NCBI GenBank assembly: GCA_036490475.1
Contig: DASXDT010000006.1
Span: 1,302,001 to 1,366,000, forward strand
Origin: Candidatus Tumulicola sp.
Lineage (GTDB): Bacteria > Vulcanimicrobiota > Vulcanimicrobiia > Vulcanimicrobiales > Vulcanimicrobiaceae
Reading direction: 5' to 3'
Length of the DNA: 64,000 bases
In this document: piece by piece, positions 1 to 64,000 of the stretch
Position numbering within the stretch: position 1 is the first letter of the stretch
Layout: the number at the start of each line of letters is the position of its first letter
Notes under the pieces: model-generated
What the model was told of the DNA's origin: nothing
Databases searched by the model: none
What the model saw: only the letters and a program-made list of their open reading frames with translations
Made by a program: the position numbers and the translations under genes

Positions 1-165
1 GGGCGCATCATCGATGCGGACGGCAACGTGCGCGATCGTCTGCTCGTGGCCGGCTCGTTTTTGCGCGGCGTGCTCTACGAAAGCGTGTCGGTGCCCGAAC
101 TGCGCGTCCAAGTGCGCGCGTTGGCCGACCGCGTCGCCGAATCGCTCGCTCGAACACCAGGCTAA
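1..165 (+). CDS. C-terminal fragment of an FAD/NAD(P)-binding oxidoreductase-like protein
   Basis: Frame 1 is open from the window edge to a TAA at 163-165, giving 54 residues that begin GRIIDADGNVRDRLLVAG. The pattern of a product called an authority on rank (LVAGSFLRGVLYESVSVPELRVQ) resembles the C-terminal end of FAD/NAD(P)-binding proteins of the NAD_binding_9 type, where a last strand GxLxRGxLxExxxxPEIRVQ closes the FAD fold. The N-terminal dinucleotide motif lies outside the window, so the assignment rests on this tail alone. The next gene on the same strand starts 28 bp downstream. Confidence 0.5.
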   Translation, partial: GRIIDADGNVRDRLLVAGSFLRGVLYESVSVPELRVQVRALADRVAESLARTPG

Positions 166-193
166 GCACGGAGCTCGTCGCGAATGTTGCCGG

Positions 194-1279
194 ATGGGTG
201 CGTTCCGACGATGGTTTCGAGCCGTTATGGCTTTTGCGCTGGCAGCGTCGGCCCAAGCGTGCAGCGGCGGTAGTGTTGCCGTGCCCGTTGCGGGAAGTGC
301 AGTGCCGGTTGGCGCCCAAGCGCCGGCAGCGGTGCACTCGGCCAACGCCCTAGGGCACGCGATCGTCGGATTTCTGGTAGACACGCCGCAACGCGCGGTG
401 TTGGCAGCGTCGCAAGGCATCGATGCGACGATCTTGTACGGTAATTCGCCGCCGCCGAATTCGGCGCTGGCAAAAGCGCTGCAAGCGCACGGGATCTCGG
501 AAATCGACGGCGAGATTTCGTCCGAGCTGCAGTATTGGGAATGCCATCGCACGCACACGGTTGCACCACCGCCCGGCGGCCGCAACGATTACTGCCATAA
601 CGATTATAAGCCGCAAATCGACTCCGAGCGCGTCGTGTTGCACGACGTTTCGATCGAGCTCGATAAGGACGCGACCCGGCCGTACGTGCGTGGATTCTGG
701 GTGCTCGACGATTGGCCGTATTGGGACTACGGCAGCGCACACGGCCTGCTGCAAAAGATTCACACGTTGATCGCAGCCAAGGCACCGCACGAACCGGCGA
801 TCTGCGGATTCGGAGCAGAATTGGCACGTCCGGGGCGGCTCAACTGGGAGCCCGGCTTGGCCAAAAACTATTCGAACGATGGCTGCGATATGGTCGGCTG
901 GTACATCTACGCGCCGTTTGGGCGGCGCAAACCGTCGAACGGCCAGGATCTCGACTGGTCGATGCAATCACTGTTGCCGGCGATGCGCGACAGTCTTGCC
1001 AAGCACGGATGGTCGCTCGACCGCGCGCCCCTCTTGGGCATCGGGCCGGCATGGTCGGGCCGCTACGGCGAGCGCTATTATCAACCGGGATTGAGCCGCA
1101 AGCAAATGCAGACGCAGGCGTCGGCGTTCTGCACGTTCGGCGCGACCTCGATCTCGTGGTGGGCATGGGATGACGGCGCGTACAAACCCAAAACGAAAAC
1201 GCCCGAAACATCAAAGACGATCGCCGCCGGAATCGCCGACGGTATTCAAGCCTGCAAAAACGTGTGGACCTCAGTATAG
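194..1279 (+). CDS. secreted protein of unknown function, possible TIM-barrel hydrolase fold
   Basis: 361 residues from the ATG at 194; the frame is open further upstream, but that part overlaps the preceding gene and has no secretory character. The N-terminus has basic residues followed by a hydrophobic stretch and Ala-Gln-Ala-Cys-Ser near residue 23, so it is exported and perhaps lipidated, although the lipobox is weak. The body is rich in Trp and Tyr (VRGFWVLDDWPYWDYG, ISWWAWDDGAY) and alternates strand-like and helical segments. This recalls extracellular glycoside-hydrolase-like TIM barrels, but I recognise no catalytic signature. No function is assigned. Confidence 0.55.
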   Translation: MGAFRRWFRAVMAFALAASAQACSGGSVAVPVAGSAVPVGAQAPAAVHSANALGHAIVGFLVDTPQRAVLAASQGIDATILYGNSPPPNSALAKALQAHGISEIDGEISSELQYWECHRTHTVAPPPGGRNDYCHNDYKPQIDSERVVLHDVSIELDKDATRPYVRGFWVLDDWPYWDYGSAHGLLQKIHTLIAAKAPHEPAICGFGAELARPGRLNWEPGLAKNYSNDGCDMVGWYIYAPFGRRKPSNGQDLDWSMQSLLPAMRDSLAKHGWSLDRAPLLGIGPAWSGRYGERYYQPGLSRKQMQTQASAFCTFGATSISWWAWDDGAYKPKTKTPETSKTIAAGIADGIQACKNVWTSV

Positions 1280-1307
1280 CTTTGGGTCGGGCGGTTCGTA
1301 AGCTGGG

Positions 1308-1313
1308 TATAAC
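1308..1313 (+). promoter_or_regulatory. -10 box of a probable leaderless promoter for the VOC gene
   Basis: TATAAC lies exactly 8 nt before the ATG at 1322, and there is no Shine-Dalgarno sequence in between. Transcription starting 6-8 nt downstream of this box would begin at or next to the start codon. The same geometry recurs elsewhere in the window. Confidence 0.45.
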
Positions 1314-1321
1314 GTCGCGGT

Positions 1322-1687
1322 ATGGTACGAGCGATATACGCGGGGGTCGTGGCCGGGGATCTGGAGCGAGAGCGCGCATGGTACGAAGCGGTGTTCGGCC
1401 GGCCGCCCGACGCCGCGCCGATGGATGGCGTATACGAATGGCATCTGGGTGACAATTTTTTGCAACTCGTCGCCCTTGCAAAGGTGCGCGAGATTCAGAA
1501 ATTGCCATCCTGGGGCGCGACCGGCGTATCGTCGCTAACGCTTACGGTCGACGACGCCGATGCGATGCTCCGCGCTGCGCTCGACGCAGGTGGGTCGCGC
1601 GTTTCGGGCTTTGGCAACGACGCCTTTCGGACGATAACGGTCGCCGATCCTGAGGGTAACCTGGTTACGTTTTTGCAGCGATTGTAA
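1322..1687 (+). CDS. VOC (glyoxalase/bleomycin-resistance fold) family protein
   Basis: 121 residues, the usual size of a single two-module VOC domain. The N-terminal half has the conserved opening strand and helix (GVVAGDLERERAWYEAVFG). The C-terminal half ends with the family signature of a strand and turn before a metal-ligand position (ITVADPEGNLVTFLQRL). VOC proteins bind a divalent metal and act on small molecules as glyoxalases, dioxygenases or resistance proteins; the substrate cannot be read from the sequence. A -10-like TATAAC sits 8 nt upstream of the ATG with no ribosome-binding site, suggesting a leaderless mRNA. It appears to be a single-gene unit. Confidence 0.8.
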   Translation: MVRAIYAGVVAGDLERERAWYEAVFGRPPDAAPMDGVYEWHLGDNFLQLVALAKVREIQKLPSWGATGVSSLTLTVDDADAMLRAALDAGGSRVSGFGNDAFRTITVADPEGNLVTFLQRL

Positions 1688-1710
1688 ACGCGCTCGCAGA
1701 AGTCGGCCGC

Positions 1711-2037
1711 GTGCTGGATCTACGTCTTTTACGGATTCCCGTCTTGACCGGCGCGCTTGCGTGCGCGGTCGTGTCCTGCCAATCGGGAGGCATGCGTCTC
1801 GACGGCACAAGCTGGGCGGCGCACCATCGCGGTTCGATCGAAACGATCGCTTTTCACAACGGCATCGCGGATATCGCTTGGGACATGACCTGAATGTCGG
1901 TGCCGTATCGTTCACACGGCCCAAACGCGATCGAAGTGAACGACGAAGGCGTCCATTGGGTTTTAACGATGAATCCGAACGGCCAGTTGGATGCGGTGGA
2001 CCCATCGGGCGCGCCAATGCACTTCGTCAAACAATAG
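1711..2037 (+). pseudogene. small lipoprotein interrupted by an in-frame TGA
   Basis: A GTG at 1711 opens a frame with a lipoprotein signal peptide (hydrophobic LTGALACAVVSC, lipobox VVSC) and continues to a TGA at 1891-1893. The same frame resumes immediately with ATG at 1894 and runs to TAG at 2035-2037, adding a coherent sequence (AIEVNDEGVHWVLTMNPNGQ). Both halves read like one small secreted beta-rich domain of about 108 residues. TGA ends many other genes in this window, so it is not a sense codon in this organism. The simplest explanations are a nonsense mutation or a sequence error; translational restart at the adjacent ATG is possible but would give an unexported C-terminal half. Confidence 0.55.
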
Positions 2038-2130
2038 TTTCTCGGCGGATGGGCCGGGCTCGTCTGGAAGGCGCGATCGCGCCTCACGCGTAAGGCTCGC
2101 ACTTACCCTTCGCGCGAGGTATCGGCCACC

Positions 2131-2901
2131 GTGAAGTTCGGCATTTACGTTTACGGCTTAGCGGCCATTGCGACCGGAATCGTCGACTTGGTGTGGGGCG
2201 CATTCGACCCCGCCGAGCAGCCGATTCAGGCATTCGGAGATCACGTTCCCGGAGCGCACATTTTCGCGTTGCTCGTGGGTTTGGCGTTGATCGCCGGCGG
2301 CATTTGCGTCCTTAGCCGGCGAGCCGCGCGAATCGGAGCCCCGATTCTGGCCGCCGCGTACGCGCTCTTTGCGATATTCTATCTGCCGAGATTTATTACG
2401 GCCCCGTATTATCTGGGCCAGCACGCAAGCGTCTATGTCAGCGTGCTGGTCGGCGTTTGCCAGCAGCTGATCGTAATCTGCGCGGCGGCGTTGATCTACG
2501 CAGCAAGCATTAGCGGCACATCGCGCAGCGGTGGGTTGCCCAAGGCGATTCGATGGGTATTCGGTTTGAGCGTCATCGTGTTCGGTTGCAACCATCTGTT
2601 GTCGATGCGCGCCAGCGCGCCGTTCGTACCGGCATGGATGCCGTTGGGTCCGTCGTTCTGGGTTGCGTTTACCGGCATCGCCTTCGTTGCGGCCGGCGTG
2701 GCGATCATCATCCGAATCGCCGACGTCCTCGCAGCGCGACTGCTCGCGTTGATGTTGCTGGTGTTTAGCAGCACGACACTCGCTTCGTTCCTGATCGCAG
2801 CGCCGAAGATGGAAGGCAATTGGGGCGCCAACACCTACAACATCATCGCCGCCGCTTCGGCGTGGATCTTGGCGGACTGGCTCGCGGACCGTCCTTGGTA
2901 A
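2131..2901 (+). CDS. polytopic membrane protein, DoxX-like
   Basis: 256 residues starting at a GTG, with a GAGG-type ribosome-binding site about 12 nt upstream. It has seven or eight hydrophobic segments, the first with the Gly-rich YGLAAIATGIVDLVWG motif, then paired helices LLVGLALIAGGICVLSRR and the later IAFVAAGVAIIIRIADV. The repeated pattern of a short helix pair followed by Arg-Arg resembles DoxX/DoxD-type small membrane proteins in two tandem copies. Its role is unknown. Its stop codon overlaps the putative TTG start of the DpnI-like gene, so the two may be co-transcribed and translationally coupled. Confidence 0.6.
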   Translation: MKFGIYVYGLAAIATGIVDLVWGAFDPAEQPIQAFGDHVPGAHIFALLVGLALIAGGICVLSRRAARIGAPILAAAYALFAIFYLPRFITAPYYLGQHASVYVSVLVGVCQQLIVICAAALIYAASISGTSRSGGLPKAIRWVFGLSVIVFGCNHLLSMRASAPFVPAWMPLGPSFWVAFTGIAFVAAGVAIIIRIADVLAARLLALMLLVFSSTTLASFLIAAPKMEGNWGANTYNIIAAASAWILADWLADRPW

Positions 2902-3674
2902 AAGCGCCGACCTGGAAAGATGCTATTCAGCACATCGTGCTCGGACTTCGTCGCGAGTTTTCTCTCGACGATGTCTTGAAGCATCGCGACGCTCTACAGA
3001 AGATGTTTCCCAACAACCGGTTTGTGGATGCGAAGATTCGGCAGAGCCTGCAAGTGTTGCGAGATCAAGGTTTGCTGCAGTTTGTCTCGCCGGGCCGCTA
3101 TCGGCGGAACGACATCGCGCCGGTCTTCAGCCCGATCATCGACATGTCGGTGGCGGCGGAGTTCTTCAGCCAATCGCAAGTCGCGCGGGTGGCGCTCGAA
3201 ACGTGGGCGTCGTTCAATTTGTACTGCGTCAATTGCGAAAGCGACGCGCTCGATCAACTGCGCGACAACACGCCGGTCGCAGACTTTCAATGCTTCGTCT
3301 GCGACAAGACGTACCAGCTCAAGGGCAAGAACGGGCGATTTGGCGAGATGCTCCCTGGTGCTGCGTATGGACCGACGATAGCGGCGGTGCGCGAAGGCCG
3401 AATGCCGGAGTATATCTTGGTGGAGTACGACACGCGCTTCAGGACCGTTGTGTTCGTGGATGCCGTTCCCGGCAAATCGATCACCGAAGACCGCGTGATC
3501 CCCCGCAAACCGCTTTCGGAAAACGCGCGCCGTGCAGGCTGGATCGGTTGCAACATTCGCATCGACGGGCTGCCGTCGGTGCGTCAAGTCGCGCCGGCGG
3601 GTGTCGATCGTGTGTTAGTGCGAACCGAATGGAAAATGCTTGAGGTAGTTAGTGATGAGCGCACGCTTCATTAG
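2895..3674 (+). CDS. DpnI-like methyl-directed endonuclease with permuted domain order
   Basis: About 259 residues from the TTG at 2895, which overlaps the upstream stop; DpnI itself has 254. The catalytic part matches the DpnI/Dam-replacing family: paired Cys-x2-Cys motifs (residues 111/114 and 133/136), the metal-site strand TPVADF with Asp130, a QLK motif (141-143), and the diagnostic NARRAGWIGCNI. In DpnI a winged-helix domain follows the catalytic domain. Here the equivalent of that domain (residues 1-73, with DAKIRQSLQVLRDQGLLQF and GRYRR) comes first. In the family the enzyme cuts N6-methyladenine GATC sites, and both domains read the methylated site. Gln141 sits where DpnI has a metal-binding Glu. 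No methyltransferase gene is nearby, as expected for a methyl-dependent enzyme. The family call is strong; activity is inferred. Confidence 0.85.
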   Translation: MVKAPTWKDAIQHIVLGLRREFSLDDVLKHRDALQKMFPNNRFVDAKIRQSLQVLRDQGLLQFVSPGRYRRNDIAPVFSPIIDMSVAAEFFSQSQVARVALETWASFNLYCVNCESDALDQLRDNTPVADFQCFVCDKTYQLKGKNGRFGEMLPGAAYGPTIAAVREGRMPEYILVEYDTRFRTVVFVDAVPGKSITEDRVIPRKPLSENARRAGWIGCNIRIDGLPSVRQVAPAGVDRVLVRTEWKMLEVVSDERTLH

Positions 3675-4533
3675 TGTCGCTTTCCTAGCGCTGGTGGTTG
3701 GTGCTGCAGCGTGCAGCGCATCGCATCCAACCGCAAGCGCGCAGCGGCCAAATCCGTGGGAGACGATCGAGGGATTAAACCCGAATCCGTCTCCATCGCT
3801 GTGGCCCAGCTATAAGGCGTTGGACTATCGAAGGGCTCAGCCGCGGTTGAGTGCGAACGAGGCGGGTCATATTCGCCGGATTCTTGCTCGCGTAAAGCCG
3901 TGCCAACGGAATATCGTGTATTACGCCTATCCGTCCAACGGCGATGCGAACGAACCGATCGTTGTATTTTTTAAGGGCGCCAGCAATGAGTGGCCGCACG
4001 TTTTGGCCGGTGGTAACGAATACTTCAAGCCCGAAGATGGCGACGTCTTCCCGGGAGCGAGCGGCGGCGATTATGATCTCAGTCTGGCGGCGGATATCCG
4101 TAACGAACCCTGCGAAGCGGAATTGAAGGCAACTCCCAAGCCGCCGCCGACTCGATCTCCGATTCCGTCGCTGTGGCGGAGTTATCGCGCTCTCGACTAT
4201 GCGGTGGCGCGCCCACCGCTATCGGCAGCTGAGGCAAACCAGGTAGTGAGTATCCTCAAGCGCGTTCGGGAATGCCAACGTCCATACGTGCGATATGCCT
4301 TTGCGAACGATGCCAACGAGTCTCGTCGCTTCGTTATGTTCTTTCAGTCACCGCACGACGATTGGCCGCACGTTCTGGAACAGAAAAATCTGTACTACAA
4401 GAAAGATGTGGGCACCACGTTTGCGCTGCATCCCGCCGGCTGGACCGATTTCAGCCTCTCGGCCGACGCACGCAGTCATCCCTGTCCCGGCGAAGAGGGT
4501 CCGGTTGGGGCGACGGTGTTGGGTCCGAACTAA
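3655..4533 (+). CDS. lipoprotein with a duplicated domain of unknown function
   Basis: 292 residues from the ATG at 3655, preceded by GAGG with 9 nt spacing; the start overlaps the end of the DpnI-like gene. A signal peptide ends in GAAACSAS, with a lipobox-like Cys. Two tandem copies of a domain of about 105 residues follow. Each copy begins PSLW-x-SY-(K/R)-ALDY, contains an LSA-(N/A)-EA helix, a Cys-Gln-Arg turn and a DWPHVL / EWPHVL strand, and ends with SL-(A/S)-AD and a Cys. The paired Cys in each copy probably form disulfides in the periplasm. I do not recognise the domain; the duplication itself is clear. Confidence 0.6.
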   Translation: MSARFISVAFLALVVGAAACSASHPTASAQRPNPWETIEGLNPNPSPSLWPSYKALDYRRAQPRLSANEAGHIRRILARVKPCQRNIVYYAYPSNGDANEPIVVFFKGASNEWPHVLAGGNEYFKPEDGDVFPGASGGDYDLSLAADIRNEPCEAELKATPKPPPTRSPIPSLWRSYRALDYAVARPPLSAAEANQVVSILKRVRECQRPYVRYAFANDANESRRFVMFFQSPHDDWPHVLEQKNLYYKKDVGTTFALHPAGWTDFSLSADARSHPCPGEEGPVGATVLGPN

Positions 4534-4558
4534 GACATATATGGTGATAGGAGAAACG

Positions 4559-5080
4559 ATGGCTATGGTTACTACGATTGGACGCGTGATTGCGGCGTCG
4601 GCGGCGCTACTCTTTGCGACCGTTGCGGCGGGGCCGATCGATCAACTCGACCGGTTCGCCGGGACGTGGCAGACGCAAGGAACGTTCGTCGAAACGCCCT
4701 ATAGCACGGCCGGCACCGCATCGGGAACGGCGACCTGCGCGTGGTCGACCGATCGTCAATACATGATCTGTCAACAGAACAACGTGCTCGCCGGCAAGCA
4801 AGACGACGACGTTGCGATCTATTCGTACGACGACGCCGCGCAGGCGTACAAATTCTACAGCGTGCGGCCGAGTCGATCGACGACGGCAACGATCACGATC
4901 GACAAGAACACGGTCACCTATCCGTTCTCGTTTACCAACAACGGCGAAACGGTATCGATTCGCACGCTCAACTCATTCACGAGCCCCGATTTCTACAACT
5001 GGCGCAGCGAGTTTTCGACCGATCTGGGAAAAACGTGGACGTTGATGGCGTCGGGGACGTCGCAGCGAACCAGTCACTAA
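4559..5080 (+). CDS. secreted DUF1579-like protein
   Basis: 173 residues. The ATG at 4559 has a good GGAG box about 6 nt upstream and starts a clean signal peptide (MAMVTTIGRVIAASAALLF) cleaved near VAAG. The mature part starts LDRFAGTWQTQGTF and continues with a lipocalin-like series of strands, CAWSTDRQYMICQQN and TWTLMASGTSQ. This is the pattern of DUF1579-type small beta-barrel proteins that begin with a GxW motif. Ligand and role are unknown. A protein of similar type is encoded at 50601. It lies 25 bp after the duplicated-domain lipoprotein gene and may share its transcript. Confidence 0.55.
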   Translation: MAMVTTIGRVIAASAALLFATVAAGPIDQLDRFAGTWQTQGTFVETPYSTAGTASGTATCAWSTDRQYMICQQNNVLAGKQDDDVAIYSYDDAAQAYKFYSVRPSRSTTATITIDKNTVTYPFSFTNNGETVSIRTLNSFTSPDFYNWRSEFSTDLGKTWTLMASGTSQRTSH

Positions 5081-5084
5081 CCGG

Positions 5085-5369
5085 CTAAATCGGAACGGCG
5101 TTCTCCGCGATACGGTTCTTGGCGAGCGGCCGTACGCCGCCGAGTGCCAGTCGTTTGAAATGCTCGGTTTGGGTGTGCGCGGCCAGCGCGGCTTCATCGG
5201 TGTAGACTTCCCACAAAACGAATCGTTCGGGGTGCTCTTTACTGCGCGCAATATCGAACTGGATGACGCCCGGCTCCTTGCGCGATGCCTCGCGAAGCTC
5301 CCGAAAGATCTCTTCGATGCGGTCGCCGTCTTCGGGCGCGAATTCGTAATGGATCGATTGAATCAGCAT
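5085..5369 (-). CDS. antibiotic biosynthesis monooxygenase-type (ABM) protein
   Basis: 94 residues with the ferredoxin-like ABM fold signature: PGVIQFDIARSKEHPERFVLWEVYTDEAALAAH split over strands 2 and 3, then a helix TEHFKRL. Family members (YgiN, ActVA-Orf6) are cofactor-free monooxygenases or quinol oxidases acting on small aromatic substrates, usually as dimers. The ATG is 1 bp after the stop codon of the WYL regulator gene on the same strand, so the two are almost certainly one operon and the regulator may act on it. The substrate is unknown. Confidence 0.8.
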   Translation of the reverse strand: MLIQSIHYEFAPEDGDRIEEIFRELREASRKEPGVIQFDIARSKEHPERFVLWEVYTDEAALAAHTQTEHFKRLALGGVRPLAKNRIAENAVPI

Positions 5370-5370
5370 G

Positions 5371-6327
5371 TCAGCGATAGCGTTGCTTCAGCCGCTCGAC
5401 CAGCCCTTTCGCCTTCGCGACCGCCGAGGCGGGCGCGGCGATCCACGCATCTCCGCCATAACTCAACGCCCAGCGCACCACCTCATCGACGTCGTCAACT
5501 TCCAGCGAAATCGTCACGGTGCCGTCGGAGTTGTGACGCACTTTCTGCCCGATCTGCCATTGGCGCGATGCGGCGGCGTCGCCGACGGCCTTCGAAAACG
5601 TCACGTCGACCGTCTGCAGCGGTCCGTCGCCTTTGAAAAACCCGATCGCGTCGGTCGAGACATAGCGCGCCGGCGGTTTGGTGCGCGTGAACGTTCCCGC
5701 GCGTTTCACCGGGCCAACGATTAGGTCCATGGCGAAGTTGCGCCAGCCGTTGCGACCGAGTTTGACGTCGCGACCTACTAAATAGTAGCGGCCCGAGCGC
5801 ACCAACGCGATGGCCGGTTCGACCGTTCGCCTTTCGCCCTTGTAGGTGAACTCGACGCGCGCGTTGTTACTCCACGCTTTCTCGAGTTCTTCGAAGACGG
5901 TCGTAACGGTGGCTTGCGCGACCAACTTTGGAAGCACGAACTGGATAAACGACTCGTGTGCGTCGCCGCCCTCGAGGCCTTTGGCGATATCGCCCACTGG
6001 GCCGCCGAACGCCTTGAACAGTTCCGACATCAACGCTCGCAAGCGTTTCTCGCCGGCGACTAAGTTGGCCGGACGCGCATCGAACTTCGACAGCGAAAAC
6101 GAATCGCCGTGCGCGCGGTCGCTAATGGTGAAGCCGGTGCTCGTGCCGATCTTGCGCAGCTCTTGCAGGTCGCGCAGCACCGTACGTTCCGATGCGCCGT
6201 ACAACGTTTCGCACGCGCGCAACGAAATCGTCCGATTGCGAACCAGATCGAGCAAAATGCCGATCTTGCGCACCGTCGCGGGCGCGGGAAGACCGGATTT
6301 CCGGGGCTTTCCTATGCGGCCCGCCAT
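5371..6327 (-). CDS. WYL-domain transcriptional regulator
   Basis: 318 residues from the ATG at 6327; the frame is open further upstream, but that part is Arg-rich and not domain-like. An N-terminal winged-helix segment (RKIGILLDLVRNRTISLR and GASERTVLRDLQELRKIG) is followed by a central helical region. The WYL domain spans roughly residues 150-240 (RVEFTYKGERRTVEPAIA, SGRYYLVGRD), and a WCX-like C-terminal domain follows. WYL regulators sense ligands, often nucleic acids or nucleotides, and control stress and defence genes. It sits directly upstream of the ABM-type monooxygenase in one operon, which is the likeliest target. A CACAAT box lies 6 nt before the start. Confidence 0.85.
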   Translation of the reverse strand: MAGRIGKPRKSGLPAPATVRKIGILLDLVRNRTISLRACETLYGASERTVLRDLQELRKIGTSTGFTISDRAHGDSFSLSKFDARPANLVAGEKRLRALMSELFKAFGGPVGDIAKGLEGGDAHESFIQFVLPKLVAQATVTTVFEELEKAWSNNARVEFTYKGERRTVEPAIALVRSGRYYLVGRDVKLGRNGWRNFAMDLIVGPVKRAGTFTRTKPPARYVSTDAIGFFKGDGPLQTVDVTFSKAVGDAAASRQWQIGQKVRHNSDGTVTISLEVDDVDEVVRWALSYGGDAWIAAPASAVAKAKGLVERLKQRYR

Positions 6328-6371
6328 GCTGCGATTGTGCGACGCATTGGCGCGACCGCCTGCCGTCTCTC

Positions 6372-8120
6372 TTAGGGATTCGAGCGCGACGTGGGCTCGC
6401 CGGCGACCGATTTTGCCCCGGCGATGCGCGCGCCGTACGGCGTGCCGAGTCCTAGCACCGGGTCCCACAACGTGGTCGTCGTGTGGTAACCGTTGAAGCC
6501 TTTGAGTCCCTTGCGGAAAAAGTAGTTCGGTCGTTTGGCTGCCGCCTTATACAGCTCTGCGTTCACCGCACCGAGTTTGCCCTTTACGAGCTCGGCGGTG
6601 AGGGCCAGCAGGCCCACGAAATCGGGTGATGCCGCGGACGTGCCGATCGATTGCGTCCATTGGCCTTCCACATATTCCATATCGCTGCTATCGTCGATGT
6701 TGCACTTCTGGGCTTGGCAGCTCTGTCCGCCGGAACTAAAGCCTTCGCCGCCCATGTGCACCGACACGTCGGGAGTTCCGCGTCCCTTTTCGGGAACAGC
6801 TCCGTTTTGATACGAGGGACGCGCGTAGATCTCGCTGTAACCGCCGCCCGATCCCCAGTAGTCGCCGCCGCCATCCGGCTTAACGTCGGCGTACGCATCC
6901 TCGTGGGCGTACTTCGAATTCGGATCGTTCTTGGCGTACGACGTCGTGAGATTGGTGCCGCCGACGCCGAGGACGTACGGGCTCACCGACGGCCATACCA
7001 CGCCTTTTTGATTGTTGGAACCGCATTGATATTCGGCGTGGTCGCCACTGGCCGCCACCCAGGTAATGCCTTCGGATACGCCTTGTTTGAAGACCGCATC
7101 GAACTTCTTGAGCTCCTGGAGACCGTTACCACTCTTGAACGCCAGCTCGCAGCCGCCAAACGACGAGTTGACCACCACGATATTCTTGTCTTTCACGATC
7201 GCCGAATAGGCATCGTAGATGTCCGAATCGTTGAGGCTGGGGGTATTGAAAACGTCAATGTTCGCGCGCGGGGCCATGCCTCCGGATTGCTCGGCGTCGA
7301 GCGTGGCTTCGCCCGTTCCGTCGCCGCCATATTTGCCGCCGCCATCGATCTTCACGTTGTCGATCGTAGGCGCCACGTTCGAACCTTCGGCGCTAAAGTA
7401 GTCGTCGATATCCGACTGGCTGACCGGCGAATCGATCACGATGCCAATGGTGACCCCGTCTCCGGTCGCATCCAAGTAACTCGGATACGCATACGCCTGC
7501 TTCAGATCGACCGCATAATACGGACCGTACTTGCCGTAAATGTTTTGCGGTCGAGCGCCGTCGGGCAGCGGAGCAATTTTCGAGAAAACGTGCATCGGTG
7601 GAATGCCGTTGAGGCCAATGACCGACGCGCCGCTGCTGACGAGCAATGGCGAAAGCGCCAGCGGCGTCTGGGGAGTCAGCACCGTCGTTGCGCCATAGCC
7701 TACGGCTTGCAACGACGTGTGGAAATACCGCTCGGCTTGGATTTGCGTGCCCGATGCCGCGACGGCCTGATCGGTGATCGACACCTGAAACCCCGCCCGT
7801 GTCAACTCCCGCGATACTGCCTCAAGTGCGCGCGCCTTTGGCGCGAATTGGCGCAAGAACTCCTCGTGCGAAATGAACTTGCGATAGGTCGCCGAGGACG
7901 GATCCTGCAGCCCTTCCAGCAACTGCGTCAGCTTGGCCTCATGGCGCAACGGTAGCGCGACGGAAAAGCGAATGCTGCCGGCGCGCTCGGCGGCCTGTGA
8001 CGGAAACTGGAAGTTTGTGCCTGCCACGCCGCCGGCGCTCGGCGGTAAGGCCGAATTGCGCGAGCATGCGCTGAAAAGCACGGCGGCAATTGCCGCGGCG
8101 CACCTGGTTCGAGAAGTCAT
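6372..8120 (-). CDS. sedolisin (S53) family protease, pro-kumamolisin type, lipoprotein signal
   Basis: 582 residues from the ATG at 8120, preceded by AAGGAG. The signal peptide ends LFSAC, so the protein is probably a lipoprotein. Residues about 50-190 form the pro-kumamolisin activation domain (FSVALPLRHEAKLTQLLEGL). The catalytic domain carries the Glu-x3-Asp pair in GEATLDAEQ, the oxyanion Asp in AASGDHAEYQC, and the nucleophile Ser in GTSAASPDFVG. The Ca-binding tail WDPVLGLGTPYGARI is present. All the residues required for an acid-active serine-carboxyl peptidase are therefore visible. Family members are secreted, self-processing and active at low pH. It is divergent from the helicase-nuclease operon, across a 156-bp region. 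Confidence 0.9.
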   Translation of the reverse strand: MTSRTRCAAAIAAVLFSACSRNSALPPSAGGVAGTNFQFPSQAAERAGSIRFSVALPLRHEAKLTQLLEGLQDPSSATYRKFISHEEFLRQFAPKARALEAVSRELTRAGFQVSITDQAVAASGTQIQAERYFHTSLQAVGYGATTVLTPQTPLALSPLLVSSGASVIGLNGIPPMHVFSKIAPLPDGARPQNIYGKYGPYYAVDLKQAYAYPSYLDATGDGVTIGIVIDSPVSQSDIDDYFSAEGSNVAPTIDNVKIDGGGKYGGDGTGEATLDAEQSGGMAPRANIDVFNTPSLNDSDIYDAYSAIVKDKNIVVVNSSFGGCELAFKSGNGLQELKKFDAVFKQGVSEGITWVAASGDHAEYQCGSNNQKGVVWPSVSPYVLGVGGTNLTTSYAKNDPNSKYAHEDAYADVKPDGGGDYWGSGGGYSEIYARPSYQNGAVPEKGRGTPDVSVHMGGEGFSSGGQSCQAQKCNIDDSSDMEYVEGQWTQSIGTSAASPDFVGLLALTAELVKGKLGAVNAELYKAAAKRPNYFFRKGLKGFNGYHTTTTLWDPVLGLGTPYGARIAGAKSVAGEPTSRSNP

Positions 8121-8276
8121 AATTGCTCCTTGTGGCAGAACGCTGTACGGCGATGCTACCATTGCCGGGCTACCGTGGGGATGGGGAGCCAGCCCTACCT
8201 TTGCATCACCCCGCTACAACGCAGCCTCCCGTGGTGCCATGCGTCTGGCACTAGCTCGTCGTACGATCGTCGTAGG

Positions 8277-11198
8277 ATGAACGGCAAACAGGACGCATCA
8301 CTCCACATGACGCGCGTGGACTTGTCCGGCGCGCAAGATATCCTGGCGAAGTACGACGCCGGGAATCTTGCCGTAGAAGCGGTTCCGGGCGCCGGCAAAA
8401 CGAGCGTAATCGTTCGCCGGCTCGAGCATCTGGTAGAATCCGGCGTGCCGCCGGAACGCATCCTCGCGCTCACGTTCTCGCGGCGAGCGGTTCGCGAACT
8501 GCGCGATCGGATCGGCCGTAGCTTGCCCGGCGTTTCGGGCCGGCTGGAGGTGCGCACGTTCCACGGGTTCGCGTCGCGCCTGCTCGGCATCGATCGCCCC
8601 GGCTTCACATCGGGCCGGCTGGTCGAACGTCCGGTCGCCGAGCTGGTCTTGCGCGAAGCATTTTCGTCGACCCCCGCGCGCGGCTTCGCGCCCAGAGTGC
8701 TGCGTTCGCCATCGTTCGTGCGCGATGCCGAGCGTTACGTCGCCGATTTGCAGCGAGCCGGCGATTCGGTGCGCGCCGAATTGGCGCGCGACGGCAGCGA
8801 ACGTTTGCGCGATTGCATACTTGTATCCGAACGACTCTCGCAACTGCGCCGCGACCTGGGGATCGCCGACTACGACGATCTCGTCGCACGCGCCACCGCG
8901 TTGGCGACCGATCCAACGTCGCGCGTGCATGCCTGGCTACGCGATCGATACGACCACGTGTTGGTCGACGAATTTCAAGACACCGATCCACAACAGGTGC
9001 GGCTGGTCGAAGCGCTGGATGCGACGGTGTTTGCCGTCGGCGACCCGGCGCAGGCGATTTATGGTTTCCGCGGTGCCGCGCGCGATGCCATCGAGCGCGC
9101 CGTACGAACGCTGCACATGCATCGCGAGCGTCTCGACGCATCGCGGCGCTGCCCGCAGGCGATCTGCGACATCGTCAATGCGATTCCGGGACTACCGGAT
9201 GCGCAACGCATGACGACCGCGGTCGAGCACGGCGGAACCGCGTCGGTACTCGTGGCTGCAACGCCGCTCGACGAAGCCTCGCTGGTCGCCGATCGAGTCG
9301 CAGCCGCGTGCGAAGCCGGCGTTGCGCCATCGGAAATCGCAGTGCTGCTGCGATCGCTCGAACCGCTCGGCAGTTTCGTTCGTGCGGAAATCGAACGGCG
9401 CGGCATTCGCGTGGCGCTGTCGGGCGGCGACGCGATCGTGCACGAGCCGGTGGTACGAACGCTGCTCGATGCGCTGCGTGTCGTCGCGGATCCGTCGCAA
9501 CTCGATTGCTGGGCCGATCTCTTCGCGTCGCCGGTGCTCGGCTATCCGCGGTTGCGAGCGTTTCGTGCGCTGCACGCTGCGAAACCCGAAAGCATCGATG
9601 CAGCCTGTGACGTGCTACAGTCGTGCGGTTCCGGACGGGTCGACGCCGGCGCGGTGCGGCACGCGCTGCTCGAAGCGCGCACGGCATGGGAAGGCGGCGA
9701 TGTCGATCGAGCCGCCAACGGCCTCGCGATCGGGCTCGATCTGCTGGGCGCCGTACTCGACACGAGCGATGCCGCCGCGCGTCGCGCCGGCCGCCGTCTG
9801 CGCCGCACGCTCGAAGCACTCGAAGATATCGCAACGGCGCAGCGCCGGCTCGGCCGCGGCGGAAACTCGGATGCGGTGCTATCCGCGTTGCTGGAACATT
9901 CGGCGCAGTGGCCCGACGAAGCCGACGAGTCGAGCGACGGCGATGCCGTGCGCGTGCTGACGATTCACGCGTCGAAGGGCCTCGAGTTCGATACCATCGT
10001 GCTGGCCGATGCGGCCGACGGACACTTGCCCGTCGAGCTACGGCGCGAAGGCATTCTCGACGAATCCGATCTAGTGCTGTCGCGCAGGCTCGGCTGCGAT
10101 CTCGGCGCTACGCCGGCCGAACACGTGGAAGAAGAACGCTCGCTGTTTTACGTGGCCGTCACTCGTTCGAAGCGCGAGCTGATCGTTACGTTTTCGGCCC
10201 ACGGGATCGACGGAACGCCGCAAGCGCCGTCTCGATTCTTACCGTTGCACGAGCGCGATCGCTTGGCGGACGCCGAGCCGTATCGCGCGCCACTGCTGTT
10301 CGACGGTGCGGCAAAACTGCTGCCGGCCTTCGAACCGCGTCCCGTAACGCTGCCGAAGCGCATCGGCGTAACGCGCATCGACGACTGGTTCTCGTGTCCG
10401 CGCAAGTTCTTTTATTCGGCCGTCGTCCGTTTGCCGAGCGAACGCGCGTTTACGATGACGTTCGGCACGTTGGTTCACAAAACGCTCGAACGGTTCCACC
10501 GCGAGTACGGACGCGTCGACGGCGACTCGGATGCGTCGGCGTGGAACGAGCGCATGCGTGCGATTCGGCGCGAGGTATGGCTCGACGCCGGCTTCGATTG
10601 GAAGCTCGAGAGCGATGCCGCCGGCGCCAGTGCCGACCGAATGCTCGAAACCTACGTCCTCGAAACGATCGCGCACGGACGCGAGCGTCCGTTTACCATC
10701 GAGTCGATCGAACGCTGGGTTGAGGCCGACGTCGACGGTAACGAGACGATCGGAAAACTCGACCGCATGGACCGTTTCGACGATGGCTCGTCGCGCATCG
10801 TCGATTACAAGACCGGCCGGTTATACAACGAGCTCCAGGCCGGATTGGAAAAGCTGGTCGACGCGGTCGCAAACGACAAGCTCTACGGCGAAACAACGCC
10901 GAAAATCGCCAGCGTCCAGCTGCCGTTATACCGGCGCGCGCTTGGGGGCGATCCCGAAGTCGAACTGATCTACTTGCGCGGCAAGGACGGCGGCAGCATC
11001 GCGTTCGACGGTCTGGACCGTACGGGAGAAGTCGAGTTGTTGGCTCGGGTCGACGACGCCGTGCGCGCCGGCTTTAGCGATGCGGTGGTTCGGCCGCAGG
11101 CGATGCAACGCACGACCGGCGATTTGCGGGTCTGCCAGCAATGCAATTTCTACGCTATATGCGATGGCGCGCTCGAAGCGGTGGACGCACAAGAATGA
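8277..11198 (+). CDS. AdnA-like UvrD/Rep helicase with C-terminal RecB-type nuclease
   Basis: 973 residues from the ATG at 8277. Superfamily 1 helicase motifs appear in order: Walker A AVPGAGKTS (about 35-43), motif Ia LALTFSRRAVRELRDRI, Walker B DEFQDTDPQQ (about 230), and motif V LTIHASKGLEFDTIV. The C-terminal nuclease has GTLVH, the active-site strand IVDYKTG (about 841), and four Cys (FSCPRKF, then CQQCNFYAIC) that fit a Fe-S staple. Such proteins resect double-strand breaks for recombination. The following gene encodes a second protein of the same architecture with an ATGA overlap, the AdnA/AdnB arrangement of actinobacteria rather than AddAB, where only one subunit has a full helicase. 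A TACGAT box ends 9 nt before the start. Confidence 0.85.
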   Translation: MNGKQDASLHMTRVDLSGAQDILAKYDAGNLAVEAVPGAGKTSVIVRRLEHLVESGVPPERILALTFSRRAVRELRDRIGRSLPGVSGRLEVRTFHGFASRLLGIDRPGFTSGRLVERPVAELVLREAFSSTPARGFAPRVLRSPSFVRDAERYVADLQRAGDSVRAELARDGSERLRDCILVSERLSQLRRDLGIADYDDLVARATALATDPTSRVHAWLRDRYDHVLVDEFQDTDPQQVRLVEALDATVFAVGDPAQAIYGFRGAARDAIERAVRTLHMHRERLDASRRCPQAICDIVNAIPGLPDAQRMTTAVEHGGTASVLVAATPLDEASLVADRVAAACEAGVAPSEIAVLLRSLEPLGSFVRAEIERRGIRVALSGGDAIVHEPVVRTLLDALRVVADPSQLDCWADLFASPVLGYPRLRAFRALHAAKPESIDAACDVLQSCGSGRVDAGAVRHALLEARTAWEGGDVDRAANGLAIGLDLLGAVLDTSDAAARRAGRRLRRTLEALEDIATAQRRLGRGGNSDAVLSALLEHSAQWPDEADESSDGDAVRVLTIHASKGLEFDTIVLADAADGHLPVELRREGILDESDLVLSRRLGCDLGATPAEHVEEERSLFYVAVTRSKRELIVTFSAHGIDGTPQAPSRFLPLHERDRLADAEPYRAPLLFDGAAKLLPAFEPRPVTLPKRIGVTRIDDWFSCPRKFFYSAVVRLPSERAFTMTFGTLVHKTLERFHREYGRVDGDSDASAWNERMRAIRREVWLDAGFDWKLESDAAGASADRMLETYVLETIAHGRERPFTIESIERWVEADVDGNETIGKLDRMDRFDDGSSRIVDYKTGRLYNELQAGLEKLVDAVANDKLYGETTPKIASVQLPLYRRALGGDPEVELIYLRGKDGGSIAFDGLDRTGEVELLARVDDAVRAGFSDAVVRPQAMQRTTGDLRVCQQCNFYAICDGALEAVDAQE

Positions 11199-14100
11199 GC
11201 GCGTTCGACGTTCGGATCTTCGGCGAACGGCAACCCACCGCCGAACAACTGCGAGCCATCTCCGCACCGGCCGACGGCCGCCGCGCGATCGACGCCGGCG
11301 CCGGCACCGGAAAGACCACGACGCTCGAGCTACGCGCATTGTATTTGGTCGCGAGCGGCGCCATTCGACCCGAAGAGTTGCTGGTGGTCACGTTCACGCG
11401 CAAAGCCGCTGCCGAAATCGGCGAACGCATTTTACGGACGTTGGACCGCGAGCGAGAGCACTCCGAGGACGATCCGCACGGCGTGACGTGCTGCACGATC
11501 CACTCCCTCGCGTCGCGGATTCTCGACGAGTTCTCGTACGCGCACGGCGAAGCGGCGCCGCCGCGTCCGCTGGCCGATGCCGAGGCACGCGCGTTATTCG
11601 ACGAAGTGATGGACGAAGCGTTCGACGGCGTTTTGAACGCGCCGGTCGACGCGCTTCCGGTGTTCGAAATCAAACCAGCCGAACTGCGCAGCGCGTTCGC
11701 GACGTTGGTGCTGAGGCTAAAACAAGCCGGTATCGATCCCGAAACGTTCGAACGCGAAGGACTCAAAGCGGCGGCGGTATTGGGTGCTCAACCGTGGGGG
11801 CAGCTCTGGCAAGTGGGAAAGAACGGCAAACCGATCGCTCACATTCCCAAGCCCGAACGCACCGAACGCCAACGCCGCATCGAATCCGAGCGCGAAGCCT
11901 CCAACGTGCGCTTTGCCACTGCCGTGTATCGGCGATTCAATCGCCGACTCGAGGAAGCGCAAGCCGCGACCTACGCCGATCTCTTAACGCAAGCGACCGC
12001 GTTGCTCGAAGCGCACCCGGAGATCGGTGCGACGTTACGCCGCCGTTGGAACTACGTGCTGATCGACGAGTTTCAGGACACGGCGCCGGCGCAGATGTCG
12101 TTTCTACGAGCGTTGTTTGGGGATCCCGAACACCCCGAGCGCGAATTGCTGCGCGTGATGGCGGTCGGCGATTTCCGCCAAGCGATCTACGGCTTCAACG
12201 GCGCCGATCCATCGATCATGCAGCGCTTCGCAAAGAGCGCCGACGACGTGTACGCACTCGGTGAGAACCGCCGTTCGACCGAGCAGATTCTCGCCGTTGC
12301 GCACGGCGCGCTGTCGGCGGCCGCCGGCGAATTCGAACCGGGCGACCCGATGACGGCCCGGCGCGGCGCGGCACCGGTGGCCTGCGTATTTGCCGGCGTA
12401 TTTGGCGCGCCGGGCGCTCCGATCGCACAGCGCATCGAAGCCGAGGCGGATGCGATCGCCGACGAGATCGTACGCTTGCGTACCGAGAACGTCGCCGCCG
12501 GCGATATCGCGTTGCTATTGCGCAAACGCACGCACGCACATCGCTACGTACGCGCGCTGGCGCGCCGCGGTATTCCGGTCGCGCTCGACCGCCGTTCGGG
12601 CCTACTGGAGATGCCCGAGATTCGCGATGCGCGCGCGTGGCTGCGTTTGTTGACCGACTTCGGTAAACCGACCGCGCTGACGCTCGCATTGGTGCGGGTA
12701 CTCCAATCGCCACAGGTGCGTCTCGACGACGAAGGGTTGGCGCAAATCGCGGCGTGCGCGGATCGCGATTGGGCCGGTGTGGTGCTCGATGGTACCGCGG
12801 ACGAGCGGCTCGACGAGCGGGTTCGCGCCAAGCTGCGGAGCGTGCGCGAGTGGCTGACCGAACTGCTGCCGGGGCGCACGGAGACGGCGACGCTCGGCGT
12901 CCGGCGGCTCTTTGCGACGGTGCCGTTGGCGGCATCGTACGCCGGCGATACGCAAGCCGAGCAGCGACTGGCGAATTTGCGCGCGTTCGAACTCTTGGCG
13001 CAACGCTTTGCCGCCGACGCGGTCGACCCGAGGTTGCCGGAGTTCGTTCGCTATTGCGAGCGCTGCGTCGATTTCGAGGAATCGGTAGAAGAAGCCGATC
13101 TGGATGCCGGCGGCGTAGCCGTTATGACCGTGCATCAGGCCAAAGGCTTGGAGTGGAACGCGGTGTTCGTTCCGGGCGCCGACCCAATGCACTACTCGAA
13201 TCGACTGACGGTCGGCCCCGTTCGTTGGGACGACCGGCATGGCGCACTGGTTATGAGCCGCGACATCGACGATTGTTTGACGTTACGCAACATTATGATG
13301 AGATGCGACTACGACCCGCAAACGGGAGAGTTCGCCAAAGAGGATGCGCGCAAGCGGCGCCGCGCCGACGAGGAGTGTCGGGTGCTGTACGTCGCGCTTA
13401 CGCGTGCGCGCGACCGGCTGTACGTGTCGAGTCCGAGCGGCGAAAAAAGGACGCATCCGAGTTTCGACGCGATCGTCCGGTCGGCGTCGGCCTGGCCCAA
13501 GTACCCGGTCGAAATATCCGAGGAACCGGCACGCGTGCAGCAGCGAACGACGCGCGTGGAAGCCTACGAACCGTTGCGGTTGCCCTTCGACGACGTGCCG
13601 GCCCCCGTACCGTCGTTTACGGCGTTATCGACGTATCGGACGTGTCCGCGATCGGCGCGCTACAAGTACCGCTTGCGCTTGCCCGAACTCGAAGGCTTGC
13701 ACGAACGCGAAACGCCGGGAGCGGCGAGCGAATGGGCGCTCGATCCGGCGTCATTTGGTTCGCTCATTCACCGCGCGCTCGAACTGTGGGGACAAGCACG
13801 AATCGACGGCGAGCCGATCGATACGGAACTGGCGCTGCAGAACGCGTTGGTCGACTTCGACAACGCGTCCGACGCGGATCGTGCGCGCGCGCGCGCGGTA
13901 TTGGCGAAGGCCGTGCCGGTGCTCGATGGCTTAACGTTCGTTGCGGTCGAGACGGGATTCGATCACGAGGTGGATGGCGTCAGCTTAAGTGGCGTGATCG
14001 ATTTGATCGCGCGCGATGCGGATGGCACGCTGCTGGTGGTCGATTACAAGACCGGCACGGCGATTGCCGACGAGTATTACGGGCTGCAGCTCGACTTGTA

Positions 14101-14329
14101 CGCGCGTGCGGCACGCGAGCGCTACGCGGGCGAACGGCTGCACGCTCGGATTCTGCGGTTATCGGAATCGCAAGCGCAGTGGCGCGATGCGATTCCCACG
14201 GCGCCGCGGGAACTCGAGCGACTACTACGCGATTCCGACGGCTTTCGTTCGGACGAAGCCAAGGTGGGACCGCATTGCTCGACGTGTCCGTACAACGGCG
14301 CGCCTTGCCACGCGCCTAGCGAACGGTAA
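11195..14329 (+). CDS. AdnB-like (AddA/UvrD-type) helicase with C-terminal RecB-type nuclease
   Basis: 1044 residues; the ATG at 11195 overlaps the previous stop (ATGA). Helicase motifs: Walker A GAGTGKTTT (about 33-41), TFTRKAAAEIGERIL, LIDEFQDTAPAQ (about 288), QAIYGFNGADPS, and TVHQAKGLEWNAVFV (about 645). The nuclease domain has TCPRSARYKYRL, GSLIHRALELW, VVDYKTGTAIADEYY (about 948) and the closing CSTCPYNGAPC, again a four-Cys Fe-S pattern. Both subunits of the pair thus carry a motor and a nuclease, as in mycobacterial AdnAB. It should form a heterodimer with the upstream product and process DNA ends. It meets the Vgb-like gene tail to tail with a 14-bp overlap. Confidence 0.88.
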   Translation: MSAFDVRIFGERQPTAEQLRAISAPADGRRAIDAGAGTGKTTTLELRALYLVASGAIRPEELLVVTFTRKAAAEIGERILRTLDREREHSEDDPHGVTCCTIHSLASRILDEFSYAHGEAAPPRPLADAEARALFDEVMDEAFDGVLNAPVDALPVFEIKPAELRSAFATLVLRLKQAGIDPETFEREGLKAAAVLGAQPWGQLWQVGKNGKPIAHIPKPERTERQRRIESEREASNVRFATAVYRRFNRRLEEAQAATYADLLTQATALLEAHPEIGATLRRRWNYVLIDEFQDTAPAQMSFLRALFGDPEHPERELLRVMAVGDFRQAIYGFNGADPSIMQRFAKSADDVYALGENRRSTEQILAVAHGALSAAAGEFEPGDPMTARRGAAPVACVFAGVFGAPGAPIAQRIEAEADAIADEIVRLRTENVAAGDIALLLRKRTHAHRYVRALARRGIPVALDRRSGLLEMPEIRDARAWLRLLTDFGKPTALTLALVRVLQSPQVRLDDEGLAQIAACADRDWAGVVLDGTADERLDERVRAKLRSVREWLTELLPGRTETATLGVRRLFATVPLAASYAGDTQAEQRLANLRAFELLAQRFAADAVDPRLPEFVRYCERCVDFEESVEEADLDAGGVAVMTVHQAKGLEWNAVFVPGADPMHYSNRLTVGPVRWDDRHGALVMSRDIDDCLTLRNIMMRCDYDPQTGEFAKEDARKRRRADEECRVLYVALTRARDRLYVSSPSGEKRTHPSFDAIVRSASAWPKYPVEISEEPARVQQRTTRVEAYEPLRLPFDDVPAPVPSFTALSTYRTCPRSARYKYRLRLPELEGLHERETPGAASEWALDPASFGSLIHRALELWGQARIDGEPIDTELALQNALVDFDNASDADRARARAVLAKAVPVLDGLTFVAVETGFDHEVDGVSLSGVIDLIARDADGTLLVVDYKTGTAIADEYYGLQLDLYARAARERYAGERLHARILRLSESQAQWRDAIPTAPRELERLLRDSDGFRSDEAKVGPHCSTCPYNGAPCHAPSER

Positions 14330-15335
14330 TACGGCCGATCGCTTCTGGCGATAATGATGACGTGAACCACATTGCGCCATCGGGACCGGCCGCGATGCCC
14401 GACAGCGACGTGAATCCAGAGCCGACGTTGTAAAAGGCGAACTTGCCCGACATCGTGATGCGGCCAATATATCCGGTATTGGTGGCGCCGGTGAACCATA
14501 GCGCGCCATCCGGCCCCGTAGCGATCGCGTACGCGTCGGCGTGCGGACTCGGCAAGGTGTATTCGGTCAGCTTCCCCGCGGTCGTCAGCCGGCCGATGGC
14601 GCCCGCGAATTCTTCCGTGAACCACAGTGCGCCGTCCGGTCCGACGCAGATCGACTGAGGTCCCGCACCGACGGTGTACTTCGTTACTTTGCCCCTGGTT
14701 GTCAGCCGATACACGTGATTCGAATAGTGCGATCCAAGCCCAGATTCTGCGATCCACAGATTCTTGTCGGGGCCTTCGACGATGCCCTCAAGGGCAGCAT
14801 TGCTCGCACCGACCGTAAAGCGCTGGATCTTTCCATTGTTAAAACGATGACCGACGGTTCCGTTGATTTCGGTAAACCATAACGTTCCGTCAGCAGCGGT
14901 GGTGATCGCTTGCGTATACGCTCCGCCGGGATCTTTGTACAGCGTTACCTTGCCGCGCGTCGTTATCCGGCCGATGCCGCCCTCTTGTATCCCTTGCGTA
15001 AACCACAGATCGTTGCCGGGTCCGGCGGTGATTCCGGGGTCGACCTCGGTTCCGGTTACTTGTTGCAGCGTGTACGTCCCATCGGTCGTAATTCGGCCGA
15101 TCACGTCGTTACCGGGATCGGTAAACCACAACGCACCGTCAGGACCGGCGACGATTCCGGCCGGGGTCGCGTCGCCGAAGGTATCGGGATATATCGTTAC
15201 CACGCCGCGTTTGTCGGGCTTTGCCGACGAACGGGCAGCGGCGATGGAATTTGTCGATGGAAGGGTGGAATGCCCGGCGCACGCGCTGAGGGGAACCAGC
15301 GCGGCCAAACTAACGACCGAAAGAAGCTTTTGCAT
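14316..15335 (-). CDS. Vgb-like seven-bladed beta-propeller lipoprotein
   Basis: 339 residues from the ATG at 15335. The signal peptide ends PLSAC, a good lipobox. Seven repeats of about 43 residues follow, each with a GPDG-A/N-LWFT core (for example GPDGALWFTDPG, GPGNDLWFTQG, GPDGALWFTEE), so a closed seven-bladed propeller is expected. This is the fold of virginiamycin B lyase (Vgb) and related streptogramin lyases. Vgb is cytoplasmic and inactivates streptogramin B, whereas this one is exported, so a lyase role is unproven and a binding or other lyase role is as likely. Its ATG overlaps the stop of the ankyrin gene (TAATG), indicating translational coupling. Confidence 0.75.
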   Translation of the reverse strand: MQKLLSVVSLAALVPLSACAGHSTLPSTNSIAAARSSAKPDKRGVVTIYPDTFGDATPAGIVAGPDGALWFTDPGNDVIGRITTDGTYTLQQVTGTEVDPGITAGPGNDLWFTQGIQEGGIGRITTRGKVTLYKDPGGAYTQAITTAADGTLWFTEINGTVGHRFNNGKIQRFTVGASNAALEGIVEGPDKNLWIAESGLGSHYSNHVYRLTTRGKVTKYTVGAGPQSICVGPDGALWFTEEFAGAIGRLTTAGKLTEYTLPSPHADAYAIATGPDGALWFTGATNTGYIGRITMSGKFAFYNVGSGFTSLSGIAAGPDGAMWFTSSLSPEAIGRITVR

Positions 15336-16426
15336 TAACGCATTATCTCCGTAAGGTACTGTGCTACGTGATCGTGTCCGGCGTATCGCGCCCATTCGAG
15401 TGGGGTGGCGTCGTGCCGAACATCGATGATATCGGTGCGGGCCCCGTGTTGGACGAGATATTTCGTGAGCTCCAGATCTCCGTTCAGCGCGGCTTGGTGC
15501 AGCGGCGTTCCGTGTGAATGCATCCGCGGCGGCGAAAAGCGGTTCGGATCGGTGCCGGCTTCGATCAGCAGCCGAACGATATCGGCGTGTCCGAATTGCG
15601 TCGCGAGCGACAGCGCGCGTTGCCGTTCGAGCTCGGTCGCGGTGGCGAGCGCGTCGGTCGCCTCCCGCAGGCGCCCGGTGGCAGCGGCGACCGGTAGATC
15701 GAGTTTCGCCCCGTTGCGAAGCAGCTCTTCGACGGCTTCGAATTGGCCGTAGATCAGCGGCGCGAGCAACGCGTCGTTCGGATCGGCACCGGCGTTACAC
15801 AGAACGCGGACGAGCTCGGGTTGCATGCCGCTTTCGTGTGCAACGGCGCTCGACGCGACGAGCGCGAGCGTATCGGTCAGCGTGCGGCGATCGTTCTTCG
15901 CACCAGCGTCGATCACGATTTGCGCCAGTTCCGGTGCGTTCGACGGCAGACGTCCGTTCCGCGTCGGATTTTCCGCGACGAACTCGAGCAACGTCGGATC
16001 GTGAAAATAGTTCATTCCTTCGAGGTGCAGGCGTTGCGTCGCCAGGCCGGGATTGCGTTGCAGCAACCCTCGCAGGCCGGCTGCGTCGCCGGCGTCGAGC
16101 AGATCGACGGCCTGTCGAAACAGCGGATCTTCGATGCGCAGATGCGCCGGTTGGAACACGTCGGGCCGTTCGGACAGTTCGGCGAACGCCTTAAGCCGGG
16201 GCCACGATTCGAACCCGTATTCGTGCGCGATCGTCAGTTCGGCATCTGCCTCGGTAAAGGGCGCTTCGGCGATGCGTTCGTCGGATGCATCGGAAAACCG
16301 CGGATGAAACTCGCGAATGCGCTGGCAGGCTTGCGGTGTGGCCAATTTCCGATCGCGCAGCAGATCGCGCATCCGTCGTTCGATATCCGGAAAGGTCGTG
16401 GATGCGTTCAAAACGCGCGTCGGCAT
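15335..16426 (-). CDS. ankyrin-repeat protein
   Basis: 363 residues. The C-terminal two thirds contain ankyrin repeats, best seen in GTPLHQAALNGDLELTKYL and the next unit DATPLEWARYAGHDHVAQYL. Earlier degenerate units include FGHADIVRLLIEAGTDPNRF. The N-terminal third is helical and contains EYGFESWPRLKAFAEL, a motif common in front of bacterial ankyrin proteins of this type. There is no signal peptide, so it is probably cytoplasmic and mediates a protein-protein contact. It is coupled to the downstream Vgb-like gene by a one-base overlap, although that product is exported. Confidence 0.75.
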   Translation of the reverse strand: MPTRVLNASTTFPDIERRMRDLLRDRKLATPQACQRIREFHPRFSDASDERIAEAPFTEADAELTIAHEYGFESWPRLKAFAELSERPDVFQPAHLRIEDPLFRQAVDLLDAGDAAGLRGLLQRNPGLATQRLHLEGMNYFHDPTLLEFVAENPTRNGRLPSNAPELAQIVIDAGAKNDRRTLTDTLALVASSAVAHESGMQPELVRVLCNAGADPNDALLAPLIYGQFEAVEELLRNGAKLDLPVAAATGRLREATDALATATELERQRALSLATQFGHADIVRLLIEAGTDPNRFSPPRMHSHGTPLHQAALNGDLELTKYLVQHGARTDIIDVRHDATPLEWARYAGHDHVAQYLTEIMR

Positions 16427-16465
16427 GCCGCCGTTCTGCGGGATATGGTGGGCCTCGCCCTGCCT

Positions 16466-18604
16466 CTAGGGCGTTGCCAAACCCGCTCGTTCGCGTAGCC
16501 ATCCAACGACGGCATCGCTGAGCCGCGAATCGTACTCCTCGACGCGCTTTCCATAATCCGCGTAGGCGACCGCCGTGGTCGCGGCCTTTCCGAGGAAATG
16601 CGACATGCCGTCGATCGTAACGAGCGTCGCGGATCCCGTCCGGCCCGTGTTGACGACGTCGACGATGCGTTGATGATCGGCGATTTCGGTTTCGAAATCC
16701 GACGTACCATAGATGGCGAGGACTGGAAGACCGAGCTTCATCCACGGCTCGATCACGTTGAGTTGCGCGACTTCGCTGATGTAGCCTTGCGAAACGGGAT
16801 ACACCGAATCGTGCGTCTTGCACGACGGCATCGTCGCCTCGACCGCGCGTTCGGGTTGGCCTTGGACCATATACATCTGCATGCAACTGGCCTTCTCGAT
16901 GAGCGCGGCGTCGATCTCGGCCGGCGAACTGCCGTCGAGTTCTAGATCGCGACGTAAATTGCGAATCTCGTATTCCGGCCAATCGCGACCGACCGCTTCG
17001 GCGACGATCAAGCCGGCGACGCCACCGTCGCGCGCCAGCCGTGGCGGATGACGCTCCCGATGCTGTGCCCAAACAAGAAGATGCGCTTGGGGTCGATCGA
17101 CGGGTTGCTGCGCATCCAGGCCAGCGCCGCCGCGTAGCCGCGCACTTCGGAGTCGAAGTCGACATTGGCTACACGGCGGACCTTGACTGTCACCGACGCC
17201 GCTCTTTTCGATGCGCACGGTTGCGACTCCGGCGCGAGCCAGATCGCGCGACAGATGCAAATACGCGTCTTGCGCGTTGGTTGCAACGTCGACCGAGAAG
17301 CAGCCGATGCCGCCGAGAATCAACACCGCTGGAACCGGCGTTCGTGCTCCGCTCGGAACGGTTAGGATCGCGCGTCGTAGCGAGTTGTCGACGACGATGC
17401 GATCGTAGGTGGTGGTGACGCCGTCGAACGCTTCGTTATTTGCGGTGCCGAGCACGACATTCGTGTGCTGCGGACTTCCGTCGCGCACGTAGACGACGTC
17501 GAGTGTCGTACCGGCTGCCGAATCGTGCACCACTCGATAGAAATCGACCGGCGCTGGGATCGAACGCCCACTCATGCTTCGAACGATATCGCCCGGACGT
17601 AACCCAGCTGCGTAGGCGGGACCGTTAGGCGTAACGACCGAGAGCGCGACACCGCCCGGTTTTTGAACCGCGGCCGCTCCGAATAACGCGTGTCGTGCTA
17701 ACGGCCCGCGCGGCGATTGCGGCACCGGGGGTAACCGGAAGGTCGAGGTATCTGCCACCGCCGAGCGCATGGGCCACGTGACCATCCGTTGTTGTGGAAA
17801 ATCGTACACGACGTTAAACCGCTCGAGATACCCGTTGCCGATGCTGCCGGCTTGCTTCGTCGATCCGAAGCCGCCGGTGTACGCCAACGGAATGCGCGTC
17901 GTTATATCGGCCGAGGTGGTGCCGAAGGCTTGCAATGTCGTGCGTAGCAGATCGGCATACACCGGCCCACCAACGCCGTATCCGGTTAGCGCGTTGCGAA
18001 CGGTAGCAAAATGCGGAAAGTCGTTCGTTTCGCTAAATCCTCGAAAGAGCGTCAGCTGCGAACGGTCGCCGGTGTCGACGATAAACGTTCCGCGTACGCC
18101 GTCGACGCTTGCCGGCACGTCCAAGAAACCGTCCGCCGACGAAAACGGCGTTTGCGTGGCACCGTCCGGCATCGCAACGATCGCATCGGCAAACGAAATG
18201 CGCCGCTCGTCCATATCTACCACCACGCGATACCGTCGAAGTTGATCGACTCCGATCACGCCGTCGAAACGCGTGAGGCCGATCCCGCGGCGGATGCGAG
18301 AAAAATCGATGACGAACGCCGGCGCGCTTGCGAACGCTACATTGCCAACGCGTAAACCGCCGATCGTCGTTTTCATCGCGGTTTGGCTGCCTGCGCCCGC
18401 ACCGGTCAACGATCCGGCCGGCTTCAAATGCAGACCTAACCGTCGCGCTACCTCGGGCGTAATGCAAAGGCCGCCCGAGCCGGTATCGACGATCATTGCA
18501 AACGGGCCGGCCTTGCCGATGTAGGCGCGCACGAAGATGCGATGATCTTGCAACGTGAACGGAACGCCGTTCGAGAGCGCGGCTGCGAGCGCTAGTCCAA
18601 GCAT
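16466..18604 (-). CDS. aspartyl protease - PDZ - alpha/beta hydrolase fusion, with two compensating frameshifts
   Basis: About 712 residues from the ATG at 18604; a GTG at 18613 is also possible. A signal peptide precedes a retropepsin-like domain with two DTG sites (MIVDTGSGGLCIT and FIVDTGDRSQL). A PDZ domain follows around residues 300-380 (VVTPNGPAYAAGLRPGDIV), and then an alpha/beta hydrolase domain (PAVLILGGIGCFSVD, acid IYGTSDFE, base GMSHFL). The nucleophile elbow GHSIGS is not in the main frame. It lies in another frame between about 17163 and 17043, together with VDFDSEVRGYAAALAWMRS. One base too many near 17163 and one too few near 17043 would restore a continuous hydrolase. As written, the protein lacks its nucleophile. 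A sequencing or assembly error or recent inactivation are both possible. Confidence 0.75.
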   Translation of the reverse strand: MLGLALAAALSNGVPFTLQDHRIFVRAYIGKAGPFAMIVDTGSGGLCITPEVARRLGLHLKPAGSLTGAGAGSQTAMKTTIGGLRVGNVAFASAPAFVIDFSRIRRGIGLTRFDGVIGVDQLRRYRVVVDMDERRISFADAIVAMPDGATQTPFSSADGFLDVPASVDGVRGTFIVDTGDRSQLTLFRGFSETNDFPHFATVRNALTGYGVGGPVYADLLRTTLQAFGTTSADITTRIPLAYTGGFGSTKQAGSIGNGYLERFNVVYDFPQQRMVTWPMRSAVADTSTFRLPPVPQSPRGPLARHALFGAAAVQKPGGVALSVVTPNGPAYAAGLRPGDIVRSMSGRSIPAPVDFYRVVHDSAAGTTLDVVYVRDGSPQHTNVVLGTANNEAFDGVTTTYDRIVVDNSLRRAILTVPSGARTPVPAVLILGGIGCFSVDVATNAQDAYLHLSRDLARAGVATVRIEKSGVGDSQGPPCSQCRLRLRSARLRGGAGLDAQQPVDRPQAHLLVWAQHRERHPPRLARDGGVAGLIVAEAVGRDWPEYEIRNLRRDLELDGSSPAEIDAALIEKASCMQMYMVQGQPERAVEATMPSCKTHDSVYPVSQGYISEVAQLNVIEPWMKLGLPVLAIYGTSDFETEIADHQRIVDVVNTGRTGSATLVTIDGMSHFLGKAATTAVAYADYGKRVEEYDSRLSDAVVGWLRERAGLATP

Positions 18605-18930
18605 CGGTGCCACCCCGCAAAGGCGCTATGACTCACTTTCGGGTACGGCCGGCACACCGCTCTTGCCGGAGCCACCGCATACGTCGCCGGCACGCGAACG
18701 GCTGGTCGCGCATGGTACAAAGCTGCCACCGGAACGGCCGCGCAAACAGCGAGTACGGCCGTGAGGGCCGCCTGGCGCGCATGTCGAGCGAGGGCGGGCA
18801 GGCACGCATCCACAATCGACGCGGGCGACGGCGGCAATGCTTCGAGCAATGCGACGAATTCGTCGCCGTAGCGCTCGCGCCAATCGCGCGAATACAGCGT
18901 TGCGATCGATTTGGCGAGCCGTGTATTCAT
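18592..18930 (-). CDS. small membrane-anchored partner of the PadR regulator
   Basis: 112 residues. The N-terminus (LYSRDWRERYGDEFVALLE) is the conserved opening of a family of short proteins usually encoded directly after PadR-type regulators. A hydrophobic segment (ALTAVLAVCAAVPVAALY) follows and probably spans the membrane. The gene overlaps padR by ATGA, so the two are translated together. The function of this family is not established; membrane-anchored modulation of the regulator or stress sensing is a guess from synteny. Its 3' end overlaps the start of the protease-hydrolase gene. Confidence 0.6.
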   Translation of the reverse strand: MNTRLAKSIATLYSRDWRERYGDEFVALLEALPPSPASIVDACLPALARHARQAALTAVLAVCAAVPVAALYHARPAVRVPATYAVAPARAVCRPYPKVSHSAFAGWHRCLD

Positions 18931-19232
18931 GACGTCGCCAACGCGCGCAACGCCTTGCCGTAACGCTGCAATCGTTCGAGCCGCTCCTCATAGGCGCGCT
19001 TCCCGGCCGGCGTGATGCGGTACGGACGGCGCCCACGCTCTTCGACGTCGAGCGGCCGGATGTAGCCGGCGGTTTCCAGACGCGCCACGATACCATACAG
19101 CGTTCCCGGCCCGAGCCGCTTACCGGTATGCGCTTCGACGTCGGTGATCATGGCGTATCCGTGCTTGGCGCCACCTACCAGCGACGCGAGCACCAGAACG
19201 GCCTCTTCAGAAAGTTCGATAGTACGCGACAC
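18927..19232 (-). CDS. PadR-family transcriptional regulator
   Basis: 101 residues starting at GTG. The PadR winged helix is clear: LSEEAVLVLASLVGGAKHGYAMI, then the recognition region GPGTLYGIVARLETAGYI and the wing EERGRRPYRITPAGKRAYEE. PadR proteins act as dimeric repressors, often releasing DNA when a small molecule binds. A perfect 14-bp palindrome overlaps the first bases of the gene and its -10 region, suggesting autorepression. The operon continues with the small membrane protein and probably the protease-PDZ-hydrolase gene. Confidence 0.88.
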   Translation of the reverse strand: MSRTIELSEEAVLVLASLVGGAKHGYAMITDVEAHTGKRLGPGTLYGIVARLETAGYIRPLDVEERGRRPYRITPAGKRAYEERLERLQRYGKALRALATS

Positions 19233-19244
19233 GATATATATCGT
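19231..19244 (-). promoter_or_regulatory. palindromic operator at the padR start
   Basis: ACGATATATATCGT is a perfect 14-bp palindrome. On the minus strand it includes most of a TACGAT -10-like box 7 nt before the GTG at 19232, and it overlaps the start codon by two bases. A PadR dimer bound here would block RNA polymerase on its own gene. The site is visible; the binding is inferred. Confidence 0.5.
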
Positions 19245-19349
19245 AGCACGTAGTAAAGGGTCTGTCGACCGGCCCTCGCGTGGCCGGCAGCAATAGACGA
19301 AAGAAACGCGAATACGAAAGGGATCGCGTATGCCATCTGAGGTGATTCA

Positions 19350-20339
19350 ATGTCGAACTACATCACGGTCCCGATGAACGAAAACGGCATGATTTTCGAC
19401 CCGACGATGAACGTCGTCTTTGCCGATGCCATCGCCCCAGAACCGTTTGGATTCCAAGACGTGTACATCTATTCGCACGGCTGGTCGACGGATGCCGATC
19501 GCGCGCTCGATCTCTACAACCAGTTTTCGATCGAGCTGTCGCGCCAGGTGTTGTTCGCGAAGGCGTTGTCACCGTGTCCGATGGCCAATCCGCCGCAAAA
19601 CTCGCTTGGCGTTGGAATCCATTGGCCGTCGGAGATCACCGAAGATCCGACCAGCCTTCTCAACGACTTGCAGCTCTTCTCGTTTTACACGATGGAACAT
19701 CGCGCCGATGCGGTGGGGAAGAACGGCGTCTATTCGATATTGCGGTTGCTGTTGAGCCAGCGCGCCGGATCGGAGTTGCCGCTACGATTATTCTTGCTTG
19801 GCCACAGCTTCGGTTGCAAGGTCGTTTGTTCCGCGCTCAACGACATGCAGAGCGATATCGCGAACGGCACGATTGCCGTACCCAACAATATTTCGTTTCG
19901 CGTGGTGCTCTTGCAAGCCGCTACCGATCACGACAATCTCGAGCCGACCGATATTTACAAACAGGTATGCGGAATTTCGAATTTACGTTTGCTGATGACC
20001 ACCTCGGCGGCGGATAAGGCGCTGGGCACGTGGTATCCGGCCGCAGCGCGCATCGCGAACATCTTTCACGGTGGCGATCCGACGCCGGCGCTCGGTTCGT
20101 CCGGGCCAACCGCGGCGACCGTGGCAGCGTTTGGCGGTTCGGACGCGCTGTCGGTGAATATCGGTTTTACGGCACAACAAGCGGCTTCGCAAACCGCGCG
20201 CTTGGTCGTTGCCGATCTGACGCCCGCGCACGAGGCGCGTATCGGCACCCAACAGTTCGAGGGTGGCGCCAGCGGTTCACATTCCGATATCAACTTTGCC
20301 GAGGTGTACCAGCTGGTGCTCGGCTTTATGTTCGCTTGA
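19350..20339 (+). CDS. alpha/beta hydrolase (DUF900-like)
   Basis: 329 residues from the ATG at 19350, which has a GAGGTG ribosome-binding site. The hydrolase fold is indicated by YIYSHGWSTDADRALDLYN (oxyanion-hole region) and the nucleophile elbow LFLLGHSFGCKVVCSAL. Later segments include VVLLQAATDHDNL and a C-terminal region with His near GSHSDINFAEVYQL that could supply the base. There is no signal peptide. The arrangement resembles DUF900-type esterase-like proteins; the substrate is unknown. It is divergent from padR across a 117-bp gap, so PadR may also influence it. Confidence 0.65.
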   Translation: MSNYITVPMNENGMIFDPTMNVVFADAIAPEPFGFQDVYIYSHGWSTDADRALDLYNQFSIELSRQVLFAKALSPCPMANPPQNSLGVGIHWPSEITEDPTSLLNDLQLFSFYTMEHRADAVGKNGVYSILRLLLSQRAGSELPLRLFLLGHSFGCKVVCSALNDMQSDIANGTIAVPNNISFRVVLLQAATDHDNLEPTDIYKQVCGISNLRLLMTTSAADKALGTWYPAAARIANIFHGGDPTPALGSSGPTAATVAAFGGSDALSVNIGFTAQQAASQTARLVVADLTPAHEARIGTQQFEGGASGSHSDINFAEVYQLVLGFMFA

Positions 20340-20354
20340 GGCTTCGCCCGGCGC

Positions 20355-20525
20355 CTAAAAGATGACGAACGCGATAACGCCGCCGAATGCAAAGGCGGCC
20401 ACGACCATCGCGAGGATGAGGCCGAAACCGGCGCGACTCGTTCTCGGGACGCTCGACGGGCTTCGGCCTTCCATCAGTGCGACGTAGACCGGGAAATTCG
20501 GGTTACTCGGATCGAGCGGTCCCAT
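20355..20525 (-). CDS. 56-residue single-span membrane protein
   Basis: The ATG at 20525 has an AGGAG box 6 nt upstream. The product starts with a Pro-rich soluble part (GPLDPSNPNFPVYVALMEG) and ends with one strongly hydrophobic helix (GFGLILAMVVAAFAFGGVIAFVIF) reaching the C-terminus. This layout fits a small tail-anchored membrane protein. No family is recognised. The start codon lies inside the last 23 bases of the upstream gene on the same strand, so the two are likely co-expressed. Confidence 0.55.
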   Translation of the reverse strand: MGPLDPSNPNFPVYVALMEGRSPSSVPRTSRAGFGLILAMVVAAFAFGGVIAFVIF

Positions 20526-21564
20526 GGTACAACTCCTGACTTGGATAACGAACCGGATTGTCATGCGTGACCCAGGCAAAACCAACGGCCTTGGAAAGCG
20601 TCGCCACGCAGGCGGACTCAGCGAACGTGCTCATTGTGACCAGCGCTTCGGCCATGCGGGCCACCTCGCGACGTGGCAACCGGGCCACGGCGGCCATGAA
20701 CGGCGCGGCGTGCTGCTCCTCGACGAGTGCTTTTAGCTCGCCGCGTATCGCGCCGATCAGGTCGGGATGGATCCCATCGACGATCGTGTCGATCGTTTCA
20801 CGGTGTGCGAACGGGACGACGCATGTATCGAGATCGACTCCGATCCGCACCGATTGACGGAGCATGTAGCGTAAGCGTCCGGCGACCACCGTGCCGACCG
20901 AATACACCAGCACCGACGGAAACGGTTCGTCATCGCCCAGGCCGGCGATCGCTATCCCGCTCTCATCGTGCGGGTGGCACCACTCTTTTTCATACATGAG
21001 CGCAAGAACCGAACGCAGCTGGGCGCGTAGCTGTCGCGTGAGCTGCATATCGCCGAACGCCTCGTCTTCGAGTTCGTCGATCTGTTCGCCGTACGTCGCG
21101 ACGACTCGCGCCCCGAAACCCTCACCTAGTGCCGCTACGCCGGGCCGGCCTTCGCAGTCGTGCCGGTCTTCGCGCAGAATCGTGGCGAGTTCGGCGCGCC
21201 GTTCGACTGCGGACGTCGTCGCGCGTTGATCCGCAATCGCTTCGATTCGATCGCGGTAATCCGTCCATAGGCTAGCGACGCATCGCCGAACGCGCTCGGC
21301 CTGCAGTTGCGGACATAGCGCATCCGATCGTTCGATAAACGCAAAAAAACTCGCGGCGTATTCTTCGAGCGTGGCGTACGTTCGCGTTCCGAGTTGTCGC
21401 GCGTACATGCGCACGATCGTTTCCCACGGAACGCCCATCATGTCGTTCGCGCCGAACGCGACGATCGTCACCGGAACGTCCGGCGCGATGGAAAAAAACG
21501 TTTCAGGCATGTTCGCAGCCAGTGCGACCCCCCGGCGGTTCATGACCGCTACTACGCACATCAT
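20503..21564 (-). CDS. Ntn-hydrolase-like protein of unknown function
   Basis: 353 residues from the ATG at 21564 (a second ATG follows immediately). The start CVVAVMNRRGVALAANM resembles the first strands of proteasome-type Ntn hydrolases. It is followed by a strand (VTIVAFGANDMMGVPWETI) and a helix with RTYATLEEYAASFFAF, and later by SVLVYSVGTVVAGRLRYML. In real proteasome subunits the first residue is a catalytic Thr; here a Cys follows the initiator Met, so an N-terminal Cys nucleophile after Met removal is conceivable but untested. A TATACG box lies 8 nt before the start. The resemblance is weak and the function unknown. Confidence 0.4.
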   Translation of the reverse strand: MMCVVAVMNRRGVALAANMPETFFSIAPDVPVTIVAFGANDMMGVPWETIVRMYARQLGTRTYATLEEYAASFFAFIERSDALCPQLQAERVRRCVASLWTDYRDRIEAIADQRATTSAVERRAELATILREDRHDCEGRPGVAALGEGFGARVVATYGEQIDELEDEAFGDMQLTRQLRAQLRSVLALMYEKEWCHPHDESGIAIAGLGDDEPFPSVLVYSVGTVVAGRLRYMLRQSVRIGVDLDTCVVPFAHRETIDTIVDGIHPDLIGAIRGELKALVEEQHAAPFMAAVARLPRREVARMAEALVTMSTFAESACVATLSKAVGFAWVTHDNPVRYPSQELYHGTARSE

Positions 21565-21685
21565 GCACGTAGCGTATACGGAGCGCACGCCACCCGTTTG
21601 GCGCGGTGGAGGCTTGGCGTGCGCTGCGTACGTGCATCGACGTTCGTTATCGACGTCGAAATGTATCGAACGTATGTACGATGGT

Positions 21686-22096
21686 TTAGCCGGGTTTTGC
21701 CATAAACTCATACAGCTGGCCGTGGTAATCTGCGGTTCCCGAAATCGTACCGTCGGCGAACATCTGACCGGTGAACGACAGCGCGCCGCCGATCTTGAAC
21801 TGTACGTTGTCGCTGCTGCGATCGACCGTTCCGGTGATCGGAACGATCCGTCCGTTCAGCGGATCGGGTCGCACCGACGTGCCGGTGTAGGTGCCGGTTA
21901 CGTATCCGTCGTCGATCGTTAGCTGCATCTTGCCCGAATAGGGGACGCCTTGGTTGCCGAACGAGGGTGTAAAGGCAGCCACGTACGGCATCGGAACCGC
22001 GGGCGATTCAGTAGTAGTGGCCGTGGCCGGAATGGCGGTTCCGAAGATCAGAAACAACGCTGCCGCCAGCGCCGCGCGACTGGATTTTGCCTTCAT
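21686..22096 (-). CDS. small secreted protein of unknown function
   Basis: 136 residues with a typical signal peptide (SSRAALAAALFLIFGTAIPA, cleavage near ATA). The mature part is rich in Gly, Thr and Ser and alternates short strands (MQLTIDDGYVTGTYTGTS, NVQFKIGGALSFTGQ, GTISGTADYHGQLYEF). This suggests a small secreted beta-barrel or sandwich. The repeated GTYTG / TGTVD / SGTADY pattern is like proteins predicted to wrap a ligand. No family is recognised. It stands alone between the Ntn-like gene and the acyltransferase gene. Confidence 0.5.
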   Translation of the reverse strand: MKAKSSRAALAAALFLIFGTAIPATATTTESPAVPMPYVAAFTPSFGNQGVPYSGKMQLTIDDGYVTGTYTGTSVRPDPLNGRIVPITGTVDRSSDNVQFKIGGALSFTGQMFADGTISGTADYHGQLYEFMAKPG

Positions 22097-22153
22097 ACAT
22101 GTAGTACAACGGCCGGGCGCACGTAATAGTTCTCTTGCCGGGTAAACCCGCCA

Positions 22154-23206
22154 TTAGAGTTCGCCGCTGGAAACCGAGTGTAGGGCTTTTAGCGAAAGAG
22201 CGGGACGCTCCACGAACGTCCAGCTAAGATACGCGGCGACCGTCGAAACCGCTAGCGACAGAGCGAAATACGGAACGAACCCCCAGGTGTTGCATCCAAA
22301 GGTGAACAGCAACACCTGCAGCGGGAAGGCATAGATGTAGATGCCGTACGACAGGTCAACCTTCCGGTCGAAGCCTTTGATCGGCAGATTCGCAGCGGCG
22401 AATAGCGCAAGGTACGCAATACACGGGGGCGCGACCACGCGCCAAGCCGGGGTCGGCCCCGTAGCGATTGTGGCAACTACTGCGGCCGCGACGATCCACC
22501 AACGCATGGGGACTCGATCGCGCGTGAGGTACGCCAGCGAACCACAGCCGAAGTACAAGAACAGAACCAGCGTGTTGATTTGACCGTAGGCGGCATCCGG
22601 CACTGTAACGATGAGAATCGCTATCGTCAGCATCACGCTCGCGGTACCGATAGCGACGATCCGAAGGCGCCACGGTGCAGTCGAGGAGCCGATTATGATA
22701 GACGCCATCAGGTAGCAGATAAACTCCCATTGCAGCGTCCACAGCGATTGGTTTATAAAATCGTTAGATCCGATATTCCCGATAGAAGTCTGCACCGTTA
22801 CGAGTGAAGCGTTCTTGAGAACGTAAAGCCATGGGTCGAGTCGAAGGTAGCCGTGCAAAGTCCCGAACTCATGCGCGTACGCGATTGGAACGAGGACGAA
22901 CGCCGTCACGATAAGGCACACCCAAAAGCCGGGGAATATCCGAAGGATGCGATGCCACAGGAACGTGGTGCTATCCAGGTGCTCGCGGCTTCGCGTAATG
23001 AGAAAACCGCTCAGTGTAAAAAATCCCCCGACCGCCAGCTCACCGGCCGTGAACTGCCAGTGGCTCCACGAAGAGATCGGGTCGAAATTTCGGTAACCGA
23101 ACTGTCCGATCGAGAACGAATGCGACCAAACTACGATAACGGCTAATAGAAGCCGCAAGAAGCCGATCGCGTTCGACTTAAAGTCGAGCTGACCGAGAGC
23201 TTTCAC
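22154..23206 (-). CDS. acyltransferase 3 family membrane protein
   Basis: 350 residues from a GTG, with about ten hydrophobic segments. The family start is clear (GFLRLLLAVIVVWSHSF, containing the catalytic-type His after the first helix), and FFTLSGFLITRSREHL and HRILRIFPGFWVCL follow, matching the R-x10-20 motifs of acyltransferase 3. Such enzymes transfer acetyl or other acyl groups from the cytoplasm to sugars of cell-surface glycans. A second, clearly related copy is encoded at 37494-38579 in the opposite orientation; the two flank the pilus locus and share about 80 per cent of bases over their first 90 nt. Confidence 0.88.
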   Translation of the reverse strand: MKALGQLDFKSNAIGFLRLLLAVIVVWSHSFSIGQFGYRNFDPISSWSHWQFTAGELAVGGFFTLSGFLITRSREHLDSTTFLWHRILRIFPGFWVCLIVTAFVLVPIAYAHEFGTLHGYLRLDPWLYVLKNASLVTVQTSIGNIGSNDFINQSLWTLQWEFICYLMASIIIGSSTAPWRLRIVAIGTASVMLTIAILIVTVPDAAYGQINTLVLFLYFGCGSLAYLTRDRVPMRWWIVAAAVVATIATGPTPAWRVVAPPCIAYLALFAAANLPIKGFDRKVDLSYGIYIYAFPLQVLLFTFGCNTWGFVPYFALSLAVSTVAAYLSWTFVERPALSLKALHSVSSGEL

Positions 23207-23338
23207 AGGCCACTAATATACCACGGCACCCCAGGCGATTCTCGACGTGGCCTAGAGACTGTGTCGCCAGGCAATCCATCTGCCGAGCGGGCTCGTTGTG
23301 AAGCTGACATACACAACGATCCTCAAGGAGATGGATGG

Positions 23339-23893
23339 ATGGGAAGACTCAAGAGCATGGCGCTCGCGCTCGTCATCGCTGGAAGCGTGACGACGGTCGC
23401 CTTCGCGCAAAGTGCGATGCAAGACCCGATGGTCGGCGGCGCGGCCATGTACCCCAGCAAGAACATCGTGCAGAACGCGATGAACTCGCCAGATCATACG
23501 ACGCTGGTTGCCTTGGTGAAGAAGGCAGGCTTGGTCGCGACGCTCGAGGGTCCGGGGCCGTTCACGGTGTTCGCGCCGACCAACGCCGCGTTCGCAAAGC
23601 TGTCGCAGGCGACCGTCGATAAGGTCACCGGCGACAAAGCCCTCTTAGTGAAGGTCCTCACGTATCACGTGGTTCCGGGCCGCATCGATTCGAAGCAGCT
23701 CGCGCAGATGATCTCGGCCGGCGGCGGTAAGGCCATGCTCAAGACGGTCGACGGCGAGAGCCTCACCGCTTCCATGGACGGCAACTCGATCGTGCTGACC
23801 GACGCACACGGTGGCGTGGCCACGATCACGACCGCGGACGTCTATCAGTCCAACGGCGTAATCCACGTAATCAACTCGGTTTTGGTCCCCTAA
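23339..23893 (+). CDS. secreted fasciclin-domain protein
   Basis: 184 residues; the ATG at 23339 has AAGGAG at 23325-23330. A signal peptide (SMALALVIAGSVTTVAFAQ) is followed by one fasciclin/FAS1 domain of about 135 residues, with the H1 box GPGPFTVFAPTNAAFAKL, the YHVVPG segment (LTYHVVPGRID), and the C-terminal H2-type strand GVIHVINSVLVP. Secreted FAS1 proteins mediate adhesion or matrix binding. No other domain is present, so it is probably a free periplasmic or extracellular protein. A strong hairpin follows the stop codon. Confidence 0.92.
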   Translation: MGRLKSMALALVIAGSVTTVAFAQSAMQDPMVGGAAMYPSKNIVQNAMNSPDHTTLVALVKKAGLVATLEGPGPFTVFAPTNAAFAKLSQATVDKVTGDKALLVKVLTYHVVPGRIDSKQLAQMISAGGGKAMLKTVDGESLTASMDGNSIVLTDAHGGVATITTADVYQSNGVIHVINSVLVP

Positions 23894-23904
23894 TACCGGC
23901 TGGA

Positions 23905-23930
23905 GGCGCGACGGGGATTACCGTCGCGCC
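23905..23930. terminator. hairpin between convergent genes
   Basis: GGCGCGACGG (23905-23914) pairs perfectly with CCGTCGCGCC (23921-23930) across a 6-nt loop. It follows the fasciclin stop and contains the last codons of the leftward gene. There is no clear T-run on either side, so it may work as a bidirectional 3'-end structure rather than a classical intrinsic terminator. Confidence 0.5.
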
Positions 23931-24523
23931 GCCCAATCGACGGCGTCTACGAAGTCGGAATAAGCCTCGTGTGAATTAGCTAATTTGGTATAGACCCTTT
24001 TGGTTATTTCCGCGTCCAGATTTTCGTCGGCGTGAAGAGCGGTTTGCAAAGCGTCGGCCAAGCGTTTCTTTTCAAGACGGTCCCGGGTCGAGCGCAATTG
24101 AGCCTCGATCGATTCGATTTCTTCATCGATTTGTTTCGAGACGGTGGAGCGCTGTCTGTTCCATTCCATGACGGCAGCTTCGGCAAGCGATGCCAATAAA
24201 TACCACGGAATGCGTTTCCCGTCGCTGCTCGTAGGCATACGGCGTATGGCTTTTGAGGCCGATACCGGCTTCGGTGCGTCGGCGTTGGGATAGAGTTTTA
24301 GAATATATTTGGGGCGACCCGTTGCGGGTTGCCGGCCGCGCGTCGGTGCTTGCAATACTTCTGCAAGTCCGCGCACGCGCAGGCGATTGGCTAAAGCGGT
24401 ATCTTCTGTAACTCGCAGATTAGTGCCCGTTTGTCGTTTACTTCCGGACGTCCAATCGCGATCGATCGGCTCTTTTAAAGCCATAGCTATGGTGAGTAAA
24501 TTTGATGCGGGTCTCGGTGTCAT
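23918..24523 (-). CDS. orphan protein with a coiled-coil C-terminus
   Basis: 201 residues. The first half contains a possible DNA-binding-like segment (VTEDTALANRLRVRGLAEVLQAP) followed by a basic, Pro-rich stretch. The second half is a long charged helix (KQIDEEIESIEAQLRST, RDRLEKKRLADALQTAL) likely to form a coiled coil. No catalytic motif and no signal peptide are visible. The surroundings are unusually AT-rich (24540-24620), unlike the rest of the window. I do not recognise a family. Confidence 0.5.
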   Translation of the reverse strand: MTPRPASNLLTIAMALKEPIDRDWTSGSKRQTGTNLRVTEDTALANRLRVRGLAEVLQAPTRGRQPATGRPKYILKLYPNADAPKPVSASKAIRRMPTSSDGKRIPWYLLASLAEAAVMEWNRQRSTVSKQIDEEIESIEAQLRSTRDRLEKKRLADALQTALHADENLDAEITKRVYTKLANSHEAYSDFVDAVDWAARR

Positions 24524-24653
24524 TCTATCGCCTTCTGACTCCTGGGTCGATTTCTTTTTTTCAAGATAGCCCGTTTGAATAAATAATTAATAAAGCCAAT
24601 AGCGTTAGTACCCAGAATTCAGCCTTTGAGACAGCCCCCGCTTAAGGAGCGTA
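24524..24653. other. AT-rich gap between the orphan gene and the pilus locus
   Basis: This gap contains a stretch of A and T (tttctttttttc, then aataaataattaataaag) that contrasts with the GC-rich flanks. It would hold the promoter of the leftward orphan gene. No ORF, repeat or terminator hairpin is evident. The composition is compatible with a past insertion boundary at the left end of the pilus region, but nothing proves it. Confidence 0.35.
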
Positions 24654-26042
24654 CTACGGCCGGACGGTAACGGGTTCGACGATACTTTCTTGGCCGAAGC
24701 CGTCGGTGAAGTTGGCCATCACGGTAAACCGCGTTGGCACCTTGACCGCGGGCGCGACGAGCGTGATCGTCGTTGCGTCGGACCCGACGATGCGCCCGGT
24801 GACCTCGTGGGTGGCGTCGTTGAGGGAGATCCGCATGTCGTTGCGAGGGGAGAGGACTTGGACGTGTATCGACCCGCCCGACAGTACGACCGGCGTCGTT
24901 ACCTGGAACGTGCCGTTCGCGCCTGCTTCCGCGCTGGACATCTGTGTGGAGCCGTCGTCGCCGGCGATCTGTGCGGCCGGGGCGGCGGCCACCGCCGCAG
25001 CCGGCGCCGGCGGAGCCTCTGCGACGATGAATCCGGCGCTCGATTCGGCGGCCGAGCCGCCCTTGGTTACATGGACAACGACGCGCATCTCGTGCGTGCC
25101 GGCAAGCGGCGGCACCACGAACGCCGTGCTGCCGGAGCGTGAAAATGGCTTCTGGGCCCAGATGACCCCGTCGCTCCCGGTCAGACGCACGTAACCGTCG
25201 TCGGCGTTCGCCGCATATGAAACCGCGATGGGCTGGCCCGGCTTGGCCGCAATCGGCGATACCTGTACGCTGGCGACCTGCGCTCCACCGCCACGCTTGA
25301 GCGGCAGCGCGTTGAGCACGCGCACCTCTTTGGCGTTTCCGAACGGGCCTTGCATCGACATCTGGAGCGTATAGGCACCGGAATCCGTCGACGCTGGAAG
25401 TGCGACCGGAATCGCGCCCGAATGCGCGGCCAGCGTTCCGCCTTGCAGCCGGTGTCCGTCGGGAGCGGTGATTTTGTAGGCGAGCGTTCCGGCGCCGGAT
25501 GCGGAGTACTCGGCCTGCACGGTGGTGCCCGATAACGCCATCGGCGGAACGGCAAAGGCCGCGATGTGCGGCTGCGCGGCGGAAAGCGCCGTCGCGCCGG
25601 CAACGACGCCCGCTAAGGCCAGCAGCGCAAATGCGCCGCATGCGACGGCCGCCGAGCCGGCACCGCGACGCGGCGCCCGTGGCAGCGAGACACTCTGCAC
25701 GAGACAACGCACATCGTCGCCGGTTACTTCGGCCATCGCGCGCTCGAACGAGTCGAACTCGCGGGGACGTACCGGAACCTGTGCTGCGGTTGTAGAGAAG
25801 GGCTTAATTTCGAAGTGCAACGGATATGCTAGCACCGGCGACGCGCTTCGCGTGACGGCCCAGATGCGGCAGATCAGCGTCGACGCGCTTTGGTTGACGA
25901 TCCGCAAACCGTACAAGGCGACGCCGGTCCGTCGATCGTAGGTTTCGAAGACGAAGAGCGCCGTTACAGTGCCCGAAAGCGTTTGAACGGCGGCTCCGGG
26001 ACCGATGGATGAACTCGGAACTAATGCCCCGTGTGCGCGCAC
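24654..26042 (-). CDS. membrane-anchored protein with repeated immunoglobulin-like domains, Tad locus
   Basis: 462 residues from a GTG at 26042, 33 bp after the TadE-like gene. Residues about 1-125 are soluble (LFVFETYDRRTGVALYGLRIV). One transmembrane helix follows (GAFALLALAGVVAGATALS). Then come three or four Ig-like beta units with similar openings (FAVPPMALSGTTVQAEYSAS, VQVSPIAAKPGQPIAVSYAA), an Ala-Pro-rich linker and a final strand-rich unit. This looks like a protein with an extracytoplasmic binding stalk. Position at the end of the leftward tad operon suggests a pilus-associated role; no known Tad component matches it. Confidence 0.5.
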   Translation of the reverse strand: MRAHGALVPSSSIGPGAAVQTLSGTVTALFVFETYDRRTGVALYGLRIVNQSASTLICRIWAVTRSASPVLAYPLHFEIKPFSTTAAQVPVRPREFDSFERAMAEVTGDDVRCLVQSVSLPRAPRRGAGSAAVACGAFALLALAGVVAGATALSAAQPHIAAFAVPPMALSGTTVQAEYSASGAGTLAYKITAPDGHRLQGGTLAAHSGAIPVALPASTDSGAYTLQMSMQGPFGNAKEVRVLNALPLKRGGGAQVASVQVSPIAAKPGQPIAVSYAANADDGYVRLTGSDGVIWAQKPFSRSGSTAFVVPPLAGTHEMRVVVHVTKGGSAAESSAGFIVAEAPPAPAAAVAAAPAAQIAGDDGSTQMSSAEAGANGTFQVTTPVVLSGGSIHVQVLSPRNDMRISLNDATHEVTGRIVGSDATTITLVAPAVKVPTRFTVMANFTDGFGQESIVEPVTVRP

Positions 26043-26075
26043 AACGAGGGCGCCGTTATCGCGTTCCGTACGAAC

Positions 26076-26531
26076 CTACTGCGAGATGACCATCTGCGAT
26101 GTGCTCTGCATCGCTATCCCGGCCCGTGGGAAGAAGGGCGCGATGAACGCAAACGGATACCTGACCGTCACCGAGACGACGCAGCCGGGGCCGTTGGTCG
26201 CCGCTCCGGTCGGACACGACACAGGCGTCTCGGTTGCCGTGATGCTGCTCGTAGTCATCATGCCGGTGTTGAGGCTCTGGACGTACGTCTGCAGCCCGGT
26301 GCTTCCCGCGCTGCAGTTGTCGATCACGTAGCCGTTGCCGCTGGTACACGACAGCGAGCCGCGAACGATCATCCAACGCGCTCCCAGACGAGCGGAGTTT
26401 GCGACCCACGAATACGTGTAGGTTGCGCGGCCGAAGTCGATGATGCCGAATAACAGCAGCAGCACGACGCTCATCGTGATCGCCGTTTCGGCCATACTCG
26501 CGCCGCGCTCGGAATGCTTCGCGCGGATCAT
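26076..26531 (-). CDS. TadE-like pseudopilin (copy 2)
   Basis: 151 residues from the ATG at 26531, which overlaps the previous stop (ATGA). The N-terminus has the TadE signature: a basic leader ending in RGASMAETAI followed by a long helix (MSVVLLLLFGIIDFGRATYTY). The conserved Glu after the leader is at the expected place. The mature part has paired Cys (SLSCTSGNGYVIDNC, VSCPTGAATNGPGC). TadE/TadF pseudopilins are processed by the prepilin peptidase and assist Flp pilus assembly in the envelope. Confidence 0.82.
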   Translation of the reverse strand: MIRAKHSERGASMAETAITMSVVLLLLFGIIDFGRATYTYSWVANSARLGARWMIVRGSLSCTSGNGYVIDNCSAGSTGLQTYVQSLNTGMMTTSSITATETPVSCPTGAATNGPGCVVSVTVRYPFAFIAPFFPRAGIAMQSTSQMVISQ

Positions 26532-27004
26532 TGATTCACGACTCGCATGGTCGAGCTGCCGGTGACGGTAACCGGATTCGGAATGCCTGGGTAGGGAAAC
26601 AACGGCGTGAACGAGCCGGTGGTCGTGACTTGGACGTAATACACGGACCCCGGCGTTAAGGGTGACGAACCGCTGGTCGGACATGCCGACATGCTGCCGT
26701 TATTGACGGCCACCAGGCACGTCGGCGTCGTATGAAACTGCGCTAGCGACTGAGCGTCGGCAGTCGCGGCAGCGGCGATCGGAACGGCTTGCGAAACGTG
26801 CTCGAGGTCTAGCGAACCGTATTGTGCGCCGGCTCGCGCCGCGTTGGCAGCTAGGATTGAATAATACGCATACCGCCCGGTATCGATCATGCCGATTGCC
26901 AAGAAGATCATGACCGGCGCCAAGATCGCGAATTCCACCATACTCGTGCCGCGTTCGCAACGGCGTAATGTTCGCAGCAAGTGAATCATAGTTCTTGCAA
27001 TCAT
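26528..27004 (-). CDS. TadE-like pseudopilin (copy 1)
   Basis: 158 residues; both ends overlap neighbouring genes by four bases, as in a compact operon. The leader CERGTSMVEFAILAPVMIF with the Glu after the cleavage region and the following helix (LAIGMIDTGRYAYYSILAAN) match TadE. The remainder is a secreted beta-rich domain with two Cys (TCLVAVNNGSMSACPTSG). It and the next gene encode two distinct pseudopilins, corresponding to the TadE/TadF pair of other Tad systems. Confidence 0.85.
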   Translation of the reverse strand: MIARTMIHLLRTLRRCERGTSMVEFAILAPVMIFLAIGMIDTGRYAYYSILAANAARAGAQYGSLDLEHVSQAVPIAAAATADAQSLAQFHTTPTCLVAVNNGSMSACPTSGSSPLTPGSVYYVQVTTTGSFTPLFPYPGIPNPVTVTGSSTMRVVNQ

Positions 27005-28209
27005 TGCGCCAACGTCGGGTTTTTAATGAGCGAGTTTCCGGTGGTGGGTCCTGCGTAATCGGCGGTGTTCGTTCCGTTGAACTGCATCGTGTCGAACACC
27101 ATCACCGCGTATTGACCACCGGTTCCATTGACTTGGCCCATCGCACCCGGCGCATAAATGAGTCCGCCCAGACTGTTCGTTCCACCGTTGAACTGTACGA
27201 TATTCGTATTTGAGGGGACTTGGTAGACCAAGACGCCCGCTGTCGGACCGGTCGTCATTGGCGTAAACGCTTCAGAACTGCCGTTGAACTGGAGAGAGCC
27301 GCCGGGTGCATTGTAAAAGGTAACGTTGCTACCGACCACGCTGCCGCCGTTCTGTTGAAAGATGCCCGTCATGGTGTAGATTCCAGACGTCATCGTGAGC
27401 GTTCCGCCGTTGACTTGAATCTGACTGAAACACACGGGGTTACTAATGGTGCCACCATTGATCGTTTTCGAGCCACCGTTGAGTTGAACCGACTGGCAGT
27501 TCGACGTAGGCTGAGGATTCGCGGCTAAATAGGAGCAACCCGTAATTTCAGAACACGGATCGGCGAAAGTCGGGATTTTCTGTGGCGTGGCTTTCGGAAA
27601 CGACGTGGCGTTGTTTTGCAATGACTGCGCGTATCCAAAGCCGGCGACCGATACGGTTCCGCCGTTCGTTTGCACCATCGAACTGTTGGCCATGATGCCG
27701 CAGGTCGGAGCTGTGATGTTCACCCCGTTGAGCTGGAACGTCTTCGTCGGATCCATCAGGAAGATGCATCCGTTGTTGTTCGAAATCAACGTGGCAACTG
27801 CCTGAGTCGAAACGGGGATCGTTTTTCCTTGACCCAGCATACCCGTGAAAAAGCGGTTCACTTTGGTGTTCGTGACAACTGCCGAGACCGAGCAACTCTG
27901 GCCGGCGTACGGGCCGATTACGGACGGGCTGTTGATCGTTACCGTGACACCACCGCTGCCGTTGGTGTAGCCGTTCGCCTGCGCATCATGCTGTCCGGCG
28001 GTTTGCGCGGATGTTGCGCTGCTACACCCCGCGGCCAGCAGCGCTTGCGCGCCGCCGAGCGCGGCAGCGTCGGCTGCATTCTGTTGCTGGCGCTGCTGGT
28101 ACGACCAATAGCCGACGTCGACCGCCAGGCCGGCGAACAGCATCAACACTGCGAGAGAGACGGCGATCAGCGGTAGAACTTGCCCGCGCTCTGAGTGACT
28201 TGCGATCAT
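27001..28209 (-). CDS. TadG-like pilus protein with NGG repeats
   Basis: 402 residues. It starts with the Flp-type Tad helix (RGQVLPLIAVSLAVLMLFAG, then AVDVGYWSYQQRQQQNAADAA), placing it among TadG-related proteins anchored by the N-terminus. The C-terminal 250 residues contain about ten spaced copies of a short motif, Q-x-N-G-(G/S/T), for example VQTNGGTV, VQLNGGSK, IQVNGGTL, VQFNGGTN. They occur at intervals of roughly 15-35 residues, which suggests a beta-solenoid surface domain. TadG proteins are thought to help anchor or adhere at the outer surface. It shares an ATGA overlap with the downstream TadE gene. Confidence 0.75.
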   Translation of the reverse strand: MIASHSERGQVLPLIAVSLAVLMLFAGLAVDVGYWSYQQRQQQNAADAAALGGAQALLAAGCSSATSAQTAGQHDAQANGYTNGSGGVTVTINSPSVIGPYAGQSCSVSAVVTNTKVNRFFTGMLGQGKTIPVSTQAVATLISNNNGCIFLMDPTKTFQLNGVNITAPTCGIMANSSMVQTNGGTVSVAGFGYAQSLQNNATSFPKATPQKIPTFADPCSEITGCSYLAANPQPTSNCQSVQLNGGSKTINGGTISNPVCFSQIQVNGGTLTMTSGIYTMTGIFQQNGGSVVGSNVTFYNAPGGSLQFNGSSEAFTPMTTGPTAGVLVYQVPSNTNIVQFNGGTNSLGGLIYAPGAMGQVNGTGGQYAVMVFDTMQFNGTNTADYAGPTTGNSLIKNPTLAQ

Positions 28210-28219
28210 TACGGAACTC

Positions 28220-29635
28220 CTAGCGATTTACGATCTCAGGGGTCATTACGAAGACCACGTCGGTCGCTGAATTTTGGTACTGCGTCGAGGTAAACAGTTT
28301 TCCAAGGATCGGGATGTCCGAGAGTAGCGGAATCTTGTTGACGATCTTCCGCGTTATGCGCTGCACGAGTCCACCCATGACGATGCTTTCGCCCGGCCGT
28401 GTAATCACGTCGGTTGAAAGTTTGCTTTCCGTCAGCGCCGGAATCAGGAATCCCGAAACTTCGACGGCATTAGCATAATCGAGCGCCGAGATGTCCGGCG
28501 TTATGGCCGCTTCGATCGACCCGTTCCCCAGAATAATCGGCGTAACGTTCAGCTGCACGCCGTACGGCTGATACTGCACGTTGACGGACCCTAAACCGGA
28601 CGTCGTGACGACCGGTATCGACCCGCCTACCAGGAACGAGGCCTTGTTTCCTGGGCTCGTAACCAAGTTCGGACTGGCAAGCGTCTTTACGTGGCCTTCT
28701 TGCATCATAAGGTTGAGGGTCGGAGCAAGCGTCTGCGTTCGATAGAACGGCGAGACCGTAAACGCTCTACCTAGCCCACTCGGCGACTCGATGAATGGGA
28801 TCGCCGGCGCTATGAAGTTGGGGACGATCTGGCCCGTTACGGGTTGCGCGGCGAACAGTTGCAGGCCGAGGTTGGACTGGGCCGTCTTATCGACCTCCAG
28901 CACGTACACTTTGATGTCGATCTGGCTGTTTTCTAACGAACTGAGCCGGTCGATTAGCTGGCCGTTGCTGGCGAGATAGGGACCCGACAGGCCGCGCGCC
29001 CGGTCGAGGATCGCCTGGGCGGTAACGGCGTCGGTCGCGTTGCCGCTGACGATGACGTTGCCCTTGCCGTCCGGGTCCACGCGAATGTTGGTTGCGCCCG
29101 GGATGTTCGCGATCGCCTTCTGCAGGTCGCCGAGGTTCTGGGTGATCGTGACCGCGTTAACGATGACGCCCTTTTGCTCTTTCATCATCGCGTCGAAGCG
29201 GGCGATGACATTGGTGACTTGCTGGAACTGGGCTCCGTCGCCTACCGTGCCGCGTACCACGATCGAATGGCCGAAGCTGACGACCTGCACTTGCGGCGCC
29301 GAGATGGCGCTACGCAGCATCTCCGCGACGTCGTCCATCTCTTGTGCGGTGACCGTTACTTCATATGCAGTGCGGTGGCCGTTTGCCCAAATGAACACCG
29401 TCGTGTGCCCCGGCTCCTTGCCGTTGATCACGACCTGTGAGGTCCCGATCGGCAACGCGCCGGCGATCTGGCCGTCGCCGACGGCGACGCGGGACAAGCC
29501 CGATGCTTTCAGCACGACCGAATGTCCCGACTGGATCGAGATCATAGTTACTTGATCGGCGACAGCCGGCATGGCGCATACGGTAATACCGAAGGCGACG
29601 GCCACTGCGACGAGCATACGAGTCAACGAAATCAT
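28220..29635 (-). CDS. RcpA/CpaC-type secretin of the Tad pilus
   Basis: 471 residues from the ATG at 29635, which has GGGAG 4 nt upstream. A signal peptide ends AMPAVADQ. The pilus-specific N-domain (ISIQSGHSVVLKASGLSRVAVG, about 35-110) is followed by BON-like repeats (VRGTVGDGAQFQQVTNVIARF, VSGNATDAVTAQAIL). The secretin domain follows, with VPVVTTSGLGSVNVQYQPYG and the signature VITRPGESIVMGGL and PLLSDIPILGKLFTS. The protein forms the outer-membrane pore through which Flp fibres exit. It is the first gene of the leftward arm and faces the rightward arm across a 195-bp divergent region. Confidence 0.93.
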   Translation of the reverse strand: MISLTRMLVAVAVAFGITVCAMPAVADQVTMISIQSGHSVVLKASGLSRVAVGDGQIAGALPIGTSQVVINGKEPGHTTVFIWANGHRTAYEVTVTAQEMDDVAEMLRSAISAPQVQVVSFGHSIVVRGTVGDGAQFQQVTNVIARFDAMMKEQKGVIVNAVTITQNLGDLQKAIANIPGATNIRVDPDGKGNVIVSGNATDAVTAQAILDRARGLSGPYLASNGQLIDRLSSLENSQIDIKVYVLEVDKTAQSNLGLQLFAAQPVTGQIVPNFIAPAIPFIESPSGLGRAFTVSPFYRTQTLAPTLNLMMQEGHVKTLASPNLVTSPGNKASFLVGGSIPVVTTSGLGSVNVQYQPYGVQLNVTPIILGNGSIEAAITPDISALDYANAVEVSGFLIPALTESKLSTDVITRPGESIVMGGLVQRITRKIVNKIPLLSDIPILGKLFTSTQYQNSATDVVFVMTPEIVNR

Positions 29636-29712
29636 CCGGCTCCCTACGGCATAGGCGACGAGCGGGCGCTCCAAGGCGTCCGTCAGATGAACGCATTATG
29701 GCACGGTTTCGT

Positions 29713-29730
29713 GCGTTAACGCGTTAACGC
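29713..29730. promoter_or_regulatory. 18-bp perfect palindrome between the two tad arms
   Basis: GCGTTAACGCGTTAACGC is self-complementary and also contains two overlapping GCGTTAACGC units. It lies 78 bp upstream of the secretin gene and about 100 bp upstream of the rightward operon. A shared operator for divergent transcription is the obvious reading; no protein is identified. Confidence 0.5.
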
Positions 29731-29830
29731 GACGGATACGTTGAGTTAGAATGTCGGGAAACGGAACGTCCACGGTTGCAAACGCGTTGACGTGGGTGTA
29801 ATGATTACCCGGCACCAGGAGGCATGGAGG

Positions 29831-30574
29831 TTGTACGTTTTGCGGCCGTTTAGTTGGTTCGGGATTTTGGCATTGTTCGGTTCGATCGCGGCGCCGGGTG
29901 CCGCGATCGCTGCTGCGCAGCAAGATCTCTCACTGACCAGCGTGGCTCGCGTAGCGCATCTCGACTACGCGTGGCTCGCCGCGGACGAAGCCGTACAATT
30001 AAGCGGTCCCGACATCGTGCTGGTTATTCGCCCCGGCAATAATCTGTACGACGTCAACGATCGGGTCGAGACGACCTCGATCGCCCCGCGCTATGCGTCC
30101 AACGACATCTACGTGTCGCCGCAGCTCGCCGCTCGCATCGAAACCCTGGGGCGGCAAGCCTGGCGCACGTACGCAAACGCACGATCCACACAAGCGTGGA
30201 AATCGCAAGATGTCGCGAGCTACAACGAGCTTCGCGGAACCATCGTGATGAATGTGACCCAGCTCAAGGGCGCCGAGGCGCTCATGATCACTGGGCAGGC
30301 GCCGCCCTCGGCGCCGATTCGGATCACGCTGCTCGCAACGCTCTCCTCGGATTTGCCCAACGTGCTTATAGGAAGGCACGACATCAACTCTGCGTCGGAC
30401 GGCACGTTCCAAGCGATCGTTCCGATCGGTCCGGACTACATTCAGCAAACCTTCTTGCACGTAACGGCCACTTCGGGGCCGGGCGTGACGCCCGCAAGCG
30501 CCCAGATCCTGGTCGACGCACCTAATGCCGGAGTCAAAGTCCCTTGGGAACAGATTCCCGGCGGCATCTGGTAA
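29831..30574 (+). CDS. secreted protein at the head of the rightward tad operon
   Basis: About 247 residues from the TTG at 29831, chosen because AGGAGG lies 8 nt upstream; an ATG at 29801 in the same frame is the alternative. A hydrophobic signal segment (WFGILALFGSIAAPGAAIAAAQ) is followed by a short beta domain with PDIVLVIRPGNNLYDVNDRVE and YVSPQLAARI, resembling the stalk domain found in copper-amine-oxidase-N-like proteins. A second beta-rich unit, PIRITLLATLSSDLPNVLIG, follows. It precedes the Flp pilin gene by 37 bp and so probably serves the pilus, perhaps in the periplasm. Function unknown. Confidence 0.6.
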   Translation: MYVLRPFSWFGILALFGSIAAPGAAIAAAQQDLSLTSVARVAHLDYAWLAADEAVQLSGPDIVLVIRPGNNLYDVNDRVETTSIAPRYASNDIYVSPQLAARIETLGRQAWRTYANARSTQAWKSQDVASYNELRGTIVMNVTQLKGAEALMITGQAPPSAPIRITLLATLSSDLPNVLIGRHDINSASDGTFQAIVPIGPDYIQQTFLHVTATSGPGVTPASAQILVDAPNAGVKVPWEQIPGGIW

Positions 30575-30611
30575 TCACACTCCCCTTCACGCACTACTTA
30601 AGGAGAAACAC

Positions 30612-30773
30612 ATGATCAAGTCGTTCAAGTCTATGATCCGCGATGAAGAAGGCGCCACAATGGTCGAATACGGCCTGCTCGTTGCCTTCATTGCTCTCGT
30701 TGCCCTCGTCGGCGTCAAGGTGCTCGGCTCGAGCCTGAGCGCAATGTTCAGCGCCGTCGCAACGTCGGTCTAA
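30612..30773 (+). CDS. flp: Flp/Fap-type major pilin
   Basis: 53 residues with AGGAG 7 nt before the ATG. The product has a short basic leader (MIKSFKSMIRDEEG) and then ATMVEYGLLVAFIALVALVG, the Flp signature in which the Glu-Tyr pair lies five residues after the cleavage-site Gly. The rest is one hydrophobic helix. Cleavage by a prepilin peptidase after Gly would give a mature pilin of about 39 residues that polymerises into the Tad fibre. A strong terminator follows, which would allow more pilin than machinery to be made. Confidence 0.95.
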   Translation: MIKSFKSMIRDEEGATMVEYGLLVAFIALVALVGVKVLGSSLSAMFSAVATSV

Positions 30774-30786
30774 CCCACCAAACCCG

Positions 30787-30830
30787 GAGCGTGGACGCCG
30801 AGCTCGCGACGCGTCCGCGCTCTTTCTTTT
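30787..30830 (+). terminator. intrinsic terminator after flp
   Basis: GAGCGTGGACGC (30787-30798) pairs with GCGTCCGCGCTC (30811-30822), with one G-U pair, and is followed directly by TTTCTTTT. The strong stem and T-run are classical. Partial read-through would supply the downstream assembly genes at a lower level than the pilin. Confidence 0.85.
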
Positions 30831-30870
30831 ATACAGAAGCTCACATGAACGTTCCCGAAAAGCTCCGCAG

Positions 30871-31335
30871 TTGATACCGATATGGTTGGCGGTTGCGTGG
30901 TGTGCCGTCGCCAGCTACGGCGACGTTCGAACGCGTCGCATTCCGAACTGGCTCACCGGATCGCTGGCGCTCGCGGCGCTGGCGATTCACTCGTTTTACG
31001 GCCTTCGCGCCGCGCTCATCAGTTTGCTGGTGATGGCCGTTCTCACGGCCGCTGGCACGCTGGTCTATTCGCGCGGCGGTATCGGCGGCGGCGATATCAA
31101 ACTCGCCATCGCGGCATCGGGTATGCTCAGCTATCCGCTATGTCTGCCGTTCTTGTTGTATTCGGCGATTGGTGGCGGGGTGTTGGCGGTCGGCTTCTTG
31201 ATCATGCGTCGGCCGTCGCGCGCGAGCGCCTCCGGCAAGCGCGAAACCCTTCCCTACGCGGTCGCATTCGTTTTTGGGGCGCTACTCGTGGCACTCTCGC
31301 AGACCTACGCTCCCTTTTTAAGGATAACGATTTAA
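30871..31335 (+). CDS. cpaA: CpaA/TadV prepilin peptidase
   Basis: 154 residues starting at TTG. It is an aspartic protease of the A24 family with two catalytic Asp in the expected places: SYGDVRTRRIPNWLTG after the first helix and GGIGGGDIKLAIAASG in the middle. Four to five transmembrane helices are visible. It lacks the N-terminal methyltransferase domain of PilD, as do other CpaA/TadV proteins. It should cleave the leaders of the Flp pilin and the TadE-type pseudopilins. A second A24 peptidase is encoded at 35954. Confidence 0.9.
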   Translation: MIPIWLAVAWCAVASYGDVRTRRIPNWLTGSLALAALAIHSFYGLRAALISLLVMAVLTAAGTLVYSRGGIGGGDIKLAIAASGMLSYPLCLPFLLYSAIGGGVLAVGFLIMRRPSRASASGKRETLPYAVAFVFGALLVALSQTYAPFLRITI

Positions 31336-31336
31336 C

Positions 31337-32179
31337 ATGAACGTTCGCCGCACGACGTTGCTAATCGCCATCGTTCTCGCGGTGGGGACCGGTTGGCTCA
31401 CGCTCACGTATTTGTCATCATTGCGCCCTGCCAACAGCGAACCGCGCCAGGTGGTCGTAGCGACCCAAGATATCGCAGCGCGCGAACGCATCACGCCGCA
31501 AATGTTCCACGTCGAAACGCGCGACGCGAAAACGCTGCAGCCCGACGCAATCTCCGATCCGAGCCGTATGGCCGGCGCGCTGGCTCTGATCACGATTCCC
31601 GCCGGTTCGCAAATTACTGCGTCTGACGTCGGCACCAACGTCGAGTCGGCCCTACCTGTGCGGTTGCGCCCGGGTATGCGCGCAGTCAGTATCCCGGTCG
31701 ATCACGTTAAGGGTGTTTCCGGACTGATTCAGCCCGGCGACCGAGTCGATGTGATTGCCGTCCCGCCGAAGGACGGCGACTCACCCGGTAAAGCTGTGAC
31801 GATTATGCGCGGCATTCGCGTGCTGGCGGTAGGTTCGACGCTGGAATATGCCTCGGCAACGCCGTCACCGCAAGATCAAGGAGCACCGACCGTCACGCTC
31901 GAGGTGAATCCGAAGCAGGCCGATCTTCTAACATGGGCCGACTCCGACGCGACGATCCGCTTGGCATTGCGCTCTCCACTTGAGCCGATCCGCTCGGAGC
32001 CGGTCGAAGCGCTGGTTATCAATAGCGGCGACAGCGCACCGGCGATGTTGCCGCCGCCTGGCCCTGTCGCTCCGTTGACTGCTCCGGTAGCCGTTGCACC
32101 GGTAGTGGCGAAGCCCGCTGCGAACCCCGTACAAGTGATCATCGGCGATAAGATCGTCGATCCGTCGAAGGCACAGTAA
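31337..32179 (+). CDS. cpaB: CpaB/RcpC pilus assembly protein
   Basis: 280 residues; AAGGA precedes the ATG. One N-terminal membrane helix (TLLIAIVLAVGTGWLTLTYL) leads into the SAF/CpaB domain (VVVATQDIAARERITPQMF, then VSGLIQPGDRVDVIAV and IMRGIRVLAVG). The C-terminus is a Pro-Ala-rich tail. CpaB proteins line the periplasmic part of the Tad machine and stabilise the secretin. It starts 1 bp after the CpaA stop, inside one operon. Confidence 0.92.
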   Translation: MNVRRTTLLIAIVLAVGTGWLTLTYLSSLRPANSEPRQVVVATQDIAARERITPQMFHVETRDAKTLQPDAISDPSRMAGALALITIPAGSQITASDVGTNVESALPVRLRPGMRAVSIPVDHVKGVSGLIQPGDRVDVIAVPPKDGDSPGKAVTIMRGIRVLAVGSTLEYASATPSPQDQGAPTVTLEVNPKQADLLTWADSDATIRLALRSPLEPIRSEPVEALVINSGDSAPAMLPPPGPVAPLTAPVAVAPVVAKPAANPVQVIIGDKIVDPSKAQ

Positions 32180-32185
32180 CCGCGA

Positions 32186-34240
32186 ATGCCTTCATGCATC
32201 GCGCTCTTCATCGGTTCGAAAGGCGGGGCCGGCGCGACCACGCTGTGCAAAGAGTTGACGGCTGCGCTCAAACCCGACGGCAACGTCGCACTTGTCGACG
32301 CCGATTTTAGTGGCCGACGCAGCGTCGCGTTGTTGCACGAACTCGTGACGAATCTCGATGCCGCGCGCAACATGTCGTCGATTTCGAGCGTCCGTAGCGA
32401 TGGCGTGACGGTGGTCGAATTGGCACACCGTTACGACGCCGCGTTCGGATTGACCGAAGAGGATGTGCGATCGTTTCTCGACGGCATGAGCGGCTTCGAT
32501 ACCGTGTTGGTCGATGCGCCACAGCCGTTCGCAGCAGCGGTGCGTCCGTTTGTCGCGCGGGCCACGCGCTTTTTCGTCGTGCTGGAGCCGACGCTCCTGG
32601 GAACGGCCGGGGCGCAAGCTCTGATCGCCGACTTGCAACGCTTTGGAATTCCAGCCGACCGAATCGACGTTGTAACGAATGCGCGCAGCGAAATCGGTCT
32701 CGTACCGCGCTCCGAAATCGAAGGCGTGTTGGGCATCCATCTCGCGGGCGAGATCCCGATCTCGACCAGCCGGAATTACGGGCGCGCGATCGGGCAGCTC
32801 AAGCGATATATCGAATCGCTCGTGCCCGCGCAGCCGATTGGCTCTTTGCAGCCGTCGGTCGCAGCGATGGGTGGCGATACACCGAAGCGGCGGAGCACGT
32901 TCGTGAGCGGTAACGGAACTGCGCGCAAGAACGATGCGCTCGAAGAGGAACGCGATGCGTTTAAGCGCGACACTCACGAGGCGCTGCTGCGAGAGGTCGA
33001 CCTCGTTTCGGCCAGCACCGCGCATACCGATGCCGCGAAGCTCGCGGAGTTACGGGCCAACGTTGAAAGCGTAACCGCACGACTCGTGGCGCAACACCAG
33101 TTCCGGGGTTCGGCCGAAGACCTTGCGCAGCTCCGACAAGAGATTGTGGACGAGGCGCTGGGGCTGGGGCCGCTCGAAGACTTGATCAAAGATCCCGACA
33201 TCACGGAAATCATGGTCAACGGTGCGGACACGATCTACGTAGAGCGCAACGGCGTGATCGAGCCAACCACCAAGCGGTTTACCGACGACCGGCAACTCCG
33301 CCTGATTATCGAACGGATCGTAACGCCGCTCGGCCGGCGCATCGACGAATCCTCGCCGATGGTCGACGCGCGCCTGCCCGACGGCTCGCGTGTCAACGCG
33401 ATTATCGAGCCGCTGGCAATCGACGGTTCGATCTTAACAATCCGCCGTTTCGGATTCCACCGTTTAACCGCGGAGGACTTAATCGCCAACAACTCGATCC
33501 CCGCGGAGGTCGTGGACTTCTTGCGAGCTGCGGTACAGGCGAGGTTGAACTGCGTGGTAGCCGGTGGAACGGGCTCCGGAAAAACGACCTTCCTCAATGT
33601 GCTCTCAAACTTCTTGCCGGATCGCGAGCGCATCGTAACGATCGAAGATGCGGCCGAGTTATTGCTGAATCAGTCGCACGTGGTTCGACTCGAATCGCGG
33701 CCTCCCAATGTCGAAGGGAAAGGCCAGGTCCATATACGGGATCTGTTCCGCAACGCGTTGCGCATGCGGCCCGACCGCATAATCATCGGTGAGTGCCGCG
33801 GCTCCGAAGCGCTCGACATGTTGCAGGCAATGAACACCGGCCACGACGGTTCGCTCACGACGATCCACGCCAACAGCCCGCGCGATGCATTGTCGCGTAT
33901 CGAAACGATGGTTTTGATGGGCGGGTTCGACTTGCCGGTTCGAGCGATTCGCGAACAAATCGCCAGCGCGATCGACCTCGTCGTACAGATTTCGCGTATG
34001 CGCGACGGCAGCCGCAAACTCGTCGCGGTCAGTGAAGTCGTCGGGATGGAAGGCGAAGTCGTGACGATGCAAGAGATCGTTCGTTACTCCCAGCACGGCG
34101 TCGATGCCGATGGTAAAGTGATCGGCGAGTTTGCCTACACTGGCGTGCAGCCGAACTGCTTGAAGAAGTTCGAAGAATACGGCGTACCGTACGATGCTAA
34201 CCCGCTCAACAAGCTCGCGTTGCTGCACTCGTTATGGTGA
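32186..34240 (+). CDS. fused TadZ/CpaE-like and TadA/CpaF ATPase
   Basis: 684 residues holding two Tad proteins in one chain. Residues 1-225 form a MinD/ParA-like domain (GSKGGAGATTLCKEL with the deviant Walker A, VALVDADFSGRR, and DTVLVDAPQPF), equivalent to TadZ/CpaE, which places the machine in the cell. After a charged linker, residues about 255-684 are the secretion ATPase TadA/CpaF: VVAGGTGSGKTTFLNVL (Walker A, about 457), the Asp box EDAAELLLNQSHVVRLE, Walker B RMRPDRIIIGECRG, and the His box TGHDGSLTTIHANSPRDAL. TadB starts inside its last codons. The single-chain arrangement would force one-to-one stoichiometry. Confidence 0.9.
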   Translation: MPSCIALFIGSKGGAGATTLCKELTAALKPDGNVALVDADFSGRRSVALLHELVTNLDAARNMSSISSVRSDGVTVVELAHRYDAAFGLTEEDVRSFLDGMSGFDTVLVDAPQPFAAAVRPFVARATRFFVVLEPTLLGTAGAQALIADLQRFGIPADRIDVVTNARSEIGLVPRSEIEGVLGIHLAGEIPISTSRNYGRAIGQLKRYIESLVPAQPIGSLQPSVAAMGGDTPKRRSTFVSGNGTARKNDALEEERDAFKRDTHEALLREVDLVSASTAHTDAAKLAELRANVESVTARLVAQHQFRGSAEDLAQLRQEIVDEALGLGPLEDLIKDPDITEIMVNGADTIYVERNGVIEPTTKRFTDDRQLRLIIERIVTPLGRRIDESSPMVDARLPDGSRVNAIIEPLAIDGSILTIRRFGFHRLTAEDLIANNSIPAEVVDFLRAAVQARLNCVVAGGTGSGKTTFLNVLSNFLPDRERIVTIEDAAELLLNQSHVVRLESRPPNVEGKGQVHIRDLFRNALRMRPDRIIIGECRGSEALDMLQAMNTGHDGSLTTIHANSPRDALSRIETMVLMGGFDLPVRAIREQIASAIDLVVQISRMRDGSRKLVAVSEVVGMEGEVVTMQEIVRYSQHGVDADGKVIGEFAYTGVQPNCLKKFEEYGVPYDANPLNKLALLHSLW

Positions 34241-35097
34241 CATCGCTCGCGCCGCTAGCGATTTTCGCCGGCGTCGCCGCCACCGTCGTTCTCGTGTTCT
34301 TTTCGATTTGGGGCTCGTTCAACCGGCGCGCGACAGCAAAGGTCCGAGGCTTATCGGACAGACTCGACCGGGCCGGCATCCGCATGAGCGCCCAGGACAT
34401 CGTGCTCACGATTGCTGGTTGTGTCGTGGTCGTGTGGATTGCGATTCTGATTCTGTTGCACCCCTCTTTGTTGATGTCGCTGATTCTAGGGCCGGTACTT
34501 GCTGCCGCCGGCGCGCTCTTTTTTTACACCTACTTAGATTTTCGGATGAAGCGTCGGCTCAACGCGTTTATCGAACAGCTTGAGTTAGCGTTGCGCTTGA
34601 TCGCGGGCGGTATCCGAGTTGGACTTGGACTGCGTCAGGCTTTGACGATGGTAATCGACGAACTGCCCGACCCCTCTAAGCACGAATTCCGCCGCGTCAT
34701 CGGACAGACGAATCTTGGAATCAGCGTCTACGACGCGATCGACGATATGGCCGAGCGTATGCCGAGCAACGAAACGCTGATGCTTGCGCGCGTCTTCCGC
34801 GTCCAATCTCAGACGGGCGGCGACCTCTCGCACATTCTGGATCAACTCGCCGGTACGATCAAAGACCGGCGCCAAATTCAGCGTAAAGTTTCAACCTTGA
34901 CTGCTGAAGGTCGCATGAGTGCTTGGGTGCTGACGGCCATTCCGCTCTGTTTAGGACTGTTCATCATCGTAACGCAGCAAGATATGGGCAGCGCCCTTCT
35001 TTTTACCAACATGGGGCACATCGTGATAGGGATCGTGCTGGTGCTCGAGTTGCTTGGCTACTTGTGGGTTCGACAGCTGCTCAAGGTGAACGCATGA
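34234..35097 (+). CDS. tadB: TadB inner-membrane protein
   Basis: 287 residues with the GspF/T2SSF fold of Tad platform proteins. Membrane helices occur at the N-terminus (SLAPLAIFAGVAATVVLVFF), then IVLTIAGCVVVVWIAILI, and at the C-terminus. A cytoplasmic helical domain (QLELALRLIAGGIRVGLGLR, ARVFRVQSQTGGDLSHIL) lies between and is the part that contacts TadA. It overlaps the ATPase gene by 7 bases and TadC by ATGA. Confidence 0.92.
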   Translation: MVTSLAPLAIFAGVAATVVLVFFSIWGSFNRRATAKVRGLSDRLDRAGIRMSAQDIVLTIAGCVVVVWIAILILLHPSLLMSLILGPVLAAAGALFFYTYLDFRMKRRLNAFIEQLELALRLIAGGIRVGLGLRQALTMVIDELPDPSKHEFRRVIGQTNLGISVYDAIDDMAERMPSNETLMLARVFRVQSQTGGDLSHILDQLAGTIKDRRQIQRKVSTLTAEGRMSAWVLTAIPLCLGLFIIVTQQDMGSALLFTNMGHIVIGIVLVLELLGYLWVRQLLKVNA

Positions 35098-35957
35098 GTG
35101 TACTACCACTGCAGATTATCATCGCCATTCTCTTTGCTGCGCTGGCCTTTCTCCTGGCGATCTCGCTCATCCCATCGAAGAGTGTGCTGTCCGAGCAGCT
35201 CGATGCGCTCAAGGCGCGCGAGCCGATCACCGGCGACGGAAAGAAACTCGGTTTTCTCGAGCGCATGTTCGGTGGCGACCGCCGTGCTTGGCTGCGCCAG
35301 CAACTGATCGAGGCGGGTTGGTATACCGACACGCCTGCAAAATTTCTGTTACGCGTCGCTGCCGGCGCCTGCTTCGGAACGATAGCGGCGCTAGTCTTGT
35401 GGCAATTTGTAGGATTGGCGGCAGTGTGGGCGTTGATCGTCGCGGCGCTGCTGGTGCTCGCCGGTGCGTATCTGCCATTTATCGTTCTCAATCGAGCGTC
35501 GGAAGCGCGCAAGGGCGCAATTCAAAAAACGCTTCCCGAGTTTCTCGACATGGTCGCAGCGACGGTTCAAGCCGGCCTCGCGCTCAACGCCGCCCTCGCA
35601 TACGCCGTCGATGCCGCGCCCGGCCCGCTGGGCGAAGAGATCCGCGAAGCCCTCTCTGAAATTCGCCTGGGTCGCCCGCGCGCCGACGCGTTGCGAGCGG
35701 TCGGCGATCGAACGAATCAGCCGGACTTACGCAATGCGCTGCGCGTCGTAACTCAGGCCGAGCGTATGGGCGCGAACGTCGCTAAGCTGTTGAACGATCT
35801 CGCCGACGAGGCTCGCAATCGGCGCCTCATGCTCGTCGAAGAGATGGCGGGTAAACTTCCGGTAAAAATGACGCTTCCAATGATTGTGTTCATGATACCG
35901 TCGATCTTCGTTATTATTTTTGGTACCGTCGCAGCTAACTATTTCGCACCAAAATGA
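35094..35957 (+). CDS. tadC: TadC inner-membrane protein
   Basis: 287 residues. An N-terminal helix (LQIIIAILFAALAFLLAI) and two central helices (FGTIAALVLWQFVGLAAVW, ALIVAALLVLAGAYLPFIV) are followed by the T2SSF domain (FLDMVAATVQAGLALNAALA, VVTQAERMGANVAKLLNDLA) and a last helix. TadB and TadC together form the inner-membrane platform on which the ATPase acts. The ATGA start overlap and the downstream ATGA into the second peptidase gene show one translational unit. Confidence 0.92.
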   Translation: MSVLPLQIIIAILFAALAFLLAISLIPSKSVLSEQLDALKAREPITGDGKKLGFLERMFGGDRRAWLRQQLIEAGWYTDTPAKFLLRVAAGACFGTIAALVLWQFVGLAAVWALIVAALLVLAGAYLPFIVLNRASEARKGAIQKTLPEFLDMVAATVQAGLALNAALAYAVDAAPGPLGEEIREALSEIRLGRPRADALRAVGDRTNQPDLRNALRVVTQAERMGANVAKLLNDLADEARNRRLMLVEEMAGKLPVKMTLPMIVFMIPSIFVIIFGTVAANYFAPK

Positions 35958-36565
35958 TTCTAGCGGCCTCGGTGTGCGCGGTGTTCTTCGCGTGCGTCGC
36001 GTTGGTTGGAGCGGAACTCAGCCGGTTATACTGCGGGCGGATCCAGCCGTTTGCCGACGGACCCCGGCCGGGTCGAGTCCCTGTCGTCGTGCTTGCCGCC
36101 GCCGCCGCCGTTATCGGCGGATTGCTCGCTTTCTGGAAGGTGCCGCCGTTACAAATCGCGTTAGCGGCGATCGTCGTATTCGCACTCGTCGCATGCTGGT
36201 GCAGCGACGCACTGTGCGGTATCGTTCCCGATATCTTCACGCTAGGGCCCTTAGCCGTACTATTGTTGTTTGCGTTGTCGCAACGAAACTGGGAAGTATG
36301 GCTGTCCGCTGCGATCCCGTTCGCGTTCTTCGCGGGCGCGGCACTGTTCACGCGGGGTAAAGGCATGGGTTGGGGCGATGCGAAATTGGTCGCGCTGACA
36401 GGAGCTGCCCTGGGCGCTCCGCTCGCTCTCGTGGCACTTCCGATCGCATGTATTGCAGCCGTCGTTGCACAGCGCCTCGTCAAAGAAAAAGGGACCCCGA
36501 TGGCGTTCGCGCCATATATCGCCGCGTTGACCGGGATCGCGTTGCCGCTCGGCATAATTCGGTGA
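35954..36565 (+). CDS. second A24 family prepilin peptidase
   Basis: 203 residues with six or so helices. The two catalytic Asp motifs are SDALCGIVPDIFTLG and GMGWGDAKLVALTGAALG, the GxGD motif of type IV prepilin peptidases. It is longer than the CpaA copy at 30871 but still has no four-Cys N-terminal domain. The ATG overlaps the TadC stop (ATGA), so it is part of the tad operon. A division of labour, such as pilin versus pseudopilin leaders, is a reasonable guess. It overlaps the next gene by GTGA. Confidence 0.85.
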   Translation: MILAASVCAVFFACVALVGAELSRLYCGRIQPFADGPRPGRVPVVVLAAAAAVIGGLLAFWKVPPLQIALAAIVVFALVACWCSDALCGIVPDIFTLGPLAVLLLFALSQRNWEVWLSAAIPFAFFAGAALFTRGKGMGWGDAKLVALTGAALGAPLALVALPIACIAAVVAQRLVKEKGTPMAFAPYIAALTGIALPLGIIR

Positions 36566-36918
36566 TAGCTGTGGCTCGCTTGCGTAATGTTACCCTCGAT
36601 CGTGTCGTTGCAGAGCGCGTCGAACGCGCGCGTTCGGTGTGGGAGCGAATGATCGGACTGCTGTCGTATCGCAGCGTCGCCCCCGATCTTGGCCTGTGGT
36701 TCGATCGCTGTTCGTCGATTCACACGCTCGGCATGCGGGCTACGATCGATGTCATCTTTCTCGATGTGAACTCTCGGGTTATCGACATTCGGACCGGGGT
36801 TCGTCCGAATCAACTGCTGGTGTGGAACTTTCGAGCGAAGTCGCTGATCGAACTCGGTTCCGCTCCACTCGAACGGCTCGACCTGCGCATTGGCGACCGG
36901 CTGGAGCTGGAAAGCTGA
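36562..36918 (+). CDS. DUF192 family protein
   Basis: 118 residues from a GTG that overlaps the peptidase stop. The DUF192 core is visible: RARSVWERMIGLLSYRSVAP, then DLGLWFDRCSSIHTLGMR, IDVIFLDVNSRVIDI, and the C-terminal SLIELGSAPLERLDLRIGD. Members are small beta barrels of unknown function, many exported. This one has no signal peptide. Its location in the tad operon, in tight translational coupling, argues for a role linked to pili or the envelope. Confidence 0.85.
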   Translation: MIAVARLRNVTLDRVVAERVERARSVWERMIGLLSYRSVAPDLGLWFDRCSSIHTLGMRATIDVIFLDVNSRVIDIRTGVRPNQLLVWNFRAKSLIELGSAPLERLDLRIGDRLELES

Positions 36919-37490
36919 TGCACCGCCAGGACTTCGTATTCGCGTTGACCGCGGCCGCGTTGGCAGGTATGTCACCCGCCGCCGTTCGAGCGGCGACTCC
37001 GCCATCGACAAAGCGCGTTCTTTGGCTGCGGCGCGAGGGGGACTCTTCCGATGTTTCCGCGCCATTTAGCATCGACGGCCGCAGCGTGTATGAGCCGGGT
37101 TACCGAGAGATTTGCTGGTTAATGCGCGACCGAAGCGTTGCTTCATCGCAGGGTTACGTGCGATTCGATATCGTCGAGATCGAAACGCTGTGGGAAGTGC
37201 AGCAGACGCTAGCATTGATGGGCATCCATCAGCCCTTGATTATCACAAGCGGCTTCCGCACGGCGCAGACCAACGCCGCCACCGAAGGCTCTGCACGAAA
37301 CAGCATGCACCTGTATGCGAAAGCAGCAGATTTTTACGTGAACGGTATTTCCACGCGAGAACTTTTCAACGCGTGCTGGTCGCGCCCGAGTTCGGGAGGG
37401 ATGGGCTACTACAGCAGCCACGTTCACCTCGATTCGGGAACGCGCCGGTGGTGGGTTGGCGAAATACCACTGCCGCGGTTCACCGCCTGA
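36918..37490 (+). CDS. M15-like (DUF882/MepK-type) zinc peptidase
   Basis: 190 residues; the ATG overlaps the DUF192 stop (TGATG). A Tat-like or Sec signal region (MHRQDFVFALTAAALAGM, cleavage near RAAT) precedes a peptidase domain. The zinc ligands are in NSMHLYAKAADFYVNG (His and Asp) and SSHVHLDSGTRRWW (His), with ITSGFRTAQTNA before them, the usual order in MepK/YcbK proteins. These cut peptidoglycan cross-links. In a tad operon it may open the wall for the pilus machine, as local lytic enzymes do in other systems. Confidence 0.85.
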   Translation: MHRQDFVFALTAAALAGMSPAAVRAATPPSTKRVLWLRREGDSSDVSAPFSIDGRSVYEPGYREICWLMRDRSVASSQGYVRFDIVEIETLWEVQQTLALMGIHQPLIITSGFRTAQTNAATEGSARNSMHLYAKAADFYVNGISTRELFNACWSRPSSGGMGYYSSHVHLDSGTRRWWVGEIPLPRFTA

Positions 37491-37493
37491 CGC

Positions 37494-38579
37494 GTGAAGG
37501 CCACCCTCAGTCGGCTCGACTTTAAGTCGAACGCTATCGGCTTTTTGCGGCTTTTCTTAGCAGTAATCGTCGTGTGGTCGCACGGGAAAGCTCTGACTGG
37601 TCAAGAGCCGATTATGGCCTACAGCCACGACACATTCAGTGCAGCCTTCCTTGCCGTTTCCTGCTTCTTCGTTCTGAGCGGCTTCCTGATAACCCGAAGC
37701 GGCGAGTCGTTAAACCGTCCGGCGCGCTTCATGTGGCACCGCGTCCTCCGAATCTATCCAGGCTTTTGGGTCTGTCTACTCGTCACCGCCTTCTTGTTCG
37801 CACCGATCATGTACTTCATTCAATCAGGGACGCTGCATGGGTATCTGTTAAGTCCCGACGGGCCGCTATCGTACGTTTACAAAAACGCGCCGGCCTTCGG
37901 CGGACAGACCGACATCAAGAATCTGATAACGAGTGGCCCGTTCCCTGGCCAGATCGACATGTCCCTTTGGACGCTGCCCTGGGAAACAGCTTGCTACATC
38001 CTCGTTGCATTATTTGGTCTCTTTGCGGTCCACCGTTCGCCGCGCTCCGTTCCGATTGTGACAGTCGCTCTGATCCTCGCAATGTTCGCAATGGAAACTG
38101 TGATGCGCCACGCACCGATTTTTCAGTTCGTATATCCGCTGTACCTCTTCATCGTCTTTGGCCTTGGCTCGTCGGCGTATCTCTTTCGCTCGCGCATTCC
38201 GACGCGTTGGCCGCTCGCCCTGGCTGCGACGATCGTTGTGTTTGTTGCGTTGCCGACACCCTTTTGCAGAACGGTCGTTCCCATTCCGATGGCGTACTTG
38301 ACCCTATACGCCGCGATGAGAGTACCGATTCGGAGCTTCGACCGGCGCGTCGACTTATCGTACGGCCTTTACATCTACTCGGTGCCCATCCAGTACGTGC
38401 TGGTCATGCTTGGCGCACAGCGATTCGGGTCTGCGCTCTACTTCCTTTGCACGATGGCAGTTGCTCTCGCGTTCGCAGCAGCGAGTTGGTTCGTCATTGA
38501 GAAGCCGGCGTTGAGCCTCAGGACGTTACCGCTTCCGAACTGGCTTTCCCGACGAGGAAACGCCGGCATAGCGTTATAG
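37494..38579 (+). CDS. acyltransferase 3 family membrane protein, paralogue of 22154-23206
   Basis: 361 residues from a GTG 3 bp after the peptidase stop, so probably the last gene of the rightward tad operon. The family motifs are present: GFLRLFLAVIVVWSHGK with the His, FFVLSGFLITRSGESL, and HRVLRIYPGFWVCLL. Ten helices are expected. The start LDFKSNAIGFLRL is identical in the copy at 22154-23206. It probably acylates a surface glycan, perhaps one assembled by the neighbouring GT87-like enzymes or attached to the pilus. Its last 62 bases overlap the convergent GT87-like gene. Confidence 0.88.
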   Translation: MKATLSRLDFKSNAIGFLRLFLAVIVVWSHGKALTGQEPIMAYSHDTFSAAFLAVSCFFVLSGFLITRSGESLNRPARFMWHRVLRIYPGFWVCLLVTAFLFAPIMYFIQSGTLHGYLLSPDGPLSYVYKNAPAFGGQTDIKNLITSGPFPGQIDMSLWTLPWETACYILVALFGLFAVHRSPRSVPIVTVALILAMFAMETVMRHAPIFQFVYPLYLFIVFGLGSSAYLFRSRIPTRWPLALAATIVVFVALPTPFCRTVVPIPMAYLTLYAAMRVPIRSFDRRVDLSYGLYIYSVPIQYVLVMLGAQRFGSALYFLCTMAVALAFAAASWFVIEKPALSLRTLPLPNWLSRRGNAGIAL

Positions 38580-39936
38580 CGACGCCGACAACCAAAATCA
38601 AGCCAAGCCATGAGGGTGCGCGCAAGAGCCACGTTGCGGCGCGATTCGTTACATTGCCAAGTACAAAATTTCTCCAAGACGCCTCCGCCAGTTTTGGGTC
38701 GATGAAAGCGTGCGTCTGAACGAGTTGGGGGATAACGTGTGGCGCCGGCGCTGACGCAAAGACGAAGAGAACTGCGATTATCGCCGCCGCCGCGACTCCT
38801 CCACTCGCCCAAGCAACGCGCTCGCGGTTCCAAAGTTGGTGAATCAGATATGCGACGGGAAGAATAGGGACGATGAAGAGCGCCATGGACGACGCAAGCA
38901 TCCAGGGCACCGTCAACAGAAGTACGGCTGCAATCGAAAGTGTTCGAAGCTCGTTTGTTCGGCTGAATAGGAGAAGGGCCGCGGCAACGGCCGCCGCTAT
39001 CGCCTCGGTATGAACGAACGATCCGCCAAGAAGGGCGAACGCTGTCGGGATCACGATGGCAAATGCTGGATCTCGATAACGCCGCCGCAGTATTAACCCG
39101 ACGATTACCCCCACGAAGGTCATCAGCAGATACGAGGCCGCGCCAAGCATCGCTGAGGCCTTCTCGGCGAGGCCGAACGCAGCAACAACCGTCGACAGAC
39201 TGTACTGGTTATCTCGCGAGACTTCGGACAACGCGTGTGCCGGCACGACCGTGCCTAGGTACTCGAAGTTCAGCGGGATTCCGGCCGCCAACATCGACAG
39301 CGCTCCCAGGAGCGCGGCGCCCACGATCAGCGAAACGCGAGCAGATTTGGTGGAGACGAACAATCCGATAGCAGCAGGTAGCGCGACGTTTGGCTCGACC
39401 ATCGCGATTGCAACGCACGCTGAAGCCGCCAGCGCCCGGCCACGTTGTAGAAAGAATGCGCCAAACGTTATCGCCGTAGCCGCGATGGGCATCGCATTTC
39501 CACCGGGAAAACATGTAAGTCCCAATGATAGCGCAAATGCTGCCCAGCCTATGGAGAACGGTCGACCGATGAGTTTTGAAAGCGCCCACGCCCCCGCTGT
39601 GATGCACGCAGCGAGCAGCGACCACCATAACGCCGCCGCGATCGGAAACGGAAGAAACGTCAATGGCGCCAGAAGCGCCAACGCATACGGTGGATAGGGC
39701 GCGGGCACGGTAACTCGATCCGGCGCGCGGTAGAACGGGAGCGGAGTCATGCTCTCGCACGTATGCAGCGGCTCGACCAGATACGGATCGAAGCGTTCAC
39801 GTTGTGCGAGCGCCGCACAATAGTAGGCTCGAAAGTCGATCATCATCCAGCCGCTATGGCGATCGGCTAAGGTTTGCGCACCGATAGGCAGTAACGTGCA
39901 GATAACCGCGATTAGTGCAGCCACTCGAGCGCGCAT
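38518..39936 (-). CDS. GT87-like (DUF2029) polyprenol-dependent glycosyltransferase, copy 2
   Basis: 472 residues from the ATG at 39936, which overlaps the stop of the upstream gene (TGATG). About ten helices are present. GT87 features are the Asp near the end of the first helix (MMIDFRAYYCAALAQ) and the following DPYLVEPLHTCE, then VPAPYPPYALALLAPLTFL. The tandem neighbour shares FRA(Y/F)YCAA, PYLxEPLxTCE and PAHxLSExxRD. Family members use polyprenyl-phosphate sugars to build cell-surface glycans. Its 3' end overlaps the convergent acyltransferase gene by 62 bp. Confidence 0.75.
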   Translation of the reverse strand: MRARVAALIAVICTLLPIGAQTLADRHSGWMMIDFRAYYCAALAQRERFDPYLVEPLHTCESMTPLPFYRAPDRVTVPAPYPPYALALLAPLTFLPFPIAAALWWSLLAACITAGAWALSKLIGRPFSIGWAAFALSLGLTCFPGGNAMPIAATAITFGAFFLQRGRALAASACVAIAMVEPNVALPAAIGLFVSTKSARVSLIVGAALLGALSMLAAGIPLNFEYLGTVVPAHALSEVSRDNQYSLSTVVAAFGLAEKASAMLGAASYLLMTFVGVIVGLILRRRYRDPAFAIVIPTAFALLGGSFVHTEAIAAAVAAALLLFSRTNELRTLSIAAVLLLTVPWMLASSMALFIVPILPVAYLIHQLWNRERVAWASGGVAAAAIIAVLFVFASAPAPHVIPQLVQTHAFIDPKLAEASWRNFVLGNVTNRAATWLLRAPSWLGLILVVGVAITLCRRFLVGKASSEAVTS

Positions 39937-41357
39937 CAAGCGGTGTCTGGCGAAGCACGAGCCGAAAGATGCTGGCGGCGTCGCGTGCGTTGCGCCTCCT
40001 GCGCTAGTATCGATAAGAGCAGTATCAGCCCGCCCCATGTCGGGATGCGCACGATCCAAGCGACGGCATCATGCCGCGCCGTGGTCTGCGTAAACTCGCC
40101 CCAACTCGACTCGGCTAACCGCTTATCGATCGATATCGCTGTAGTGTGCAACCCTTGGAACGGGCCCCGGCCCAATGCAATGACGGATAGTGCAATCGAT
40201 GCCGCAACGATCGCGGCGATAATCGTCGCGCGTAGATCTTGCCAATAGCACCAAGCCAGAAATCCAACGGGGATTACGGGCGCCGCAATAAATGCCGGAG
40301 AGGCCGACCATCCCCACGGGACGCTCAGTGCTAGTAGGGCGATCACACACGCCGTCTTCGCTCGAGTTGTTGCGTAGCCGGCGAGCAGCATGGCCGCCGG
40401 TAACGCCGCCGCGATCTGTGTCGCGTGTATAAATGTACCGCCTAGCACAGCGAACGCCGGCGGAACGCATACGAGAAATGCGCGGTTGCTCGTTCGGTCG
40501 GCTAGACGATGGCCTACGACGAGGCCGATGCCGATCATGGCAACGTACCAAATCGAACCGGCCTCAATCGCGAGCCGAAGCGGAGTTCCAAGCGATACCA
40601 GAAACTCCGTCAGGCTGTACTGTGTGTCTCGGAAGATCTCAGAAAGTACGTGCGCGGGCAGTACGCTTGTAAAATAATCCATGTTCGTCCGAAGGCCGAG
40701 AGCCACAATAGATACTGCTGCGAGCAAACCGGCGAGACTCACAAGTATGAGTCGAGCTCGGGGCAGCCACAGGAACACCGCTAGTGCGGCCGGCAGACCG
40801 AGATGCGGTTCGATGAGCGATCCCGCGGCCGCAATCGCTGCGCCATTCCAGTTCCCAACCCAGACGAAATATGCAGACAGGCAGATGCACGCGATGCAAA
40901 TCGGAACGACTTCGCCAAATCCCACTGAGAGCACGCCCACGGACAGTGAGAATGCGGCAAGCGCTACTTGCCACGGCACGCCCGCGAAGCGCGCAACGGT
41001 GACAACTGCAACAATGCAAGCGAGAAGCGAGATTATTACCCAGATGACCGCTGCCATCTGGAAACTAAGGAACGTGAGCGGTATCACGCCGGCCAATACG
41101 TATCCCGGCAACGGCGCGGGTATCGTGACGCCTGGGTAGTGCTTGAAGAACTCCATGGATCCGCCGGCGTTCACTTCGCACGTGCGAAGCGGCTCGGTAA
41201 GATACGGATTATGATGTTCGGCGGTTACTTTTGCGGCGCAGTAAAACGCCCGAAAATCGCCGACCGAAAAACCGGTGCGACTGACGACCCAGAACTGGGT
41301 TCCCAGCGCGACCAGCGATACGGCCACGATGACCGCGCTGAGCCACGCGTTGCGCAT
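39936..41357 (-). CDS. GT87-like (DUF2029) polyprenol-dependent glycosyltransferase, copy 1
   Basis: 473 residues from the ATG at 41357, one base after the TAG of the regulator gene; an in-frame start at 41390 is possible but overlaps that gene. The catalytic-type Asp follows the first helix (GFSVGDFRAFYCAAKVTA), and NPYLTEPLRTCEVNAGG follows. Ten or more helices cover the rest. It is the older or younger member of a tandem duplication with the gene downstream, with matching motifs along the length. It is co-transcribed with the STAND-BTAD regulator, which suggests the regulator controls glycan assembly. Confidence 0.75.
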   Translation of the reverse strand: MRNAWLSAVIVAVSLVALGTQFWVVSRTGFSVGDFRAFYCAAKVTAEHHNPYLTEPLRTCEVNAGGSMEFFKHYPGVTIPAPLPGYVLAGVIPLTFLSFQMAAVIWVIISLLACIVAVVTVARFAGVPWQVALAAFSLSVGVLSVGFGEVVPICIACICLSAYFVWVGNWNGAAIAAAGSLIEPHLGLPAALAVFLWLPRARLILVSLAGLLAAVSIVALGLRTNMDYFTSVLPAHVLSEIFRDTQYSLTEFLVSLGTPLRLAIEAGSIWYVAMIGIGLVVGHRLADRTSNRAFLVCVPPAFAVLGGTFIHATQIAAALPAAMLLAGYATTRAKTACVIALLALSVPWGWSASPAFIAAPVIPVGFLAWCYWQDLRATIIAAIVAASIALSVIALGRGPFQGLHTTAISIDKRLAESSWGEFTQTTARHDAVAWIVRIPTWGGLILLLSILAQEAQRTRRRQHLSARASPDTA

Positions 41358-41358
41358 T

Positions 41359-42837
41359 CTATCCGACTGCGAAGCGGTTTCTAGCAGCAAATGCTGCGCG
41401 AACGGCGATGCTCGGTTTGCTCTCGACCAGTCGTTCGGAAATAATCTGATAGCGAGCTTGCAGCGCTTCGGCCTGCTCGGCGGCCCACGACTCCTGACGA
41501 TCGCCGATCAGCAGATCGCCGCGATACAGTTCGCTCGCGCGTCCATAGTATTGATAGGCGACTCGCACGTCTCCGCGTTCGTACTCTTCGTCGCCATCGT
41601 TCGCAAAATCGCTGAAGTTGCGAACGTCGACCACGACGTTGGCCGGGTCGATCGCGACGTCGCCGTTTGCGAGGAAGTACGAATCGACGGTGTTAAAGCC
41701 GACGATGTTCCCGATCGCCTTGCGAATGTTCGAACACGCGGTGCGCAAGCATTGCGATACCAACTGTTTTTCGCCGCCTGGCCAGAACACTTCGCCGAGT
41801 TCGGCGCGCGTGGCTCGTCCGTCGGGCTTGAGCGCGAGATACTTGAAGATCTGTTGGTCGCGCCGGCGGACCCACTTGATCTCACGCCCGTCGACCTCGG
41901 CGCGGAACCAGCCCAGCATCTGCACTTGCAGCGGGTGTAGCGACTCTTTGCGCACTTCCGTGAAGTGGTGCGACTCCACCCGAGCGAGCGGCCGCAACGG
42001 GCGGTACTCGTTGTCCTGGTGGATCACGAACAAGCCTTCGCGTTCTAAATGCTGCATGGGCTTCGAGGCATCGTCGTAGCGGTGGCCATGCATGAGTTTG
42101 CCGATGAACTCGGCATCGGCTTCGGACGCGTCCTCGAGCGAGGTCGCGATGAACTCGTTGAACAGGTGCCCGCGGCGCTTGCGCCAGTTCTCGTAGGCGC
42201 CGGAAAGGCTGCAGGCGTCCTCGGCGGCGCTGCGGAGCGCGCCGCTCACGACTTGCGGCCAGCCATCGGTCACGTCGATGAAGCGGGGGATGTCGCCATG
42301 GACGAACGTGACACCGCAGGCATCGGCCAGATGGGCGACTTCGGCGGCATCGAAGGCGAGCCGGTCGGAATCGCACAGGGTTGCCAGGCCGCGCGTCACC
42401 ATGCGCCCAGAATCGAAGGCAGCGCGCGACCGGCAAGCGATCAGCAACGACACGCCTTCTGGAGCCTCGTTGATAATTTGGGAGATAGCTGCGACGCCGC
42501 CGGCTTCCGGCAGCCCCTCGCAGTCGAGGGCGAGTTCGAAGGGCGCGGCCTTGGCGAGAGCGCGCATCAGCTCACCGTGCGAGGAAAACGTTCCTCGCAC
42601 TTGCATGGCTCGAGCGATGGCGGCCCAGACCCCAACGGCGCTCGTGCCGCTGGGCAGGCTACAGTAGATTCCCTTGGACGTCGAGTGGTGCAAGTAGCTC
42701 ACCAGCGCCGTCGTCTTGCCGAAACCGGGCGGTGCGAGCAATAGGCGAACCGGAACGCTGCTAAAGCGTCCTAGCCACTCTTCCAACCGCGGGCGCCGGA
42801 TCGTCGATGGCGCCAACCGTGGACCATGGGTAATCAA
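41359..42837 (-). CDS. STAND-type regulator with C-terminal BTAD-like winged helix
   Basis: 492 residues from a TTG with GAGGA about 6 nt upstream. The N-terminal ATPase has Walker A VRLLLAPPGFGKTTALVSYL (about 30-48), MalT-like. The expected acidic Walker B reads FELALDCEGLPEAGG, a departure from LLxxDD. A helical region follows. The C-terminal 170 residues begin MLGWFRAEVDGREIKWVRRR and have the SARP-type winged helix and bacterial transcriptional activation domain (QIFKYLALKPDGRATRAELG, QCLRTACSNIRKAIG). There is no LuxR-type HTH. It probably activates the two GT87-like genes that follow without a gap. Confidence 0.75.
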   Translation of the reverse strand: MITHGPRLAPSTIRRPRLEEWLGRFSSVPVRLLLAPPGFGKTTALVSYLHHSTSKGIYCSLPSGTSAVGVWAAIARAMQVRGTFSSHGELMRALAKAAPFELALDCEGLPEAGGVAAISQIINEAPEGVSLLIACRSRAAFDSGRMVTRGLATLCDSDRLAFDAAEVAHLADACGVTFVHGDIPRFIDVTDGWPQVVSGALRSAAEDACSLSGAYENWRKRRGHLFNEFIATSLEDASEADAEFIGKLMHGHRYDDASKPMQHLEREGLFVIHQDNEYRPLRPLARVESHHFTEVRKESLHPLQVQMLGWFRAEVDGREIKWVRRRDQQIFKYLALKPDGRATRAELGEVFWPGGEKQLVSQCLRTACSNIRKAIGNIVGFNTVDSYFLANGDVAIDPANVVVDVRNFSDFANDGDEEYERGDVRVAYQYYGRASELYRGDLLIGDRQESWAAEQAEALQARYQIISERLVESKPSIAVRAAFAARNRFAVG

Positions 42838-42881
42838 AGCTTCCTCATGGAGCTTGACATGCTAGCCCTCCTAGCCGGGTT

Positions 42882-42910
42882 AGTATATGGCCTTTCCCGT
42901 CCGCTTGCAA
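42882..42910 (-). promoter_or_regulatory. sigma70-like promoter of the regulator-GT87 operon
   Basis: On the minus strand TTGCAA (42905-42910) and TATACT (42882-42887) are separated by exactly 17 nt. The TTG start at 42837 is 44 nt downstream of the -10 box, leaving a normal leader that includes the GAGGA ribosome-binding site. Confidence 0.6.
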
Positions 42911-43121
42911 GAGGTACGGGCATCCAAGAACATGATAAGCGAAGTCCCCGACGCCTGGAATCCCCTGAATCTATCAATTTTGTGTTCGACTTGTGGCCCG
43001 CATGGACCAACGGGAAAAACACCCGGTGTGGCCTCACGAAGCCCTACAAGCCAGCCGCTAACGTGCTAGAAATGAAGCCGGAGACCCGGACGTCAGAGAC
43101 GGACAAGGGAGCGGTTCGTGG

Positions 43122-43127
43122 TATGCT
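43122..43127 (+). promoter_or_regulatory. -10 box for the GT87-like gene at 43136
   Basis: TATGCT ends 8 nt before the GTG at 43136, with no Shine-Dalgarno sequence between. This is the same spacing as at 1308, 21573 and 53303. No clear -35 box is visible at 17 nt. Confidence 0.4.
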
Positions 43128-43135
43128 AGGCGGCA

Positions 43136-44269
43136 GTGGGGCTGCCGCTTCGAATCTCGCGGGATCGGATCGTGCTGTACGGCTCGGCGATTTTCATCGC
43201 CGGGTTGTATCAGCTCGTGGTACAGGTCGTCCGCGACCTTAACCGGTCGGACTGGTCGAGCATTTGGTCGGGGGGGGCCACGGTTGGTACGCCGGCCCTG
43301 ATGGATCCGAAGCTTCACTGTGCGTTTCAGCAAGCGCATCACGTGTGGTGCGGAATTTGGGCCTATCCGCCGGCGGTCGCGCTATTCGTCTGGCCGGTCG
43401 CAAAACTGCCCATGCCCCTGAGCTATGCGATCGATCTGATCGTGATGTCTGCGTTCGCCGTTATCGCCGGCATCGTACTCGCGGATGCGTTCGACGTTCC
43501 GCGCTGGCTCGGCGTGTTCATGACGCTCGTATGGCCGCCCACTAAATACGCGATCGTGAGCGGGCAAAACGAAACGTTGGCGCTGTTGCTCATCGCTCTG
43601 GCGATCGCTGCCGCCAAGCACAACCGGCAACTCTTGGTCGGGCTCGCCGTCGGAGCGCTTCTCTTTAAGCCGACGGTCGGACTTCCGTTCGTCGTCTTGA
43701 TCCTGCTGCGACGAGAATGGCGCGCACTTGCTGTCGTGATGGTGATCGCTGCCGTCTGGTATTTCACAGGAGTCATGGCCGCCGCGAATTCGTGGCATTG
43801 GCCAGCACAATATGCTGCCGACCTGCGCGGCTATTTTGCCGGTGACTTTTTTTCTAATGCCTCAAAGAGCGCGAGTTTGCCGGACGTTCTCATGCAGGCC
43901 GGTTCTTCGCCCGTTATCGCGACCGTCGCAGGCATCGTACTCTTTATCTGCGCGGTTCCTCGATTGCTGCGCGTGCCGCTTTCAGCTGCTTTGGCGATCG
44001 TTTCCATCGTCGGAGTCGCGATCAGTTTGCACGCGTGGAACTACACGGTGACCGTCGGGCTACCGGCGGTCTTCTATGTTATGCGAGCCGTGAAGGAACC
44101 GATGCGAACGTGGATCGTAGCGGCGTCGTACGCGTTGTCTATTTTGTCGATCATCTTAATTCCGGGCTTCACGTCGTGGAATTTGGAGGCGGTCGTGGTG
44201 TTAGGTCTTACTGCGATCCTCATCACGGGCGCCTTCACCGAGCCGCGACCGGCGACGGCCCGGGTTTAG
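43136..44269 (+). CDS. GT87-like (DUF2029) membrane glycosyltransferase
   Basis: 377 residues from a GTG, shorter than the two copies to the left. Helices alternate with loops typical of DUF2029/GT87: DWSSIWSGGATVGTPALMD, then VWCGIWAYPPAVALFVWPV and GVFMTLVWPPTKYAIVSGQN and FKPTVGLPFVVLILLRR. The WxYPP and QN motifs are usual in mannosyl- and arabinosyltransferases of this fold. It stands on the opposite strand from the regulator-GT87 pair, across 298 bp, so it has its own promoter. Confidence 0.75.
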   Translation: MGLPLRISRDRIVLYGSAIFIAGLYQLVVQVVRDLNRSDWSSIWSGGATVGTPALMDPKLHCAFQQAHHVWCGIWAYPPAVALFVWPVAKLPMPLSYAIDLIVMSAFAVIAGIVLADAFDVPRWLGVFMTLVWPPTKYAIVSGQNETLALLLIALAIAAAKHNRQLLVGLAVGALLFKPTVGLPFVVLILLRREWRALAVVMVIAAVWYFTGVMAAANSWHWPAQYAADLRGYFAGDFFSNASKSASLPDVLMQAGSSPVIATVAGIVLFICAVPRLLRVPLSAALAIVSIVGVAISLHAWNYTVTVGLPAVFYVMRAVKEPMRTWIVAASYALSILSIILIPGFTSWNLEAVVVLGLTAILITGAFTEPRPATARV

Positions 44270-44295
44270 CGGCGGAGGCGCAGAACGCTCGACGG

Positions 44296-44577
44296 GTGTG
44301 CCGTAACATCAAGGACCTTCATAACTTCGCGCCGCCCGCCAACGAGGACGAAATTCAGGCGTCGGCCCGACAGTACGTGCGCAAGATCAGCGGCGCGACC
44401 CACCCCTCAAAGGGAAACGAAGCCGCGTTCGAGCGCGCCGTCGAGCAAGTGACGGAGGCGACGCGGATACTGCTGGCTAGCATCGTCACGGCGGCGCCGC
44501 CGCGCGATCGTGTCGTCGAAGCCGCCAAGGCGCGGGAGCGTTCCCTGCGCCGGTTCGGCGCCCCCGCTAAGGGTTAG
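44296..44577 (+). CDS. DUF2277 family protein
   Basis: 93 residues from GTG at 44296, a start that gives the usual family N-terminus CRNIKDLHNFAPPANEDEI. The rest matches DUF2277 well: AARQYVRKISG-type helix (SARQYVRKISGATHPSKGN), EAAFERAVEQVTEATRILLA, and AAPPRDRVVEAAKARERS. The family is small, helical and cytoplasmic with no known function. It starts 26 bp after the GT87-like gene and meets the convergent lipoprotein gene with a four-base overlap. Confidence 0.88.
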   Translation: MCRNIKDLHNFAPPANEDEIQASARQYVRKISGATHPSKGNEAAFERAVEQVTEATRILLASIVTAAPPRDRVVEAAKARERSLRRFGAPAKG

Positions 44578-45662
44578 GCGTTTTTGCCCTTTACCGCGGC
44601 GCATGTCGCCGTCTTCCCCGTTTTGCTGGTCATCTCGAAGTAGACCGACGGGTACTGCACCCTCGGGTGCGCCGGCGCTCGCGTGAAGAACAGGTTGTTC
44701 GTTTCGCCGGTCGTTCCGGTGTTCGCGGGGCACGTCGGCCTGGCGTTCACGCCCGTATCGCCTTGAATGTTGACTGCGATCTTCGAGCCGGAGTTAAAGT
44801 TCGCGATGTCGCCACCAGCGTTGCCGATGATGTTGAACTCCGAACCCTGCCAATGCTGCGACAGATCGGTGATGCCGTCGCTCTGCACGTTCTTCATGCC
44901 ATATTCGGTATTGTCCACCGACATGTACACGCTGTCGCCGTCCGCCGCAGCCACACCGGTTTCTATGACGTTGCCGATATCGGTCACGTTGACATTCGGA
45001 ATGTACACGCCGCCCGGGCTGTTCTGCACGCAGCCGAAACCGGTGTTCTGCCAACCTTGTCCCGGCGGGCAATTGCTGAATCCGGATTCGGTCGTCGGCA
45101 CGAGCCAATCTTGAATGAACAGGCCGCCTTCGCTGTTGCCGGGCGGATTTTCATACACGAATTGCGACCAGCCGAGGCAGTTCTGCAACGATCCGCACGC
45201 AGCGGTTGTGAAGAAATTCGAATTCAATTGCAGTGTATAGCTGTTGGTGCCTTGCGAGCCGCAGCAGCCTTGACTCGACACGGTCTTCACACCTTTGACG
45301 AGCGGAAACGAGCCGATCGACGTAGAGATAATGTTGGGCGTTACGTCGAGCGTGAAATCGCGACCGTCGCCGACTTGTTGGCCCAACTGCGGTTTATGAC
45401 GCGGCGGATACCATAATTTCGGCGGAGTCTTACACTCGATCTGCTGCCACGTGGTCGACGGGAAGACCGCCTTAAAACATCCCGCGGCGGGCAGCTTCTC
45501 TTGCGCGAGAGCGGCGTGCCAGGCGCCTTTGGATGCGGCGATTTTCGGCACCGAAGTATTCGCGGCGCCCGTACCAGTCGCCGGTAATGATTGCGAGGTA
45601 TTCGAACACGCTGAAAGTGCGACGGCCAAGACCGCCACCGAAGAGAGACGTAAAAAATTCAT
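44574..45662 (-). CDS. secreted lipoprotein of unknown function
   Basis: 362 residues from the ATG at 45662 (a GTG at 45677 is possible). Signal peptide with lipobox VALSAC. The mature protein has many Cys, in the pattern GCFKAVFPSTTWQQIEC, SSQGCCGSQGTNSYT, AACGSLQNCLGW, and GFGCVQNSPGG, suggesting several disulfides. Trp- and Asn-rich stretches (WSQFVYENPPGNSEGG, DFTLDVTPNIIS) look like an all-beta carbohydrate- or surface-binding protein. No family is recognised. Promoter and start lie close to the divergent regulator fragment. Confidence 0.55.
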   Translation of the reverse strand: MNFLRLSSVAVLAVALSACSNTSQSLPATGTGAANTSVPKIAASKGAWHAALAQEKLPAAGCFKAVFPSTTWQQIECKTPPKLWYPPRHKPQLGQQVGDGRDFTLDVTPNIISTSIGSFPLVKGVKTVSSQGCCGSQGTNSYTLQLNSNFFTTAACGSLQNCLGWSQFVYENPPGNSEGGLFIQDWLVPTTESGFSNCPPGQGWQNTGFGCVQNSPGGVYIPNVNVTDIGNVIETGVAAADGDSVYMSVDNTEYGMKNVQSDGITDLSQHWQGSEFNIIGNAGGDIANFNSGSKIAVNIQGDTGVNARPTCPANTGTTGETNNLFFTRAPAHPRVQYPSVYFEMTSKTGKTATCAAVKGKNA

Positions 45663-45731
45663 GCATCGAGCTTTCACGTGGACGAGCGAGCGACCTTGCC
45701 CTAGCCGAGCCGAGGGTAGGGACTGCTCCCC

Positions 45732-46325
45732 ATGCCGCTATGCGTAGCGACCCGCTATGCTGAGCCGGTGCCGAGCTCCGACGCGCTCACGGTCGTATTG
45801 CTGGAGCGCATCCGGGGCCTGAACCGCACCGATCGCGTTGTGTTGATGCGCGCTTCGATCATCGGCCGTCGCTTTCGCGTTGCGGTGCTGCATGCGACCG
45901 TCGAACTTGCCGAGGAACGCGTACGAGCGGCGCTCGATAAGGCGTGCACGCTGGAGTTGGTCGAACCCGAACGCGCGGATGGCGAATGGTACGCGTTCCG
46001 TCATGCGTTGATTCGCGACGCGATGTACGAGCAATTCGTGAAGTCGCGCGTGCGGCACGCGCACCGCCGCATCGCGTTGGCAGTCGAACGTTATGCCGGT
46101 CAAGACGCGCTCGACGATCTGGCCTATCACTCGTGGGCCGGCGGCGATGCGACGCGCTGCATCCGCTATAACGAGTTGGCCGGCGACCGGGCGGTTGCGG
46201 TGTTCGCCTACGACCATGCCCGAACGTTGTACGGGCGCGCTCGGACCTTCGCGCCGCTGCGGTCGCTCGACTACGTGCGCCTGAGCGGTAAAATCGACGC
46301 GTTGCGCCAATCCGACTTGCAGTGA
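45732..46325 (+). CDS. domain-only paralogue of the following STAND regulator
   Basis: 197 residues without ATPase or HTH. It matches a middle part of the next protein (its residues about 255-415): VVLLERIRGLNRTDRVVLMR against TLLERLRPLDDDERRIVTQ, then ASIIGRRFRVAVLHATVEL against AAIGRTFSLELLESV, and the AYHSWAGGDATRCIRYN / AYHWWAAGDDDRSAHYN repeat. It therefore holds the winged-helix and first helical repeats that follow a STAND ATPase. It is either a remnant of a duplicated regulator or a regulatory fragment. Its stop overlaps the GTG of the full regulator, so the two are translated together. Confidence 0.6.
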   Translation: MPLCVATRYAEPVPSSDALTVVLLERIRGLNRTDRVVLMRASIIGRRFRVAVLHATVELAEERVRAALDKACTLELVEPERADGEWYAFRHALIRDAMYEQFVKSRVRHAHRRIALAVERYAGQDALDDLAYHSWAGGDATRCIRYNELAGDRAVAVFAYDHARTLYGRARTFAPLRSLDYVRLSGKIDALRQSDLQ

Positions 46326-49003
46326 TCGTCCGGCCCGTTCTTTGCAAGCCGTTCGTCGGCCGTCGTGCCGAACTCGCGTATCTGCGCGAGCGGCGGCTCG
46401 AAGCCGGCGCGTCGCGCGGCGGACTGGTGTTCGTGGCCGGCGACGCCGGCCTTGGTAAGACGCGGCTGATCTCGGAGTTCTGTCGGTCGCTGGCCTATTC
46501 GCGCTGGCGTATTACGTCGGGTCCGTGCAGAGAGTTCGGCGGACGTCCATACGGTCCGATTCTCGATGCGCTCGCAAACATCGATCCGTCTGCACGACTC
46601 GCACCGGCCGAATCGAAACGGCAGTATTTCGAGGCGGTGGTCGACCGGTTCGCGCAGTTCGCCGCGCGCAAAGCCTTGGTCGTGGTCATCGAAGACGTGC
46701 ATTGGGCCGATGCGGCAACGCTCGATCTGCTGGCCTATTTCGGTTCGCGATTGCACAACATGCGCGTGCTGGTGCTGGCGTCGTTTCGTCCCGATGATTT
46801 GCACGCCGGCCATCCGGCCGCTGCCGGCATCGAAAACGTCGGCCGTTCGGCGCGCGCCGGACGCATCGATTTGGCACCGTTAGCCGGCCTGGAGCTGCGC
46901 ACGTTCATCGACCAAGCGTTGTCGGGATTCACCTTGGGCGACGACGCGCGGCGATCGATCGCGCTGACGGGCGAAGGCAATCCATTTTTCACCGAAGAGC
47001 TGTTGAAAAACGCGGTGCAAGAAATCGCCGAACGTCGCGGCCGCGCGGGGGCCGGTTCGGCGCGCGTGCCGCACGGCGTGCGCTCGACGTTGCTCGAACG
47101 CTTGCGCCCGTTGGACGACGACGAGCGGCGCATCGTCACGCAGGCGGCGGCGATCGGTCGAACGTTTTCGCTCGAGCTGTTGGAGTCGGTGACCGACATC
47201 GCGTCCGAACGTCTGCTGCCGGCCTTGCGTCGGGCGCGCGATTTCCAGCTGATTGAGGAGCTGGAGCCGAGCGTTTTTCGCTTCCGGCATGGCTTGACGC
47301 GTGAAGCGATTTGCGGCGACTTTTTGGGCGCGGAACTGCGGCCGCTGCATCGCCGGATTGCCCTCTCCCTCGAAATGGCGGGCGAACGGACGGTCGAGGC
47401 GCTGGCGTATCATTGGTGGGCGGCCGGCGACGACGATCGCAGCGCGCATTACAACGTCTTGGCGGGCGATGCCGCACGCGCCGTCTACGCGCACGAGGAC
47501 GCGATCGCGTTCTACCAGCGCGCGTTGGAGGCCAAGGATCTCGACGCGCTGACTCGCGGGTCCATTCTCGAGCAGATCGCCAACGTGCGATTGGTGTTGA
47601 GTATGGCCGAGGAGGGCTTGGCGACGTATAGCGCGGCCGCCGATGCGTATCGAGTCGCGGGAGCGTCGGAGCGCGAGGCGGTGTGTCGCGTGCGCGCGGC
47701 GATGACCGATTACACGATGCGCTTGAACGATACCAGCGCGCCGTTGGAACGTATGCTCGAACGGCTCGATGCATCGGACTATTTGCCTCGGGCGCGCCTG
47801 CATCTGGGAATTGCGTGGATTGCGGCTGCGCTGCGTTTTCCGACGCGCGCGAAAGCGCATCTCGCGCAGGTCGACGCGCGTGCCGAAACCGGCGCGACCG
47901 ACGTCGCGGTGCGCTATCACAACGTCGCGGCCTGCGTGGCGACCGATCTGGCGGATCTCGATAGTTTTCGACGCGAGCACGTTGCCTGGCTGGAGGCCGC
48001 CCGGGTGCACGGTTCGGGCGCGATCGCCGGCGCGTACTATAACGGCGCAAAGTTCTTCGCATCCTTCGCGCTGCACGACGAAGCGCGCGAGAACATCCGA
48101 CAGGCGCTGCACGCGGCGCACGAGTCGAAGAGCGTGCACGCAGAGGAGTGCGCGCATGCCACCGCGGCGTTGTGTTACGTGCTGAGCGGCGATTTGCAGG
48201 CGCTGCGTTCGGCGTTGGATGCCGTTCCGACCACGACCGATAATCGCGTGAATGTGACGTTCGCGCGCGCCGCCGGCACGGCGGCCGCGACGTATCTGGA
48301 CGACGATGCCTTGATCGAAACGTGGTTCGACGGTTTCGACGACCCGCTCGAGTCGGTTACGGAGATCGAGTGCGGGTACGGCTTTGCAGAACTGCTGGTT
48401 CGGCGGGGACGCCAGGCCGACGCCCAAGCACTGCTGCACCGCGTGTTGCCCGATTGCGAGTTGGTGCGCGGACAAGTGATGACGCTGCTGTCGATCGCGC
48501 GACACGGCGCCAAGGCGGATCGCGCGCGTGCGCGCGAATACTTGGTTCGCGCGGCCGCGATGGGCGATTCTTTGGAGCGCCCGGCTCTTGCGTTCTTCGA
48601 TGCGATTTGTTGTGCTGCGGTGGAACCCGGCCGCGCGCGATTGTTAGCGGCCGAGGCCGCCGAGGGTTTCCGCCGGTTGCGAACGCCGCTGCTCGAAGCC
48701 GACGCACGCGAAATCGCCGGCGACGTGGAAGGCGCGTTGTCGCTGTATCGCCGTTGTGGGGCGGCTTTTCACGTGCGGAGATTGGAACATCTCGCCAAGC
48801 CGGCCGTGGCGGATGGGGTCGAATTGACGGCGCTTTCATCGCGCGAACGTGAGATCGTCGCCCTCGCAGCCGGCGGACAGTCGAATTTGGAGATCGCGCG
48901 CAGCTTGTCGATCAGCCACAAGACGGTCGAAAAGCACCTGGGCGCCGCATTTCAGAAGCTTGGGGTGTCGTCGCGGCGCGAACTTCGCAACTATGTAAGG
49001 TAG
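46322..49003 (+). CDS. large STAND ATPase / LuxR-type transcriptional regulator
   Basis: 893 residues from a GTG overlapping the previous stop. The N-terminal ATPase has FVGRRAELAYLRER, Walker A FVAGDAGLGKTRLISEF (about 39-51), and Walker B ALVVVIEDVHWADAATLDLL. A winged-helix and long helical repeat region fill residues 250-800 (YHWWAAGDDDRSAHYNVLAG). The C-terminus is a LuxR-type helix-turn-helix: LSSREREIVALAAGGQSNLE, then IARSLSISHKTVEKHLGAAF. Such proteins bind an inducer in the repeat region, oligomerise with ATP and activate transcription. Target genes are unknown; the flanking secreted propeller genes are candidates. Confidence 0.88.
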   Translation: MIVRPVLCKPFVGRRAELAYLRERRLEAGASRGGLVFVAGDAGLGKTRLISEFCRSLAYSRWRITSGPCREFGGRPYGPILDALANIDPSARLAPAESKRQYFEAVVDRFAQFAARKALVVVIEDVHWADAATLDLLAYFGSRLHNMRVLVLASFRPDDLHAGHPAAAGIENVGRSARAGRIDLAPLAGLELRTFIDQALSGFTLGDDARRSIALTGEGNPFFTEELLKNAVQEIAERRGRAGAGSARVPHGVRSTLLERLRPLDDDERRIVTQAAAIGRTFSLELLESVTDIASERLLPALRRARDFQLIEELEPSVFRFRHGLTREAICGDFLGAELRPLHRRIALSLEMAGERTVEALAYHWWAAGDDDRSAHYNVLAGDAARAVYAHEDAIAFYQRALEAKDLDALTRGSILEQIANVRLVLSMAEEGLATYSAAADAYRVAGASEREAVCRVRAAMTDYTMRLNDTSAPLERMLERLDASDYLPRARLHLGIAWIAAALRFPTRAKAHLAQVDARAETGATDVAVRYHNVAACVATDLADLDSFRREHVAWLEAARVHGSGAIAGAYYNGAKFFASFALHDEARENIRQALHAAHESKSVHAEECAHATAALCYVLSGDLQALRSALDAVPTTTDNRVNVTFARAAGTAAATYLDDDALIETWFDGFDDPLESVTEIECGYGFAELLVRRGRQADAQALLHRVLPDCELVRGQVMTLLSIARHGAKADRARAREYLVRAAAMGDSLERPALAFFDAICCAAVEPGRARLLAAEAAEGFRRLRTPLLEADAREIAGDVEGALSLYRRCGAAFHVRRLEHLAKPAVADGVELTALSSREREIVALAAGGQSNLEIARSLSISHKTVEKHLGAAFQKLGVSSRRELRNYVR

Positions 49004-49103
49004 GGTCGCCCACCCATACTCCAACGCGCACAGCTTCCGTAGGATGGACGAGTACGGCCCACGTTTCGTGGCGCCGGCAGTTGTGAAAGGAAGCTTCGTT
49101 CAG

Positions 49104-50507
49104 ATGCGCGGCATACGACAGATCGCCACCGCGATCACGCTCCTCACTTTTCCGGCGCTGTTCGCGACCGGCTGCGCGTCGGGAGCCGCCGGAACGGCGT
49201 TCACCCCGCTCTCGCCGGCCTCGACCGCGTCGCGTTGGATCGACAACCGGCAAGTCGCGGTGCCCGATGCAACCAAGGCGGATTGGCTGCAGTTCGGCTA
49301 CGACGCCGGACACAGCGGTTTCAACCCGCTCGAGAAGACGCTGAATTCGAGCAACCTCTCGAAGTTGGCGATCGCGTGGAACGACAAACAGATCATTCAA
49401 CCGAACGGAATCGTGGCCGGCGATAGCGTGCTGTATGTCGATTCGATGGGTCAGAAAAACGAAGGTTTGTACGCCTTCGATTCCACGACCGGTAAGAAGA
49501 AGTGGTCCGCGGACGTTAAGCTCAACGGCGGTTGGGGAAGTTTCCAGCATGCCGTGTCCGCGATCGCGGGCAGCATGGTGGTGACGCCGTGCAGCAACGG
49601 TTCGACGACGAAATTTCTTACCGGCTATTGCGGTGTGAACGCGTCCACCGGCAAAATCGCGTGGAAAGCGTACTGCACGGAATATCAAGGTAACCCGTGT
49701 CCCGGTTTGGCGAACGGAGTCGACACGTCGCCGGCCTACGATAACAAATTGATTTTTGGGCAGATCACGCAAGGCGTCAACGAGCAACCCGACACGTTGG
49801 CCATCGATGCACAAACCGGCAAAACCCTGTGGGCCGTGGCAGGCCAGTATCACTGCCCCGACGCCGGTTTGACGAGCGAAAATCCGTTGCCGGTGTCGAG
49901 CGGCGTGGTGTTCGCCGTTCTCGGTTGCGGAGATGCACAGGGCAATACCGAAATCTGCGCGTTTGCCGAGTCTTCCGGCAAGACGGTCTGGTGCGATGAA
50001 TCGCCGACACCCTATATCGAGGAAATGGTCGCGGACGCATCTCGGTTGTACGTGGTAGAACCCGGCGGCGGAAGCACGATGGTCGTGCAGGCGTTCGCGG
50101 TGAAATCCGGAGCGTCGGTATGGAAGTCGAATATACCCGCGCAGGGCGCTGCAGGCCTCGCCGTTGATACATCGCGCCTGTACGTCGAGGACGGTAGCGT
50201 GGGCGTGTACGCGCTGCAAGCCGGCAACGGTAAGCCGGTTTGGAGTAATACGACGAACGGCAATCTGTACGTCGGTGGCGCAATCGCGGTTGCGAACGGG
50301 TTGGTGTACACCAACGGCGGCGGCGGAAATAATGGCAATGTTGCGATCGCCGCGTTCGATTCCGCGAAAGGCAAACTGGTGTATTCGACACCGTCGATCA
50401 GCAACGGTTCGTCGCAAGCCTCGGGGGTTATCGTGAATGGCACGATATACACGGGATGTTACACGCTGTGCGCGTTTGCGATTCCGGCTAAGAAGGGCGC
50501 TAAGTAG
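49104..50507 (+). CDS. PQQ-repeat beta-propeller lipoprotein
   Basis: 467 residues from the ATG at 49104, with a GAAAGGAAG ribosome-binding site about 10 nt upstream. The signal peptide ends LFATGCASG, a good lipobox. Seven or eight PQQ-like repeats follow, each with a Trp/Gly-rich blade (LYAFDSTTGKKKWSADV, IDAQTGKTLWAVAGQ, LQAGNGKPVWSNTTNG). Many loops carry Cys (CGVNASTGKIAWKAYC). PQQ-type propellers serve as dehydrogenase or binding scaffolds (as in BamB); no quinone-binding residues can be confirmed by eye. It is exported and probably membrane-anchored. Confidence 0.82.
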   Translation: MRGIRQIATAITLLTFPALFATGCASGAAGTAFTPLSPASTASRWIDNRQVAVPDATKADWLQFGYDAGHSGFNPLEKTLNSSNLSKLAIAWNDKQIIQPNGIVAGDSVLYVDSMGQKNEGLYAFDSTTGKKKWSADVKLNGGWGSFQHAVSAIAGSMVVTPCSNGSTTKFLTGYCGVNASTGKIAWKAYCTEYQGNPCPGLANGVDTSPAYDNKLIFGQITQGVNEQPDTLAIDAQTGKTLWAVAGQYHCPDAGLTSENPLPVSSGVVFAVLGCGDAQGNTEICAFAESSGKTVWCDESPTPYIEEMVADASRLYVVEPGGGSTMVVQAFAVKSGASVWKSNIPAQGAAGLAVDTSRLYVEDGSVGVYALQAGNGKPVWSNTTNGNLYVGGAIAVANGLVYTNGGGGNNGNVAIAAFDSAKGKLVYSTPSISNGSSQASGVIVNGTIYTGCYTLCAFAIPAKKGAK

Positions 50508-50600
50508 CGCTCTTCTTCATATTATAAGAGGAATTAAGCAAGGTGGCGTTCTACGGGACGCTTACTAGCTCGTTCCCTCGGCGAGCAGAAAGGCTCTGAT

Positions 50601-51152
50601 ATGAAGCCCTGGATAGCTGTTGCATTTGGAAGCGCCGTCATGGCGATGGCGATCAGCGCGACCCCAATCGTGTCGGCCGCCGCACCCGCGCCGGCACCGA
50701 CGCCGGTTCCGATGACCAAACCCGACTTTTCTTCGGTAATGTTCCTGGTCGGAACGTGGTCGTGCACGCAACCGTTGCGCGGTAAACCGCGCCCGGAAAC
50801 CGACGTCTATTCAATGGCCATGGATGGTATGTGGATGATGCAGCAAACGACGGCACCACCCTTCGACCAGTATCGCACGTACACGATCAATGGCACGGGA
50901 TATATCGGTTACGATCCTGTCGCGAAACTGTGGATACAAACCGGCGTCGATAATGGCGGCGGATACGGCATTCAAACCTCACCGGGCTGGCAGGCCAACA
51001 TGATCACGTGGACTGGCAAGAATCCCGACGGTAGCAGCGCCACCGATGTGATCACCAAGGTCAGCGACACTGAAACCAGCGATGCAAACACTGCGACCGA
51101 TCCCCAAGGAAACACCACGAGTCGAACGATTCGCTGCACAAAGAGCAGCTAA
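50601..51152 (+). CDS. secreted DUF1579-like protein
   Basis: 183 residues with a signal peptide (AVAFGSAVMAMAISATPIVSAAA). The mature protein is Pro-rich at first (PAPAPTPVPMTKPDF). It then has a GTWSC strand opening and beta-rich repeats (YRTYTINGTGYIGYDPVAKL, ITWTGKNPDGSSATDVITK), like the protein at 4559. The GxW opening and length are the DUF1579/lipocalin-like pattern. Two Cys (TWSCTQ and TIRCTK) could form one disulfide. Ligand unknown. A strong terminator follows. Confidence 0.55.
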   Translation: MKPWIAVAFGSAVMAMAISATPIVSAAAPAPAPTPVPMTKPDFSSVMFLVGTWSCTQPLRGKPRPETDVYSMAMDGMWMMQQTTAPPFDQYRTYTINGTGYIGYDPVAKLWIQTGVDNGGGYGIQTSPGWQANMITWTGKNPDGSSATDVITKVSDTETSDANTATDPQGNTTSRTIRCTKSS

Positions 51153-51169
51153 AAACGTCGTGGGGACGC

Positions 51170-51205
51170 AAAGAAGCCGGTGCAGAATCTGCGCCGGCTT
51201 CTTTG
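51170..51205 (+). terminator. intrinsic terminator after the DUF1579-like gene
   Basis: AAAGAAGCCGG (51170-51180) pairs perfectly with CCGGCTTCTTT (51194-51204). The stem extends inward by GCAGA/TCTGC and ends in a run of T. This is the best terminator in the window and closes the transcript from 49104 or 50601. Confidence 0.88.
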
Positions 51206-51244
51206 TTAGCGGCGTGCATCTCCGTGAGCGGCGATAGGGATTTT

Positions 51245-51260
51245 GGACTAAGTCTAGTCC
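51245..51260. promoter_or_regulatory. inverted repeat site A
   Basis: GGACTAAGTCTAGTCC has two 6-base arms (GGACTA / TAGTCC) around a 4-base centre. It shares CTAAGTCTAGT with site B 195 bp downstream and lies just after a terminator. A dimeric regulator could bind both. Confidence 0.45.
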
Positions 51261-51443
51261 ACTCGTTCACAAATCGCTAATGGCCGTTTTGACTATTGAC
51301 GAGCCTTTTTTCGATCTAGAATGAGCCAACGAAGTGTTCGACCGCTGCGATCGGGCCGCGCGTTCCCCGAAGAGTGAGTCCCTTGGACAATCTAGCCGCC
51401 TCATAGCGTAAATGTTGCGTTAAATTCCGTATTGTCGGGATGT

Positions 51444-51467
51444 GAACTACTTAGCTAAGTCTAGTTC
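51444..51467. promoter_or_regulatory. inverted repeat site B
   Basis: GAACTA at the left (51444-51449) is complementary to TAGTTC at the right (51462-51467), and the centre contains the perfect palindrome CTTAGCTAAG. It repeats the CTAAGTCTAGT of site A. It lies about 120 bp before the lipoprotein gene. Confidence 0.45.
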
Positions 51468-51587
51468 GAATTCCATACGGTTCGGAAAGAACACGCACGA
51501 GCAGGTAGCTCTGCTCACGTGAGCAAGGATCGTGCCAGCGGACGCCGCACAAAGCGGTCCGCTCGCAAGAAAGGGATGTGTGTTTCC

Positions 51588-52643
51588 ATGACTAGCAAAT
51601 TTTCGCACGCCGTCGTCGTCGGCGTCTCAGCAGCCGCGCTCGCGGGTTGCTCGATGAATAGCGCTTCGCCGCAACAGCCGGCCGCCGCCCAATCGATGAC
51701 GGCCGGCGTGCGAACGCTCAATACTCAGTCCTATCCGCTCGGTGCGTACGGCTCGCGAGGGTCGAACATCTCGCTGCGCGGCCAGGATGTCGTACGCGGT
51801 AACGGCCCGCGTTATGCTGTGAAGAAGGGCGCGAAGCTCGTCTACGTTTCGAACCTCGGCAACGGCGCGATCGACGTGTACGACCAGAAGGGCAAAACCC
51901 AACAACCGATCGCGACGATTACCGACGGTATTTTAGGACCCGGCGGCTTGACGACCGATGACAAGGGTAATCTGTACGTCTCCGACGAGGGGCAAATCAG
52001 CGGCAAATGGACGGTAGAAGTGTACGCGCCGGGCGCGACATCGCCGACCAAGAGTTACACGACCGACCTGTCGTCACCGACCGACGCAGTGGTCGCCAAA
52101 GATGGAACGATCTACATCGCCAACTTCAACGGTTTCAGCAACGGCTGGGTGACGGTGTATCCCAAAGGCAACGTAAAGAAAGAGTATCGTCTTTCCGACT
52201 ACCAAAGTGGTGCGCCGCTTTCGGTGGCGGTCGATAAGCAGCAAAATCTGTACGTCATGTACGATTACAACCAGAGCAGCGCGGTCAACGAATATGCGCC
52301 GGGTGCGAAAACCGGAACCAACCTGAACCTCGCGTTCGGCAGCGGCGGCGGCATTCAAGTCGACCCGGCCGGCAACATCATCATCGCACAACAACTCGAT
52401 CCGTCCGAGTTCTTGGTCTTCCCGCCCGGAAAAACGCAGCCGTCGAAAGAGATCCCGACCCCCTCCGGTGGCGAGCCTTTCAACTTCGCGCTGAACTATA
52501 AAGCCAAACTACTGTTTGGCGCCGAGTATTTCAGCGTAAACCAGGTAGACCGCTTCACCTATCCTTCGTTCAAGGTTCAGTATATTCTCGCGAATGGGTT
52601 CAACAATCCGTCCGGGGTGGCTGCCGCTCCGTACGAGTTCTAG
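51588..52643 (+). CDS. SMP-30/NHL-type beta-propeller lipoprotein
   Basis: 351 residues from the ATG at 51588; AAAGGG lies upstream, and an ATG at 51576 is also in frame. Signal peptide with lipobox LAGC (VSAAALAGCSMN). After a low-complexity region, a six-bladed propeller is suggested by blades such as KLVYVSNLGNGAIDVYDQKG, DDKGNLYVSDEGQ, AKDGTIYIANFNG, and DKQQNLYVMYDYN. NHL-like repeats of this kind are common in exported binding proteins. Function unknown. Upstream inverted repeats suggest dedicated control. Confidence 0.7.
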   Translation: MTSKFSHAVVVGVSAAALAGCSMNSASPQQPAAAQSMTAGVRTLNTQSYPLGAYGSRGSNISLRGQDVVRGNGPRYAVKKGAKLVYVSNLGNGAIDVYDQKGKTQQPIATITDGILGPGGLTTDDKGNLYVSDEGQISGKWTVEVYAPGATSPTKSYTTDLSSPTDAVVAKDGTIYIANFNGFSNGWVTVYPKGNVKKEYRLSDYQSGAPLSVAVDKQQNLYVMYDYNQSSAVNEYAPGAKTGTNLNLAFGSGGGIQVDPAGNIIIAQQLDPSEFLVFPPGKTQPSKEIPTPSGGEPFNFALNYKAKLLFGAEYFSVNQVDRFTYPSFKVQYILANGFNNPSGVAAAPYEF

Positions 52644-52645
52644 CG

Positions 52646-53065
52646 TTAACTCGGTTCCCAAAGCAGACGCATAGCGCGAGCAGCTCCTCGCAGCGCTTTG
52701 TCGCGCGTCATCAATGGCCGTTTTGCGCGTTCCGCCAATTCAAGATAGGCTGCGTCGTAAGCGCTCAAGCCGAAACGTTCGGCTAACGCAAAGCCAGAAT
52801 TGAAGCTGAGGTTCGCTGCGGCGGAATCGACGATGAGATTCAGGCGATCGAGGTCACCGAGTCTTTCGTCAACGATGGCGCGCGTCATCCGCTTGCGGCG
52901 AAGCGCTTGGAGCAATGCGTTCTGCATCTCTAACCGGAACAGCGCCGGTACGAGTGCGCCGGAAGCCGCGACAACCTCGGCCATTGCGAGAGACAAATCG
53001 TCCCGCTCGTCTTCAAAAAACCACGTTAGCGCTGCTGAGGCATCGAGAACGGCCTGGCCGCTAAT
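52646..53065 (-). CDS. VapC-like PIN-domain toxin, apparent ATT start
   Basis: About 139 residues if translation starts at ATT (53063-53065), which overlaps the antitoxin stop and has GAGGGA 6 nt upstream. The PIN ribonuclease acidic residues are present: AVLDASAALTWFFED (Asp), ALFRLEMQNALL (Glu), and SAYDAAYLELAERA and MTRD (Asp). The frame has no ATG, GTG or TTG between an upstream TAA (about 53109) and the first catalytic Asp; the first TTG (52996) would remove it. Either ATT is the start, kept weak by coupling to the antitoxin, or a frameshift joins the genes. Length and motifs otherwise fit an active toxin. Confidence 0.75.
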   Translation of the reverse strand: MSGQAVLDASAALTWFFEDERDDLSLAMAEVVAASGALVPALFRLEMQNALLQALRRKRMTRAIVDERLGDLDRLNLIVDSAAANLSFNSGFALAERFGLSAYDAAYLELAERAKRPLMTRDKALRGAARAMRLLWEPS

Positions 53066-53294
53066 GGCGGCGTCCCTCTTCGACCAAAGACTTGGTTGGG
53101 ATGCCCTTTAACTTCGCATGCGAGGAGAGAATGCGATCCATAGCGCCGCGCGCGTCGGCGTTGCGGGATGGCATGGGCACCATTTGAGCGACGGGCTCAC
53201 CGTTTCGAGTAATAACAATCGTGTGACCGTTGCGCGCTTCGTCAACCAATGCCGAGAAATGTGTCTTTGCCTCGAAAATGCCGACGGTCTTCAT
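53061..53294 (-). CDS. Phd/YefM-type antitoxin
   Basis: 77 residues with the Phd/YefM start MKTVGIFEAKTHFSALVDEA followed by GHTIVITRNGEPVAQMVPM, the DNA-binding half of these antitoxins. The C-terminal 30 residues (DRILSSHAKLKGIPTKSL) should wrap the toxin. Phd-type antitoxins repress their own operon. The stop overlaps the apparent ATT start of the toxin. A TATAAT box ends 8 nt before the ATG, and the -35 region lies in four tandem TGACTAG repeats. Confidence 0.88.
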   Translation of the reverse strand: MKTVGIFEAKTHFSALVDEARNGHTIVITRNGEPVAQMVPMPSRNADARGAMDRILSSHAKLKGIPTKSLVEEGRRH

Positions 53295-53302
53295 GCAAGC
53301 CG

Positions 53303-53308
53303 ATTATA
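53303..53308 (-). promoter_or_regulatory. -10 box of the antitoxin-toxin operon
   Basis: A perfect TATAAT on the minus strand, 8 nt before the ATG at 53294. A -35-like TAGTCA lies 17 nt upstream, inside the tandem repeats at 53318-53349. The mRNA would be almost leaderless. Confidence 0.65.
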
Positions 53309-53317
53309 TCATGGGTT

Positions 53318-53349
53318 TGACTAGTTGACTAGATGACTAGATGACTAGA
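53318..53349. repeat. four tandem 8-bp repeats (TGACTAG[A/T]) over the toxin-antitoxin promoter
   Basis: TGACTAGT, TGACTAGA, TGACTAGA and TGACTAGA follow each other without spacing. They cover the -35 region of the antitoxin promoter. Phd-like repressors bind repeated short sites, so this is a good candidate for the autoregulatory operator. CTAG is otherwise rare in bacterial DNA. Confidence 0.6.
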
Positions 53350-53414
53350 TGTGGTCGTCGGACGCCGGCTTCTTTCGTAGTGGCGTGCACCCCCGGTTGC
53401 GAACGCGAATCGGA

Positions 53415-54398
53415 CTAACGCGGCCCTCGACTAACGACGACGGCGACGGGCTGGCTAAACTCGTTCGTCTTGATGGCGTCGCCGCCCGCCGGATAGCGAT
53501 AGCGTCCCACGAAACCGGAGCCGGTAAACGGAGCGTCCGGAGCGATGATGCGGTCGCCGTCGATAAAATATTGCCACAGGAGCGTTACGCCGGCTAGCTT
53601 GATCGTTCGGGCTAGTTTCGCGCCGCTAGGTGAAATCGTATATTCATCGATGGCGGCGGACGTTGCACCGGTGTCGGCAACGGTCAAATACTTACCGACC
53701 CATTGCATGCCGTAAAGAAATGGAATCTCGTGATCCAACGTAACGTGAGAGAAGGTGCCTGAGCCTTTCGGCAGTTCGGAAATAATGTTTTTGCCACTCA
53801 TATTTTCGGTGCCATAGCCGTAGAGGTTTCCGCGGTGATCGTAAGTGCAGCAGTCGTAAAAACCTTTGATCGTTGAATCTTCATAGAGTTTTGGATTTCC
53901 GCGCCCGCGATTATAAATGGCGATCGTAGCGGTCCCGCCGGTCACAGGCGGTGTACTAGATATCGCAAGCTTGTCGGTCGTCGGATCGGCAGCGCAACCG
54001 GTCGGCACACCCGCCGGATCCGTGAGCACGGCGATCGGAGCGGTTCCACCGTGCGCGTATTCCGTGGCGCTATATGACGCGCCGTCACGTTCGCCCAAAA
54101 TCCATACATTTTGCTGTTTGTCGACGCACATCGGTCCGGGTGGCGTCGGTTGGTTCAACACGCCGACGAACTTAATCGCATTGCGGGCGTACGCGTAGAC
54201 GAAGACCGCGCCGTACCCTTCATCGGAGATATAGAGCAGATTTCCGGATGCTGCGTTGGGCGCCATCCATGAGCGCTGCGCCGGTGTTGCTGCATGAACT
54301 GACGGAACAGCCCCACTTCCGGCAACGGTCGTCGCATTCGCGCAACCCGCGATCGCGCAACTGCATAGAAAAATTGCAAACCGGCTAACGATCTTCAT
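53415..54398 (-). CDS. beta-propeller lipoprotein
   Basis: 327 residues with lipobox IAGC in the signal peptide (LCSCAIAGCANATT). Repeats such as GNLLYISDEGYGAVFVYAYA, DKQQNVWILGERDG, DHRGNLYGYGTEN, and AIDEYTISPSGAK give a propeller-like fold. The openings resemble the protein at 51588 (GNLYVSDEG, DKQQNLYVM), so the two are distant paralogues. Paired Cys (FYDCCTYD) suggest a disulfide or a ligand site. Function unknown. Confidence 0.65.
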   Translation of the reverse strand: MKIVSRFAIFLCSCAIAGCANATTVAGSGAVPSVHAATPAQRSWMAPNAASGNLLYISDEGYGAVFVYAYARNAIKFVGVLNQPTPPGPMCVDKQQNVWILGERDGASYSATEYAHGGTAPIAVLTDPAGVPTGCAADPTTDKLAISSTPPVTGGTATIAIYNRGRGNPKLYEDSTIKGFYDCCTYDHRGNLYGYGTENMSGKNIISELPKGSGTFSHVTLDHEIPFLYGMQWVGKYLTVADTGATSAAIDEYTISPSGAKLARTIKLAGVTLLWQYFIDGDRIIAPDAPFTGSGFVGRYRYPAGGDAIKTNEFSQPVAVVVSRGPR

Positions 54399-54473
54399 CG
54401 TGATTGGTTGCGCGAGCAGGAACTATTCACCTTGGTCGCCACAAGGGTCGCCGACCACTGGCCGGCCGCCAGC

Positions 54474-55397
54474 TTAACGGCTCAATAACGTTTGCGAGGG
54501 CGCTTCTCCGAACATCACGCGATAATCGTGAGCGAAGTGCCCCATGTGCCAAAATCCCCATTCGGTCGCAACGTCGATCACGCGCGTGGAGCGAGGATCG
54601 GATCGCAGCAACATGCTGCGCACGGAGCTGAGGCGCAACCGCTTCAAGTAATCCATCGGGCTAAGCCCGACGACCGCCTCGAAGGCGTTGATCAGCGAAC
54701 GCGAGCGCATTCCGCACGCGGTGCTTAAATCGATGAGCGTAATCGTTTCATCGATGTGCTCGCGCATGTACGCCGCGCACGCTCGGACGGCGGCATAACG
54801 ACGATTCAAACAGTGGGATCGCGCGATCGAGTGATTCTCGATTTCTGCGACCGTGGCAGCGAGTAACGCGAGCATGGTGCCAGCCGCAGTCGGTGGCACG
54901 GACGACTCGGCGGCGCAGACCTGGCGCACGGCGGTGCGCACGCGGTGTGCGGCTAAGAAGTTTCCAGTAACGCGGTTATTACCCAAGCGGTCGACGATGT
55001 CGGATGCATCGAGTGAATGGTGGTAGTGCCTTTGCAGATCCGGTTCGTCGACGGCGATCGCCAGTAGCGTCGATGCGCCGGTGGTACGAACGTCGACCTC
55101 GTCGCCGGACGCTATGTTGGCCGCCCCGAACGCGGTGCCGCGCCAACGCGCCTCCGTCGCTGAATCGATAGTAACGACGCTGCGCCGGCCGGGCACTACT
55201 TGCGCGCTACCGTGAAACGCCAAATTCATCGTACGGGAAGAGATCACCAGCGGCGTGGTCGCGAGCACTTTGAAGGCGACATCGAAATTGCCGGGCTGCA
55301 GTTGCTGCCAGCGGACGGTGGAGGGGACTAACGATACCAGCTTCGACTCATCGACGAAGCTCGTGTGCTCGACGTTCACAATAGGCACCCGAAGCAC
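54474..55397 (-). CDS. AraC-family transcriptional regulator
   Basis: 307 residues from a GTG. The N-terminal 180 residues are a beta-rich ligand or cofactor domain with FHGSAQVVPGRRSVVTIDSA. The C-terminal AraC domain is typical: RACAAYMREHIDETITLIDL, then STACGMRSRSLINAFEAVVG, and the second helix-turn-helix STRVIDVATEWGFWHMGHFA ending HDYRVMFGEAPSQTL. The target genes are not evident; the downstream gene is the beta-propeller lipoprotein on the same strand, 75 bp away. Confidence 0.88.
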   Translation of the reverse strand: MLRVPIVNVEHTSFVDESKLVSLVPSTVRWQQLQPGNFDVAFKVLATTPLVISSRTMNLAFHGSAQVVPGRRSVVTIDSATEARWRGTAFGAANIASGDEVDVRTTGASTLLAIAVDEPDLQRHYHHSLDASDIVDRLGNNRVTGNFLAAHRVRTAVRQVCAAESSVPPTAAGTMLALLAATVAEIENHSIARSHCLNRRYAAVRACAAYMREHIDETITLIDLSTACGMRSRSLINAFEAVVGLSPMDYLKRLRLSSVRSMLLRSDPRSTRVIDVATEWGFWHMGHFAHDYRVMFGEAPSQTLLSR

Positions 55398-55409
55398 GTC
55401 GTTTACCGG

Positions 55410-55907
55410 TTAGGACTCAAGCCCCCCTTCCGCCGGTGGGGTGAGGAGCTCTTCAAGTAAGCGCTCTCTTGCCAGGGCGGCCCGGTCTGTGGCGTCGCGT
55501 GCCAGCTCGGCAAAGAGCGGCTTCATATTGTGACCCAGGGTCGGAGTCGCATAGCCCAGCCTGCGCCAGCGGTCGCGGAGGTCCGCATCGATTTGTTGGT
55601 AGAGGCCGGCGTCGACTTCGTTGCCTTCTTGGAATCGCTCGTCGATGCGTTCGCGACGCGCTTCTGCCAGTTCCGCATCGTACGCAGCAGGATCTTCCCA
55701 CACGGCTTTACCGTTCTTGAATATCTGCAGCGCGCTCAGACCTCTGCGCCGAAGCTGTTCGTGCTCCCATTCGCTCTCGTCGACGGACCGCGCCACGGCC
55801 GCGCGCACGCTGAACTCGACGATACGCGCTAGCAGCGTATCGTATGTCTCACGTTGCGCGATGCAGCACGATTCGCCGATCTGCGCCGAATAGCGATCGA
55901 GATCCAT
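55410..55907 (-). CDS. charged helical protein of unknown function
   Basis: 165 residues, almost entirely helical and rich in Arg and Glu (EHEQLRRRGLSALQIFKNGK, AELAEARRERIDERFQEGNE, RDRWRRLGYATPTLGHNMK). Two Cys near the N-terminus (GESCCIAQRE) stand out. No signal peptide, no transmembrane helix. No family is recognised. It ends 12 bp before the AraC gene on the same strand and may share a transcript with it. A TTG at 55913 in the same frame is an alternative start. Confidence 0.45.
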   Translation of the reverse strand: MDLDRYSAQIGESCCIAQRETYDTLLARIVEFSVRAAVARSVDESEWEHEQLRRRGLSALQIFKNGKAVWEDPAAYDAELAEARRERIDERFQEGNEVDAGLYQQIDADLRDRWRRLGYATPTLGHNMKPLFAELARDATDRAALARERLLEELLTPPAEGGLES

Positions 55908-56030
55908 AACCAAACGTTATTGTAGCGCCCAACGGGCCTTGCCACTATCCCGGAATCGCAACTGCTTTATGCAGTTTTGGGATTGAGGCAGGCTCCGACA
56001 CGTGCTAGTCTAAACGCGGAGGATATGAAG

Positions 56031-56705
56031 ATGAAACACGTTGCTATTTCGCTATGCGGCGCAATCGTTCTATTTGCCGCGTCGATCACGGCGGGGGTCG
56101 CGAGCCCGCCAACCCTTACCGGAACCTGGCAGATCCAGCAGAGCGGTAATAATGGTTCGTCGACCACGACGGTCACGCTCACGCAGTCCGGCGGTTCCAT
56201 CATCGGCAACAATGCCGCAAACGGAAATGGCTTCACCGGCACGTTCGTTACGGATTCCAAAATCAACGGTAAATGGCACGGCCCGAGTGGCGCCGGCTGG
56301 CTCACGGTCTACGTGAGCGCTAACGGCCACAGCCTGAACGGCGTTTGGGGCTACAACGGCACGAAGCCGAATGGCTCGTTCGTCGGCAACAAGGTGCTGC
56401 CGCCGTCGCCCATCACGGCCAAGGGTTCGTGGAACGTCGTCGGCGCGGGCGGTCCGGCCGCATTCATCGGCAGAATGGTCTGCACGGAATCCGGTCCGAC
56501 GGTCGTCTGTAAGGTCGGCCCGTACGTTCTCAACGGTAAGTTCCGGACCAAAGATAAGGTTCGCGCCACGTTCAGCGGACCGACCGGACCCGGTTGGTTC
56601 TCGTTCTGGTTCAACGGCGACAACAACAGCTTTAACGGGCTGTGGGGCAAAGGATCGGATTCGACGCCGCCGGTTGGTCGCGTGATCGGCCAGCGCTCGC
56701 TCTAA
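56031..56705 (+). CDS. secreted two-module beta-rich protein
   Basis: 224 residues from the ATG at 56031, with GGAGGA 7 nt upstream; an ATG at 56025 is too close to that box. Signal peptide LCGAIVLFAASITAGVAS. Two similar modules follow, the first opening TGTWQIQQSGNNG and containing SGAGWLTVYVSANGHSLNGV, the second opening KGSWNVVGAGGPA and containing GPGWFSFWFNGDNNSFNGLW. The repeated W-and-G strand pattern suggests tandem lipocalin-like or lectin-like domains. Function unknown. Confidence 0.55.
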   Translation: MKHVAISLCGAIVLFAASITAGVASPPTLTGTWQIQQSGNNGSSTTTVTLTQSGGSIIGNNAANGNGFTGTFVTDSKINGKWHGPSGAGWLTVYVSANGHSLNGVWGYNGTKPNGSFVGNKVLPPSPITAKGSWNVVGAGGPAAFIGRMVCTESGPTVVCKVGPYVLNGKFRTKDKVRATFSGPTGPGWFSFWFNGDNNSFNGLWGKGSDSTPPVGRVIGQRSL

Positions 56706-56706
56706 C

Positions 56707-57333
56707 ATGCACAGCAGGGCGGATAGAATCGTCGATGTTCTATCCGTCGTGCTGATATCGGTGTCCGCCGTCCTGACCGCGCTGTGCGGATATCAATCCG
56801 GGCTTTGGGAAGGCGAGCAGACGCGCATGTACAGCACCGCTAACGCGGACCGCTTGCACTCCACCGAAGAGGCCGATCGCGCCAACACGTTGGCGGCCAT
56901 CGACGTAGCAGTCTTCGTCCACTATGTGGAGGCGGTCGACACCAACAATGCCCGCTTCAAGGATTTTCTCTTCCGCCGGTTCCGGCCGGAGTTCGTGCCG
57001 GCGATGCGGGCTTGGCTCGCGACCAACCCGTTCCAGAACGTCCGCGCACCTTCAACGCCATTCGTCATGCCGGAATACCGGTTGCAGTCGCGCGAGGAGG
57101 CCCTTGAGTACGAAAAACGTGCCGCCAACGACTTTAATGAGGCCGGCAGAGCCAACCACAACGCCGACCAGTTCGTGCTGCTGACCGTCATCTTCGCCGG
57201 CGTTTCGTTTCTTGCGGGCATCAGTACGAAGATGGTGTATCCCAGTCACACGATCGTCGTCGCGCTCGGGCTCATCGCTACGGTCTACGGCGTTGTCAGG
57301 CTGTTCGAACTTCCGCTCCATGGGATGAATTAG
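56707..57333 (+). CDS. membrane protein of unknown function
   Basis: 208 residues, starting 1 bp after the previous stop. One helix at the N-terminus (VLSVVLISVSAVLTALCGYQ) and two at the C-terminus (VLLTVIFAGVSFLAGIS, TIVVALGLIATVYGVVRLF) enclose a soluble, largely helical domain (TRMYSTANADRLHSTEEADR). This two-ended layout is found in proteins annotated only as hypothetical membrane proteins. It is the first of four closely spaced genes ending with the FGE-like enzyme. Confidence 0.55.
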   Translation: MHSRADRIVDVLSVVLISVSAVLTALCGYQSGLWEGEQTRMYSTANADRLHSTEEADRANTLAAIDVAVFVHYVEAVDTNNARFKDFLFRRFRPEFVPAMRAWLATNPFQNVRAPSTPFVMPEYRLQSREEALEYEKRAANDFNEAGRANHNADQFVLLTVIFAGVSFLAGISTKMVYPSHTIVVALGLIATVYGVVRLFELPLHGMN

Positions 57334-57335
57334 CA

Positions 57336-58196
57336 ATGCATGCATCTGGAATCAAGCCGGAGCAAATCTTCGCGGCGCTCATGCTGATCGCGCTGACCTT
57401 CGGCGCGGGCCTGGAGGTCGACCGCGAGCACCTCCGCGAGACGCTCAAGCGCGTCGGTTTGACCGTCCGTGCGATACTCGCCAACTTCGTCATCGTGCCA
57501 ATCATCGGCGTCGTTGTCGTCAAGTTGTTCCGCCTTCCCGGCGAGGTCGCGACCGGCGTGCTGCTGATGGCGATCGCGCCCGGTGTGCCGTTCGTGTTGG
57601 CGTCGGTTCGTAAGCGTGGCGGCCGCCTCGCGCTGGCCGTCGAACTCGCGGTCGTGCTGCCGTTACTATCGATCGTAACGGTGCCGATCACGGCGGCGCT
57701 GGTATTGCCGGCGATCGCCGAAGCGCATCTTCCGTTCGGAAAATTCGCGATGACGCTGGTGCTGTTTCAACTACTGCCGTTGTTGGTGGGAATCGTCCTC
57801 GGTGGAAGGGCGCCGCAGCTCGCCCAACGACTCGCGCGCCCCCTCCAGTTCGTCTTTTTCGGCGCGGCGCTCATTTTGATCGTTCTGCTGTTTCCGCAAA
57901 TCATCAGCGGTGTTGCGTCTATCTACGGATCGTTGGGCATGCTCGCATCGCTGACCATCGTGCTGTTATCGATGGCGACGGGATGGTTGTTGGGTGGACC
58001 CGCCACCGAAGACCGGCGCGTGCTGGGCATCGGCACGACGCTCCGCAACGTCGGTCTGTGCGCGCTGATCGCAACCTCGAGCCTGCAAAATTCGCGGGTT
58101 GCCGCCGCCGTATTGACCTATCTCGTGATTCAAATGATCGTCTCGACGATCTTTGGCGCGATCTTTTCGCGAAAAACGAAGGCGGCGCTAGCATGA
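57336..58196 (+). CDS. SBF/bile-acid:sodium symporter-like transporter
   Basis: 286 residues with about nine helices. Motifs of the BASS/SBF family are LTFGAGLEVDREHLRETLKR at the N-terminus, MAIAPGVPFVLASVRKRGGR at the position of the sodium-site loop, and LLGGPATEDRRVLGIGTTLR before GLCALIATSS. Family members import organic anions (bile acids, pyruvate, pantothenate) with sodium. The substrate is unknown. It overlaps the next gene by ATGA. Confidence 0.78.
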   Translation: MHASGIKPEQIFAALMLIALTFGAGLEVDREHLRETLKRVGLTVRAILANFVIVPIIGVVVVKLFRLPGEVATGVLLMAIAPGVPFVLASVRKRGGRLALAVELAVVLPLLSIVTVPITAALVLPAIAEAHLPFGKFAMTLVLFQLLPLLVGIVLGGRAPQLAQRLARPLQFVFFGAALILIVLLFPQIISGVASIYGSLGMLASLTIVLLSMATGWLLGGPATEDRRVLGIGTTLRNVGLCALIATSSLQNSRVAAAVLTYLVIQMIVSTIFGAIFSRKTKAALA

Positions 58197-58942
58197 CCCC
58201 GCTCATACTCTCGAAGTTCGGCCTCTGGACGTTTACGACGGTCGAGTACATCTCGCTCATCGCCGCCACAACCAATGCGTTCAATGGCGCGTTGCTGGCG
58301 CGGCGTCCCGATCATTACAAGAATTTCACGGTGATGGGCATCGTCATTTTGGCCTATGCCGGCGGCATCGGCGGCGGCGTCATCCGCGACATTCTCGTCA
58401 ACAAAGTTCCCTCGCCCTTGCAAAACCCGTGGTACATCGTTGCGTGTTTGGGGGCCGCTGCGATTGCGCTGCTGATCGACTACAAGAGCGAGCAGAAATT
58501 CAAAGACGGTCTGTTCCAGTTTATGACGGCGTTCTCGCTGCCGTGGTATGCCATCGTCGGCGTACAGACCGCACTGATCGCCCACTTGGGATACGCCGCT
58601 GCCGTACTAATCGGCATCATCGCGACGACCGCCGGTCGCTGGATCATCGACCTCGCCTGTCAATGCGTTCCGAAGCAGTTGGTTCGCGGCGAATTTTTCG
58701 TGACCGCCGCGGCGTTGACCGGTATCGCCTATTTAGTCTGCAATCAGGCGTTCGGTCTGAACGTCATTGCGTCGACCGCGATCGCGTTTTTCATCGGCTT
58801 CGGTTTCCGTTTGCTCTCGCAATATCTCGGATGGGAAGAGTGGGAGCCATGGGAACCAGCCTCGGTTACCAAAGTGCAAAAGTCTCGCGAAACACTTGGC
58901 GAAGGATTGCACGCCGAGTTTCGCGGCCCGCAAGGTGACTAA
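58193..58942 (+). CDS. TRIC-type (UPF0126/YadS-like) cation channel protein
   Basis: 249 residues, seven helices arranged as an inverted repeat. The first half has AYAGGIGGGVIRDILVNKVP, the Gly-triplet motif of bacterial TRIC channels; the second half has GIIATTAGRWIIDLACQCVP. Bacterial TRIC proteins form trimers conducting monovalent cations. A C-terminal extension of about 50 residues (WEEWEPWEPASVTKVQKSRE) is unusual for the family. ATGA overlap with the SBF-like gene indicates coupling. Confidence 0.82.
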   Translation: MTPLILSKFGLWTFTTVEYISLIAATTNAFNGALLARRPDHYKNFTVMGIVILAYAGGIGGGVIRDILVNKVPSPLQNPWYIVACLGAAAIALLIDYKSEQKFKDGLFQFMTAFSLPWYAIVGVQTALIAHLGYAAAVLIGIIATTAGRWIIDLACQCVPKQLVRGEFFVTAAALTGIAYLVCNQAFGLNVIASTAIAFFIGFGFRLLSQYLGWEEWEPWEPASVTKVQKSRETLGEGLHAEFRGPQGD

Positions 58943-59830
58943 ATGATTCGCATTCCGGGTGGAAGTTTTCAAATGGGATCCGAGCGATTCTATCCCGAGG
59001 AAGCGCCGCTACGCGACGTCTCGGTCGGCGATTTTTCGATCGACGAATACAGCGTGACGAATGCGGACTTCGCGAAGTTCGTGCACAAGACCGGATACGT
59101 TACCGTCGCCGAACGGCCGTTGAAAGCCGAAGATTACCCCGGCGCTCCACCCGAAAATCTCGTTCCCGGTTCGCTGGTTTTTCACATGACGCCGGGACCG
59201 GTCAACTTTAACGACTATCGGCAATGGTGGTCGTGGACGCCGGGAGCGAGCTGGAAGTATCCCGACGGACCGGGCAGTTCGGTTGCGTCGCGCCCCGATC
59301 ATCCGGTGGTGCATGTGGCGTTCGAAGACGCGCAAACGTATGCCACGTGGGCCGAAAAGCGTCTGCCGACCGAAGCTGAATGGGAGTTTGCCGCACGCGG
59401 CGGTCTCGACGGCAAAGACTTCGTGTGGGGCGACGAGATGTTACCCGGCGGAGAGCCGGCAGCGAACACGTGGCAAGGCTCGTTTCCGTATCGCCATACG
59501 TCCAAGCACGGGCCGCGGACGTTGCCCGTCGGCAGCTTCGCCCCGAACGGTTATGGCTTGTATGATGTCGCCGGCAACGTGTGGGAGTGGACGTCGGATT
59601 GGTACGTGATCGATCGCGTTGCGTCGTCGCCGTGTTGCGGCGGTGACGACCTGCGAGAACGCAGTTACGATCCGTGCAGTCCCGAGATACGCATTCCGCG
59701 CAAGGTGCTCAAAGGCGGATCGTTCTTGTGTTCGCCGGAGTACTGCTTACGTTTTCGCCCGGCCGCGCGTTCGCCGCAAATGATCGACACGGGCATGTCG
59801 CATATCGGGTTTCGCTGCGCGAAGGATTAG
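58943..59830 (+). CDS. formylglycine-generating enzyme (FGE/SUMF1 family)
   Basis: 295 residues, starting right after the TRIC stop. The family start is MIRIPGGSFQMGSERFYPEE. The central part has RLPTEAEWEFAARGG and GYGLYDVAGNVWEWTSDWY. The C-terminus has the active-site pair of Cys in KGGSFLCSPEYCLRFRPAAR and ends HIGFRCAKD. Both catalytic Cys of true FGEs are present, so it should oxidise a sulfatase Cys to formylglycine using copper and oxygen. A sulfatase with a suitable CTAGR site is encoded at 61327. No signal peptide, so it acts in the cytoplasm. Confidence 0.9.
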   Translation: MIRIPGGSFQMGSERFYPEEAPLRDVSVGDFSIDEYSVTNADFAKFVHKTGYVTVAERPLKAEDYPGAPPENLVPGSLVFHMTPGPVNFNDYRQWWSWTPGASWKYPDGPGSSVASRPDHPVVHVAFEDAQTYATWAEKRLPTEAEWEFAARGGLDGKDFVWGDEMLPGGEPAANTWQGSFPYRHTSKHGPRTLPVGSFAPNGYGLYDVAGNVWEWTSDWYVIDRVASSPCCGGDDLRERSYDPCSPEIRIPRKVLKGGSFLCSPEYCLRFRPAARSPQMIDTGMSHIGFRCAKD

Positions 59831-60252
59831 CGGTTTTTTGAACTGGTGCGCGCGTCGATAGCGTTCGCTAACGGCTGCAGCGTTAAATTCAAGAAGACGA
59901 TCGCGACCGCACCGGCGAGCGCTTCTTGCCAGAATCCAAAGCCCGCCAGCGCGCCGACGGCTGCGGTCGACCAGATCGTCGCGGCGGTGTTCAAACCCGA
60001 GATGCCGGCTCCCGAGCGTAGAATGACGCCGCCCGCGATGAAACCGACGCCGGTCACCACGCCGGCGACGATGCGCGTCGTGTCGCCGGCTCCGAGAACC
60101 CCGTCAAGTAACGCGAACAGCGCGGCGCCGATCGACACGAGCGTACTCGTGTGCAGACCGGCAGCGCGCTGACGCCACTGACGTTCGAATCCGATCGCTA
60201 TTCCCAACAGCGCCGCCACGGCAAGGCGCGTCAGGAAAGCGCTAACGCTCAC
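59827..60252 (-). CDS. MgtC/SapB-like membrane protein
   Basis: 141 residues from the GTG at 60252, which overlaps the stop of the outer-membrane gene (GTGA). Four to five helices with the family motifs RLAVAALLGIAIGFERQWRQ, RAAGLHTSTLVSIGAALFAL, and GVGFIAGGVILRSGAGISGL, then TAATIWSTAAVGALAGFGF. MgtC proteins modulate membrane ATPases and help survival at low magnesium or acid. It lacks the C-terminal soluble domain of Salmonella MgtC, as many short forms do. Confidence 0.88.
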   Translation of the reverse strand: MSVSAFLTRLAVAALLGIAIGFERQWRQRAAGLHTSTLVSIGAALFALLDGVLGAGDTTRIVAGVVTGVGFIAGGVILRSGAGISGLNTAATIWSTAAVGALAGFGFWQEALAGAVAIVFLNLTLQPLANAIDARTSSKNR

Positions 60253-61154
60253 AGACCAAACGTGTAGCCGAACACCGGTCCGCCGAGATCCAGTCGTTGG
60301 ACGTGCGCCGTGTTGGGAAATCCGTAATAGTCGAGCTGGCGATAGAGCAACAGGAACGACTGGCCGTGCGGAAACGCGTAGCCGAGGCCGGTGTAGGCTT
60401 CCCACGTCGAATTGTTGTTGCCGCCGCCAAAGTCGCCGTAGTACGGAACGTACCAGCCTTTGTCGTTGAAGAAAATCCTACCCTTTAAGCCAAAAACGGC
60501 ATCTTCGGTTTGATCGTGGGTCGTCACGTTGCCGGTGGGCGCGATGATGCCGCGCTTGCCGACCGACGCATTGTAATCGACGTTGAGATTGATCGGAAAG
60601 TCGCGGTATCCCAGAAACGTGCTGAGATCGGCGTAGTGGGTGCGCGCAACCGTAAACCCAATCGCTCCCTCGTAAATTCCGCTGGCGAGTCGCGCCGAAC
60701 TATTGACGGTTATGGGAATATTAACGTGCCCGAGCGGTCCTTTAATGGAACCGACGATCGTGGCCGACGTCGACGCATTCAGGTAGATTGCGTCCAGGTA
60801 CAGATCGAAATTGCCCTTACGAATGTCGATCACGCCCATGACCGCCGAGTTGAGCTTCGGAAGATAGTCGCTCGGACCGACTTCGATCGTTTTCGACAGC
60901 ACGCCGCCGCCGCTACTCGTACCCCCGGCCAGGCGCTGGATGGGAAACTGAAAGTTCGCGTGGACGCTCGGCGCCCATATATACGGGGCGGCCGTTATGT
61001 GCAGTTGACCGTCGTACTGGCGATCCATGAGGGTGGGCGCGGCCGTCTGTGCGGGTGCCGGCGTGGGTTGCGCATCTTGCGCACGCGCGACCGCGCCTGC
61101 GGCGCAAAAAGCGACTATGGCCGCCGCCGTGGCGAGGCCCTTGAAACGATCCAT
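60249..61154 (-). CDS. outer-membrane beta-barrel protein
   Basis: 301 residues with AAGGAGG before the ATG and a Sec signal peptide (MDRFKGLATAAAIVAFCAAG, cleavage after ARAQ). After a Pro-Ala linker the sequence is a series of amphipathic strands ending in aromatic residues: DGQLHITAAPYIWAPSVHAN, FDLYLDAIYLNAST, TFLGYRDFPINLNVDYNA, and a terminal GGPVFGYTFGL. No stop of this type would fit a soluble enzyme. It is coupled to the MgtC-like gene. Function may be transport or adhesion. Confidence 0.75.
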   Translation of the reverse strand: MDRFKGLATAAAIVAFCAAGAVARAQDAQPTPAPAQTAAPTLMDRQYDGQLHITAAPYIWAPSVHANFQFPIQRLAGGTSSGGGVLSKTIEVGPSDYLPKLNSAVMGVIDIRKGNFDLYLDAIYLNASTSATIVGSIKGPLGHVNIPITVNSSARLASGIYEGAIGFTVARTHYADLSTFLGYRDFPINLNVDYNASVGKRGIIAPTGNVTTHDQTEDAVFGLKGRIFFNDKGWYVPYYGDFGGGNNNSTWEAYTGLGYAFPHGQSFLLLYRQLDYYGFPNTAHVQRLDLGGPVFGYTFGL

Positions 61155-61326
61155 GAGTTGAGACGCCTCCTTGTAATCGCGATTGTAGGCGCTCGTTCGA
61201 GGCCCGGTCTATCCGATAACCGCAAGTTGGAAAAATCCAGGTGCGCGTTTCTTTTTTGGGATACCTCTATGCGCCGGAATTGCGTAGACTGGACGCGTAC
61301 TACCTTTACAACACAAGGAGGCTCTT

Positions 61327-62850
61327 ATGCCCTCTAAGGGGCAGCCCAACATCATCGCTATCATGGGCGACGATATCGGCTGGTTTAACGTTGGCGCCTA
61401 TAACCGAGGGATCATGGCGGGCAGGACGCCGAACCTCGACAAGCTCGCCGCCCAAGGCATGCTCTTCACGGACTACTACGCTGAGGGCAGCTGCACGGCC
61501 GGCCGGGCGGCGTTTATCACCGGCGAAATTCCGCGGCGCACCGGTCTGACCACCGTCGGTCAAGCCGGCGCTAAAGTCGGAATGCCTGCCGAAGCCCCCA
61601 CAATCGCAACCGCCCTGAAATCCATGGGCTACGCGACGGGGCAGTTCGGCAAGAATCACCTCGGCGATCTCAACGAATACTTGCCGACGCTGCACGGCTT
61701 CGACGAGTTCTTCGGCTATTTGTATCATCTGGATGCTATGGAAGATCCGGCGCATCCTAACTATCCGCAGCAACTAAAAGACAAAATCGGTCCTCGGAAT
61801 ATGGTGCATAGCTGGGCGACCGATACCGACGACGCAACCGTCCAGCCGCGCTGGGGCAAAGTCGGCAAACAGAAGATCGAAGACTGCGGCACGCTCTATC
61901 CGGATCGCATGGAGACGGTCGACGACGAGATCCTCGGACACGCGGTCAAGTTCATCGATAAGGCCAAGTCGGACGGCAAACCGTTCTTCGTGTGGCTCAA
62001 TCCGACGCGCATGCACGTCGTCACGCATCTGTCGGAAAAATACGAGAGCCAACGAACTCCCGAAAACGGCTGGGACGTGTACGAAGCGGGCATGGCGCAA
62101 CTTGACGATATCGTCGGATCCGTCATGCAGAAACTCGAGGACGACGGCCTAGAAGACAACACGATCGTCGTGTTCACCACCGACAATGGCGCCGAGAACT
62201 TCACCTGGCCCGACGGCGGTCAAACGCCGTTTGCCGGCGGTAAAGGCACCGTACTCGAGGGTGGATTCCGCGTTCCGTGCATCCTGCGTTGGCCCGGAAA
62301 AGTGCAGGCGGGTAAAGTCGAAAACGGACTGTTCGCCAGCCTCGATTGGTTCCCGACGTTCGTGGCCGCCGCCGGCGACGCGAACATCGTCAACGAACTG
62401 CTGGCCGGCAAACAGCTCGGCGATCGTACGTATAAGGTGCATCTCGACGGCTACAATCAGATGGATCTCATCACCGGCAAAGGGCCGTCGGCGCGTAAGG
62501 AGTTCTTCTACTTCGCCGAAGGAACGCTCGGCGCGGTGCGCGTGAACGACTACAAATACCGGTTTATCGACCAGCCCGCCGGCTGGCTCGGCGGTACCGT
62601 GAAAGTCGATTGGCCGATTCTGACCAACCTTCGGCTCGATCCGTTCGAACGAACCGGAATGGCCGGCTCGCTCGCCTTCTACAACTGGTTTGCGTACCAG
62701 TTCTGGCGCTTCGTGCTGGTGCAAGAGGTCGTCGGGGAACTCGCCAAAACGGCGGTAGCGTTTCCGCCGATGCAGGCGTCGGCGTCCTTCAACCTTGAGG
62801 GAGTGAAGGAACAGATCGACAAAGCGATGGCATCGCATACTGGGTCCTAA
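61327..62850 (+). CDS. arylsulfatase-like enzyme with a CTAGR formylglycine site
   Basis: 507 residues; AAGGAGG lies 7 nt before the ATG. The sulfatase fold opens PNIIAIMGDDIGWFNVG with the metal-binding Asp pair (15, 16), then TPNLDKLAAQGMLFTDYYAE and GSCTAGRAAFITGEIPRRTG. Cys56 is in a CTAGR site, where the usual bacterial motif is CxPxR; the CxAxR variant is known to be accepted by maturases. Later motifs are GQFGKNHLGDL, VFTTDNGAENFTWPDGGQTP, and PFAGGKGTVLEGGFRVPCI. There is no signal peptide, unusual for sulfatases, and the FGE-like gene at 58943 is also cytoplasmic, so a pair is plausible. Confidence 0.88.
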   Translation: MPSKGQPNIIAIMGDDIGWFNVGAYNRGIMAGRTPNLDKLAAQGMLFTDYYAEGSCTAGRAAFITGEIPRRTGLTTVGQAGAKVGMPAEAPTIATALKSMGYATGQFGKNHLGDLNEYLPTLHGFDEFFGYLYHLDAMEDPAHPNYPQQLKDKIGPRNMVHSWATDTDDATVQPRWGKVGKQKIEDCGTLYPDRMETVDDEILGHAVKFIDKAKSDGKPFFVWLNPTRMHVVTHLSEKYESQRTPENGWDVYEAGMAQLDDIVGSVMQKLEDDGLEDNTIVVFTTDNGAENFTWPDGGQTPFAGGKGTVLEGGFRVPCILRWPGKVQAGKVENGLFASLDWFPTFVAAAGDANIVNELLAGKQLGDRTYKVHLDGYNQMDLITGKGPSARKEFFYFAEGTLGAVRVNDYKYRFIDQPAGWLGGTVKVDWPILTNLRLDPFERTGMAGSLAFYNWFAYQFWRFVLVQEVVGELAKTAVAFPPMQASASFNLEGVKEQIDKAMASHTGS

Positions 62851-62869
62851 GGACCCGACGCTCGCGAAA

Positions 62870-62893
62870 GACGGGTCTCGCACGAGGCCCGTC
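62870..62893 (+). terminator. hairpin after the sulfatase gene
   Basis: GACGGGTCT (62870-62878) pairs with AGGCCCGTC (62885-62893), with one G-U pair, followed by TCTCTCGG. A weak T-tract; probably a terminator, but read-through into the CYTH gene is possible, and the GGAGG at 62899-62903 is the ribosome-binding site of that gene. Confidence 0.5.
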
Positions 62894-62910
62894 TCTCTCG
62901 GAGGGGTGAA

Positions 62911-63759
62911 ATGAGTAAAACGCACGACAAAGCGCCTGAGAACTCGCTGGTAACGCACCGCGAGTTCAAGTTGCTTTTGAAGCCCGAGAAGTTTCCCAAC
63001 CGTCGCGCGCTGCTTACGTTCAACCAACTGTTGGCGAGCATCGCAAAAAAGCTGGACGTCCACTACGAGCCGGTCGAATCGCTCGATTCGCAGCTTCGCA
63101 TCGTGCAGTTTTATGACACGAAGAATCAAGATCTGCGCAAACACAAACTGATCTTTCGAATCCGCCAGATTCGCCAAGGCGGTTGGCCGGATGAGAGCTG
63201 GGAACTGACGTTCAAGTGTCGAGCGCCAGAGTACGATAAGGCCGCCGGCTTCGACACCGACACGACGCTGAAGAACGTTCAGGTCAAGAAGTTTAAAGAA
63301 GAGCTGATTCGCGGTGACGCGCCCGGATCGATGGAAAGCATTTTTTCCAACAACGTGATCGTCGAATATCCCGAAATCGAGACGGAGTTTCCGATCGGCC
63401 GCCTGGCCAAGGCGTTGCCGCATCTCGGCTCGATCGGGGTGGATCCGGAGGAGACGATGTCGATCGTGGCCGGAGCGAAAGTGTTCGAGATTCAATCCAC
63501 GCTGGGGAATCTGTCGTTCGGACACGGCGTTACCGCGCACGCATCGTTGGCGCTGTGGGCACGCCCGGTGACCGATCGTTTCGAGCCGATGGTCGCCGAG
63601 TTCGGTTTTTCGACGCACTTGGTACGCCGTGATGATAAAGAAGCGAAAGGCCAGGCTGCGGCGGATGCATTCTTTAAAGCGATGCAGGTGCCGCTGCACG
63701 ATTATCTCGCCGAAGGGACCACCAAGACGGCGCTAATTTATGACGACGGAGCTTCTTGA
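62911..63759 (+). CDS. CYTH/triphosphate-tunnel-like protein
   Basis: 282 residues, with GGAGGGG before the ATG. The N-terminal strand HREFKLLLKPEKFPNRRALL has the Glu/Lys alternation of CYTH proteins (usual ExExK), and the second unit LRIVQFYDTKNQDLRKHKL then IFRIRQIRQGGWPDESWEL matches the YYDT...LR.R pattern of the tunnel domain. These proteins bind triphosphate or nucleotide-like substrates (adenylate cyclase, thiamine or tripolyphosphatase). The exact reaction is unknown. Its last bases overlap the next gene by 20 bp. Confidence 0.75.
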   Translation: MSKTHDKAPENSLVTHREFKLLLKPEKFPNRRALLTFNQLLASIAKKLDVHYEPVESLDSQLRIVQFYDTKNQDLRKHKLIFRIRQIRQGGWPDESWELTFKCRAPEYDKAAGFDTDTTLKNVQVKKFKEELIRGDAPGSMESIFSNNVIVEYPEIETEFPIGRLAKALPHLGSIGVDPEETMSIVAGAKVFEIQSTLGNLSFGHGVTAHASLALWARPVTDRFEPMVAEFGFSTHLVRRDDKEAKGQAAADAFFKAMQVPLHDYLAEGTTKTALIYDDGAS

Positions 63760-64000
63760 CGAGTCGGTCCTACGCGACCCCACCGAACGGCCGATATTTT
63801 TTGCATCGGTAGCGTTCAACTTCGTCCTCATGGCGTTCGCGATCGCGCTGATATTTTATCAGCCGGCGTGGTTGCGAACGCATCCCGTCATCGCGAAGGA
63901 TATCGGGTTCCTGCGGGTCTTGGCGGTTACCGCGTTGATCGGAATACCGTTGCTGGTGCTGAACCGCAACCGCCGCGAGGCGGCGATTCGCGGCAGCTCG
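63740..64000 (+). CDS. N-terminal part of a membrane protein, possibly an M48-type peptidase
   Basis: The frame opens at ATG 63740, inside the last 20 bases of the CYTH gene, and runs 87 codons to the window edge without a stop. It starts TTELLDESVLRDPTERPIFF and has two helices (ASVAFNFVLMAFAIALIFYQ and LRVLAVTALIGIPLLVLNR). This opening is similar to membrane M48 metallopeptidases, which place two helices before the HExxH domain; that part is beyond the window, so the call is tentative. Confidence 0.45.
   Translation, partial: MTTELLDESVLRDPTERPIFFASVAFNFVLMAFAIALIFYQPAWLRTHPVIAKDIGFLRVLAVTALIGIPLLVLNRNRREAAIRGSS

Follow-up and report, generated by a model that had tools for sequence, protein, structure and literature searches.

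A DpnI-family protein of Eremiobacterota with the winged helix ahead of the catalytic domain

In one class of Eremiobacterota, homologues of the restriction endonuclease DpnI carry their two domains in reversed order, the winged helix (wH) first and the catalytic domain second; the example described here lies in a 64,000-nucleotide stretch (the window) of a Candidatus Tumulicola genome. Within the sample, the permuted architecture and its occurrence as a single clade-specific branch are nearly certain. Judged from its sequence, the gene probably (probability about 0.6) encodes a functional m6A-dependent restriction endonuclease of the DpnI superfamily, built as a wH followed by a PD-(D/Q)xK nuclease. 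No description of a wH-first DpnI order was found in the literature searched.

The reading frame of the gene is uninterrupted (Table 1), and its start codon, which overlaps the stop codon of an upstream DoxX-like open reading frame (2131-2901; DoxX match under its cut-off), falls at the same alignment position as the ATG in homologues (LVKAPTWKD in the window protein, MPKTATWKD and MGKSVTWKD in homologues). Pfam profiles place PF17726 first (E 1.7e-18, 67.0 bits, cut-off 23) and PF06044 second (E 7e-41, 140.3 bits, cut-off 26.7), chance is excluded as the source of these matches, and PADLOC labels the protein a type II methyl-directed restriction enzyme (E 5.6e-46). Apart from these two domains, a Pfam search at E-values up to 0.1 returned nothing, including any HNH or GIY-YIG nuclease domain. 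The sole relative in the PDB found by phmmer is DpnI (4esj, 4kyw), in which chain positions 11-156 are matched by residues 85-231 of the window protein and positions 205-256 by residues 20-71, so that the order is the reverse of the catalytic-then-wH order that marks the DpnI family. The initial annotation had likened residues 1-73 to the wH of DpnI and residues from about 80 to 259 to its catalytic domain; the profile and PDB matches agree with both, as does the superposition on 4kyw for the catalytic part, and the motifs it had listed (PVADF, NARRAGWIGCNI and two Cys pairs) are all found in the protein.

Table 1. Coordinates of the permuted DpnI homologue and its features in the window.
Feature	Position	Strand	Remarks
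Domain-permuted DpnI homologue gene	2895..3674	+	259 aa, TTG start, TAG stop 3672-3674
Winged-helix (wH) domain, PF17726 DpnI_C	2910..3104	+	residues 6-70
K47 and R49, equivalent to DpnI K229 and R231, recognition helix	3033..3041	+	residue alignment
New junction/linker, residues 72-82	3108..3140	+	former C-terminus joined to former N-terminus
Catalytic domain core, PF06044 DpnI, residues 82-232	3138..3590	+	extends to C-terminal helix, residues 239-258
Two CxxC pairs, C111/C114 and C133/C136	3225..3302	+	sequence, alignment
Active site D130, Q141, K143, equivalent to DpnI D53, E64, K66	3282..3323	+	PD-QxK, not PD-ExK
GATC/methyl pocket R204, L207, R213, W216, G218, equivalent to DpnI R126, L129, R135, W138, G140	3504..3548	+	all invariant

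An AlphaFold2 model of the protein, built from the permuted family with canonical rows added domain by domain, has a mean pLDDT of 94.3, and its catalytic part fits 4kyw with 1.4 A rmsd over 176 columns (Foldseek). The protein starts where the wH of DpnI starts and ends in the helix that precedes the wH in DpnI; the breaks thus fall within inter-domain linkers, and the entire DpnI chain is retained, rotated. Whereas the two domains of DpnI are connected through the last catalytic helix and the first wH helix, the permuted protein has a short linker of 11 residues, with S79 invariant across the family, that leads from the wH wing straight into the N-terminal catalytic helix reading the minor groove. 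The proposal that the DpnI domains had been permuted or re-fused in reverse is backed by profiles, the PDB sequence match, this model and the tree described below: at the N-terminus stands a domain that matches the wH of DpnI, and the reversed order is not the norm of the family.

PF06044 occurs in 18 of 149 Eremiobacterota genomes, all 18 with the wH before the catalytic domain; the carriers belong to one class and 11 genera, and 17 of the frames are intact. A canonical (catalytic-wH) copy was not found in the 149 genomes, whereas outside this phylum, among the matches listed, the order is catalytic-wH in all of about 90 homologues, which represent more than 15 phyla. That the domain order stems from misassembly, a frame error or a fusion in a single genome is extremely improbable, and this reading was rejected: many of the genomes are metagenome-assembled (MAGs), but the same order stands in single open frames in all 18, and MAG contigs deposited for this phylum show it too. 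A broader scan covered one genome per species (84,980 species, at least 80 loci kept); the Eremiobacterota loci were wH-catalytic and all other two-domain proteins catalytic-wH among the matches listed, and as the queries were two peptide patterns, one typical of the permuted wH, any bias would be toward permuted proteins. Proteins with both domains were likewise all catalytic-wH in a Chloroflexota sample (400 genomes, including a PF17726 search), in the phylum of an Abditibacteriota record (291 genomes) and in that of an Acidobacteriota record (396 genomes). A variant with tandem winged helices (catalytic-wH-wH, 336 aa; L051/L195) was seen in Abditibacteriota.

In a tree of the catalytic domain, the 17 permuted rows form one branch (SH-aLRT 100) opposite all canonical sequences. 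The wH tree (80 columns) is weak; it fits a single origin with two label changes and groups 16 of the 17 permuted winged helices, but it does not tell which wH they derive from, and, its sample being without wH-GIY-YIG or wH-HNH sequences, the wH may have come from a different wH-first nuclease. The reversal apparently arose once and is confined, in the sample, to Eremiobacterota, and its distribution over two families (f1 and f3) of the class argues that it is old. The permuted gene of seven genomes, from five genera, lies beside the same 415-aa neighbour, and in five of these a protein of about 222 aa also adjoins it; we take the former to be GlyA and the latter uracil phosphoribosyltransferase, with atp genes presumably nearby. 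The window's copy is located elsewhere, without this glyA-like neighbourhood and with no evident defence island around it. Pairs of permuted genes give dN/dS of about 0.08-0.15, with dS near saturation, and the gene is a long-resident chromosomal one under purifying selection. A mobile or phage origin was considered and rejected; viral contigs gave no relative, phage records a single wH-only match, and plasmids only canonical or wH-only matches.

Residues were compared across 89 sequences (17 permuted, 72 canonical); positions are numbered as in DpnI and roles are those described for that enzyme (PMC4117772). The equivalents of catalytic D53 (the bridging residue) and K66 are invariant in the permuted family. 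The same holds for R126 and R135, which with N48 read the outer guanines, and for the methyl pocket (L129, R135, W138, G140), while N48 and Q18 are kept in 16 of 17 (roles from PMC4117772); the residues that read the G:C pairs and the two m6A methyl groups are thus in place. In the wH, K229 and R231 of the recognition helix, which are required for DNA binding and whose substitution (K229A/R231A) perturbs how the DpnI catalytic domain binds DNA (PMC4117772), are invariant in 89/89 sequences, and Q232 is also kept in the permuted family. Other positions have changed. All 17 permuted sequences have Q at the position of the metal ligand E64, so that the active site departs from PD-ExK at this one residue; D78, which in DpnI touches DNA by its main chain and not its side chain (PMC4117772), is G in 17/17; the equivalent of S17 differs from DpnI; wH Y210, present in 72/72 canonical sequences, is lost; and wH Q233, present in 71/72, is S or T. 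The pattern suggests that specificity was retained while the inter-domain or effector surroundings were altered, the latter step being the more conjectural.

A dead enzyme from E64Q alone is a weakened candidate, and a PD-QxK protein may still be active, because Q64 also occurs in 10/72 canonical members. These deep-branching relatives (Anaerolineaceae, Acidobacteriota, Elusimicrobiota, Nitrospirota and archaea; for example L031, L038, L032, L063 and L028) share PD-QxK with the permuted family but have the catalytic-wH order, and two of them (L031 and L038) have G78 as well. One of them, L028, from a Nitrospirae MAG, is nearly identical to L030 from a Candidatus Methanoperedens MAG, by recent cross-domain transfer or a binning error.

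As a functional m6A-dependent endonuclease, the protein would, as in DpnI, bind one fully methylated GATC through its wH as effector and cut Gm6ATC with its catalytic domain, and its role would be defence against Dam-methylated phage and plasmid DNA. Since the wH now stands upstream and the minor-groove helix follows it after a short linker, the two binding events would be coupled by a path other than that of DpnI. The suggestion in the initial annotation that the two-step recognition may be wired differently fits the loss of Y210 and Q233 from the wH, and also the coexistence of the gene with DpnII-type systems.

On the same 1.75-Mb contig as the permuted gene and 119 kb from it (approximately C6:1425039-1428354), the window genome (G000) carries a DpnII-type cassette composed of a Dam-family methylase (TIGR00571, 195 bits, cut-off 114.85), an N6/N4 methylase of the DpnA type and a PF04556 DpnII nuclease. 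The components of a DpnII/MboI-type system, M1 (D12), M2 (DpnA type) and the PF04556 restriction endonuclease (REase), are thus all together. The three genes have 34%, 53% and 35% identity to those of LlaDCHI, a GATC system carried by the Lactococcus plasmid pSRQ700 (PMC4190342; PMC6458302), and an alignment of the methylase to E. coli Dam runs across the NGLCR.N.RGEFNVPFGRY segment. A second genome (G050) also has this trio, at a distance of 3.3 kb from its permuted gene, and in both genomes the cassette should methylate GATC; PF04556 was found in 4 of the 149 Eremiobacterota genomes, and these two are the ones that also carry the permuted gene. A D12 methylase in G094 is below the dam cut-off and best matches another PADLOC model, and so was not counted as GATC-specific. 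The window holds 516 GATC sites per 64 kb against 526 expected; avoidance of GATC as a trace of restriction is thus not seen, and with so many sites a cell would be expected to die if DpnI and a DpnII methylase were active in it together.

Elsewhere such genes exclude one another: a Neisseria genotype is dam or drg but not both (PMC516771), and in the pneumococcus the DpnI cassette is an alternative to the DpnII one (PMC12707154). A survey of wH fusions met fewer than 100 potential conflicts among more than 1,000 proteins and left them unexplained (PMC11037411). In 50 genomes hosting canonical DpnI, no complete DpnII nuclease was found, one match being ended by a contig end; against 2/18 permuted carriers the counts are too small for enrichment to be claimed. 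Traces of dam were also seen in genomes with DpnI homologues. In G185, a canonical DpnI gene (C19:46529-47298; L204, about 1160-1480) stands directly behind an N-terminal Dam remnant (KWAGGK...PFIGGGALFF...), a 'dam-replacing' footprint like that of Neisseria drg in a different phylum, and N-terminal or split dam fragments, apparently adjacent by position, occur in the same genome as the homologue in four further cases (G180/L065, G165/L045, G195/L091 and G198/L098). In G042, which has a lone Dam-family methylase, two cancelling frameshifts scramble the methyl-pocket region of the permuted gene (L153:6171-6920), through either decay or long-read indel error.

If the permuted protein is a functional endonuclease, then in the two genomes that also have a GATC methylase either the nuclease or the methylase would be silent, or the nuclease would be weaker on the methylated chromosome. 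It is quite possible, if short of an even chance, that the conflict is only apparent, with the cassette silent or recently acquired or with strains mixed in the assembly, an account compatible with a functional enzyme. The third-position GC of the G000 cassette is 0.51-0.64 against about 0.7 for most neighbouring genes, the REase of G050 reads CRG in place of the RFD motif, and in G042 the methylase is alone and the permuted gene carries its two frameshifts; in G000 and G050, however, methylases and nuclease gene share one contig with the permuted gene, at the distances given above, with open frames and intact DPPY motifs.

Rather unlikely, by our estimate, is that the protein still binds Gm6ATC but acts in an attenuated or conditional manner on the host chromosome, by nicking, through a need for paired sites or as a regulatory binder, and would therefore be able to live with a GATC methylase. 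This would suit the coexistence in 2/18 genomes, where both kinds of gene are under purifying selection, as well as the fixed E64Q and D78G and the lost wH Y210 and Q233. Dam-family methylases are, moreover, not depleted among permuted carriers in the window's family, with 3 above the cut-off against about 2 expected if that family comprises about 99 genomes. However, these numbers are too small to demonstrate an absence of exclusion, D53 and K66 are invariant, and of the ten canonical relatives with Q64, the 8 whose genomes were searched gave no Dam-family match, which is what active enzymes would lead one to expect. A more specific proposal, that permutation, loss of canonical wH residues and E64Q together rewired the two-site coupling, is unlikely; the enzyme might then tolerate a chromosome fully m6A-methylated at GATC, for example if its action were limited to one particular arrangement of sites or to incoming DNA. 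If that were true, DpnI-type and DpnII-type defences would operate in one cell, contrary to the textbook pneumococcal model.

Quite unlikely is a shift of the enzyme to another mark or context, such as m6A in another sequence or a different modification, which would remove the conflict with DpnII. The equivalents of S17, D78 and wH Q233 do differ from DpnI, and such a possibility has been suggested for other conflict cases (PMC11037411), but the side chains directed to the outer guanines and the methyl pocket are kept. A functional enzyme specific for methylated GATC is the reading preferred here.

R.DpnI and its isoschizomers FcyTI, Psp4BI and NmeBII/Drg are PD-(D/E)XK-wH enzymes of type IIM/IIE. 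The permuted protein shares with this group both domains, both CxxC pairs, the catalytic D and K, the base and methyl contacts and wH K229/R231; it differs in domain order, in E64Q and D78G, in the loss of wH Y210 and Q233, and in its coexistence with a DpnII-type system in the window genome, which contrasts with the exclusion described above for Neisseria (dam and drg; PMC516771) and the pneumococcus (DpnI and DpnII; PMC12707154). Solo wH-first m6A nucleases (wH-HNH and wH-GIY-YIG) also place an N-terminal wH reader of m6A before a nuclease, but here the nuclease is the DpnI catalytic domain with its own GATC/m6A readers; the permuted protein is not HNH, GIY-YIG or Mrr and has no NTPase. DpnI is the type IIE model in which effector and catalytic domains read the same methylated site and communicate, and a natural, old and vertically kept rotation separates what each domain reads from how the domains are wired. 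Because DpnII-type genes occur in the same genomes, the 'genomic conflict' cases that the earlier survey left unexplained (PMC11037411) become directly testable.

The window also contains, at 8130-14329, two adjoining UvrD-type helicase genes, the first of which (8130-11198) has a PD-(D/E)XK domain as well, a feature shared with AddB/AddA-type recombination nucleases. Among other wH-bearing proteins, the Lactiplantibacillus plantarum plasmid NZ_CP028223.1 (L170:1285-2664) encodes a DpnI-type wH (residues 73-139, E 2.8e-23, KIRQ motif kept) joined to the front of an RNA polymerase sigma factor from the sigma-70 family; the product may be a sigma factor that senses methylation. In three Chloroflexota loci (L190, L192 and L193), a C-terminal DpnI-type wH follows a domain that by eye is phospholipase D-like (PLD), and PLD-wH proteins are already known (PMC11037411).

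What the first reader, a model, noticed from the sequence alone, without database searches (positions are those of the whole stretch)
52646..53065. PIN toxin without ATG, GTG or TTG: apparent ATT start coupled to the antitoxin
Seen: from the in-frame TAA (about 53109) to the first catalytic Asp the codons contain no usual start, while ATT overlaps the antitoxin stop and has GAGGGA 6 nt before it. The first TTG would delete the Asp. Established: ATT starts are very rare (infC) and limit expression. Inference: a built-in way to keep toxin low relative to antitoxin.
Basis: partly seen in the sequence, partly recalled or inferred. Interest (0 to 1): 0.62.

Follow-up and report, generated by a model that had tools for sequence, protein, structure and literature searches.

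The report
Toxin gene with conserved ATT start
A toxin gene in a little-studied bacterium seems to begin with the very rare start signal ATT, which overlaps the end of its antidote gene and is kept in its closest relatives, so the cell may make less toxin than antidote by design.

Summary
On the minus strand a Phd/YefM antitoxin (53294-53061) is followed by an intact PIN toxin frame. Between the in-frame TAA (53110-53108) and the catalytic Asp there is no ATG, GTG or TTG; ATT (53065-53063) shares one T with the antitoxin's TAG. Searching the phylum (Eremiobacterota) gave six homologous loci in five further genomes. All seven have ATT at exactly this codon. No canonical start is shared by the seven, and four have none upstream of codon -3. 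The frame is under purifying selection and its model is a confident PIN fold. Sequencing error or a dead gene is unlikely; an ATT start is the best reading. infC, the classic IF3-controlled gene, appears to begin with ATA, ATT or ATC in every genome here whose infC N-terminus could be read, so near-cognate initiation probably works in this lineage. Low toxin relative to antitoxin, and control by IF3, are inferences. The nearest precedent in working principle is Streptomyces sigR-rsrA (GTC start, repressed by IF3). Weak points: the ATT is partly imposed by the antitoxin's last codon and stop, two of seven loci have a poor Shine-Dalgarno, and there is no expression evidence.

The parts
53061..53294 (-). 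Phd/YefM-type antitoxin gene (77 aa), ATG start, ends CAT TAG
   Evidence: PF02604 E 2.6e-14; TIGR01552 phd_fam E 1.8e-8
52646..53065 (-). PIN-domain (VapC-like) toxin gene read from ATT, 139 codons plus TAA
   Evidence: PF01850 E 9.4e-7, over the gathering score; model pLDDT 94.4; Foldseek to 2fe1 and VapC structures
53063..53065 (-). ATT, inferred start codon, third base shared with the antitoxin's TAG
   Evidence: same codon in 7 of 7 loci
53073..53078 (-). GAGGGA, Shine-Dalgarno-like, 7 nt before ATT, inside antitoxin codons
   Evidence: duplex with anti-SD -6.3 kcal/mol
53108..53110 (-). in-frame TAA that bounds the toxin frame upstream
53042..53044 (-). GAT, first catalytic Asp (D8 counted from ATT)
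   Evidence: D8 invariant in 45 aligned sequences
52994..52996 (-). TTG, first canonical start codon in the frame; using it would remove strand 1 and D8
   Evidence: strand 1 is residues 5-7 in the model
53057..53071 (-). possible small hairpin GCCGC-CAUUA-GCGGC with the ATT in its loop
   Evidence: suggestive only
53303..53331 (-). promoter-like site TAGTCA-17-TATAAT; the antitoxin ATG begins 8 nt after the -10, so the antitoxin mRNA is probably leaderless
   Evidence: (1 found, 0.5 expected)
53318..53348 (-). four CTAGTCA copies at 8-nt spacing over the -35: possible operator for autoregulation
   Evidence: read by eye; function inferred

Best explanation
This is a chromosomal antitoxin-toxin operon (Phd/YefM antitoxin, PIN/VapC-like toxin) whose toxin is translated from ATT. 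Ribosomes that finish the antitoxin stop at TAG with the toxin's Shine-Dalgarno and ATT under them; a small fraction re-initiates with fMet-tRNA at AUU. Because AUU is a poor start, discriminated against by IF3, toxin output stays below antitoxin output and depends on antitoxin translation. Shown: sequence, frame, overlap, presence of ATT in seven homologous loci, selection on the protein. Inferred: that ATT is the initiation codon in the cell, the coupling, the low output and the role of IF3.
For: ATT at codon -7 in 7 of 7 loci from six genomes of four genera, while toxin identity to the window falls to 53-58% and third codon positions are near saturation. No ATG/GTG/TTG position is shared by the seven: TTG at -13 in three, GTG at -2 in three, none in the window. 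dN well below dS wherever dS could be computed (e.g. 0.10/0.52 and 0.20/1.41). The antitoxin's last residue changes (His, Tyr, Asp) while its third base stays T; the only other antitoxin column with variable residue and invariant third base is its own start codon. A start seven codons before the Asp is ordinary: 8 of 129 homologues with one canonical codon in -9..-3 have it at -7. Anti-SD pairing before ATT is -6.3 to -11.8 kcal/mol in 5 of 7, better than before the alternative codons; a CCTCCT 16S end was found in 2 of 7 genomes searched (G025, which carries an ATT-group toxin, and G009), not in the window's own. infC starts: ATA 16, ATT 8, ATC 4 of 28 loci whose N-terminus could be read; ATA in all six genomes that carry the ATT toxin.
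Against: No expression or proteome data. NAT followed by a TAR stop gives ATT automatically, so only the A and T of the last antitoxin codon are free to report selection. Among 16 other two-fold C/T codon columns 3 are invariant too, though all three are C. L010 and L117 have a weak SD (-2.5). The seven loci are related, not independent, and grouping of the window's copy with the other six has support 61 only, in a quick tree. No IF3 effect was tested.
Confidence: 0.7

Rival explanations
1. ATT is the start, but only as a tolerated leftover: the frame offset and antitoxin ending happened to leave ATT when an ancestral GTG near codon -5 was lost, and the low initiation has no selected role.
For: A neighbouring clade has GTG at -5. 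ATT is imposed by any NAT-TAR ending. Invariance of one codon column is not rare: 3 of 16.
Against: The T is kept in seven loci although C is commoner in NAY codons of these genes (27 C to 20 T in antitoxins, 72 to 40 in toxins), and no canonical start has come to be shared instead.
Confidence: 0.3
2. The start differs between members: GTG at codon -2 (L009, L030, L118), TTG at -13 (L008, L010, L117), and the window's copy is silent or nearly so.
For: These codons exist.
Against: Anti-SD pairing before these places is weaker (-5.1 to +0.8 kcal/mol) than before ATT in 5 of 7 loci. GTG at -2 would cut strand 1 of the PIN fold (residues 5-7), and all 147 loci other than L006, L009, L030 and L118 have a canonical codon at -3 or further upstream. 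The window's toxin has all conserved acidic residues, and dN is far below dS in pairs that include it.
Confidence: 0.1
3. A +1 frameshift at the end of the antitoxin makes an antitoxin-toxin fusion, as in prfB, and there is no toxin start.
For: The toxin frame is +1 of the antitoxin and a Shine-Dalgarno-like stretch lies upstream of the stop, as in prfB (recalled).
Against: The codon before the stop is CAT, TAT or GAT; by ordinary pairing rules (recalled) their tRNAs would pair badly with AUU after slipping, and the codon changes between members. No CTT-TGA-like site.
Confidence: 0.05
4. Assembly error or pseudogene: a base error hides a normal start, or the toxin is dead.
For: Mostly draft genomes; a decayed copy of this toxin exists elsewhere (L172, last 33 codons only).
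Against: Seven loci in six separate assemblies agree, one of them also held as a named GenBank record (PLWS01000008.1). Open frame, conserved catalytic residues, dN below dS.
Confidence: 0.02

Closest known systems
Streptomyces sigR-rsrA operon (GTC start of sigR, repressed by IF3; PMC5472188, passages read)
   Same: One member of an antagonist pair encoded in one operon carries a near-cognate start, conserved across species, which keeps it below its inhibitor
   Different: Sigma and anti-sigma factor, not toxin and antitoxin; GTC not ATT; the inhibitor is the second gene there and the first here; shown by experiment there, not here
infC of E. coli (ATT) and other bacteria
   Same: Near-cognate AT-H start; by homology position also in Eremiobacterota infC (ATA/ATT/ATC)
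   Different: Autoregulation of IF3, with no antagonist partner gene
VapBC / Phd-PIN type II toxin-antitoxin operons
   Same: Antitoxin first, PIN toxin second, short overlap, conserved acidic residues
   Different: In the homologues examined the toxin normally starts with ATG, GTG or TTG, often as NTGA over the antitoxin stop; here ATTA with another frame offset
kis-kid (parD) of plasmid R1, translational coupling (PMC3920265, passages read)
   Same: Toxin translation tied to antitoxin translation
   Different: The passage seen does not mention a near-cognate start

Membership tests
Type II toxin-antitoxin system of the VapC (PIN) kind | PIN domain with conserved acidic catalytic residues | tested here: met
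   PF01850 over cut-off; D8, D104, E109, D122 invariant and E46 nearly so in 45 sequences; PIN folds are the best Foldseek matches
Type II toxin-antitoxin system of the VapC (PIN) kind | adjacent antitoxin gene upstream | tested here: met
   Phd/YefM antitoxin in the window and a homologous one beside all seven members
Type II toxin-antitoxin system of the VapC (PIN) kind | RNase activity, growth arrest on expression, neutralisation by the antitoxin | not testable with these tools
   needs experiment
Type II toxin-antitoxin system of the VapC (PIN) kind | toxin frame opened by ATG, GTG or TTG (usual, not strictly defining) | tested here: not met
   no such codon between TAA 53110 and the Asp
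Genes with an IF3-controlled near-cognate start (infC, sigR kind) | near-cognate start codon conserved across relatives | tested here: met
   ATT in 7 of 7 loci of the subclade; its use as start is inferred
Genes with an IF3-controlled near-cognate start (infC, sigR kind) | good ribosome-binding site before that codon | tested here: inconclusive
   5 of 7 clear, L010 and L117 weak
Genes with an IF3-controlled near-cognate start (infC, sigR kind) | output falls with more IF3 and rises in IF3 fidelity mutants | not testable with these tools
   needs experiment

The most novel reading that the evidence does not exclude
The operon belongs to an IF3-governed set together with infC: both cistrons start in IF3-sensitive ways (a leaderless antitoxin mRNA and an AUU toxin start), so the level of free IF3, that is the state of ribosome supply, sets toxin output and perhaps the toxin-antitoxin balance.
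Probability: 0.22. Interest if true: 0.78.

Novelty: new variant of a known kind. Interest (0 to 1): 0.58.

Why it matters
How type II operons make more antitoxin than toxin from one mRNA is a standing question. A conserved ATT start would be a one-codon answer that is simple to test, and would link a toxin to IF3, as sigR is linked in Streptomyces. It also shows how such toxins can be missed or truncated by gene finders, which assume ATG, GTG or TTG. I found no paper on a toxin-antitoxin gene with an ATT/AUU start in searches of the held library; that library lacks most subscription journals.

Tried and rejected
Sequence error and pseudogene: rejected on seven agreeing loci and purifying selection. 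Upstream TTG (-13) and downstream GTG (-2) as common starts: rejected because neither is shared. RNA structure: over 121 nt the region folds no better than shuffles (z 0.11). In 30-nt windows ATT sits in an apical loop in 7 of 7, but 63-81% of controls with replaced codons 2-5 also put it there, and the observed stability is matched by 0-26% of controls depending on the locus; kept as a hint only. Viral contigs: 35 pattern matches, none a relative. Plasmids: 89 records, all under 60% identity; their starts were not examined. A first 16S-tail pattern found nothing in 6 genomes; a shorter one matched 2 of 7. A survey of further PIN genes by PF01850 (34 hits put to the script, 5 without a recognised Asp motif) showed 7 without a canonical codon in -10..-3; several of these are longer proteins with the domain inside, so no rate was drawn from it. 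Promoter hexamers were chosen by best score with ties to the nearest, which favours sites close to the start, and the script mis-set the antitoxin start of L009; the reading of leaderless antitoxin mRNAs rests mainly on the window (6/6) and L008 (5/6).

Full report
What is there. The window's minus strand holds a 77-aa Phd/YefM antitoxin (53294-53061) and, overlapping it, the frame of a PIN toxin (52646-53065). I read every codon between the in-frame TAA (53110-53108) and the Asp: no ATG, GTG or TTG, one ATT. Canonical calling gives only a 116-aa ORF from TTG 52996, which lacks D8 and the first strand of the fold. GAGGGA stands 7 nt before ATT. The genome has six PF01850 hits and this is one of them.

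Relatives. Searches with the toxin matched 23 of 60 relatives' genomes, 49 of 99 of the family and 55 of 149 of the phylum (these sets overlap). One scan of genome contigs found 258 relatives and kept 80; two of the 80 are titled Eremiobacterota, and one of these (L037) is the same sequence as L008 from G025. After removing duplicates, 151 loci had the catalytic Asp located, 73 from genome searches and 78 from genome contigs; 11 more were dropped because the script found no D-x-S/G/T/N motif. Five of the 11 I read by hand; the other six are partial or weak matches and were not used.

The ATT group. Seven loci (window copy L006; L008; L118; L009 and L030 in one genome; L010; L117) have ATT at codon -7, the antitoxin stop TAA or TAG at nucleotide -19, and an antitoxin ending RRY, RRH or RRD. 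The canonical codons that remain are scattered: TTG at -13 in L008, L010, L117; GTG at -2 in L009, L030, L118; none in the window. Four of the 151 loci have no canonical codon upstream of -3, and all four are of this group (L006, L009, L118, L030). A neighbouring clade (L011, L119, L039, L122, L138) has GTG at -5 and ends its antitoxin with TAC or a serine codon before TAG. A quick tree needs one change for the ATT label; support is 61 with the window's copy and 93 for the other six.

Is ATT conserved for its own sake? In the antitoxin alignment 6 of 76 gap-free columns have an invariant third base; of 45 columns with variable residue only two do, the start codon and the last codon, the latter being H, Y, D, Y, Y, Y, Y all as NAT. 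Against this, of 16 other columns made wholly of two-fold C/T codons in both genes, 3 are invariant, all C. So this test alone is modest; the absence of any other shared start carries more weight.

Selection and fold. Pairwise dN is 0.02 to 0.44; dS is 0.12 to 5.1 or not computable. D8, D104, E109 and D122 are invariant, E46 nearly so, in 45 aligned sequences. The model has mean pLDDT 94.4, and Foldseek's best solved match is PAE0151 (2fe1), followed by PAE2754 and VapC toxins among others; sequence search gave 2fe1 only.

Initiation in this lineage. Of 29 infC loci from 28 genomes, 28 show the N-terminus. In all 28 the codon at the conserved place is ATA (16), ATT (8) or ATC (4); some have an in-frame canonical codon further upstream, at least eight have none at all. 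Six further genomes have ATA, so all six genomes with the ATT toxin have an ATA infC. The assignment rests on position and homology, not on experiment. E. coli infC has ATT and Streptomyces ATC (PMC5472188, passages). [quoted passage not shown]

How it most likely works. The antitoxin's start lies 8 nt after TATAAT in the window and 6 nt after TATGAT in L008, without a Shine-Dalgarno, so its message is probably leaderless. The toxin has a Shine-Dalgarno inside the antitoxin's last codons (-6.3 kcal/mol here; -6.4, -6.7, -11.8, -11.0 in four others; -2.5 in L010 and L117). Ribosomes that terminate at TAG are well placed to re-initiate at AUU at a low rate. Four CTAGTCA repeats over the -35 suggest autoregulation. 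IF3 disfavours near-cognate starts (PMC5472188) and, at raised levels, some leaderless messages (PMC9031893, passages). IF3 may therefore move both genes, which makes a simple effect of IF3 on the ratio uncertain.

Known or new. The parts are known: PIN toxin, Phd antitoxin, near-cognate start. A conserved ATT toxin start overlapping the antitoxin stop I did not find in print. A 2017 paper on differential toxin-antitoxin production names start codons only in its methods in the passages found (PMC5535158). sigR-rsrA is the closest in working principle. I call it a new variant of a known kind.

Noticed in passing
L181 (window's genome, contig C6 near 622480) and 33 other infC loci: infC in Eremiobacterota appears to begin with ATA in the window's family (ATC in one member, L187), ATC in a sister family and ATT in another family of the class: the presumed IF3 autoregulation signal varies within AT-H but is not ATG in any locus read.
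   Followed up: partly
window 53292-53348: The antitoxin ATG lies 8 nt after TATAAT without Shine-Dalgarno, and several relatives look alike (e.g. L008, L013, L015, L141): leaderless antitoxin messages may be common in these operons.
   Followed up: partly
L125 1480-1510 and L142: Two other PIN toxins seem to start with CTG as CTGA over the antitoxin stop: in the common NTGA arrangement the antitoxin's last wobble base decides whether the toxin start is ATG, GTG, TTG or CTG.
   Followed up: partly
L172 579-677 (G098): Only the last 33 codons of an ATT-group toxin remain (94% identical to L008): a decayed copy in the same genus.
   Followed up: no
window 53318-53348: Four CTAGTCA copies spaced by 8 nt overlap the -35; CTAGTCAACTAG stretches also precede the antitoxin in L008, L118, L010 and L117.
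   Followed up: no
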